From the NCBI GenBank assembly GCA_903842505.1, contig CAIMMI010000167.1, forward strand, positions 1-36,201: a stretch of DNA of 36,201 bases, in the 5' to 3' direction. The translations under genes were made by a program, and so were the position numbers. Numbering within the stretch: position 1 is the stretch's first letter; every line of letters begins with the position of its first letter. Below are positions 1-36,201 of this stretch, in pieces. The stretch is from an uncultured Verrucomicrobiota bacterium. Lineage in GTDB: Bacteria; Verrucomicrobiota; Verrucomicrobiia; Limisphaerales; UBA9464. The notes beneath the pieces were generated by a model. It had not been told where the DNA came from. It did no database searches and saw only the letters and a program-made list of their open reading frames with translations.

Positions 1-2988
1 GACGGTGATCTGGGTGAGCTGGCCGGAGTTGAAGGCGAGCTGGACCTGGGTCCAGTCGGAGTCGCCAAGGACCTTGCCGGAGACGCCCCGGACGGGGTCC
101 TGAAGCTCGTGGATGTTGAACAGCGCGCCCTGCGCATTGCCGCGCTTCTGGACGCCCTCGGTCTTGATCCATCCCCGCAGGAGGTAATCCGTGCGGGGCT
201 TGACCTTCGCGACGTGGGCCCAGCTGAGGTCGCCGCCGCCCGTTGATGTGATCTTCACGGCGCGGGAACCGGTGCGACCGGCGTCGCCGAGGGTGAACTC
301 GCCGCGGCCGGTATGGGTGGTGGGGCGCCAGGCGGCGGGGCGTCCGTCGTTGACCGTCTCGAAGGAGGGATTGCCGATGGCGTTCTGCGGTTCCTGCGGA
401 GCCGCGGCGACCGCGTTGGTGACGGGCCGGAACTGCGCGAGGACCGTGCGGAGGAAGGCGGAGTCGCTGGTGGCGGCGGCGGCGGTCGCGGCGTCCGGGA
501 TCCAGCGATCGTCGGAATTGGCGGAGTCCTGCAGGGCTTCGAAGATCTCCTTCGCAGCGAGATCGGAGGAGGGGCCGTCGGCGAGGGCGAGCAAGGCCGC
601 GAGGCGGACCTGCGCGTCGGGATCCTTGAGGAGTTTCGACTGCACGACGGCAGCGACCGAGTCCGCCGAGGGCGGAAGGACCATGATGGCGGCGCGACGG
701 ACGGACGCAGACGGATGGCGGAGCGCGGCGATGGCCGTGCGGAGAACGGCGGGATTCGAAGGCTGGATTGTACCCAGGCCTTGGAGCGTCCAGAGCGCAT
801 GGAGCGCGCCGGGGTTCAGGCCGAGTTCATCGACGGCGGTGTCGGCTACGAGCGGCAGCAGGGCGTCGACGAGGGACTTGTCGCCGGAGTCGACGAGGTG
901 GCGTTGCGCGGTCAGGCGGACGCCCAGGTTCTCGTGTCGGAGCGCGGCGACCCAGGCGGCGGGCTTGAGGGCCTCGCGGGTGGTCTGCACCGGGGCGGTC
1001 CCCTTCCCGCCCTTGGCGGCGATGCGGTAGATGCGGCCGTGGACCTTGTCGCGGAGCGGCGTTTCGTACGCGTTGCCTTTGCCCGTGCCGAAGCCGCGGG
1101 GCGTGGGGTTGTGCTGGATGATGTAGTTGTACCAGTCGCTCACCCACAGGGCGCCGTCGGGACCCACCTCGGCACAGACAGGCGAGGACCACTCGTCGTC
1201 GGACGCGGCGAAGTTGCGGGAGTTGTGGGCGACGAAGTCCGCGCCAGAGCGTCGAAGGTTGAACCAGCCGATGAGGTGGCCGGTGGGTTCGCAGACGAAC
1301 TGCGCGGTGTTCCAGAAGGCGCGCGGGAAGCTGCGGGCGGTGTAGACGGCACTGCCGGCGGCGGCGGTGTACTGCCCGTGGAAATCGACCTGTCGGACCT
1401 TGTCGGAAGAGACGAGCGGGAAGAAGCGCTGGCTGTCGGCGATGGTCTCGACGCGGGCGGAGGAGAAGCCCTGGACGCGTTCGTAGTAACGGTTGGGAAT
1501 GGGCATGTACATGCTGGCATTCCCGTTGGCGGTGGAGCCGACAATCAGGTTGTCCTCGGTGAATCCAAGGCCCCAGGTGTTGTTGTTGCTGGAGCGGATG
1601 AACTCGAGTTCGGAGCCGTCCGGTCGGAACCGGAAGAAGCCCTGGCCGAAGCGCACCTGCTTGCCGCCGACGGTTCCGTTGAAGCCGGAGTAACCGACGG
1701 TTCCCCAGATCCAGTTGTCGAATCCGTAGCGGAGGTTGCTCGCGGTGGCATGGGTGTCGCCCATGTTCCAGCCGGTGAAGAGGACCTTCCGTTCGTCGGC
1801 GCGATCGTCGCCGTCGGTGTCGCGGAAGAACTCGGTCTTCCCGGAGTGGAGAACGATCAGACCGCCGCGGGCGAAGACGAATCCGGTGGGGACGCTGAGC
1901 TTGTCCGCGAACACCGTGAACTGGTCGGCCCGGCCGTCGCCATCGGTGTCCTCGCAGATCTTGATGCGATCGCGGCCCTGACCTTCGGGCTGGAGCTCGT
2001 TGGGGTAGTCGACGGTCTCGGCGATCCAGAGGCGACCGCGCGGATCCCAGTCCATCCAGATCGCCTTCACGATGTCGGGTTCGCTGGCGAAGAGCGTGGC
2101 TTCGAAGCCGTCGAGGGTGGCGAAGTGCTTCGCTGACTCGGCGGGTTCGAGCGGCTTCTGCATCCGGGTGATGGGCTCGCCGCCGCGGTCGGGTCGGTAA
2201 TTCGGAAGCGGGGCTGGAGCCTCGATGGTTTCGAGGGGCTTGAGGCCGGCGACAGGACGCACCGCGTTGGGGGCGTGGGCGGAGGCCCATCGGATGCCGT
2301 TCTCGACGAGGCCGTGGAAGTTCGTGTTGGACCACGTGCGCTGGTCGTGACCCCAGGCGGTGTAGAAGACGCGGCCCTGGCCGAAGTCGCGGACCCAGGT
2401 GTAGGGCTCGGCGCCCTGGCCGTCGCGCCGTTCGGAGAGGACGACGCGATTCGTGTTGTGGCGGGTGTGGACGTAGGTCTCGTCCCAGCTCTCGATCGCA
2501 TTCAGCCCGCGCAGTACGGGGTGGTTCGTGTCGACGAGCGTCTCGCGGAACACCCCGGTGCCGTGGCGGAGGAATTGGCCGCCGACGAGTTCGATGTACG
2601 CGGGCGAATTGAGGAAGCAATACGAGGCGCAGTGGAGCGGCACGAGGCCGCCGCCCGCCTTCACGAAGTCGAGCAGCGCCTTCTCCTGCGCGGGCTGGAT
2701 GACGGTGTGGTTGGCGAAGATCGCAACGCAGTCGTATCCAGCCAGCCGAGCGGGGTTCAGGTCATCGAGGCTGCCGGTGTAGACCATCTCGATGCCGCGG
2801 GCCGTCATGACCGGCTGCAACTGGCGGAACCGATCCTCCGGACGGTGATGACCGTCATCGCCCAGAAACAGGACGCGGAGAGGGTGACCCGAGCCGGCTG
2901 CATCGGCTGCGGACACTGTTCCACCGCCACCGAATCCCAGAACCAGGACTCCCATCGAGCACACCAGACCCCAGCGGAGTGATTTCAT
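1..2988 (-). CDS. ThuA domain plus PVC-type membrane-bound dehydrogenase, C-terminus beyond window
   Basis: The reading frame is open from an ATG at 2988 to the window edge, giving 996 visible residues. A signal peptide (about residues 1-28, ending VSA-AD) implies export. Residues about 38-235 look like a ThuA (trehalose-utilisation, class I amidotransferase-like) domain. Residues about 285-690 match the PVC-type putative membrane-bound dehydrogenase propeller, with a DTDGDGRAD calcium-type loop near residue 348. HEAT-like helices follow at about 700-840, then a beta-rich carbohydrate-binding-like module from about 865 to the edge. In this PVC family the missing C-terminus often carries a c-type haem CxxCH domain; that part cannot be seen here. 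The role is probably oxidation of a sugar or polyol in the periplasm or outer envelope, with substrate unknown. The long open frames on the opposite strand are shadows of this gene. Confidence 0.88.
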   Translation of the reverse strand, partial: MKSLRWGLVCSMGVLVLGFGGGGTVSAADAAGSGHPLRVLFLGDDGHHRPEDRFRQLQPVMTARGIEMVYTGSLDDLNPARLAGYDCVAIFANHTVIQPAQEKALLDFVKAGGGLVPLHCASYCFLNSPAYIELVGGQFLRHGTGVFRETLVDTNHPVLRGLNAIESWDETYVHTRHNTNRVVLSERRDGQGAEPYTWVRDFGQGRVFYTAWGHDQRTWSNTNFHGLVENGIRWASAHAPNAVRPVAGLKPLETIEAPAPLPNYRPDRGGEPITRMQKPLEPAESAKHFATLDGFEATLFASEPDIVKAIWMDWDPRGRLWIAETVDYPNELQPEGQGRDRIKICEDTDGDGRADQFTVFADKLSVPTGFVFARGGLIVLHSGKTEFFRDTDGDDRADERKVLFTGWNMGDTHATASNLRYGFDNWIWGTVGYSGFNGTVGGKQVRFGQGFFRFRPDGSELEFIRSSNNNTWGLGFTEDNLIVGSTANGNASMYMPIPNRYYERVQGFSSARVETIADSQRFFPLVSSDKVRQVDFHGQYTAAAGSAVYTARSFPRAFWNTAQFVCEPTGHLIGWFNLRRSGADFVAHNSRNFAASDDEWSSPVCAEVGPDGALWVSDWYNYIIQHNPTPRGFGTGKGNAYETPLRDKVHGRIYRIAAKGGKGTAPVQTTREALKPAAWVAALRHENLGVRLTAQRHLVDSGDKSLVDALLPLVADTAVDELGLNPGALHALWTLQGLGTIQPSNPAVLRTAIAALRHPSASVRRAAIMVLPPSADSVAAVVQSKLLKDPDAQVRLAALLALADGPSSDLAAKEIFEALQDSANSDDRWIPDAATAAAATSDSAFLRTVLAQFRPVTNAVAAAPQEPQNAIGNPSFETVNDGRPAAWRPTTHTGRGEFTLGDAGRTGSRAVKITSTGGGDLSWAHVAKVKPRTDYLLRGWIKTEGVQKRGNAQGALFNIHELQDPVRGVSGKVLGDSDWTQVQLAFNSGQLTQITV

Positions 2989-3119
2989 GACCATGATTGA
3001 TGATGCAGACCCTGCCATCGGTCCCCCGGGTTCGCTTGGCGGTCATCCCCGCCCGCCTCGCCAATCCCGGCACAGAGGGCCGGGCGGGGTGACAGCGTCT
3101 CGCCCCCACCCCCGGGACA

Positions 3120-4817
3120 TCATCCCTTGGAAGGGCTCACGGTTCCGGTCGGCGACTCGCGCTTGGCGGGGCGTTTCCGTGGCCCATTGAGCAGGGAGCC
3201 GATCGGCGTGTAGCGGACCAGGTATTGGTAGGTCAGCAGCAGGAAGCCGGTCAGGAGGATCGACAACAGCGGCCACTTGATCCAGACCGACACCGGCCAC
3301 GTGTGGATTACCGCCTGGGCTGCGATACAGAGCGGCAGATGGGCGAGGTAGAGCCAGTAGGAGGAATCCGAAAGATAACGGAGCGTCTCGTTCTCGCGGG
3401 TGAGCACGGAGCGGAACATGCCCATGCAACCGAACGCCATGAGCCAGGCGTACAGCGCCTGGAAGGCCACCGCCGTCCCATGGAAGTACTTTTGGGGAAG
3501 GATCGAACCACGGAAGCCGAAGGTGCCGGTCGACAATTCGAGTCCAATCGGGAACACCACCAACAACGTGACGGGAAGCGTCCACCGCCAATGCCTGCCG
3601 AGCTTCCCGGTCGTATCGCGGGCGTCGTGGTAGGCGACCCCGAAAAAGAAGAAGAGCGCGTAATAAACGAACACGTGCGGCATCGGAAGGATGCCCATGG
3701 CTGTATCCGGACCGAAATCGCCGTCGCCGGATCCCATGAACCACCCGGGAAGCATGGTCAGCGGGACCAACCAAATCAGGGTCGACGGTGACAAGGTCAG
3801 CCAGGCAGGGGTGGTCTTCCAACCCAGCTTGTCCGCCAAGAGCGCATAGAGGCAAAAGACCCCCACCAGCCACACCAGGAACCAGAGGAACCATACCAGG
3901 ATGAACACCGGCAGTTCCGTGAGGCCCCTGTATATTTCGCGCAGTTTGGCGGCTCCGTTTGAAGGTTGGGTGCTGGAAACGGCCGAGCCTTTGGCCCCCA
4001 AGGCCTCGAGCTGCTGGACGATTTTCTCGCGTCCCTTCAGGACCTTTTCCTTATCGGCGGGGAGGCTGAGGAGACCCGCGATGTACTGAACCACCTCAAA
4101 GCTTTGCGATGCGCTCTTCAGCGGGGATTCACCCGAGAAACTGGCGGCATTCACATCGGCGCCCTTTTGGACCAATAGGTCAACGACGTCGGCCTCGCCC
4201 ATGAAGGCGGCGGCGTGCAAGGCAGTTCCTCCGTCGCGATTGCGATCCATCACGTTGGCACCCCGCTCGATCAGGACGGCGGCGATATCCCTGCGCCCTG
4301 TCAAGGCGGCCCAGGTAAGCGGCGTGGTCCCATACGCGGGATGCAGGTTGGTGAGTGCGCCTGGCACCTTGAGGTGTTCGTCCAAGGCCGTGGCATCGCC
4401 CTGTCGGATCGCGGACCAGATATTGGCGGCGGCGGGTTCGGGGCCCTTGGATTTCTGGTTTTGGGCGGATGCGAAGTTACTGGCCCAGATCATGGCAGGA
4501 ACGATCGTCACCAGACCCAGGAGACAGGGGATCAGGACGCGTCGGAAGCGGTGCCAGATCAAGGCCTTCAGGCCCTTCTGACGCCAGAGCATGGCGGTGA
4601 AGAAACCACTGACCAGCATGAACAACTGCATGCGGAACCCATGGACAAACGCCTGGAAGACATAGGCGGATTTGCTCTGGCTGACATCGTTCACCATCCA
4701 GGGGAAGCCCAGGGCGAAGGAGAGAGCGACATGATAGGCGATGCCCAGGAGCATGGCGATCGCCCGGAGGGCATCGAGGTCATGTCGACGTTCGTTGGGC
4801 GCTGGAGTGGTACTCAT
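3120..4817 (-). CDS. Acyltransferase family 3 (OafA/OpgC-like) membrane protein with inserted ankyrin repeats
   Basis: The protein has 565 residues from the ATG at 4817; an in-frame TTG lies two codons earlier. The N-terminus has the family signature RRHDLDALRAIAM followed by the conserved His in IAYHVALSF. Three membrane segments follow at about 12-37, 50-73 and 92-114. Residues about 125-260 are then a soluble block with ankyrin repeats (TPLTWAALTGRRDIAAVLIE, TALHAAAFMGEADVVDLLVQ and a third partial unit). Several membrane segments resume at about 300 and run to about 535. Family members move acyl groups such as succinyl or acetyl onto periplasmic glucans or surface polysaccharide. The basic RFRR loop before the third segment is cytoplasmic by the positive-inside rule, so the ankyrin block should face the periplasm. 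The acceptor is unknown. It lies between the ThuA and GH101-like genes on the same strand, with gaps of 131 and 151 bp. Confidence 0.88.
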   Translation of the reverse strand: MSTTPAPNERRHDLDALRAIAMLLGIAYHVALSFALGFPWMVNDVSQSKSAYVFQAFVHGFRMQLFMLVSGFFTAMLWRQKGLKALIWHRFRRVLIPCLLGLVTIVPAMIWASNFASAQNQKSKGPEPAAANIWSAIRQGDATALDEHLKVPGALTNLHPAYGTTPLTWAALTGRRDIAAVLIERGANVMDRNRDGGTALHAAAFMGEADVVDLLVQKGADVNAASFSGESPLKSASQSFEVVQYIAGLLSLPADKEKVLKGREKIVQQLEALGAKGSAVSSTQPSNGAAKLREIYRGLTELPVFILVWFLWFLVWLVGVFCLYALLADKLGWKTTPAWLTLSPSTLIWLVPLTMLPGWFMGSGDGDFGPDTAMGILPMPHVFVYYALFFFFGVAYHDARDTTGKLGRHWRWTLPVTLLVVFPIGLELSTGTFGFRGSILPQKYFHGTAVAFQALYAWLMAFGCMGMFRSVLTRENETLRYLSDSSYWLYLAHLPLCIAAQAVIHTWPVSVWIKWPLLSILLTGFLLLTYQYLVRYTPIGSLLNGPRKRPAKRESPTGTVSPSKG

Positions 4818-4881
4818 CTTCAAATCAACTCAGGATTCAGGTTGGCAACCGTAGGCGACGCCCGCGGACTCGGCTGGGAGA

Positions 4882-4908
4882 CATCCTGTGCATCCTATAC
4901 ATCCTGTC
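4882..4908. repeat. Three 9-bp tandem units (CATCCTGTG-like)
   Basis: Three consecutive 9-mers, CATCCTGTG, CATCCTATA and CATCCTGTC, fill the middle of the gap between the acyltransferase start and the GH101-like stop. This is seen directly. Similar short CATCCTGT arrays are scattered between genes of many bacteria, with no known role. Confidence 0.6.
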
Positions 4909-4968
4909 CAGAAACACGAGGCCGTCACCCTGTGCGCAGCAGGGCTCTTACCGGATCCCCACCCGGTT

Positions 4969-6699
4969 TCACCGCCCGGTCGGGGCCGGGAAGATCGAAA
5001 CGGCCTGGTCCGCCTTCAGGGTCAGCCGAAGTCTTCCGTCGACTACAGGAATCGTCGTGTGGTTCGCGGCGAGTCCCTGCAGGGCAATTTCCTGGATCAC
5101 GACCTGGCTGACCCCACTCCATTCCTCAGGCAGTTCCCAGGAGCGGTCCGCGTAGCCCTGCCGGCTGTAGGCCACGATCTCCTTCTGGTTCCACAACGCG
5201 GGAACGAAGAGGTCGTCGTTGTCGCGCAGCACGAACTTGCCTTTGCGGATGATCTTTCTGCCGTCCTCGGTTCGCGCGATGACTCCGCCGCTGTAGTGGA
5301 CGGCATCTCCCTCGATCTTCAGCCGGTCCAGTCGACCCAGATAATACCAAGGCAAGGTGGTTCGACAAAACATCCCGAGGAAGCCGGGCATGGCATGCTT
5401 GTCCTCCTTCCAGATTTCCTCGCCGTGCATGCTTGAGCCAAAGCGGAAGTCGCCGTCTCCTCCGCGATCCGTGCGCCCCCGCGCACCCAAGCATTCCGGG
5501 ATCGCCATCGGGTTCCAGGAATACCACCACGACATCGGCTGCAATCCAACGAAGTGTTCTCCGGGCGGATGCGCCCAACCCGTTCCCTCACCCGTGACAT
5601 CGAACCCTCGATCGCGCCAGTAGTGGAAGATCTGCCGCTGGGTCTCCACATACTTCTCCGGTGTCAGTCCCCCGTTCTCGGGCTTCGCGTGCCAGGGGCT
5701 GATCGGCTTGCCGCCGTCGCGGTTGGAGATGAACACATCGACGTGGATGGTGTGCCCCTCTTTCAACTCGGGAATCATTTGGATCAGCGCATCGATTCGC
5801 CGCTGTGCCAGACCGGCCTCCCATTCCTTGGGATAGACCACATTATACATGTCTTCGCCTTTGACCTGGATGCCGGTCACCAGAAGCTTTCCACCTTCAT
5901 CTTTGGCGAAGCAGTCCTTGGCGACATACTCATCCCACAGGGGACTCTGCTGGTAGGCGTCCACCATGTTGAGGTGCAGGCTTACCGTCGTGTTGAACTT
6001 CCGGCCTTCGCGAATGAGCCAGCGCAGACTATCGAGCGCGGTGGCATCCTGTTCACGCTTCATTCTGGGATTCACCTCCGACCACGCTGGGTAGCCATGG
6101 TCGTGCCCGCCCTTCTGCCAGCCGACCAGATAGAGGATCTTGGGGATTCCGCGCGTCAGGTTATCGGTCTTCCGGATCACCTCGAGCGCCTCCTCGAAAG
6201 TGCAAAACACTTCGTGCCCTTTCCGGAAGGTGGGATCATTGGCCAGGCGCTCCACCGGTTCGCCTTCCATGCCGAGGAAGAGCTTCAGGACGAGGGTCTG
6301 ATGGTAGTCGCGGAAGAACGGCGTCACCACGACGTCCGCGGTTGCCTTGAGTTCCTGTCCGTCCCGTTTGACCACGGCCTCGACGCTGGCGACCCCGCCT
6401 TCCTTGGGGATGACCTTTCCGTTTTCGACGACAGCCACGGTGACGCCGCCGCTGGCGTCCTTGGTCCGGACCGTGATCACGGCGTCGGAAGCCGGCACGA
6501 TGTGTTCGGCCCCGTTGGCGTCGATGATCTTCACGGTAATGGTCCCGGAGACGCCTGGTTGGGTCGCGGACTTGAGCACTTTGGGATCTACCGAGATGGC
6601 GAGGCGGTCGACCGCCCGCTCCGCTCCATGGCTTGTCGTCACAATGGCCAGAACGGACATCACCGTGGCGGCGAGCTTCGTAAACATCGTCATTTTCAT
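4969..6699 (-). CDS. Secreted GH101-like glycoside hydrolase (putative endo-alpha-N-acetylgalactosaminidase)
   Basis: The start at 6699 (MKMTMFTKL) gives a clean signal peptide ending near SHG-AE; an in-frame ATG at 6729 would add 10 residues that do not fit a leader. After an Ig-like N-terminal stretch (about residues 30-130) comes a TIM-barrel-type region resembling the catalytic domain of GH101. It includes VSLHLNMVDAYQQSP, then HTIHVDVF and RGFDVTGEGTGW. By analogy with GH101, Asp of VDV (codon 5737-5739) would be the nucleophile and Glu of GEG (codon 5587-5589) the acid/base. GH101 enzymes release core-1 disaccharide from mucin-type O-glycans. At 576 residues this is far smaller than characterised GH101 enzymes, so it may be a divergent branch with another substrate. 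The family call comes from motif resemblance only. Confidence 0.62.
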   Translation of the reverse strand: MKMTMFTKLAATVMSVLAIVTTSHGAERAVDRLAISVDPKVLKSATQPGVSGTITVKIIDANGAEHIVPASDAVITVRTKDASGGVTVAVVENGKVIPKEGGVASVEAVVKRDGQELKATADVVVTPFFRDYHQTLVLKLFLGMEGEPVERLANDPTFRKGHEVFCTFEEALEVIRKTDNLTRGIPKILYLVGWQKGGHDHGYPAWSEVNPRMKREQDATALDSLRWLIREGRKFNTTVSLHLNMVDAYQQSPLWDEYVAKDCFAKDEGGKLLVTGIQVKGEDMYNVVYPKEWEAGLAQRRIDALIQMIPELKEGHTIHVDVFISNRDGGKPISPWHAKPENGGLTPEKYVETQRQIFHYWRDRGFDVTGEGTGWAHPPGEHFVGLQPMSWWYSWNPMAIPECLGARGRTDRGGDGDFRFGSSMHGEEIWKEDKHAMPGFLGMFCRTTLPWYYLGRLDRLKIEGDAVHYSGGVIARTEDGRKIIRKGKFVLRDNDDLFVPALWNQKEIVAYSRQGYADRSWELPEEWSGVSQVVIQEIALQGLAANHTTIPVVDGRLRLTLKADQAVSIFPAPTGR

Positions 6700-6950
6700 T
6701 CGTGCTGAATCCAAAGTGGTGTGGCGCATTTCGGCGCGCGTCGGAGGTCTCCGTCGCCGACGTTGTCAGCGGTCCGCATGTTCGATCTTCATCTGGGCAC
6801 CGCGAGGCAATTCGAACGGGAGACTGGCCCGATCCGTTCCTGAGGGTTGCATGGGATGGAGGCCGGCCTTCGTGCCCAGGCTCTGGTCCGCATCGTCCTC
6901 GGAGGAGGGCGCACCCACCGCGAGGTCGGACAACGCACGGGGGGTTCGAT

Positions 6951-6980
6951 CGATCCCGATTCCGACTCCGACACCGATCC
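6951..6980. repeat. Degenerate hexamer array (CGATCC/CGATTC/CGACTC)
   Basis: Five successive hexamers read CGATCC, CGATTC, CGACTC, CGACAC and CGATCC. The array ends 5 bp before the dispersed motif at 6986-7013. The same order, a hexamer array and then the motif, occurs at the right end of the window on the other strand. Confidence 0.7.
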
Positions 6981-6985
6981 TGAGC

Positions 6986-7013
6986 AACGGCTCGACGGAG
7001 TCTCGCCCCACCC
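6986..7013 (+). repeat. Dispersed 28-nt intergenic motif, copy A
   Basis: The motif runs from AACGGCTCGACGGAG to TCTCGCCCCACCC. It matches the reverse complement of 35763-35790 with one mismatch in 28 nt. A shorter copy lacking GAG is at 9561-9581. All three copies are intergenic. Confidence 0.75.
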
Positions 7014-7150
7014 CTCGCCCCAACCTCTGATGGGACGAGCGGAACTGTCTGCCGTTCCAAAGCCGTTTTCAGGGTGACGAGGACATCGCCGCCCCTGGCT
7101 TGGGCTTCACACTTGAATCTTGAAACTCAGGACTCCCCGCGCAGCGGGCC

Positions 7151-9043
7151 TCAGATCTCCACCTGCATGCCGAGCTCGACGACGCGGTTGGCGGGGAGAC
7201 GGAAGAAGGCGGTGGCGCTCTGGGCGTTGCGGGCCATGACGGCGAAGAGGTGCTCGCGCCAGAGGGCCATGCCGGCCTCGCGGGCGGGAATGATCGTCTC
7301 GCGGCTCAGGAAGAACGTGGTCTCGGTCTCCTTGAACTCGAGTCCCTTCTGCGCGCAGATCGCGAGCACGGACGGGACGTCCGGGTCTTCGAAGAAGCCG
7401 AATCGGGCCCGGACGCGCCAGAATCCGTGGGGAAGCTTCTCGATTTCGACGCGTTCCTCGGCGGCGACGCGGGGGTCTTCATCGACGTGAATGGTCAGGA
7501 AGACGATCCGGCGATGAAGGACCTTGTTGTGTTTCAGGTTGTGGAGGAGGGCGAGCGGGGTGCCGTCCGAGTTGCCGGCCATGTACACGGCGGTGCCGTC
7601 CACGCGGGACGGTTGGCGGCGTTCGATGCTCTCGATGAACTTGTCGGCGGGGATGGAGCTGGAGCGGACGCGTTGCCAGAGGAGCTGTCGGCCGCGCTTC
7701 CAGGTGGCCATCAGGGTGAAAAGCGCCACACCAACGACCAGTGGGAACCAACCGCCGTGGGCAATCTTGAGGGCATTGGCGCCGAAGAAGGCCATCTCGA
7801 TCACAAAAGCCGGGATGCAGACGATCGCGGAGAGCCACCAGGGCCAGTTCCAGAGCCGCCGGGCGGCAAAGTGGAACAGGAGCGTGGTGATGCCCATGGT
7901 GAGGGTGACGGCGATGCCGTAGGCGGCCGCGAGGTTGGAGGAAGACCGGAATTCGAGGACGAGACCGAGGCAGGCAATGGCCAGGGCCATGTTGACCTGG
8001 GGCAGATAGATCTGGCCGCGCTCACGTTCCGAAGTGTGTTCGATGGCGAGGCGCGGGATGTAACCGAGCTGGATGCCCTGCATGGTCAGGGAGAAGGCAC
8101 CGCTGATGAGGGCCTGCGAGGCAATGACGGCGGCGGCAGTGGCGAGGGCCACGAGCGGGATGAGGGCCCACTTGGGGGCGAGGTTGTAAAAGGGGTTCTG
8201 GGCAAGGCCCGGGTCGTGGAGCAGGAGGGCGCCCTGGCCGAGGTAGTTCAGGATGAGGGCCGGCAGCACCATGCTGAACCAGGCCATCCGGATCGGCCGT
8301 CGGCCGAAGTGCCCCATGTCCGCGTACAACGCCTCGCCACCCGTCACGACGAGGAAGACGGAACCGAGGATCGGGAACACCTTCCAGCGGCCTTCCGCGA
8401 GGAACTGGACCGCATGCCAGGGATTCAACGCGGAAAGGACCGCCGGCTCCCGCAGGATCCCACGCACTCCCAGCACACTGATCACGGCGAACCAGACGAT
8501 CATGATCGGCCCGAAGACGCGGCCGACGGCGCCGGTACCGGCCCGTTGCGCCATGAAGAGACCGGTCAGGATGACCAGGGTGATGGGCACCACCGCGTCC
8601 TTGAGCTTCGGGGTGAGGACATTCAAGCCCTCGACGGCGCCCAGGACCGAAACCGCCGGGGTGATCATGCCGTCCCCATAGAGCAGGGCGGCACCGAAAA
8701 GGCCCAGGGCAACCATCACCTTGGGAATCCACGCCTTGCCATCGTCCATGCCCCGCTTCTCGGGGAACGCCAGGGAGAGCAGGGCCAGGATGCCGCCCTC
8801 GCCCTTGTTGTCCGCCCGCATGACGAACATGATGTACTTGATCGAGACGATCAGCAGGAGGGACCAGACAAAGAGGGACAGGACCCCGAGCACGCTGCCA
8901 GGCGTGACCGGCAAAGCGTGAACGCCGTCAAAGCACTCGCGCAAGGCGTAGAGGGGACTCGTCCCGATGTCCCCGTAGACCACCCCAAGCGCAGCCAAGG
9001 TCAGCCCGGCCAGCCGCCACCCCCCCGAATCGTTGGTTTGCAT
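7151..9043 (-). CDS. kup: Kup/HAK/KT low-affinity potassium transporter
   Basis: This is a full-length KUP protein of 630 residues, the usual length, starting at an ATG at 9043. The family hallmark GVVYGDIGTSPLYAL is at about residues 20-34. IKYIMFVMRADNKGEGGI follows at about 70-87, and YGDGMITPAVSVLGAVEGL at about 120-138. About twelve hydrophobic segments fill residues 10-450, and a soluble C-terminal domain of about 170 residues follows. It carries out proton-coupled K+ uptake across the inner membrane. It stands alone, with large gaps on both sides, and no c-di-AMP-responsive element is visible upstream. The long open frame on the opposite strand is a codon-bias shadow. Confidence 0.96.
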   Translation of the reverse strand: MQTNDSGGWRLAGLTLAALGVVYGDIGTSPLYALRECFDGVHALPVTPGSVLGVLSLFVWSLLLIVSIKYIMFVMRADNKGEGGILALLSLAFPEKRGMDDGKAWIPKVMVALGLFGAALLYGDGMITPAVSVLGAVEGLNVLTPKLKDAVVPITLVILTGLFMAQRAGTGAVGRVFGPIMIVWFAVISVLGVRGILREPAVLSALNPWHAVQFLAEGRWKVFPILGSVFLVVTGGEALYADMGHFGRRPIRMAWFSMVLPALILNYLGQGALLLHDPGLAQNPFYNLAPKWALIPLVALATAAAVIASQALISGAFSLTMQGIQLGYIPRLAIEHTSERERGQIYLPQVNMALAIACLGLVLEFRSSSNLAAAYGIAVTLTMGITTLLFHFAARRLWNWPWWLSAIVCIPAFVIEMAFFGANALKIAHGGWFPLVVGVALFTLMATWKRGRQLLWQRVRSSSIPADKFIESIERRQPSRVDGTAVYMAGNSDGTPLALLHNLKHNKVLHRRIVFLTIHVDEDPRVAAEERVEIEKLPHGFWRVRARFGFFEDPDVPSVLAICAQKGLEFKETETTFFLSRETIIPAREAGMALWREHLFAVMARNAQSATAFFRLPANRVVELGMQVEI

Positions 9044-9443
9044 GTTCGGGGATCAGTTGGAGTCAAGATGGGATCGGACGGAGACAGCGATGCGAGTTCG
9101 TGCAGGGAGCGCCTGCCTTCGGATGACTCGTGGGGATCCCCGTCGTTCGAACACTGGCTGGATTTTCATGGCAATCACGGCTGACAACCCGGAAGGGCAA
9201 CATCAGGCCGCGAATTCGCGATCCGTTTCATGCCCCTTTCCATGCCTGCGAGGTTAGCTGACGGGCTCGGGCTGAAAGGTGCCCTGGTCGCCGGTTGCCC
9301 GGCCACGTACGCCCCGTCCGGAGGCACTGGGTTGCCCCAAAAACCGCCGGAATCTGGTTCCCCCGCGCCCGACGACTTTGTGTCACCGGGCTTCGGCGTG
9401 AGGACGGGTATCTCAAATGGGGGCCGGGGGTGTCAAACTTCCC

Positions 9444-9507
9444 TGTAGGCCGGGTGCCCTCACCCGGCGGGGTGGAGGAAGCGCCGCGTGGGGGCACGCG
9501 GCCTACA
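9444..9507. repeat. Double-hairpin palindromic repeat, copy 1
   Basis: The element begins TGTAGGCCG and ends with its exact complement CGGCCTACA. Each half folds into its own 7-bp hairpin: CCGGGTG-CCCT-CACCCGG on the left and CCGCGTG-GGGG-CACGCGG on the right. The two arms also pair with each other over 26 nt with only three differences. A second copy is at 31132-31194. The layout recalls paired REP elements. Confidence 0.85.
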
Positions 9508-9560
9508 ATTGGGGATTGCCCAGGTTCAAACGCGAAACGGATGGGTTCGAACTCCGAGGC

Positions 9561-9581
9561 GGCTCGACGTCTCGCCCCACC
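9561..9581 (+). repeat. Dispersed intergenic motif, short copy B
   Basis: The sequence GGCTCGACG followed by TCTCGCCCCACC matches copy A at 6986-7013 except for loss of the GAG triplet and the outer bases. Confidence 0.5.
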
Positions 9582-9652
9582 GATTCCTTGGGGCAGTTCC
9601 GGAGCGCCCGGCTTCCATGGCACCGGCAGTTCTGGCTAGGGTTGTCGGACAC

Positions 9653-10849
9653 GTGATTCACGAACTGGATGTCGTTGTGCTGGGGGGAGGGGCGGCCGGG
9701 CTGTTCTGCGCCCGGGTGGCTGGGCTCAACGGGCGGTCCGTTGCCGTCCTCGAGCATCAGGCCCGCGCCGGCAACAAGATCCTGATCTCGGGCGGTGGGC
9801 GTTGCAATTTCACCAACCTCGACGCCACCTCGGCGAACTACGTCACCCACGGCAGCCCCCACTTTACCAAGTCCGCCCTGGCGCGATATACGCCCGCGGA
9901 CTTCCTGCGGTTGGTCGAGCAGCACGGCATCGCCTGGCACGAACGCAAGCACCGCCAACTGTTCTGCGACCAGAGTTCGCGTCAGATCCTGTCCCTGCTG
10001 GAATCCGAGTGCGCCGAGGCCGGCGTCCAGATCCGGACCCAATGCCGGATCCTGTCGGTCGAGCGGTCGCATCCGGCCGACGTCCGACCGTGGGAGATCG
10101 CCACGTCCTTGGGCACTTTCCGGGCGTCGAGCGTGGTGGTGGCCTGCGGCGGGCTGTCGTTTCCAAAGCTGGGGGCGACGCCGTTCGGATACGGGATTGC
10201 GCGACAGTTTGGGCTTCGGGTGATCGACCCGCGGCCGGGGTTGGTACCATTGACGTGGAAGCCTACGGAGTCGGCGCTGTTTGCGGACCTGAGCGGGGTT
10301 TCGATCGAGTGCGAAACGCAGGCTGGACCGGATACGCCCCAGTTCCGGGAGGCGGTCCTGTTCACGCACCGGGGACTGAGTGGACCGGCCATCCTGCAGG
10401 TGTCGTCGCATCGCACGCCGGAAGAACCCATCCATGTGAACCTTCTGCCGGGCATCGACATTCCCGCATGGCTGACGGACCGCCAAAGACTGACCCAGAC
10501 CCCGCGCCAGGCGCTTCGGACGCTGTGGCCGGACCGACTGGCGCAGGCGTGGTGCAGTCGGGGGATTCCCGACCGCCCCCTGGCGCAGCTTTCGCGGAAA
10601 GATCTTGAAGAACTGGCCCGGCAACTGGGCTCGTGGACGATCCAACCGGCCGGGGACGAAGGCTACCCGAAGGCGGAGGTCACGATCGGCGGCGTGGACA
10701 CGGCGGAGCTTTCGTCGAAGACCCTGGAGAGCCGGAAGGTGCCGGGTCTTTTCTTCGTGGGGGAGGTGGTGGACGTGACGGGATGGCTCGGAGGATTCAA
10801 TTTCCAGTGGGCGTGGGCTTCGGGGCACGCAGCGGGGAGCGCTGCCTGA
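9653..10849 (+). CDS. HI0933/YhiN (BaiN)-family NAD(P)/FAD-dependent flavoprotein
   Basis: The predicted protein has 398 residues if it starts at the GTG at 9653. The FAD-binding Rossmann motif DVVVLGGGAAGLFCAR then begins at residue 6, as in E. coli YhiN. An ATG at 9617 adds 12 residues and is the alternative. The second family hallmark, KILISGGGRCNFTN, follows at about residue 43. VVVACGGLSFPKLGATPFGY lies in the middle, and the C-terminus has the flavin-closing GLFFVGEVVDVTGWLGGFNFQWAWASG. Family members are flavin reductases acting on largely unknown substrates; BaiN of gut clostridia was proposed to reduce bile-acid intermediates. It is followed by a hairpin and appears monocistronic. 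Confidence 0.93.
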   Translation: MIHELDVVVLGGGAAGLFCARVAGLNGRSVAVLEHQARAGNKILISGGGRCNFTNLDATSANYVTHGSPHFTKSALARYTPADFLRLVEQHGIAWHERKHRQLFCDQSSRQILSLLESECAEAGVQIRTQCRILSVERSHPADVRPWEIATSLGTFRASSVVVACGGLSFPKLGATPFGYGIARQFGLRVIDPRPGLVPLTWKPTESALFADLSGVSIECETQAGPDTPQFREAVLFTHRGLSGPAILQVSSHRTPEEPIHVNLLPGIDIPAWLTDRQRLTQTPRQALRTLWPDRLAQAWCSRGIPDRPLAQLSRKDLEELARQLGSWTIQPAGDEGYPKAEVTIGGVDTAELSSKTLESRKVPGLFFVGEVVDVTGWLGGFNFQWAWASGHAAGSAA

Positions 10850-10874
10850 GTTTGGCCGCGGTTCCGGCCAAACT
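10849..10874 (+). terminator. Hairpin directly after the flavoprotein stop codon
   Basis: A perfect 10-bp stem AGTTTGGCCG / CGGCCAAACT with loop CGGTTC begins at the last base of the TGA stop. No T-run follows, so intrinsic termination is uncertain; it may only protect the 3' end. It ends 49 bp before the H-NOX start. Confidence 0.5.
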
Positions 10875-10909
10875 ACCCGAATTTCCATCGCCCAAATTAC
10901 CCGATCCGT

Positions 10910-10915
10910 TATAAG
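10910..10915 (+). promoter_or_regulatory. Candidate -10 element of the H-NOX operon
   Basis: TATAAG lies 8 nt before the ATG at 10924 in an AT-rich island flanked by CGATC and GATCG. No good -35 hexamer is seen 16-18 bp upstream. If used, transcription would start at or just before the ATG, giving a leaderless message; no Shine-Dalgarno is present. Confidence 0.35.
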
Positions 10916-10923
10916 ATCGCGCC

Positions 10924-11481
10924 ATGTACGGGGTGGTGAACAGGGCCCTCGAGGATCTCGTCTGCACCAAACACGGAGAAAATAAGTGGTTGCAGATCAA
11001 GGAGAAGGCTGGAGTTGACGAGGATATGTTCCTCAGCCTCCAGTCGTATCCGGATGCCATGACCTACCAATTGGTGAGTGCCACCAGCCAGGTCCTTGGG
11101 CTCACCTCCCAGCAGGTCCTCCACGCCTTCGGTCGCCATTGGATCTTGAAGACCGCCCGGGAAGACTTTGGTGAACTGCTCACCGCAAATGGGCGAACCC
11201 TCCCCGACTTCATCCAAGGCCTCCCCAACTTCTGTACCCGGGTCAAACTGATGTTACCCAACGCGCAGCCGCCCCGATTGTCGGTGACGGACCGCACCGA
11301 CAACAGTCTGGTCCTGCACTCCCAAAGCCACCGCGAGGGCCTCGCGGATTTTGTCGTCGGGCTGCTGGATGGGCTTGGGGAACTCTATGCCATCCCGGTT
11401 CGGATTGAACACAGGACACGGCGCAACGGGGAGTCCCTCGTTGATCTTTTCCGGGTTTCCTGGGGACCCGAACATCCCTGA
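10924..11481 (+). CDS. H-NOX (haem-NO-binding, HNOB) domain protein lacking the canonical haem-ligand His
   Basis: This is a stand-alone H-NOX domain of 185 residues, the usual size. It opens with the family start MYGVVNRALEDLV and ends with the family's last strand region. H-NOX proteins bind haem and sense NO or O2 in trans with a partner kinase or cyclase. Aligned by eye with soluble guanylate cyclase beta1, the LDALH segment that carries proximal His105 reads LPNFC here, so Cys104 (TGT at 11233-11235) replaces the ligand. The YxSxR propionate-binding motif reads Ser133-Gln-Ser135-His-Arg137, so its Tyr is lost but Ser and Arg remain. The rest of the fold looks intact, which argues against decay. 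Either haem is held by Cys, or the domain binds another ligand or none. The HNOBA kinase starts 21 bp downstream, so the two are almost surely co-transcribed and act together. Confidence 0.93.
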   Translation: MYGVVNRALEDLVCTKHGENKWLQIKEKAGVDEDMFLSLQSYPDAMTYQLVSATSQVLGLTSQQVLHAFGRHWILKTAREDFGELLTANGRTLPDFIQGLPNFCTRVKLMLPNAQPPRLSVTDRTDNSLVLHSQSHREGLADFVVGLLDGLGELYAIPVRIEHRTRRNGESLVDLFRVSWGPEHP

Positions 11482-11502
11482 TTTCGACGGATTGGCACCC
11501 CC

Positions 11503-14500
11503 ATGGACACAACGTCGCCAACCTCTGTTTCCCAGATCCGGGTCGGGCTCACTCCCGCCCAGTTCGCGGTCGCGTTTCCATTCCATTTCGCCTGCTCCCC
11601 GGACGGCTCGATCATCCAGACCGGGGCTTCGCTGCTACGGTTGTGCCCGGAACTCGTTCAATTCCCGAAGTTCAACGAAGTCCTTCGCCTTCGCGAACCG
11701 GAGATCCCGGAGCCGATCACGATGGAAGCCATCCGGGAATGTGCGCCCTTTTTGTTCCTGATCCAGATCCCGGGCACGGATGTCATGCTGCGCGGGCAGG
11801 TGATTCCGTTGGAGGATGGGGGGCTGGTATTCCTGGGGTCCCCGTGGCTGACGGATATCGCGACGCTGCGCCAACTCGGTTTGCTGCTCGATGACTTTGC
11901 CATCCATGACCCGGCCCTGGACCTCCTGCAGAGCATCCAGGCCCAGAAGGCGGCCGTCTCGGATCTCCAGAAGCTGGCCGAGCGCCTGAGGCACCAGCGG
12001 GCGGAACTGACGGCAGCCAACCGCCTGTTGCAGTCCCAGTCCGTCGAAACCCAGAAGCTCGCCCTCGTCGCCGACCGGACCGATCAGGCGGTGATCATCA
12101 CCGATCAATGGGGAATGATCGAGTGGGTCAACGCCGGGTTTGTCCGCCAGACCGGCTACACCTTCGAGGAGGCACGGGGACGCAAGCCCGGAAGCCTGCT
12201 CCAGGGTCCGGAGACGGATCCGCGGTCCGTGGCCCACATCCGGGAAAAGCTGGCTGCAGGTGAACCGATCGAGATCGAGATCCTCAACTACCACAAGAAT
12301 GGCCAGAAGTACTGGCTGCATCTGGAAATCCAGCCGATCCGGGACGCGTCGGGCCAGATCAGCAACTTCATGGCCCTGGAACGGGACATCACGGAACGGG
12401 TCCGCACCGAATATCGCCGCCGACTCCAGTACAAGGTGTCCCAAGCCCTGACCGACTCCCCGACGATCGGGGTCGGCACGGCCCAGTGCCTGCAGGCGAT
12501 CGCGAAGGTCCTCGGATGGCCCGGGGCGGTGTTCTGGTCGCCTCAGGAGGGACAGCGGTTGCGGGCGGAATCTTCCTGGTTTGCGACGGATCGCGATTAC
12601 TCGCTCCTGCGGACGACGTTGGAGCCGTTCTGCCCGCAGTTGGGGGAATGCCTCCCGGGCCGGGTCTGGGAGCAGGGCCAACCCACGTGGGTCACCTGGG
12701 TCTCCAAGGTTTCCGACGACCCATGGCACGAGGCCGCGCGGACGCTGGGCATCAAGACGGCCTGTGCGTTCCCCTGCAAGGTGGGCGACAAATTCTTCGG
12801 CATCATCGAACTCCTTTCTTCGCAGGCGGAGGAACCGGATCAGGACCTCATCCAGCTCTTCAGCTCGCTCGGAAATCAGGTGGGCCAGTTTATCGAACGG
12901 AAGCTGGCCGAGGCAGAGATCGAACAGCAGCGGGACTTCGCGCTCCAGGTGATGAATGCCATGGGTCAGGGCCTGACCGTGAGCGATGAGAAGGGGGTCT
13001 TCACCTTCGCCAACGCCGCCTATGCCCGGCTCGTCGGTTGCCAACCCGAACAACTGATCGGGCGGAAACCCCACGATTTCACATTCGACGAAGACATCCC
13101 AAAACTTGAGGCGGTCGCGAAGGCGCGCCTCGAAGGAGAATCTTCAACCCTTGAACTCCGCATCCGCCGCCCCGATGGCACTCCGGTTTACGCGCTCGTA
13201 ACCGGCGTTCCCCACCGCAGGGATGGGCGTGTGGTTGGGTCGATTGCCACAATCACCGACTTGACCGAACGGCGGAAGGTGGAGATCGAACTCCAACGCA
13301 CGAAGGAGCAGGCCGAGGATGCCAACCGGGCCAAGAGCGAGTTCCTCGCCACCATGAGCCATGAGATCCGCACCCCGATGAACGGCATCATCGGCATGTC
13401 GGGTCTCCTTCTTGATTCCCAGCTTTCCTCCCACCAGCAGGAAATGGTCGAAGCCGTCCGGACGTCCGGTGAAGCGCTCATGTCCATCATCGAGGACGTG
13501 CTCGACTTCTCAAAGATCGAGGCCTCCAGGGTCGAGATCCTCTCGGAGGAGTTCGAACTCGACGTCATCGTCGAGAGCGTCATGGACCTGTTCGCGCAGA
13601 AGTCCATTGAGAAGGGCCTGGATCTCGTCGTCCACGTCCGCCCCGATGTCCCGGCCCGCGTGCGGGCGGACGCCGGCCGACTCCGACAAATCCTGCTCAA
13701 TCTGGTGGGCAACGCGGTCAAGTTCACCGAGTGCGGTCATGTCATCCTGCGGGTGTCCCGCGATTCCGCCTCCGATGGCCGTCAGAACCTCCGCTTTGAG
13801 GTCCTCGATTCCGGCATCGGGATGTCCCAGGAACAGATCTCCCGGCTGTTCGTTCCGTTCTCGCAAGCGGACGCGTCCACGACGCGACGGTTCGGTGGTA
13901 CGGGTCTGGGACTGGCCATCTGCAAGCGACTCATCGAGCTGATGGGAGGCAAGATGAACGAGGTCAGCTCGAACCCCGGGTCTGGATCCATCTTCAGCTT
14001 CCAGATTCCCGTCAGCGTTCCTCCCGGGGCAGACCGCTCCCAGTACCCCCCCATCCATGTGGTGGTCGCCGAGGACCACACCGAGACCCGGTTCGCACTC
14101 CGGGACCAACTCCTCTCGCTCGGCTCGGACCCAACCCTCTGCCGGAGCGAGGCCGAGTTGCTCGAGCAATTGCAGGGATCCCGGAAGCCGAACCTGCTCA
14201 TCATCGACCGGAACCTGTTCGGTCCCTCCACCGTGGATGCGCTCCAGGCACTGGCCTCCAGGCCGGATCGCCGGGCGCCCCGGGTTGTCCTGACCGGAAC
14301 CATCACGGACTCCGTCCGGCAGGGCAACCCGGTGCCCGGCGTGGAAAGCTTCCTTGCCAAACCGATCAAGCGGGCCGCTATCGCCTCGATCATCGATCGT
14401 ACCGTGTCCCGAACCGTCAGCCCGGTCCGGACTGCGGTTGCCACCAACAAGGATGCCCGAACCGCTCCCTCCACGCTCCGCATCCTCATCACCGAAGACA

Positions 14501-15282
14501 ACGACATCAACCGCCGCCTCACCACGCTGATACTCAACAAGCTCGGCTACAAAGCCGAACTGGTTGTCAACGGACGGGAGGCAGTCGAGGCCTGCGAGCG
14601 CAAGGTCTACGATGTGATCCTGATGGACTGCCACATGCCGGAGATGGACGGCTACGACGCCACGCGGGCGATCCGGCGGGCCGAGGCCGCGAATGCCGGG
14701 CGCCAGCGCGTCCGCATCATCGCCCTCACGGCTGCCGCCATGAGCGGCGAGCGCGAGCGCTGCCTGGCCGTCGGCATGGACGACTACGTGTCCAAGCCGG
14801 TGAAGCCGGATCTTCTGCAGGCAGCCTTGGATCGGGCGGCTGCCGACATTCAGTCGGTCCCCGATCCTCTCGGAACACAGCCTGAACCCGCTGCCGAGCC
14901 CAACCCGGCCGAGGACGTTTCCCGCGAACTCACAACCGTTCGGGAAACCTGTTTGGCCCTGGCCGACGAACTGGGAAGCGAAGGCGTGGTCGAACTCCTG
15001 GAGGCGTTCGTCTCGGACACCCCTCAACGGTTGATCGAACTCGACCGCCTTTCATCCAGCACGGACTTCGTGACGCTCCGCCGCGCCGCGCACTCGCTCA
15101 AGGGGAGCTTCGCGCTATTCGGCTTCTTCACGCTGGAAGCCCTGAGTCTGAACATCGAGATCGCCGCCTCGGAGGACCGCACCGATGGTCAGGTGGCCGC
15201 CGCCGCCAGCCTCCACTCGCGCTTTTCGCAACTGTTCCCCCAACTGCAGCAGATGGTTGAAGAGTTCAGATCCCACCCTTGA
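11503..15282 (+). CDS. HNOBA-PAS-GAF-PAS hybrid sensor histidine kinase with two receivers and Hpt
   Basis: This 1259-residue soluble kinase has no membrane segments. Residues 1 to about 165 are an HNOBA domain, the H-NOX-associated PAS-like module, with FPFHFACSPDG, MLRGQVIPL, FLGSPWL and DDFAIHDPALDLL. A coiled coil follows (about 150-185), then PAS (185-305), GAF (312-465) and a second PAS (477-590). The HisKA domain has phospho-acceptor His620 in MSHEIRTPMNG. The HATPase_c domain (about 720-838) has an N-box, DSGIGM and GTGLGLAI. Receiver 1 (852-970) has Asp902 in IIDRN. Receiver 2 (992-1112) has Asp1042 in LMDCHMPEMDG. A C-terminal Hpt has His1197 in AAHSLKGS. This is a complete internal His-Asp-His phosphorelay. 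The first PAS has GSLLQGPETD without the flavin-binding Cys, so it is not a LOV domain. No output regulator lies nearby. It presumably reads the H-NOX protein encoded just upstream. Confidence 0.95.
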   Translation: MDTTSPTSVSQIRVGLTPAQFAVAFPFHFACSPDGSIIQTGASLLRLCPELVQFPKFNEVLRLREPEIPEPITMEAIRECAPFLFLIQIPGTDVMLRGQVIPLEDGGLVFLGSPWLTDIATLRQLGLLLDDFAIHDPALDLLQSIQAQKAAVSDLQKLAERLRHQRAELTAANRLLQSQSVETQKLALVADRTDQAVIITDQWGMIEWVNAGFVRQTGYTFEEARGRKPGSLLQGPETDPRSVAHIREKLAAGEPIEIEILNYHKNGQKYWLHLEIQPIRDASGQISNFMALERDITERVRTEYRRRLQYKVSQALTDSPTIGVGTAQCLQAIAKVLGWPGAVFWSPQEGQRLRAESSWFATDRDYSLLRTTLEPFCPQLGECLPGRVWEQGQPTWVTWVSKVSDDPWHEAARTLGIKTACAFPCKVGDKFFGIIELLSSQAEEPDQDLIQLFSSLGNQVGQFIERKLAEAEIEQQRDFALQVMNAMGQGLTVSDEKGVFTFANAAYARLVGCQPEQLIGRKPHDFTFDEDIPKLEAVAKARLEGESSTLELRIRRPDGTPVYALVTGVPHRRDGRVVGSIATITDLTERRKVEIELQRTKEQAEDANRAKSEFLATMSHEIRTPMNGIIGMSGLLLDSQLSSHQQEMVEAVRTSGEALMSIIEDVLDFSKIEASRVEILSEEFELDVIVESVMDLFAQKSIEKGLDLVVHVRPDVPARVRADAGRLRQILLNLVGNAVKFTECGHVILRVSRDSASDGRQNLRFEVLDSGIGMSQEQISRLFVPFSQADASTTRRFGGTGLGLAICKRLIELMGGKMNEVSSNPGSGSIFSFQIPVSVPPGADRSQYPPIHVVVAEDHTETRFALRDQLLSLGSDPTLCRSEAELLEQLQGSRKPNLLIIDRNLFGPSTVDALQALASRPDRRAPRVVLTGTITDSVRQGNPVPGVESFLAKPIKRAAIASIIDRTVSRTVSPVRTAVATNKDARTAPSTLRILITEDNDINRRLTTLILNKLGYKAELVVNGREAVEACERKVYDVILMDCHMPEMDGYDATRAIRRAEAANAGRQRVRIIALTAAAMSGERERCLAVGMDDYVSKPVKPDLLQAALDRAAADIQSVPDPLGTQPEPAAEPNPAEDVSRELTTVRETCLALADELGSEGVVELLEAFVSDTPQRLIELDRLSSSTDFVTLRRAAHSLKGSFALFGFFTLEALSLNIEIAASEDRTDGQVAAAASLHSRFSQLFPQLQQMVEEFRSHP

Positions 15283-15346
15283 AGCGGCTCGAAGTCCGCG
15301 AGCGCCCGGACGACCTCCCGAAGGAGATGCCGGAACCGCCCCGATC

Positions 15347-16606
15347 CTACTGGCCGATCCGGTAAAGGTGTGCCGCCGTGCGGATGAACAGGGCCCCGTC
15401 ATCCACCGCATAGGATGCCAACGTCCGCTCCGCGAGGTCGTTCTTCGCCAGCAGTTCGAACTGGCGCCCGGGCTTCACCACGAATCCCACGCCCGCCTCG
15501 TTCTGGAAGTACAACCGGCCATCCGCGTAAACGATCGATGAGGAGAAGTCGCCGCCCAGGCGCTCGCTCCATACCACCTTGCCGTTGTCCGCCTCGATCG
15601 CGCTCGCGATACCCGCATCCGAGACGCAGTAGAGGAGGTCGTCCACCACGACCATGGAGGGCGTATTCGGGGCGCCCTTCGCCAAGGTCCAGGCCACGTG
15701 GCTCGCCGTGACGTCGCCCTGACCACCCGGACGGATGGCGTGGAGGATCGGACGATCATAGCCGCTGGCGACAAAGAGGAGTCCCCGGGCAAGGACCGGG
15801 CGCGGCACAACGGAATAGCCTTCGCCGTACAGGACGCGCCAGACCTCCCGGCCGTTGGTCGGATCGTAGGCGAGGGCGGCACCGCTCGCCGGGCTAACCA
15901 CGAGCGCCTTGCCCTCCGATTCGATGACCAAGGGCGTGCAGAAGGAGAACTTCCGCTTGGCAGGCGTTTCGCGGGGCGTCTCCCAGCGGACTTTTCCATC
16001 CTTCGCGTCCAGGGCCACAAGGCGGGGTTCACTCGCGCCGTCGACCCCGAAGATCAGGAGGCCGTCCACCAGCACCGGCGAACCACCGTTGCCATGCACC
16101 GGCGTGTAGCGCACGGAATCCTGCCGCCAAACGACCTTCCCGGTCAGGTCCAAGGCAGCCGACCCATGATGTCCGAAGTGAACATACAACCGGTCCTCCG
16201 TGACGATCGGGGTGGGACTCGCCTGGCCGTTCTTCGAATGGATCGATGCCCCAGCGTCCGCGGTATCGAACAACGTCGTTTCCCAAAGCTGCTTGCCCGT
16301 GACCGCATCCAGCGCCAGCGCCTGCAGCGTCAGTCCACCCGATGCCTTCTGGATCGCCGTGGTCAGGTAGATCCGACCCGACCGGAGGACAGGTGACGAC
16401 CAACCGGCGCCCGGGATTGGCTGCTTCCAGACGACGTGATTGGTCGGACTCCACGTGACCGGAAGATTCCGGGCGGTCGATTGCCCCATGGCAGCGGGGC
16501 CTCGAAACTCGGGCCAGTCTCCCGCCATCAGTGGAGTCGACAGCATCGACAGACCCGCAGCCAAGGCCAGGATTCCGGTTCCCATGGAGGCACTCATTCG
16601 ACGCAT
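15347..16606 (-). CDS. Secreted PQQ-binding-like beta-propeller repeat protein
   Basis: The protein has 419 residues with a signal peptide ending near PLMA-GD. The mature N-terminus has DWPEFRGPAAMG, typical of the PQQ-like propeller family abundant in Planctomycetes and Verrucomicrobia. Repeated propeller blades follow (for example LDAVTGKQLWETTLF, LDLTGKVVWRQ, LDAKDGKVRWETP, YDPTNGREVWRVLY and IEADNGKVVWSERL). No catalytic residues or CxxCH are seen, so a scaffold, BamB-like or sugar-binding role is as likely as dehydrogenase activity. It converges on the kinase gene with a 64-bp gap. A promoter-like pair lies immediately upstream. Confidence 0.9.
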   Translation of the reverse strand: MRRMSASMGTGILALAAGLSMLSTPLMAGDWPEFRGPAAMGQSTARNLPVTWSPTNHVVWKQPIPGAGWSSPVLRSGRIYLTTAIQKASGGLTLQALALDAVTGKQLWETTLFDTADAGASIHSKNGQASPTPIVTEDRLYVHFGHHGSAALDLTGKVVWRQDSVRYTPVHGNGGSPVLVDGLLIFGVDGASEPRLVALDAKDGKVRWETPRETPAKRKFSFCTPLVIESEGKALVVSPASGAALAYDPTNGREVWRVLYGEGYSVVPRPVLARGLLFVASGYDRPILHAIRPGGQGDVTASHVAWTLAKGAPNTPSMVVVDDLLYCVSDAGIASAIEADNGKVVWSERLGGDFSSSIVYADGRLYFQNEAGVGFVVKPGRQFELLAKNDLAERTLASYAVDDGALFIRTAAHLYRIGQ

Positions 16607-16612
16607 GACGCC

Positions 16613-16642
16613 AAGCTATTCTCCCACGTTCCACCGAAGCAA
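16613..16642 (-). promoter_or_regulatory. Candidate sigma-70 promoter of the PQQ-like gene
   Basis: On the minus strand TTGCTT (16642-16637) is separated by 18 bp from TAGCTT (16618-16613), which ends 6 nt before the ATG at 16606. Initiation would fall at the start codon, so the message would be leaderless. Confidence 0.35.
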
Positions 16643-16769
16643 GCCGGGTAGCAGCCGACTACTGAGGGTGGGGAGTTCTCAGTTCCCAGATTCCATTTCT
16701 GGAGACTGGTAGCTGGCCCCCCCTTCCATCCCCGCCTCGTCACCTCGTCGGCTACGGTAGCAGTCGACG

Positions 16770-17495
16770 TCAGGAGAATGTCCCGGCACCCAACCCACGT
16801 GCGATGCCGCCGCAGGCTTCCTCGGTCCGGGTTCCACCGAACTTCCGAAGTTCACCCGACCGAAGCCGCGGGAACGCATGGATCCGCTGCGGCTCGATGT
16901 ACTCCCCGAGCAAGGCGCGGTTGGAAGCCGTCGAAGCGTCCGGGCCGGGAGCCTCCATCAGGACCACCTGGGCCCGAGCCCGAACCGCAGGCGACAGCGC
17001 CGCCCACACGAGCCGCACCTGACCCACCACGCCGATCCGATCCACGGCCACCACCACGGGCGCGGCGTTGAGTCGATCGATGACCTGCGGGGCATCGGTT
17101 CCTTCCATCAACGGGCTCAGCAATCCCCCGGCGCCTTCAATGACCGAAAACTGCAACCCCTGGGACGCCGCTTCGACGTGACCCGCGAGGGCCTCCAGGG
17201 TCACCCGGCGCCCCTCCTGCCGTGCCGCCAGCAGCGGCGCGATCGGCTCGGCGAAATGCCAGGGGTTGATGATATCGATCGGCACCTGCCGTTGCTGGGC
17301 CTCGTACAGACGCTCGGCATCCTCCCGGCTACCGGAGGCAAGGGGCTTGAAGCCAATCGAGGGAATCTCGTGACGTCGGAGCCAAGCCAGAAAGGCCGCC
17401 GTGAATACCGTCTTGCCAACGTCCGTGTCGGTGCCGGTGACGAAGACGTGTCGAAGAGCTGGAGACGCCGTGCGGCGCGGCTTTGAAAGGCTCAT
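16770..17495 (-). CDS. bioD: ATP-dependent dethiobiotin synthetase
   Basis: BioD forms the ureido ring of dethiobiotin from diaminopelargonic acid, CO2 and ATP, the penultimate step of biotin synthesis. The P-loop HVFVTGTDTDVGKTVFTAAF lies near the N-terminus. FKPLASGS carries the substrate-binding Lys, and VIEGAGGLLSPL is the other family hallmark. Length is 241 residues from the ATG at 17495, close to the usual 220-240. An upstream in-frame TTG at 17510 is less likely. It starts 11 nt after larE and is probably co-transcribed with it. No other bio genes are visible in the window. The C-terminal third is weakly conserved. Confidence 0.92.
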   Translation of the reverse strand: MSLSKPRRTASPALRHVFVTGTDTDVGKTVFTAAFLAWLRRHEIPSIGFKPLASGSREDAERLYEAQQRQVPIDIINPWHFAEPIAPLLAARQEGRRVTLEALAGHVEAASQGLQFSVIEGAGGLLSPLMEGTDAPQVIDRLNAAPVVVAVDRIGVVGQVRLVWAALSPAVRARAQVVLMEAPGPDASTASNRALLGEYIEPQRIHAFPRLRSGELRKFGGTRTEEACGGIARGLGAGTFS

Positions 17496-17506
17496 GAGGA
17501 AGGAAC

Positions 17507-18370
17507 TCAAGCGGTGGGTTGCGAGCGCTTCTGAAGCGAGATCGACGAGAACTGCGGGGGCAGGACTCCGTTGGTGCTGCCCCGTCGATACCCAGCAAGA
17601 TCCAGGGTGACGTGCAGATATCCGATCGCCTGAAACCGCAGCACCACCTCCGAATGAAGCCCCCCTCCAAGAAACCGGGCCAACTCGGCGACGCCCAACT
17701 CGATCCGGGCGAGCGATGCCGAGCCAGATTGATGATGCCGCACGCGGACGTCATGAAATCCTGCGCCCCGCAGGAAGTCTTCCGCCTGCTCGATCATCCG
17801 AAGCTTCTCCGGCGTCACGGATTCGCCCGTTGGAATCCTGGAACTCAGGCAGGCCATCTGCGGTTTGTCGGCAGTGGGGAGTCCCAATCGTGCACTCAGC
17901 GTCCGGATATCGTCCTTGGTCAACCCGGCCTCCTTCAGTGGTGCCCGGACCGCGAACTCCGATGCCGCCTGGGCGCCCGGACGATGATCCCCCACATCAC
18001 TCGCGTTCTCGCCGTAAGCGACGACCGCGAATCCCTCCCCCCGGGCCAGCGGGCCCAGTTCGGTAAACAGGGCGTGCTTGCAGAAGTAGCAGCGGTTCGT
18101 CGGGTTCGCCAGGTACGACGGATTGTCGAACTCAGCCGTCTGGACGACCCGCACCGGGAATCCGAAGCGTTCGCCCAATTCAATCGCCTCCGCCAACTCC
18201 CGCCGGGGCAACGAGGCGGAGTCGGCGATGGCTGCCAACGCCCGGGCCCCGAGGACCTCGTGCGCCACCTTGGCGAGGAACACGGAATCCACCCCACCCG
18301 AATACGCCACAAGGCATGAGCCATAGCCCTTCAACAATTCACGCAACCGCTCATCCTTCGCTTCCAGCAT
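17507..18370 (-). CDS. larE: LarE-type ATP-dependent sacrificial sulfur transferase
   Basis: The protein has 287 residues. The PP-loop SGGVDSVFLAKVAHEVLG lies near residue 20, NPTNRCYFCKHALF in the middle and KPQMACLSSRIPTGE later. In Lactobacillus plantarum LarE, a Cys donates its sulfur to the nickel-pincer cofactor of lactate racemase. The Cys in MACLSSR is the likely equivalent, and the CYFC pair could instead hold an Fe-S cluster as in other LarE types. The ATG at 18370 was chosen because MLEAKDERLRELL matches family starts and a good promoter ends 7 nt upstream; a frame reaching 18481 would run through that promoter. The partners larB and larC and the racemase larA are not in this window. 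Confidence 0.92.
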   Translation of the reverse strand: MLEAKDERLRELLKGYGSCLVAYSGGVDSVFLAKVAHEVLGARALAAIADSASLPRRELAEAIELGERFGFPVRVVQTAEFDNPSYLANPTNRCYFCKHALFTELGPLARGEGFAVVAYGENASDVGDHRPGAQAASEFAVRAPLKEAGLTKDDIRTLSARLGLPTADKPQMACLSSRIPTGESVTPEKLRMIEQAEDFLRGAGFHDVRVRHHQSGSASLARIELGVAELARFLGGGLHSEVVLRFQAIGYLHVTLDLAGYRRGSTNGVLPPQFSSISLQKRSQPTA

Positions 18371-18377
18371 CGGACCG

Positions 18378-18406
18378 AGTCTAAGGATGGTTGCCACCCG
18401 TGTCCA
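18378..18406 (-). promoter_or_regulatory. Candidate sigma-70 promoter of larE-bioD
   Basis: On the minus strand TGGACA (18406-18401) is followed after 17 bp by TAGACT (18383-18378), which ends 7 nt before the larE ATG. The -35 matches the consensus at five of six positions. The position implies a leaderless larE-bioD transcript. Confidence 0.5.
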
Positions 18407-18544
18407 TGAGCCCGCCGGCGTTGAGAAGGGGATCGGAGGGGCGACGTCCCCGGCGCCTCGGGAAAGGGCATGGGAGGGCAACGAGGACGTTACCGCCCCG
18501 GAATGGGAAACGGGACGATTCCCGGATCGCGATCACCCCGCTTC

Positions 18545-19342
18545 TCACTTCTTCCACCACTGCCGCATCAGGTCGTTGCCAGTAACGATGCCGGATTCAG
18601 CGAAGGCGACGGTTCCGAGGAACTGCAATGGGCGCCGGTCATCGCGATCCAACCGGAATACGAAGGCGTATCGCATGTAGTAGTCGCGCGGATCCAGCGT
18701 CGCGCTGGATCCGGGAGTGATGGGGGCCCGACTGAGTTCGCGGTCCGCTCCCACGAGACTGCATCGATCGCCAATGCCCAGAACCACAAACGACTCGTTC
18801 ACGGTACCGCGTCGTGTGCCCTGGCCAAAGAGGGCGTCGGGGTCGATCCGACTGGTGTCGAGGGCAGCGACATCATCCGCAGCGAAACCTCCAGCATTTA
18901 CGTCGAGGGCCTTGGTGTTCGACAGGGATTGCCAAGTCACGGCCTGACCGTCCGGGGCGGTATGCATCCAGGCGGTGGTGATCCCGTAACTGCTGAGGAC
19001 AACTCGATCGGCGTTGTCGAGGTCCTTGGGTTTGAGTTGGCGTCGGGCCGCCGTGGGAATCGCGGAATAGAGGGTGTAAGGGGCCTCGATCAGCGAATCG
19101 TATCCGTCGGGAAAGCGGCCTGACCGGATACGGTGCCGCTCGAGGGCGCGGATCAGATCCATCGAGGAAGCACCCGCGACGGCGCTGCTGCTCCGCTGCA
19201 TCAGGCCCGGGAAGAATGAGGACACCAACCCGGCGACGGCACTGAGGATTGCGATGACGGCCACCAGTTCGATCAAGGTGAGGCCGTCCCTGGAACTGAC
19301 CCGGGCGGCCCCATGCCGCCCGGGTGATACGAATGGTTGCAT
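18545..19342 (-). CDS. Type II secretion/type IV pilin-like pseudopilin
   Basis: The protein has 265 residues. A basic leader of about 20 residues ends in the prepilin peptidase site DG-LTLIELVAVIAILSAVAG, with Glu at position +5 of the mature protein and a single hydrophobic helix behind it. The rest is a soluble globular domain of unknown fold. Such lone pseudopilins are numerous in Verrucomicrobia and Planctomycetes and often lie away from any secretion cluster, as here. It may be a minor pseudopilin or a surface protein processed by PilD. It lies 35 bp after the transaldolase gene, and a hairpin sits right before its ATG. Confidence 0.88.
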   Translation of the reverse strand: MQPFVSPGRHGAARVSSRDGLTLIELVAVIAILSAVAGLVSSFFPGLMQRSSSAVAGASSMDLIRALERHRIRSGRFPDGYDSLIEAPYTLYSAIPTAARRQLKPKDLDNADRVVLSSYGITTAWMHTAPDGQAVTWQSLSNTKALDVNAGGFAADDVAALDTSRIDPDALFGQGTRRGTVNESFVVLGIGDRCSLVGADRELSRAPITPGSSATLDPRDYYMRYAFVFRLDRDDRRPLQFLGTVAFAESGIVTGNDLMRQWWKK

Positions 19343-19370
19343 GGGTTGCCCGCTGCTACAGCGGGAACCC
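19343..19370 (-). other. Hairpin between the transaldolase gene and the pseudopilin start
   Basis: The stem CCCGCTG-CTA-CAGCGGG is extended by GGGTT/AACCC with one bulged base, giving a 12-bp stem. It ends at the base next to the pseudopilin ATG on the minus strand and begins 8 bp after the transaldolase stop. It has no T-run. It could lower pseudopilin translation or stabilise the upstream 3' end. Confidence 0.5.
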
Positions 19371-19377
19371 AGAAAGG

Positions 19378-20337
19378 TTACAGCCGGGCCGCGAGAGATT
19401 TTTCGAGCTTCACCGAATCGGCGGCAAAGAGCCGGATTCCCTCCGACAGTTTCTCGGTGGCCATGGCATCTTCGTTGTGCATCCAGCGGAAGGTCCGTTC
19501 GTCCATGATGACGCGCTCGTCGGGCACAGTGGCGGACGCCACGGGGTCGAGTCGACGGGGTACCGCCCCTTCGTTCGAGGCCAACTCTTCCAGCAAGGCC
19601 GGACTGATCGTCAGAAGGTCGCAGCCAGCGAGTTCGAGGATCTCATCCCGGTTGCGGAACGACGCGCCCATGACCTCGGTCCCGTAGCCGAATTTCTTGT
19701 AGTACGAGTAGATCCGGGTGACGGACTGGACCCCGGGATCCTCGGATGGGGCGTATCCGGCAACGCCGGTGGACTTCTTGTACCAGTCCAGGATTCGGCC
19801 AACGAAGGGCGAGATCAACTGGACGCCGGCCTCGGCACAGGCAACGGCCTGGGCAAACGAGAACAGCAGGGTCAGGTTGGATCGGATGCCGTGCTGACGA
19901 AGGTGCCTGGCGGCTTCGATACCCTCCCAGGTCGCGGCCAACTTGATGAGGACGCGTTCCCGGGGAATACCGGCCTCCTCATAGAGGGAGATCAGGGTCA
20001 GGGCCTTCTCCACGCTCGCACGTGTATCGAAACTCAGTCGGGCGTCCACTTCGGTCGAGACCCGGTTGGGTACGATCTTCAGGATTTCCACGCCGAACGC
20101 GACCGCCAACCGGTCCATCGCGATGGACAGCGCCGTCGCAGGCGTGGACGTCGTTTGCTTTGCATCAGCGACGACGCGACCCACCAGATCCGCATACTCG
20201 GGCATCATCGCCGCCTTCAGGAGAAGACTGGGATTTGTCGTGGCATCCCGGGGTTGGTACTTGCGCATGGCAGCAAAGTCGCCGGTATCCGCCACCACGA
20301 TCGAATGCTGCTTCAGGCCGTTCAGGAGGGTGCTCAT
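19378..20337 (-). CDS. tal: Transaldolase (TalB type)
   Basis: Transaldolase moves dihydroxyacetone units between sugar phosphates in the non-oxidative pentose phosphate pathway. The 319-residue length matches the TalB class. [13 protein letters not shown] lies at about residues 31-43, and the Schiff-base lysine is Lys132 in [12 protein letters not shown], the same number as in E. coli Tal[30 protein letters not shown] is the other family signature region. It is divergent from the gene at 20461, with promoter-like elements for both in the 123-bp gap. Confidence 0.96.
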
Positions 20338-20344
20338 GAGGGGT

Positions 20345-20372
20345 CTTATACGATGGTTTCCAGTGCCGCCAA
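20345..20372 (-). promoter_or_regulatory. Candidate sigma-70 promoter of the transaldolase gene
   Basis: On the minus strand TTGGCG (20372-20367) precedes TATAAG (20350-20345) with a 16-bp spacer. The -10 ends 7 nt before the ATG, so the transcript would be leaderless or nearly so. Confidence 0.45.
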
Positions 20373-20423
20373 CCTAGCCGCACTCCCTCGTCCGCCCAGA
20401 GGAAAGTGAAAACCCCGCCCGGG

Positions 20424-20451
20424 TTGCCCTGCTCGCGATCCCGGATATGCT
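20424..20451 (+). promoter_or_regulatory. Candidate sigma-70 promoter of the gene at 20461
   Basis: TTGCCC (20424-20429), a 16-bp spacer and TATGCT (20446-20451) lie upstream of the ATG at 20461. The -10 ends 9 nt before the start codon. Confidence 0.4.
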
Positions 20452-20460
20452 CTGCCGGTC

Positions 20461-21297
20461 ATGAATCGTATCGGCCTTTCCAACCTTCCGGGCACCTCCG
20501 GAGGGCTGGCCCGGATCCTTGCCTTGTTCCTGCTGCTGGTTCCCGGCGCCAGCTTCGCAGCCAACCCCGCCACGCCGTCCGTGGATGAGATCATCGAGCG
20601 ATTCCTCCGGCAGGCCCGGGCCGCCGCCGACACGGAGGCCCAGCACGAGATCTCGTATCACCGCCGCACCCGCATCGAGGAACTGGCCGACGATGGCGCC
20701 GTGCAGCAGACCCGATCCAAGGAACACGCCGTCACCAACCGCGCCGGTGTCATCCGGGCCGTGCTGGTGAAGGTCGATGAGCGCGCCCCCTCAGACCGCG
20801 AATCCCGTTCCGACCGCAAGACCGATACCGATGCCCGCCGCGAATCGGGCCGTCGGCGGAATGGCCCCGATTTCCTGGATGAAGGCTTGGTGCGCCGGTT
20901 CCAGTATACCCTCGAAGGAGAGGAGAGGATCGACGGACGCCGGGTCTTCCGGTTGGCGTATGAACCCCGACCCGCGGCGTCGGGAACCGGGAAGGACTTT
21001 GAACGGATCCTTTCGCTGCTCCACGGCCACCTCTGGATCGATGCCGAACAGTACGAACTGGTGAAGGTCGAAGCCCGCCTGCGTTCAGCCCTCAAGCTTC
21101 TCGGCGGCATCGCCGGCTCCCTCAACCGTCTGGATTTCGCGATCGTACGTCGCCCGGTCCGCGACGGTCACTGGGCCAACGTCCTGCTGACCAGCCAGGC
21201 AGAAGGTCGAAAGCTCTTCAGCGTGTTTCGCGCGCGCATCCAGGTCGAACAGGATGAGTTCCAGGTCCGGCCACTCACCCCGACTCCCGGCTCCTGA
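20461..21297 (+). CDS. Secreted protein of unknown function, possibly LolA-like fold
   Basis: This is a 278-residue protein with a signal peptide (hydrophobic run ILALFLLLVPGASFA, cleavage near ASFA-AN). I do not recognise a named family. A charged, disordered-looking stretch rich in Arg, Asp and Ser lies at about residues 105-140. The second half alternates strands and has GHLWIDAEQYELVKVEARL, a pattern shared by periplasmic LolA/LolB-like folds. It has no Cys at the cleavage site, so it is periplasmic or secreted rather than a lipoprotein. It converges with the TPR gene, 9 bp away. Confidence 0.75.
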   Translation: MNRIGLSNLPGTSGGLARILALFLLLVPGASFAANPATPSVDEIIERFLRQARAAADTEAQHEISYHRRTRIEELADDGAVQQTRSKEHAVTNRAGVIRAVLVKVDERAPSDRESRSDRKTDTDARRESGRRRNGPDFLDEGLVRRFQYTLEGEERIDGRRVFRLAYEPRPAASGTGKDFERILSLLHGHLWIDAEQYELVKVEARLRSALKLLGGIAGSLNRLDFAIVRRPVRDGHWANVLLTSQAEGRKLFSVFRARIQVEQDEFQVRPLTPTPGS

Positions 21298-21306
21298 GGT
21301 CCAGCG

Positions 21307-21729
21307 TCAACCGTTCGAAGGACCTTCGGCCGAACCCTTCAGTCCACGGAGTCGTGCGCGGATCGGCCGGAAGGCCGGATGGGCCCGCAGATCTGCGAGG
21401 TCCGGATCGCTCTGGAGCGAGTGGACGTCGTTGAAACCCAACTCCAGGGCCGAGGACAGTTCGGCAGCGGCCTGCTCGAACTTCCGGGAAAGAGTCAGCG
21501 AACACGCGAGGTTGTAGCGGACCTCAGGGTCGGAGGGTCGCAACGCCTTCAACCGCTCGTCCAGCCCGACAACCTCCTCCACGCGCCCCAACTGCATCTG
21601 CAGGTCCGCCAGTTCTTCCAATGCTTCGATGTAGCCGGAATCGCGCTTGAGCAAGCCTTGGAGGAACCCCACCTGAAGCTCCAATCCGCGCATCTCGGCG
21701 CGGGACAATCTGTTTTTCGAACGTGCCAT
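21307..21729 (-). CDS. Small TPR protein (TPR end-of-group type)
   Basis: The protein has 140 residues from the ATG at 21729; a GTG nine codons upstream is possible. It has two to three tetratricopeptide helix pairs (IEALEELADLQMQLGRVEEV, then PEVRYNLACSLTLSRKFEQA and its partner). It ends with SLQSDPDLADLRAHPAFRPI, the closing motif of TPR end-of-group proteins common in this phylum. It has no signal peptide and is probably a cytoplasmic protein-binding scaffold. It is 64 bp downstream of the transposase-domain gene on the same strand. Confidence 0.82.
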   Translation of the reverse strand: MARSKNRLSRAEMRGLELQVGFLQGLLKRDSGYIEALEELADLQMQLGRVEEVVGLDERLKALRPSDPEVRYNLACSLTLSRKFEQAAAELSSALELGFNDVHSLQSDPDLADLRAHPAFRPIRARLRGLKGSAEGPSNG

Positions 21730-21793
21730 CCGGCCCCACCAATCTCCGGAAGCCACGCCAACGCGTCAAGGGGCGCGCCCGGCAAACTCTTCC

Positions 21794-22273
21794 CTAAGCC
21801 TCCAGTTGCAGGCTGTCGGCGGCCACGGCCCGCCAGAATCTCCGGGCGGCCTCCGCCCGGGGATCAAATCCCAGCCTCGGAAGCGCATCCATCTGTCCCA
21901 GGATCCGACTCACCAGGAAAGCCATCGCCGACCGGACCAAGCCTGCGTTCTCCCGTCGAAAACGCCGCAAAGTCTCCGCTCCGGGCGCCTGCGGCCCCGC
22001 CAGATACTTCAGGCATCCATCGACCCCAACCCGATCCGCAATCTCGTCGGAGCCATACCAACCCCGGGCCATGGCATAGGCGTAGACCGAAAGCAGTTGG
22101 GGAACGCTGAATTGGGTGCCACCGAACGCAAACCACTGCACAGACGGCTCCGCGGCCTGCGCCGCCTCCAGGGCGAGGTGCATCAACCGCACCGCCCCGT
22201 GCAACTCGGCGAGGTCCTCCACCACAATGGAGCCTCCCGCGCCGCTCGAAGCCTGATTCCCGAACCCGTTCAT
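21794..22273 (-). CDS. Orphan transposase N-terminal (DUF772-like) domain protein
   Basis: The protein has 159 residues. Residues about 50-120 resemble the N-terminal domain of IS5/IS1182-type transposases: FSVPQLLSVYAYAMARGWY, then SDEIADRV, LKYLAGPQAPGAETLRRFRR. No DDE catalytic domain follows; the gene ends with a short helical tail. No terminal inverted repeats or target duplication are seen around it. It looks like either a stranded fragment or a domesticated DNA-binding domain. The intact frame and its own ATG favour the second. It lies between the sialidase and TPR genes on the same strand. Confidence 0.65.
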   Translation of the reverse strand: MNGFGNQASSGAGGSIVVEDLAELHGAVRLMHLALEAAQAAEPSVQWFAFGGTQFSVPQLLSVYAYAMARGWYGSDEIADRVGVDGCLKYLAGPQAPGAETLRRFRRENAGLVRSAMAFLVSRILGQMDALPRLGFDPRAEAARRFWRAVAADSLQLEA

Positions 22274-22347
22274 GGGCCGGACAATGCCGCTGCCAAGTCA
22301 CGGACGCGTGTCGGCCCGGTCAAGAAGCCGGAGCAGATCCCGCCGAT

Positions 22348-23571
22348 TCACGGACGGCTGATCCAGGACGGATCCAACTCCGCGTGCCGAATGTTGCCGC
22401 CGGCCTTCGTCCGGACGCTGTAGCTCACGTGGATCCGCCCATTCCGCGCCTGGATCGCGCTGGGATATCCGAAGGAGTCCGTTCCAGGTGCGGCCTCTTC
22501 CAGCGCCCGTCGCGCCGGCCAGGTGCGGCCTTCGTCCGACGACATCCACAAGGCCAGCCGATGCCGCCCTTCCTCGGTGTCGTTCCCCACGTACAACCAA
22601 CGGCCATCCTTCAGCCGGATCACATCGGCACCGGAACCCGGGTTCGGGATCAAGCTGTCCTGCACCGGACCCCAGGTCGCGCCGCGATCCTTCGACTCGG
22701 ACATCAGGAGGCGCTTGGGCGGTGGACCGTTGTCCCGCATGTAGGTCACCAGCGACCCATCCTGCCGGGCGACGATCGAGGGTTGGATGTTCCCGCCCCC
22801 CACCAGCGGCGGGCTGGTCGCCCAAGTGGCGCCGGAATCATCCGAGTACGCGAAGAGGGAGGTGGAAAACCCGTCGTGGTAGAGCGGAACCAGGATCCGG
22901 CCGCCGGCGATCACCTGCGGGTGGGCCCGCGTCATCCAGCCCAGGCGGAGGTACAGCTTGTTCGTCGACTGGAGCCGGAAGGCGTCCAGGTAATCCTGGA
23001 CCTCGCGCTTGGTCTGGTCTGACCACGAGGATTGCCGCGCTTCGGTCTCGAGACCGGCCAGGAGTGGCGTCACCGCCTTCTCAAACTCGGCTCCAGGCGT
23101 CACGTGCAGGACCTCCGAACGTTCCCACTTCGGCGCCCCCGCTCGTCGGTAATCGTGGCTGACGTGGACCTTCATCAGCGCGCTTTCCCAGAGGTTCGCC
23201 AGGATCGTCGGGTACAGGAGCCACAACCGCTCCTCCGAATCCACGAAAAGGCAGGGGTTCGTATCCGGATAACCCGGCGTGTCCGCCATCACGAACCGCG
23301 GCTGCCAAGCCCCCCCGCGTCGGCCCCGACGCGATCCCTCGATCCGAACGTCATCCGACTTGCGCTCCCCGGATCCGTGAAACCAGGTCACCAACAGCTG
23401 CCCATCCGGCAACTCCACGATGCAGGAACCGTGGTTGTGCCACGTTTCCGGCGGAAAGAGGTCCGTCCGGATCGGTTCGGAAGGAGCAGCGGCCTGGCCC
23501 ATCCCGGCCGCCAACAACAGCAGGACCCAACCGGCCACCCAACCCCGCCAGTTGACGGCCCGGTTTTCCAT
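22348..23571 (-). CDS. Secreted BNR-repeat sialidase (exo-alpha-sialidase-like)
   Basis: The protein has 407 residues with a signal peptide (VAGWVLLLLAAGMGQA-AA). Asp-box motifs of the S-x-D-x-G-x-T-W type mark a six-bladed propeller: YSDDSGATW, ESKDRGATWG and SSDEGRTW. The N-terminal SGERKSDDVRIEGSRR region and MADTPGYPDTNPCLF fit the BNR-repeat sialidase-like family frequent in PVC genomes. Many of these have unproven substrates, so sialic acid release is inferred. The ATG is 4 nt after the dnaA stop, so it may be read from the dnaA transcript, an unusual pairing. Confidence 0.85.
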   Translation of the reverse strand: MENRAVNWRGWVAGWVLLLLAAGMGQAAAPSEPIRTDLFPPETWHNHGSCIVELPDGQLLVTWFHGSGERKSDDVRIEGSRRGRRGGAWQPRFVMADTPGYPDTNPCLFVDSEERLWLLYPTILANLWESALMKVHVSHDYRRAGAPKWERSEVLHVTPGAEFEKAVTPLLAGLETEARQSSWSDQTKREVQDYLDAFRLQSTNKLYLRLGWMTRAHPQVIAGGRILVPLYHDGFSTSLFAYSDDSGATWATSPPLVGGGNIQPSIVARQDGSLVTYMRDNGPPPKRLLMSESKDRGATWGPVQDSLIPNPGSGADVIRLKDGRWLYVGNDTEEGRHRLALWMSSDEGRTWPARRALEEAAPGTDSFGYPSAIQARNGRIHVSYSVRTKAGGNIRHAELDPSWISRP

Positions 23572-23575
23572 GGCG

Positions 23576-24982
23576 TCAGCGAAGCATCTGCTTCTCCAGA
23601 TAGCTCACCGTCTGCCGGACGTTCGCGTCCACTTCCATCCGGTCCTTCACCTGACGACAGGCGTGCAGGACCGTGCCGTGGTCCCGGCCACCGAAGGCGT
23701 CGCCAATGGCACTGAGCGACGACTCGGTCAACTGACGGGCCAGGTACATCGCGACCTGACGCGGGAAGGCGATGTTCTCCGGGCGACGCTTGGACGTCAT
23801 GTCTGCCAACCGGATGTCGTAGTGATCGGCCACCCGCTTCTGGATGGAATCGATCGAAATCGTCTGGCGGCCCTCTTCTTGAAGGATCTCCCGCAGCAGG
23901 GACTCGACGGTTTCGAGCGTCAGCGGGCGACCGGTCAACTGGGCATAGGATGCCACCCGCGTGAACGCGCCTTCGAGACGACGCACGTTGGTCCGGATCC
24001 TCGAGGCGAGGAAGTTCGTGATCTCCACCGGGATTGGGAACCCGAGCGACTTCTCCTTGTTGCGCAGGATCGCCATGCGGGTCTCGACGTCGGGCGGTTG
24101 GACGTCGGCGGTCTGGCCCCACTCGAAACGCGAGATGAGCCGTTGCTCCAGACCCTGGATCTCGCTCGCCGGGCGGTCGCAGGACAGGACGATCTGCTTC
24201 CGGGCTTCGTGCAGGGCGTTGAACGTATGGAAGAACTCTTCCTGGATACGCTCCTTGCCGCCGAGGAACTGGATGTCGTCGACCAGCAGCAAGTCCAGCA
24301 TCCGGTACCGCCGCCGGAACTTCACCAGCGAGTTCGTCTGCAAGGCCTCGATGAACTCGTTCATGAACCGCTCGCAGCTCAGGTAGGCCACCCGCGCCCC
24401 GCGACGGCTCTGCAGCACATGGTGTCCGATGGCATGCAGGAGGTGGGTCTTGCCCAGTCCGACTCCGCCGAACAGGAACAGGGGATTGAACGAACGCCCC
24501 GGATTGTGGGCCACCGCCAGCGCCGTGCTGTGGGCGAACTGGTTGTTGTCCCCGACCACGAAGGTCTCGAACGTATTGCCCGGGTTGAAGGGCGGTTCAC
24601 CCCGGCCGACCCCTTCGACCTCCGGCTCAGGCTTGGCCTTCGGTTCCACCGGAGGCATCGCCGGTCCGGAATCGCTGCCGACGGACGCCATCCCGGGCAG
24701 GCTCATCGTCTCCTGCGTCGCCGGCCGCACGCCGGCATCCACCAGGAACTCCACCTGCATGGGACGCACCGCGGCCCGACTGACCACGGAGCGGAGCAGG
24801 TCGAGGTAGTTGTCCCTCAGCCACAGCTCGCAGAACTCATCCGAAACCAGCAGCTGAAGGGAGTCGCCCTCCGACTGGCCGGCGCGAACCGGCGCGAACC
24901 ACAGAGAATAGATTTCCGCCTTCAACATGCCCCGCAGGAGTTCCTGCGCGGCGGACCAGACGGCTTCGGCGTTCAACGACAT
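23576..24982 (-). CDS. dnaA: Chromosomal replication initiator protein DnaA
   Basis: DnaA binds 9-mer boxes at oriC and melts the origin. The 468-residue protein has domain I (about 1-80, with YSLWFAPV and LQLLVSDEF) and a Pro/Gly-rich linker (about 90-125). The AAA+ domain has Walker A FLFGGVGLGKTHLLHAIGHH and Walker B LLLVDDIQFLGGKERIQEEF. The C-terminal DNA-binding domain has the DnaA signature GGRDHGTVLHACRQVKDRM. The ATG at 24982 is preferred; an in-frame TTG lies four codons earlier. GAGG 9 nt upstream of the ATG is one of the few Shine-Dalgarno-like sites in the window. The usual partners dnaN, recF and gyrB are not adjacent. Confidence 0.97.
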   Translation of the reverse strand: MSLNAEAVWSAAQELLRGMLKAEIYSLWFAPVRAGQSEGDSLQLLVSDEFCELWLRDNYLDLLRSVVSRAAVRPMQVEFLVDAGVRPATQETMSLPGMASVGSDSGPAMPPVEPKAKPEPEVEGVGRGEPPFNPGNTFETFVVGDNNQFAHSTALAVAHNPGRSFNPLFLFGGVGLGKTHLLHAIGHHVLQSRRGARVAYLSCERFMNEFIEALQTNSLVKFRRRYRMLDLLLVDDIQFLGGKERIQEEFFHTFNALHEARKQIVLSCDRPASEIQGLEQRLISRFEWGQTADVQPPDVETRMAILRNKEKSLGFPIPVEITNFLASRIRTNVRRLEGAFTRVASYAQLTGRPLTLETVESLLREILQEEGRQTISIDSIQKRVADHYDIRLADMTSKRRPENIAFPRQVAMYLARQLTESSLSAIGDAFGGRDHGTVLHACRQVKDRMEVDANVRQTVSYLEKQMLR

Positions 24983-25025
24983 GAGGGACCTCAAGAGTTG
25001 GGAGGTTCAGAATGAAAACAAGGGT

Positions 25026-25034
25026 TTATTCACC
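25026..25034 (+). promoter_or_regulatory. DnaA-box-like site
   Basis: TTATTCACC differs from the consensus TTATNCACA only at the last base. It lies 44 bp upstream of the dnaA ATG. Confidence 0.3.
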
Positions 25035-25310
25035 TGCCCACGTTTCCAGACCGTAACCGACATCCATCCAGCGATTTGCACGCCCGCCTCCAGCGCCGGG
25101 ATCGCTCCGGAATGCTGGAAAAAGGCCCCGGAGATCCCTCCGGAAAAACCATTCAAATCGCTCATCACCATATATTTAAGACAGATTCCACTAACCCGAT
25201 GCTCCCTCCGGACGTTCCGGACCCGAAAAGATCCACTCCGGCGGAGGGCGAGGCTTGTAGGCCACCCGCACCAGTCGAACGAGGGAAACATATTCGTCAT
25301 TGTTCCCAAG

Positions 25311-25319
25311 TTATTCACA
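25311..25319 (+). promoter_or_regulatory. Consensus DnaA box
   Basis: TTATTCACA matches the TTATNCACA consensus exactly, about 330 bp upstream of dnaA. Confidence 0.5.
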
Positions 25320-25517
25320 GGTCCGATTTACCCGGTATTTGCCCCTGTTTTTCGATTTCGAACCCGGCCATGACTGGGTCCCGGATTTCAGGCTCACCCC
25401 AGCCCCGCAGACGCCCCCGGCGTCAAGCTTTCACACCACCAAAATCGCCTCCGCCCCACCCCTACGCCCAGCTAACCTTCGAATCCGCCCGTTACCGGAA
25501 TCCCGCCTCTCCGCAGT

Positions 25518-26567
25518 CTACTGCCGTCCAGCATCAGGCAACGGGCAACTCCCGATCACGGAGGCCTCGTTCTTGTTCGCGCACAAACGGGCCAACCGGA
25601 ACTCGGAACAAAGCGGCGCCAACTCCAACTTCAACCGATCAAGCTTCGGGTACTCCTCCACACCCTTGAACTTGATCGTGACCACAAACCGCCGCGCCCA
25701 CCCCTTCCGCACCCAGTCGATCGCGAGTCCGATGCTGCGATCCGGCGCTGCGATCACATCGCACACCAACCAGTCCACCGGTGCGGAGGGTTGGAAGGAG
25801 AACGCGTCCCCGCGGTGGAACGTGACGTTCGGATTCCGCATCAGGTCCTCGCGGAGTTCGGTCCGATCCACCGAGGTCACCCGGGCGCCCCGTCGCACCG
25901 CCACGTAAGTCCAACTCCCCGGGCAGGCACCCAGGTCCACGACCGTCTCACCGGCTTGGATCCGCGCCCCCAACCGGAACTCGGACTCCACCAGCTTCGC
26001 AAACGCCCGACTGGGAGCTGCCTTGTCGACCGCCACCGGAATCCGCCCCAACGGAAACGGCACGAGCCCCGACCGCCATGCATGCGCCACGGGCGACGGA
26101 GCGACCGAGAGCACGGCCGATTCCTGGGACGTCAACAGCAGTTGAAGCCACGACTCATTCGGAACCACCGGGCCCGGCGCGGTCAGGCGGGTCCGAAGGC
26201 GTGACCGGCGCCGTTTCCGGAGGATCTCCACGACCGCCTCGTCGATCATGGCGCACCGGTGTTCGCCGGCCGTTCCCTGACCAAAGCAGGGCGTCACGTC
26301 CATCCGCCACGGAGCATCGTCGGGAAAGTGATCCAGGATCCGTTGCGCCAGCGCCTCGGCCATCACACGGATCGACGGCACGGCCACTGACTCGGCATTG
26401 GGAAGGGCCTGCCCTGCGAAAGCCATGGGCAGCATTCCCGCCTCAGGCACTTCGTCGATGCCCAGGAAACCCGGCGCCAGACGCCTCAACGATCGACCGG
26501 GAAAGGCCCGGAGCAACTCGGCCTCCAGGAACGAAACGGAGTCGTCGGGACTCCACCAGGCATGCAT
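25518..26567 (-). CDS. RlmM-like SAM-dependent ribose methyltransferase
   Basis: The 349-residue protein starts at the ATG at 26567; longer frames would run into tRNA-His. The C-terminal half has the Rossmann-fold methyltransferase core of E. coli RlmM, which 2'-O-methylates C2498 of 23S rRNA. Motif I is VVDLGACPGSWTYVAVRRGA, followed by VTSVDRTEL and VDWLVCDVIAAP, and FVVTIKFKGVEEY carries the likely catalytic Lys. The N-terminal half (about 1-190) would correspond to the THUMP-like RNA-binding part but is divergent. The target in this organism is inferred from the family. It lies upstream of the dnaA gap. Confidence 0.82.
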   Translation of the reverse strand: MHAWWSPDDSVSFLEAELLRAFPGRSLRRLAPGFLGIDEVPEAGMLPMAFAGQALPNAESVAVPSIRVMAEALAQRILDHFPDDAPWRMDVTPCFGQGTAGEHRCAMIDEAVVEILRKRRRSRLRTRLTAPGPVVPNESWLQLLLTSQESAVLSVAPSPVAHAWRSGLVPFPLGRIPVAVDKAAPSRAFAKLVESEFRLGARIQAGETVVDLGACPGSWTYVAVRRGARVTSVDRTELREDLMRNPNVTFHRGDAFSFQPSAPVDWLVCDVIAAPDRSIGLAIDWVRKGWARRFVVTIKFKGVEEYPKLDRLKLELAPLCSEFRLARLCANKNEASVIGSCPLPDAGRQ

Positions 26568-26597
26568 CCGATGAAAGGAGGGAAAGGGAAGGAAGGT

Positions 26598-26673
26598 TGG
26601 GGTGACCGACGGGACTCGAACCCGCAACAACCAGAACCACAATCTGGAGCTCTACCATTGAGCTACGGCCACC
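26598..26673 (-). tRNA. tRNA-His (anticodon GTG)
   Basis: The cloverleaf folds fully: acceptor GTGGCCG/CGGTCAC, D-stem GCTC/GAGC, anticodon stem CCAGA/TCTGG with loop TTGTGGT, and T-stem GCGGG/CCCGT with loop TTCGAGT. A genomic G at position -1 pairs with discriminator C73, the identity element of bacterial tRNA-His. The CCA end is encoded. Confidence 0.97.
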
Positions 26674-26866
26674 ACCACAGGGGGCGAACGCTAGGAATGC
26701 CCTCGCACTCCGTCAAGTCCGGGTTCTGGGACTTCGAAGGTCTCGGCTTTGAGGAGGTCTGGAACCCGCTTTCCGGACGGACGGTTCCCGCAGGCGCGGT
26801 CTACCCGCGCTATGCGGACATCGCGGCCCCGATCCAGTTCTCAAACGGAGGCCGCGGGGGCCGCGC

Positions 26867-29719
26867 CTAGGTCCCCGTCTTCCCCCGCGCCCGCAACGTC
26901 AGCACCGCCGGCAGGAACGTCAGGCCTGCCGTCATGCAGGTCGCCGTGCCGACTGCCATGATCCATCCGAGGCTCTGGATGCCCTGATGCTCGCCCACGA
27001 TCAGGCTGCCGAAGCCCGCGATTGTCGTCAGGCCCGACACCAGCACGGCCTTGCCCGTGCTTTTCGCCAGGATGCTGGGGTTCTTCTCTTCGGCGAACCG
27101 GTTGAGGATGTGGATTCCGTTCGTCACGCCGATGCCGATCACCAGCGGCAGCGTCATGATGTTGGCCGGATTGAACGGAATGCCGGTCCAACCCATGAAT
27201 CCCACCATCCACAGCGTCCCGATCGCCACCGGCAGCAACGAAAGCAGCACCGGCCCCAAGGACCGAAAATGGATGAACACCAGGATCACGATCGCACCCA
27301 GCGCCCACCAGGCCGCCTCGACGTACGAGTTCTTCAGCAGCGACGTGTACTCGTACAGCTGCACGGGCGTTCCCGTAACCTTCGGATCAATCGTCCGCAA
27401 CTCCCGCACGAACGTCGCCTGCTCCTCCCGGCTCCAGACATCGTATTTCGGATACACCTGCACGAGGTGCTTGCCGGTCTTGCCGACGAAACGGTTCCGC
27501 AACTGCGCCGGAAGATCCTCCACGCGCAGCGGACCCGAATCGTCCTGATCCCGGATCGCCATCAGTGTCTCCTGCACGTCGCCGAGGAACGCGCGCTGGA
27601 ACGCGCCGAGCTTGATGGCATTGGCCTCGCGGTTGCCCCGGAACATCGCCACCCGCATTTCCCTCGCCGCAGCCCCAATCGACTTCAGGCGCGACGCGAG
27701 TTCGGGGTCCTTCAACTTCACGACCTCATCCGACGCCAGCCCCATGTACCCGGCGAACGCCCACAGACGTTGGCTCAACTCCGTGAGGTCCACCGGTCCG
27801 GGATCGAGCGGCGCGAACTTCAACCCCGCGAGATTCGAACGGGCTGACCGCACCAACTCGAGCTTCACCCGCTGGTCCTCGGAAAGGTAACGCGCCATCG
27901 AATCCGTCGACGAAACGCTCGGCAGCGCCCGCACCTTCGCCTCCAACTCCGCCGCGTGTTCCAGCGAATCCGCCACCAACGCCCCGAACAAAACTGACTT
28001 CTCCGACGACCCGATCAGCTTGTGCTCGAACACCACCGCCGGAAGCCCGGCGCTCTGCATGTTCAGGAGGTTGTAGTCGAATCGCACGGAAGGCAGTCGC
28101 ACCGCCGCGAGCACGCACAACGCCGCCACCACGCCGATCACCGTCCACGGCCGATCCAGCCACATCCGCTCCAACCGCGCCCGGGCGTCCACCGGTTCGA
28201 CCGGTTCCGCTCCGGCTTCGAACGAGACCCGTGCGCCGGCGACCTCATCGATCCGGTTCTGGCGCCCCCGCAGCAACAGCACCGGCAAGACCGTGATCAT
28301 CGGCACCAGACACAGCAGCAGGCCGCCGCCCGAGATCACGCCCATCTCCTGGATCCCACGGAAGTCGGTCAACGACATCGCGAGAAACGCGCCCGCCGTC
28401 GTGAAGCAACCCGTGAAGATGCCCTGCCCCGTGTAGACCACCGCCTTGAACATCGAATCCTGCTCCGTCCGCCCATGACGCAACTCCTCCTCGTACCGCG
28501 TCACCAGATGCACCCCGAAGTCGATCGCCAACCCGATCAGCATCGGCGCAAAGGTGATCGTCAGGATGTTGAGATGCCCCACGACCAACGTGGTGTATCC
28601 CATCGTGTAACCCAGCCCGATCACCAGGCAGAGCATCGCCTTCAACGGCCGCCCGGTCTGCCGATAACCCACCACGAAGATCACCGCGCAGATCACCAGC
28701 GACAACAACGTCGCCACCGTCGAGTCCTTCTCCGACTGGTTCATCTCGTCCAACGCCAGGACGCTCTCCCCCGTCACTCCCATGTTGACGCCCGGCACCT
28801 CCGCGCTGACCTCGACCACCAACTCACGGATCCGCCGGATGGCCGCCTGGTTCGCCGATCCCTGCCGAGACGAACGCGTCTCTTCGATCCGCTTCGGCGT
28901 CGCGTCCGCCGGTTTTCCCCAGATCTGTTCCCACAACGACGGCTTCACGTCCGCAGCCGTCACCTGCACCAACGGGGGCTTTGCGGACACCAGATAGATC
29001 CGGCCGTTCCCCAACGTGATGTACTTCGCACGCTCCGCTTCCGCACCGCCTCCAAACAATGCCTCGACTCCCGGCGACGGCGGATTGCCCGGACGCGACA
29101 GCGAGTCCGTCGCCATCCGCAACAGCCGTTCCATCGCCGGCAACGCCTTCACGAACGACTCCGTCTTCTCCGACCGTTCCCGTCCGCTCGTCCGAATCAG
29201 GAAGTTCACCTGCCGGAACAACGACGCCATGTTCGTCGACCCCATGAACTGATCCATGAACGGCCGGTAATCTCCCAGCGCCTTCGAGAACTCGACGAGG
29301 TTGGTCTCCGGGAAGAACAGCAGCGCCTTCTTCCCCATCAGCCGCAGGTCACCCTTGAAGAAAACGTCCCCGAACACATTCGTCGGATTCCGCGACACCG
29401 ATTCCGCCTCCAACCGCGCCCCCAACCGCTCCACCACCTGCCGGTTCTTCTCCGTGTCGTCACTCTCGACGACGACCACGATGTCGTCCTGGCTCGGGAA
29501 CTCGCGCTGCATCGCCAGGAAGTTCCGATGCGACGGCTTGTCCTCGCCCACCAGCGAGTTCCGATCCATGTCGAACTCCAACTGGAACACGGTGAATGCG
29601 ACGCACGCGAGGAACAGCACGACCTGCGGCCACAGGAACCACCCCGGCCGCCGCACCAACGCACCCGCCAGCCAGGTCAATAGCCGGATCGCCAACGATG
29701 GCTTCTCCCCGGAACTCAT
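26867..29719 (-). CDS. MMPL/RND-superfamily exporter (HpnN-like)
   Basis: The 950-residue membrane protein has the two-fold RND layout. A membrane helix lies at about 28-48, followed by a large periplasmic loop to about 330. A cluster of helices follows (VATLLSLVICAVIFVVGYRQ, then GHLNILTITFAPMLIGLAIDFGVHLVTRYEEEL). The second half repeats this with a helix near residue 535, a loop, and WWALGAIVILVFIHFRS to about 945. ITFAPMLIGLAIDFGVHL and NIMTLPLVIGIGVTNGIHIL are the paired transport motifs. Relatives move hydrophobic lipids, and HpnN carries hopanoids to the outer membrane. No hopanoid or fusion-partner gene is nearby, so the cargo is unknown. Confidence 0.9.
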   Translation of the reverse strand: MSSGEKPSLAIRLLTWLAGALVRRPGWFLWPQVVLFLACVAFTVFQLEFDMDRNSLVGEDKPSHRNFLAMQREFPSQDDIVVVVESDDTEKNRQVVERLGARLEAESVSRNPTNVFGDVFFKGDLRLMGKKALLFFPETNLVEFSKALGDYRPFMDQFMGSTNMASLFRQVNFLIRTSGRERSEKTESFVKALPAMERLLRMATDSLSRPGNPPSPGVEALFGGGAEAERAKYITLGNGRIYLVSAKPPLVQVTAADVKPSLWEQIWGKPADATPKRIEETRSSRQGSANQAAIRRIRELVVEVSAEVPGVNMGVTGESVLALDEMNQSEKDSTVATLLSLVICAVIFVVGYRQTGRPLKAMLCLVIGLGYTMGYTTLVVGHLNILTITFAPMLIGLAIDFGVHLVTRYEEELRHGRTEQDSMFKAVVYTGQGIFTGCFTTAGAFLAMSLTDFRGIQEMGVISGGGLLLCLVPMITVLPVLLLRGRQNRIDEVAGARVSFEAGAEPVEPVDARARLERMWLDRPWTVIGVVAALCVLAAVRLPSVRFDYNLLNMQSAGLPAVVFEHKLIGSSEKSVLFGALVADSLEHAAELEAKVRALPSVSSTDSMARYLSEDQRVKLELVRSARSNLAGLKFAPLDPGPVDLTELSQRLWAFAGYMGLASDEVVKLKDPELASRLKSIGAAAREMRVAMFRGNREANAIKLGAFQRAFLGDVQETLMAIRDQDDSGPLRVEDLPAQLRNRFVGKTGKHLVQVYPKYDVWSREEQATFVRELRTIDPKVTGTPVQLYEYTSLLKNSYVEAAWWALGAIVILVFIHFRSLGPVLLSLLPVAIGTLWMVGFMGWTGIPFNPANIMTLPLVIGIGVTNGIHILNRFAEEKNPSILAKSTGKAVLVSGLTTIAGFGSLIVGEHQGIQSLGWIMAVGTATCMTAGLTFLPAVLTLRARGKTGT

Positions 29720-29887
29720 CGGCTCACGCTCCCGCGCTTCCCGTCAGGTCCGCGCCGGCGAACGACCCGGTTCGCCGAGGTTCCATGAACCCCGTCGTCC
29801 AAAGCTCCGCCACCGCCCATGTACCTTCCCAATCGCATCAAGTCCCCCAACCCTGCCACCCCGCCCGCCGGATGTCAGGAGTTGGAT

Positions 29888-31054
29888 TCAGGACCGCCCC
29901 TTCAACTCAGCCATCAGCTCACGCAGCCCGATCGATTCGATCCCCTTCGCCAAGGGGTGCCGCCCACTGCCCGAGTGCACGATCCAGCCCCACGCCACTT
30001 CCAGGTCGCGACTCGCCTCGTGGAAGCCCCTCGACGGAACCGCATCTGCGCTGCGCTTAATCTCCACCGCCCACCGACTTCCACCCGGAAACTCGAGCAC
30101 CAGATCCACCTCGGCCCCTCCCGATGTCCGATAGTAGCCTGGCACAGTGCCAATGGGGGCCACGGCCAACAGACTTTCCATCACGAAACCCTCCCAACTC
30201 CCCCCGACTGCCGGATGCCCCAGCAACCCATCCCGATCGCGGATTCCCAGCAGCGCGTGCAACAATCCGCTGTCGCGGATGTACACCTTCGGCGACTTCA
30301 CCAACCGCTTGCCCACGTTGACATGGTACGAGGCCAACCGACGGACCAGGAACAGGTCGACCAACAGGTCGGTGTATCGACTCACCGTCTGCCCGCTGAT
30401 CTCGAGCCCCGCACCCAACTTCGCCGCGTTGTGGACCCCGCCCTGCGAATGGGCCAGCATCGTCCAGAACCGCCGCAACGTCTCGGCCGGGATCCTCGGA
30501 CCAAACTGCGGAATGTCGCGCTCCAGATAAGTCCGGATCAGGTCCTGTCGCCACTCCATGCTCTCCGTCCCGGTGCGCGCCAGGAAGCTGTCCGGAAATC
30601 CACCCCGGACCCACAGCCGCTCATCATCGCCCGGATCCACCTCGCCGGCATGGACTGGTCCCATGTCCAGGTAACTGATCCGACCCGCCAGGCTCTCCCC
30701 ACTTTGCCGCAGAAGTTCCGTCGAGGCCGAGCCCAGGATCAGGAACCGTCCGGTCCGGTGCCCGCGTCGACGCCCCTCGTCGATGACCCCGCGCAGTACC
30801 GGGAAGAGGTCCGGCGTCCGATGAACCTCGTCCAGGATCACCAACCGATCCTCCACCTGCGACAGGTACGCCGCTGGATCGTTGAGCCTGGCCCGGTCCG
30901 AGGTCTTCTGCAGGTCGAGATAGACGGCGTTGGACTGTCGGGCGATCTCCAGCGCTAGCGTCGTCTTCCCCACCTGCCTCGGCCCCAGCAAGGCCACCGC
31001 CGCCTGACGACCCAGCGCGTCACGGACTGCAGGGAGGATGGCTCGATCGATCAT
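29888..31054 (-). CDS. AAA ATPase with C-terminal DUF4143 domain
   Basis: The protein has 388 residues. Walker A (LLGPRQVGKTTLALEIA, about residues 22-38), Walker B (RLVILDEVHRTPDLF) and sensor LILGSASTELL form the AAA_14 domain. The DUF4143 part (about 200-370) includes GGAEVDLVLEF and RWAVEIKRS, the D-x-E-x-K arrangement of a PD-(D/E)XK nuclease-like fold. The family is widespread, mobile and uncharacterised; toxin-like or defence roles have been suspected but not shown. The gene stands alone with a 31-bp palindrome 3 bp before its ATG. Confidence 0.92.
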   Translation of the reverse strand: MIDRAILPAVRDALGRQAAVALLGPRQVGKTTLALEIARQSNAVYLDLQKTSDRARLNDPAAYLSQVEDRLVILDEVHRTPDLFPVLRGVIDEGRRRGHRTGRFLILGSASTELLRQSGESLAGRISYLDMGPVHAGEVDPGDDERLWVRGGFPDSFLARTGTESMEWRQDLIRTYLERDIPQFGPRIPAETLRRFWTMLAHSQGGVHNAAKLGAGLEISGQTVSRYTDLLVDLFLVRRLASYHVNVGKRLVKSPKVYIRDSGLLHALLGIRDRDGLLGHPAVGGSWEGFVMESLLAVAPIGTVPGYYRTSGGAEVDLVLEFPGGSRWAVEIKRSADAVPSRGFHEASRDLEVAWGWIVHSGSGRHPLAKGIESIGLRELMAELKGRS

Positions 31055-31057
31055 CCA

Positions 31058-31088
31058 TGCAAATCTTCCACGGCGTGGAAGATTTGCA
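31058..31088. promoter_or_regulatory. Perfect palindrome next to the AAA/DUF4143 start codon
   Basis: TGCAAATCTTCCAC and its exact complement GTGGAAGATTTGCA flank a 3-nt centre. It ends 3 bp upstream of the ATG at 31054. It could be an operator for self-control, a hairpin masking the start codon, or a recognition site for the encoded protein. Confidence 0.7.
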
Positions 31089-31131
31089 ATGTTGTAGAGG
31101 GGGAGGGGATTGAGGTCTGAAGCTTCACGTT

Positions 31132-31194
31132 TGAAGGCCGGGTGCCCCCACCCGGCGGGTTCATGATGCGCCGCGTGAGGGCACGCGGCCTACA
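31132..31194. repeat. Double-hairpin palindromic repeat, copy 2
   Basis: This has the same architecture as 9444-9507. The left hairpin is CCGGGTG-CCCC-CACCCGG, the right is CCGCGTG-AGGG-CACGCGG, and it ends CGGCCTACA. The left end reads TGAAGGCCG, one base off the perfect terminal inverted repeat. It lies in the divergent gap between the AAA/DUF4143 and sulfatase genes. Confidence 0.85.
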
Positions 31195-31263
31195 GCCCGC
31201 ATGGCATCCAACCTCCGGGATCGCCCTTCAAACTTGAATCTGAAATCTTCAAACTCCTCCCCA

Positions 31264-32970
31264 ATGAAGCGCCCCTTCCTCCTCGGCCTTGCCCTCATCG
31301 CCGCCCTCGCCGCGCGCTTCTCCCTGCTCGCCGCCACGACCCAGCGCCCCAACATCCTCATCGTTCTCAGCGACGACGTCGGTTTCTCCGACATCGGCTG
31401 CTACGGCGGCGAGATCCACACTCCGAACCTCGACGCCCTCGCACGCGACGGCATCCGCTTCACCCAGTTCTACAACACCGCCCGGTGCTGCCCCACCCGG
31501 GCCTCGCTCCTCACCGGACTCCATCCGCATCAGGCTGGCGTCGGACACATGATGGAAGACCGCGGCCTGACTGGTTATCGCGGCCGACTCAACCGCCAGA
31601 GCGTCACCCTGGCCGAGGCGCTCAAGCCCGCCGGTTACCGCAGTTACGCCGTCGGCAAGTGGCACGTCACTCCGGGCCAGGGACCCAAGGTGCTCGCCGA
31701 AACCAACAACTGGCCGCTCCAGCGCGGTTTCGACCGCTTCTACGGAACGATCCACGGCGCCGGCAGCTACTTCGATCCCAGCTCCCTCGTCCGCGACAAC
31801 CGTCTCATCACCGTCGACAACGACCCCGGTTATCATCCCGCCACGTTCTACTACACCGACGCCATCGCCGAGCACGCCGTCCGCTTCATCCGCGACCATG
31901 CCCGCGACCGCAAGGACCAGCCTTTCCTCCTCTACACCGCGTTCACCGCCGCCCATTGGCCGCTCCACGCCAAGGAATCCGACATCGCGAAGTACAAGGG
32001 CCGATACGACGCCGGATACGAACCCATCCGCGCAGCCCGTCGCACGAAGCTCCGCGAACTCGGTCTCCTCGACGACCGCTGGGCTCCCGTCCCGCCCGCC
32101 GAATCGTGGGACAAGGTCACCGACAAGGCCTTCGAGAGCCGTTGCATGGAAGTCTACGCCGCCCAGGTCGACTCGTTGGACCAGGGCATCGGCCGGATCG
32201 TCGCCGAACTGAAGGCCCACGGGCAGCTCGACAACACGCTCATCCTGTATCTCCAGGACAACGGCGCCTGCGCCGAAGGAAACGGCCGCGGCAACAAACC
32301 CACCGCCCGCGCCAACCAACCTTCCCTGCCTCCGATGCCCCCCGACGAACAACCGTTCGGCAGCCAACCGAGGCAGACCCGCGACGGGTACCCCGTGCGC
32401 CAGGGCATCGGCGTCCTGCCCGGCGGACCCGATACCTACATCGCCTACGGTCGCGGTTGGGCGAACGTCAGCAGCACGCCCTTCCGCGAGTACAAGCATT
32501 GGACCCACGAAGGTGGCATCGCCACGCCGTTGATCGCCCACTGGCCCGCCGGCATGGCCGCCAACCGCAAGGGCCAACTCGAAGCGCAGCCCGGCCAACT
32601 CACCGACATCATGGCCACCTGCATCGACCTCGCCGGAGCCACTTACCCCGGCACACTCGGCGGCGAAACCATCCAGCCCATGGAAGGCACCAGCCTCCGG
32701 CCCGCCTTTCGAGGTGAACCCCTCCAACGCACCCGTCCCCTCGTCTGGGAACACGAGGGCAACCGCGCCATCCGCGACGGCCGATGGAAGCTGGTCGCGA
32801 AGGAGAACCAACCCTGGGAACTGTACGACCTCGACGCCGACCGTTCCGAATCCCACGACCTCGCCGCCCAACACCCCGACCGCGTCCAACGCATGTCCGC
32901 CGACTGGGACACCTGGGCCGCACGCGCCCACGTCCTCCCCCTCGGCGCCTGGCGCGGGACTGCAAAGTAG
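31264..32970 (+). CDS. Secreted Cys-type sulfatase
   Basis: From the ATG at 31264 the protein has 568 residues and a signal peptide (FLLGLALIAALAARFSLLA). Longer in-frame starts would place a hydrophilic stretch before the leader. The metal site is in NILIVLSDDVGFSDIG. Cys75 of CCPTRASLLTG is in the C-x-P-x-R sulfatase signature and should be converted to formylglycine by a maturase not in this window. GYRSYAVGKWHV and the C-terminal EHEGNRAIRDGRWKLV are further family signatures. It removes sulfate from an ester, with substrate unknown; a polysaccharide is likely for this phylum. Confidence 0.95.
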   Translation: MKRPFLLGLALIAALAARFSLLAATTQRPNILIVLSDDVGFSDIGCYGGEIHTPNLDALARDGIRFTQFYNTARCCPTRASLLTGLHPHQAGVGHMMEDRGLTGYRGRLNRQSVTLAEALKPAGYRSYAVGKWHVTPGQGPKVLAETNNWPLQRGFDRFYGTIHGAGSYFDPSSLVRDNRLITVDNDPGYHPATFYYTDAIAEHAVRFIRDHARDRKDQPFLLYTAFTAAHWPLHAKESDIAKYKGRYDAGYEPIRAARRTKLRELGLLDDRWAPVPPAESWDKVTDKAFESRCMEVYAAQVDSLDQGIGRIVAELKAHGQLDNTLILYLQDNGACAEGNGRGNKPTARANQPSLPPMPPDEQPFGSQPRQTRDGYPVRQGIGVLPGGPDTYIAYGRGWANVSSTPFREYKHWTHEGGIATPLIAHWPAGMAANRKGQLEAQPGQLTDIMATCIDLAGATYPGTLGGETIQPMEGTSLRPAFRGEPLQRTRPLVWEHEGNRAIRDGRWKLVAKENQPWELYDLDADRSESHDLAAQHPDRVQRMSADWDTWAARAHVLPLGAWRGTAK

Positions 32971-33036
32971 GAATCCGCCTTCGACCACCTCTGCCCCTTC
33001 GCCGCGTCGCCCCACCCTGAACCAGAACAGGCCGAA

Positions 33037-34269
33037 CTACCGGCCTCCCGGCGCAGGGCGAGCCGCCCCGGCGATCGCACCGCCCTCCCGGACCCCAACG
33101 CGCCGCACGAGCCACAGGGTCAGCAGTGCCGCTGCCACCGCCATCCATCCCAACCGGTCGAAATGCCGGAGCGAACCATCGTCGGCCTTGGTCACCATCC
33201 AGCCTCCGATTCCAGAACTCAGACCGCCCGCCAGGTCCCGCACGCAGCCGTTGAGGCTCATGAACGCACCCCGATCGCGCGGTTGGACGGCCATGGATTG
33301 GATCGCCTGCCCGGGTACGAACCGTCCGCTCCCGAACACGAAGTACGAACCCGTCACGGCGATGATGGCCCACACCGGCGAGGGCGGTGCGAGCGCGATG
33401 GCCAGTGTCACGGCAATCGCGGCCCACACCAGCACGCTGAACACCCGCACCTTCCCGTGTTCGTCCGCCCACCGCCCGATCAAGGGCCCGCTGATCCACG
33501 AAAGCACTCCGCCCGTCAGGTAGACCGCGGGCACCAACTCGCGCGGCAGCTTCAGGTCCACCACCAGATGCGGCGCCAACAAAGGGATGATCGCAAAGTG
33601 ACCGAAGACCAGCGTCGCCATGAACAGCAACCCGCGCCGCGCGTTGGCATCGCCGAGCAGCGCCAGAAACCGCTTGAGCCCTGGACTCGACGCATCCGCC
33701 AGGTGCCCGCGCACAGGCGGCAGGAACTTCCACAACAGGATCCAGTTCACCATCGCCAACCCGGCCAGCACGAGGAACGGCGCCTCCCACTCGAACTTCT
33801 GCGCCAGGTACAAACCGAACGGCACCCCGACCGCCGCCGCCGCCGAGAACGATGTCCCCACCAACCCCATCGCCGCCCCGCGCCGCTCCGGCGGAACGAC
33901 GTCCGCCGCGATCGTCATCACCGCCCCACCCGCGATCCCGCCAAACATCCCGCACAACGCCCGCGCCAGCAGCAGCGTGTCCGGCGACCGCGCCACCGAA
34001 CACGCCAGCGTCGCCAACCCGAATCCCGCATAGGTCCACAGCAGCACCGGGCGACGGTCATGACGATCCACGAACGGCGCCGCCGCCAACCCGGCGATGC
34101 CCGCCGTCAACGTGTACATCCACACCAAGCGGCTGAACTCCGAGGTATCGATCCGCCACAGGTCCATCAATTGCGGACCCAGCGGCATCATGATCATGAA
34201 GTCCACGACGTGCGTGAACTGCACCAGCGCCAGCAGGATGAGGAGGAACCTCTCCGATGGCGCCTTCAT
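33037..34269 (-). CDS. Major facilitator superfamily transporter
   Basis: The 410-residue protein has about twelve membrane helices. The loop-2 motif reads APFVDRHDRRPVLLW, matching the MFS pattern G-x-x-x-D-R-x-x-R-R, and RALCGMFGGIAGGAVMTIAADVVPPERRGAAMG resembles drug and sugar efflux members. The substrate is not predictable. It starts 16 bp after the DUF1501 stop and is probably co-transcribed with it. It converges on the sulfatase gene. Confidence 0.92.
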   Translation of the reverse strand: MKAPSERFLLILLALVQFTHVVDFMIMMPLGPQLMDLWRIDTSEFSRLVWMYTLTAGIAGLAAAPFVDRHDRRPVLLWTYAGFGLATLACSVARSPDTLLLARALCGMFGGIAGGAVMTIAADVVPPERRGAAMGLVGTSFSAAAAVGVPFGLYLAQKFEWEAPFLVLAGLAMVNWILLWKFLPPVRGHLADASSPGLKRFLALLGDANARRGLLFMATLVFGHFAIIPLLAPHLVVDLKLPRELVPAVYLTGGVLSWISGPLIGRWADEHGKVRVFSVLVWAAIAVTLAIALAPPSPVWAIIAVTGSYFVFGSGRFVPGQAIQSMAVQPRDRGAFMSLNGCVRDLAGGLSSGIGGWMVTKADDGSLRHFDRLGWMAVAAALLTLWLVRRVGVREGGAIAGAARPAPGGR

Positions 34270-34285
34270 GCAGCAAGCGGCCGCC

Positions 34286-35698
34286 TCACGCGCCTACCAG
34301 TTCCCGGATCGGCGTCCCGCCATCCGTCAATGGCCTCGGCCGCCCCAGCGGATCCAGGAACTCCGCACTGGGCGACAATCCAAGCAGATGGAAGATCGTC
34401 GCCGCCAGGTCCCGCGGTCGGATCGGTCGCGAGTCCGGCAACCCGCCGATGCGGTCGCTCGACCCGACCACCTGTCCACCCGGGATTCCCGCGCCCGCCA
34501 GCGCGATCGAAAAGCACGAGCCCCAGTGGTCGCGCCCGCCCACCGCATTGATCTTCGGCGAACGCCCGAATTCGCCCATCGCGATCACCAGCGTCTCGTC
34601 CAGCAAGCCTCGGTCACGCAGATCCTCGATCAACGTCGCATAGGTCCGGTCAAACTGCGGGCACAACACGTCCCGCACCCGGCTCGCGTTCGAGGCGTGC
34701 GTGTCCCACAACGGACTCCCCGCGACCTCCGCCTTGCCTTCGCGCGGCCAGTTGACCTGCACCAACCGAGTCCCCGCCTCCACCAACCGACGCGCCAACA
34801 GCGCGCTCTGCCCGAACTTGTGCAGTCCGTACTGCTGCCGCAGCGCCAGCGACTCCAACTCCAGTTCAAACGCCTTGCGGCTCGCCTCCGCGTGCAACAA
34901 GTCGAAGGCCTTGCGCTGCGAATGATCCCAGCCCGACACCGGTGCGCTCGACTCCCCCGCCCGGAAATGCGCGTTCAACTGCTTCAACAGGTCGTGCCGG
35001 TCCTGCAACCGCACATCCGAAATCCCAGCCTGCCGGCTCAACCCTTCGATCTGGATCGGCAGCACCGTCGGATCACACCGCATCAGCATCGGATTCCAGA
35101 TCGGCCCCATCAATCCGCCGTCCTGCCCAGGCCACAGGATGTTGCCGTCGTTCCCCAACGGCTCCGGCAGCACCACCGAGGACATCGGCGAACGCGTGCT
35201 CGGCTTCATCGCGCCGACCACCGCCGCGAGGCTCGGCCAATCCTGCGGTCCCGGCGGAACATTCTCCGCCTTCGTCATCGGCTCGTACCCGGTCAGCATG
35301 AACGCCCCACTCGTCGAGTGCGCGTCAATCTCCGTTGTCATCGACCGGATCACCGCAATCCGATGCGCCACCCGCGCCGTGTAAGGCAGCGTCTCGCAGA
35401 AATGCGTGCCCGGAACGCTCGTGCGGATCGACCGGAACACATCCCGGATCTCCGAAGGCGCATCCGGCTTCGGATCGAAGGTCTCATGCTGGGGAGGCCC
35501 ACCCGCAAGAAACAACAGGATGCACGAACGCGCCCGGCCAAAGCTTGCCGACGCCCCGCCCGGCTCCGACGCCCGCACGCCCGTGGAAAACAGGTTCGAC
35601 AACGTCACCCCGAACAACCCCAGCCCACCCATGCGCAACCAGTCCCTCCGGCCAACCAGGGGCCCGGGGCAAGGATCGTGATGTCGGTGACTCGGCAT
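34286..35698 (-). CDS. DUF1501 domain protein with Tat-type leader
   Basis: The 470-residue protein starts at the ATG at 35698 (MPSHRHHDPC). Its leader is twin-arginine like: RRDWLRMGGLGLFGVTLSNL. The body has the DUF1501 marks FLAGGPPQHETFDPKPDAP, HSTSGAFMLTGYEP, LVQVNWPREG and VIAMGEFGRSPKIN, related to the alkaline-phosphatase/sulfatase fold. DUF1501 proteins are highly expanded in PVC bacteria and of unknown activity; they usually accompany DUF1549/DUF1553 proteins, which are absent here. The open frame continues upstream to 36154 only because the tandem repeat has a period divisible by three; that extension is not credible protein. Confidence 0.93.
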   Translation of the reverse strand: MPSHRHHDPCPGPLVGRRDWLRMGGLGLFGVTLSNLFSTGVRASEPGGASASFGRARSCILLFLAGGPPQHETFDPKPDAPSEIRDVFRSIRTSVPGTHFCETLPYTARVAHRIAVIRSMTTEIDAHSTSGAFMLTGYEPMTKAENVPPGPQDWPSLAAVVGAMKPSTRSPMSSVVLPEPLGNDGNILWPGQDGGLMGPIWNPMLMRCDPTVLPIQIEGLSRQAGISDVRLQDRHDLLKQLNAHFRAGESSAPVSGWDHSQRKAFDLLHAEASRKAFELELESLALRQQYGLHKFGQSALLARRLVEAGTRLVQVNWPREGKAEVAGSPLWDTHASNASRVRDVLCPQFDRTYATLIEDLRDRGLLDETLVIAMGEFGRSPKINAVGGRDHWGSCFSIALAGAGIPGGQVVGSSDRIGGLPDSRPIRPRDLAATIFHLLGLSPSAEFLDPLGRPRPLTDGGTPIRELVGA

Positions 35699-35762
35699 GG
35701 GCGTGTCTCGTCCCAATCGTCCTCTCCCCAGCCCCGCCCGCAACAAGAAGTTTTGCGCCGAT

Positions 35763-35790
35763 GGGTGGGGCGAGACTCCGTCGTGCCGTT
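35763..35790 (-). repeat. Dispersed 28-nt intergenic motif, copy C
   Basis: The reverse complement of this stretch matches copy A (6986-7013) at 27 of 28 positions. It lies between the DUF1501 start and the tandem repeat, and the hexamer GTACTC units come before it in the same orientation as at copy A. Confidence 0.75.
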
Positions 35791-35800
35791 CCCCCGTCCG

Positions 35801-36201
35801 CCTCCCCTCGTACTCGTACTCAGCCCGAAGGGCGGTACTCGTACTCGACACCCTCACGCCACTCCCACGCCCCTCACTCGAATCCCAGCGGCTCGAGTAC
35901 GAGTACCCCCCATCGATAACCGCTCTCCAAGGGAACCCCTCAATCCCCATCCTCCCTCCCGAAGACCCGAATTCCGTCGAGCCATTCGACCCCGTCCGCC
36001 TCCCCTCGTACTCGTACTCAGCCCGCAGGGCGGTACTCGTACTCGACACCCTCACACCACTCCCACGCCCCTCACTCGAATCCCATCGGCTCGAGTACGA
36101 GTACGAGTACCCTCCATCGAAAGCCGCTCTCCAAGGGAACCCCTCAATCCCCATCCTCCCTCCCGAAGACCCGAATTCCGTCGTGCCGTTCGACCCCGTC
36201 C
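35801..36201. repeat. 198-bp tandem repeat, two copies visible, open at the window edge
   Basis: Unit 1 is 35801-35998. Unit 2 starts at 35999, carries a 6-bp GAGTAC insertion and a few substitutions, and runs off the window. Each unit contains an inverted repeat, GGTACTCGTACTCGA paired with TCGAGTACGAGTACC: at 35834-35848/35893-35907 in unit 1, and at 36032-36046/36091-36104 (14 bp) in unit 2. Short GTACTC hexamers recur throughout. No gene is seen in 35699-36201. Confidence 0.9.

Follow-up and report, generated by a model that had tools for sequence, protein, structure and literature searches.

A bacterial H-NOX protein with cysteine at the haem-ligating histidine position beside an intact HNOBA hybrid kinase: a candidate natural haem-free pseudo-H-NOX

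In H-NOX proteins, NO severs the link between haem iron and a proximal His, with movement of helix F and the subdomains (excerpts of PMC8196705 and PMC12329717). Rupture of the Fe-His bond is thought to be necessary for activation, but the same excerpts describe one H-NOX whose NO form leaves its kinase uninhibited, so that the rule has exceptions (PMC12329717). A survey of 598 H-NOX sequences, as excerpted, found the proximal His ‘absolutely conserved’ (PMC7108781), and the accessible portions of the open-licence literature contained no report of a natural Cys-bearing or His-less bacterial H-NOX. In human sGC, substituting Phe or Cys for His105 ‘completely abolishes’ the binding of haem and leaves the cyclase active, according to the available part of PMC9914232, which also gives Y135/S137/R139 as the residues holding the propionates. 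The beta1 H105C form solved by cryo-EM contains no haem and looks like the activated state (PMC8196705, in excerpt), and haem-free H105F sGC has raised basal activity (PMC4699393, in excerpt). Two natural systems are also relevant. The alpha subunit of sGC, in the sections available, is a natural pseudo-H-NOX fold, in human lacking the haem-ligating His and in moth lacking YxSxR, that is kept in the complex, its pocket filled by an N-terminal extension. The H-NOX of V. cholerae, a member of the 598-sequence set with the conserved proximal His, signals independently of haem and ligates Zn through Cys 149, 174 and 182 (PMC7108781, in excerpt). Here we describe a bacterial H-NOX in which the laboratory substitution that gives the haem-free, activated form of sGC has arisen by evolution, with the kinase partner kept.

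The stretch of DNA analysed here, referred to as the window, comprises 36,201 nt of contig CAIMMI010000167.1 from the draft genome (362 contigs) of an uncultured Verrucomicrobiota bacterium. An ATG-start open reading frame on its forward strand (10924..11481) encodes a 185-residue protein that matches the Pfam HNOB profile (PF07700) at 163 of 163 positions (E 7.1e-44) and is the single H-NOX detected in this genome. The solved structures closest to it are those of the haem-binding Alr2278 from Nostoc sp. PCC 7120 (phmmer E 1.1e-42), which it resembles in fold and length. An AF2 model built on a nine-sequence alignment (pLDDT 85.2, pTM 0.81) returned H-NOX structures as its top PDB matches, with Nostoc H-NOX at TM 0.93, rmsd 1.5 Å and ~40% identity. 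The whole-domain profile match and the predicted fold together place the protein in the H-NOX/HNOB fold family. It begins at the ordinary Met1 of that family and, unlike sGC alpha, has no pocket-occluding N-terminal extension.

Two residues characteristic of haem-binding H-NOX proteins are replaced. In the phmmer alignment with Alr2278 (2o09, 4iae), the window segment ‘lpnfctrv’ pairs with ‘LDNLHARV’, which places Cys104 in the proximal His column, and ‘lhsqshregl’ pairs with ‘LHYQSTRAGL’, which places Ser133 at the Tyr of YxSxR; the alignment is gap-free around both. Where Alr2278 has His and YQSTR, the window protein thus has Cys and SQSHR, with the Tyr gone and the Ser and Arg present. The codons concerned are TGT for Cys104 (11233..11235, +; CAT in the orthologue described below) and TCC for Ser133 (11320..11322, +; TAC in the orthologue). 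A third, TTG for Leu119 (11278..11280, +; TTC in the orthologue), lies in a near-invariant Phe column. These three account for the differences at 3 of 13 columns with at least 95% conservation, whereas the orthologue, for which a smaller set gave 15 columns at this level, differs at none of them. The earlier note, made from the sequence alone, had assigned Cys104 and Ser133 to these two positions, and both assignments hold; its description of the remaining domain as intact needs correcting at column 119, where Leu stands for Phe. A different His in the proximal position, which that note had named as grounds for abandoning the idea, was looked for and none fits: the gap-free alignment rules out realignment, and the predicted helix 100-110 contains none of the protein’s His residues (17, 67, 72, 132, 136, 163 and 184). 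Sequencing error is also unlikely because CAT and TGT differ by two bases within one codon and two further near-invariant codons are altered. Its fold makes the window protein an H-NOX; judged by the residues at the two columns, it is not a haem-binding one. A PF07700 match alone does not show NO sensing, and the proximal-His column should be checked.

The rarity of the change was assessed in 139 distinct aligned H-NOX-like segments, 135 of which carry a letter at the proximal column. This residue is His in 133, Cys in the window protein and Thr in one other, and the Tyr column of YxSxR holds Tyr in 131 of the 135. The YxSxR motif is not absolute, with His for Tyr in two frames (both bearing the proximal His) and Thr for Ser in 43. 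The survey included 80 named loci listed of 479 confirmed relatives in genome contigs, all 80 with His at the proximal column, and frames from 58 relative, 50 family, 320 order, 387 phylum and 384 class genomes (overlapping sets, the window’s own genome among them); eight plasmid matches at 21-28% identity were left out of the count. A wider family of Cys-bearing H-NOX proteins was thus not found: homologues with Cys at this column beside HNOBA kinases, which the earlier note had proposed to collect, did not appear among the 135 frames, and the viral contigs searched held no such relatives. As far as seen in the frames examined, Cys104 therefore appears to be a change of one lineage rather than of the family, and the variant is known from one draft genome only.

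Two side observations come from the same survey. The frame with Thr at the proximal column belongs to a divergent H-NOX-like domain (L159:830-2020, −, genome G198) that matches profile positions 42-161 over 119 residues with a Pfam E of 7e-9 and lacks the YxSxR Tyr; the order may thus have another natural H-NOX-like protein that lacks the His. In Planctomycetaceae RH-26jul17-133 (L107:5370-6543), H-NOX genes occur as a tandem pair, the second with His for Tyr at position 2 and both with the proximal His.

The closest comparison is provided by an orthologue from the same genus, Verrucomicrobiales bacterium D8_MAG_00040 (JAIXZE010000446.1; L037, matching the locus in genome G006). Both loci have the order kup, flavoprotein, hnox and HNOBA kinase. 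The Kup potassium transporter (7151..9043, −) is 91% identical between them and the HI0933-like flavoprotein (9488..10849, +; matched from residue 32, so its true start may be ~9581) is 83% identical, compared with 65.6% for H-NOX and 67-69% for the kinase. The two H-NOX proteins cluster in the tree with local support of 0.996, and the orthologue, also of 185 residues, has His104 and YQTHR. Since His and Tyr are both present at the same locus in this relative, the changes at 104 and 133 are lineage-specific, and the simplest history is one in which Cys104, Leu119 and Ser133 all postdate the split of the two lineages.

Twenty-one base pairs downstream of the H-NOX gene lies a gene (11503..15282, +) whose Pfam domains read HNOBA-PAS-GAF-PAS-HisKA-HATPase-REC-REC-Hpt, bearing out the hybrid histidine kinase that had been recognized there. 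Its HNOBA domain (PF07701, E 2.3e-17), encoded beside H-NOX, completes the usual H-NOX/HNOBA signalling pair. An HNOBA match accompanies H-NOX in 78 of 83 stretches examined, namely the window, the orthologue contig, the 80 named loci and L120, with the orthologue counted twice (G6 and L037) and with HNOBA possibly lost from stretches that stop at a contig end. The kinase departs from near-invariant columns at 0 of 13 positions in HNOBA, 0 of 30 in the kinase core and 0 of 13 in the second REC, and the one departure among nine in the Hpt is found in the orthologue too. The first REC shows many departures in both kinases, in an alignment of four sequences that is too small to judge.

From these observations we propose that the window protein is probably a pseudo-H-NOX that is naturally free of haem and has been retained as a partner held in the state that NO would otherwise produce. 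The His that would ligate the haem iron and the Tyr that would help to hold the propionates have been replaced in this lineage, so the protein would no longer take up haem and could not sense NO. The H-NOX fold would have been kept because it still binds the HNOBA domain of the adjacent kinase. In an ordinary H-NOX the signal arises when NO ruptures the Fe-His bond; here this bond could never form, so that the subunit would stay at all times in the NO-bound state or close to it. So locked, it would fix the basal setting of the kinase, and variable input, if any, would be supplied by the kinase’s own PAS and GAF domains. The nearest precedent, sGC beta1 H105C, carries the same substitution at the same column and is described in the accessible text as haem-free and activated-like; it is a laboratory cyclase mutant that retains the propionate Tyr, whereas the window protein is natural, kinase-adjacent and without that Tyr. 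The pseudo-H-NOX of sGC alpha is a looser functional parallel. The pair would thus offer a natural test of what an apo-H-NOX does to a kinase, and possibly a case of a sensor turned into a fixed regulatory subunit.

Several points count against haem loss. The engineered precedents come from sGC, which is ~30% identical and not bacterial. Pro117 is kept, as are Ser135 and Arg137 from the propionate motif, a retention not expected if the pocket were simply decaying. The S. oneidensis H-NOX variant H103G was solved in its Fe(II)CO state (2kil, by title), which indicates that in some conditions the scaffold can hold haem with no His from the protein. In other folds, haem is known to be ligated by thiolate. 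A sensor with thiolate-ligated haem, or a pocket that takes an amphipathic acid or a porphyrin other than haem, would be in keeping with the three retained residues. Nostoc H-NOX accepts the haem-mimetic drug BAY 60-2770 (4iae, by title), and haem-free sGC mutants show a response to protoporphyrin IX (PMC9914232, in excerpt). Given that the His105 to Cys change abolishes haem in sGC and that the propionate Tyr is also missing from the window protein, we regard this possibility as improbable.

Cys104 might instead act as a lone thiol in an emptied pocket, where its oxidation, nitrosation or persulfidation would move the proximal helix as NO binding does. A potentially reactive residue does sit exactly at the normal signal-generating site, and haem-free or haem-independent redox signalling by H-NOX Cys residues has been published (excerpts of PMC7108781 and PMC12329717). 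In the likeness of such haem-independent signalling by an H-NOX fold, V. cholerae H-NOX resembles the protein proposed here. The published cases use Zn-Cys3, however; the three Zn ligands of V. cholerae are absent from the window protein, whose only Cys residues are Cys14, common to the orthologue, and Cys104, so no partner Cys arose. A second Cys104 protein that could show conservation is likewise missing from the 135 frames, and this mechanism too is improbable. That Cys104 is an adapted switch for thiol or NO chemistry (or a thiolate haem sensor) on the signal helix, still driving the HNOBA hybrid kinase, is a doubtful proposition. Thiolate haem, redox or thiol sensing, another ligand and no ligand had been listed earlier in no order of preference; the loss of haem on His-to-Cys change in sGC, the missing propionate Tyr and the lack of a new Cys or Zn-Cys3 site favour the last and leave the thiolate and thiol options unsupported.

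A further explanation is that the gene is decaying: the ligand was lost recently, H-NOX is drifting towards loss and the kinase is already independent. Rates on the window branch bear on this and on the haem-free reading. In FastTree phylogenies, the H-NOX branch is 0.451 for the window and 0.108 for the orthologue, compared with 0.213 and 0.215 for HNOBA, so the rise is mainly in H-NOX, in favour of the haem-free reading. The excess on the window branch is small in the kinase core (0.198 versus 0.150) and the second REC (0.117 versus 0.105). It is larger, and counts against that reading, in PAS-GAF-PAS (0.438 versus 0.179), the first REC (0.343 versus 0.228, three sequences) and the whole kinase (0.327 versus 0.217, nine sequences). 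Whichever of the 19 listed outgroups is used, sites unique to the window H-NOX outnumber those unique to the orthologue, at p<0.05 for 12 of them; these outgroups are related to each other and not independent. Over 122 outgroups the median numbers of unique sites are 23 and 10 in H-NOX and 6 and 6 in the HNOBA domain. Polarization assigned 31 H-NOX changes to the window lineage and 10 to the orthologue lineage, with 24 ambiguous. The unique-site and polarized counts lend decay some weight. The frame is open, with neither stop nor frameshift, and of the same length as in the orthologue. This cannot serve as proof of function, since neutral simulation gave a probability of 0.40 for no stop at 0.1 substitutions per site.

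Codon models point to a faster yet still constrained gene. Under an equal-time condition, omega for H-NOX is 0.054 in the window and 0.014 in the orthologue (2dlnL 17.5), with 0.026 and 0.023 for HNOBA (0.13) and 0.036 and 0.019 for the kinase core (4.1). Without that condition the H-NOX contrast falls to 2dlnL 1.8; it is significant under equal time only, because synonymous sites are saturated, and as the time estimates reach their bound, only the contrast and not the omega values can be used. Crude pairwise dN/dS, averaged over both lineages, is 0.233 for H-NOX, 0.232 for the kinase and 0.049 and 0.080 for the flanking genes. Omega = 1 on the window H-NOX branch was rejected (2dlnL 15.3 and 14.3), again with saturated synonymous sites, so the gene shows neither the broken frame nor the neutral evolution of a pseudogene. 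When columns 104, 119 and 133 are excluded, a choice made partly after seeing the data (104 and 133 from the earlier note, 119 from the follow-up), the window lineage changed at 1 of the 37 columns conserved to at least 80% and at 27 of the 144 remaining columns (Fisher p 0.019). Significance is lost if the threshold is raised to 90% or 95%, or if the three columns are put back. The window H-NOX is therefore evolving faster than its orthologue and, by these sequence comparisons, is still constrained. Rejected neutrality, the nearly untouched columns at the 80% level outside these three and the intact frame make decay unlikely, and the earlier impression that the pair is in use is upheld as far as the constraint tests reach.

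The distribution of HNOBA kinases bears on both decay and the preferred haem-free reading. In the order, H-NOX lies within 1.5 kb at 47 of 60 HNOBA places and is absent at 13, contig ends not being checked. In the same genus, genome G003 encodes an HNOBA-HisKA-HATPase-REC-REC-Hpt kinase (L201:4849-7293) with no H-NOX neighbour, and a search of that genome found no H-NOX, as would suit a kinase already independent of its sensor. A haem sensor next door is thus not indispensable for an HNOBA kinase to exist. The genus might form a series from haem sensor (G006, G007) through loss of the haem site (window) to no H-NOX (G003), an ordering that we infer, as the G003 kinase, with identity of only 41-46%, is not necessarily the same orthologue. 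Conversely, 15 of 62 HNOB places in the order have no nearby HNOBA match, for example in G153 and G198, contig ends again not being checked.

Haem shortage as the cause of the substitutions is not cleanly supported, since HemA and haem-copper oxidases are present in the window genome. Ferrochelatase (PF00762) was not found in that genome (G000), nor in the His-bearing G006 and G007. Across nine genomes of the genus, ferrochelatase is present in three, and HemA (PF05201) and haem-copper oxidase (PF00115) in all nine. The gaps may reflect a different terminal step in haem synthesis, uptake of haem or incomplete assembly.

A scan for promoters and terminators near the H-NOX/kinase pair gave about as many sites as shuffled sequence. 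Elsewhere in the window, an acyltransferase-3 family protein (3120-4823, −) matches its profile in two parts, positions 2-93 and 118-322, with a block of ankyrin repeats (residues ~138-236) splitting the match.
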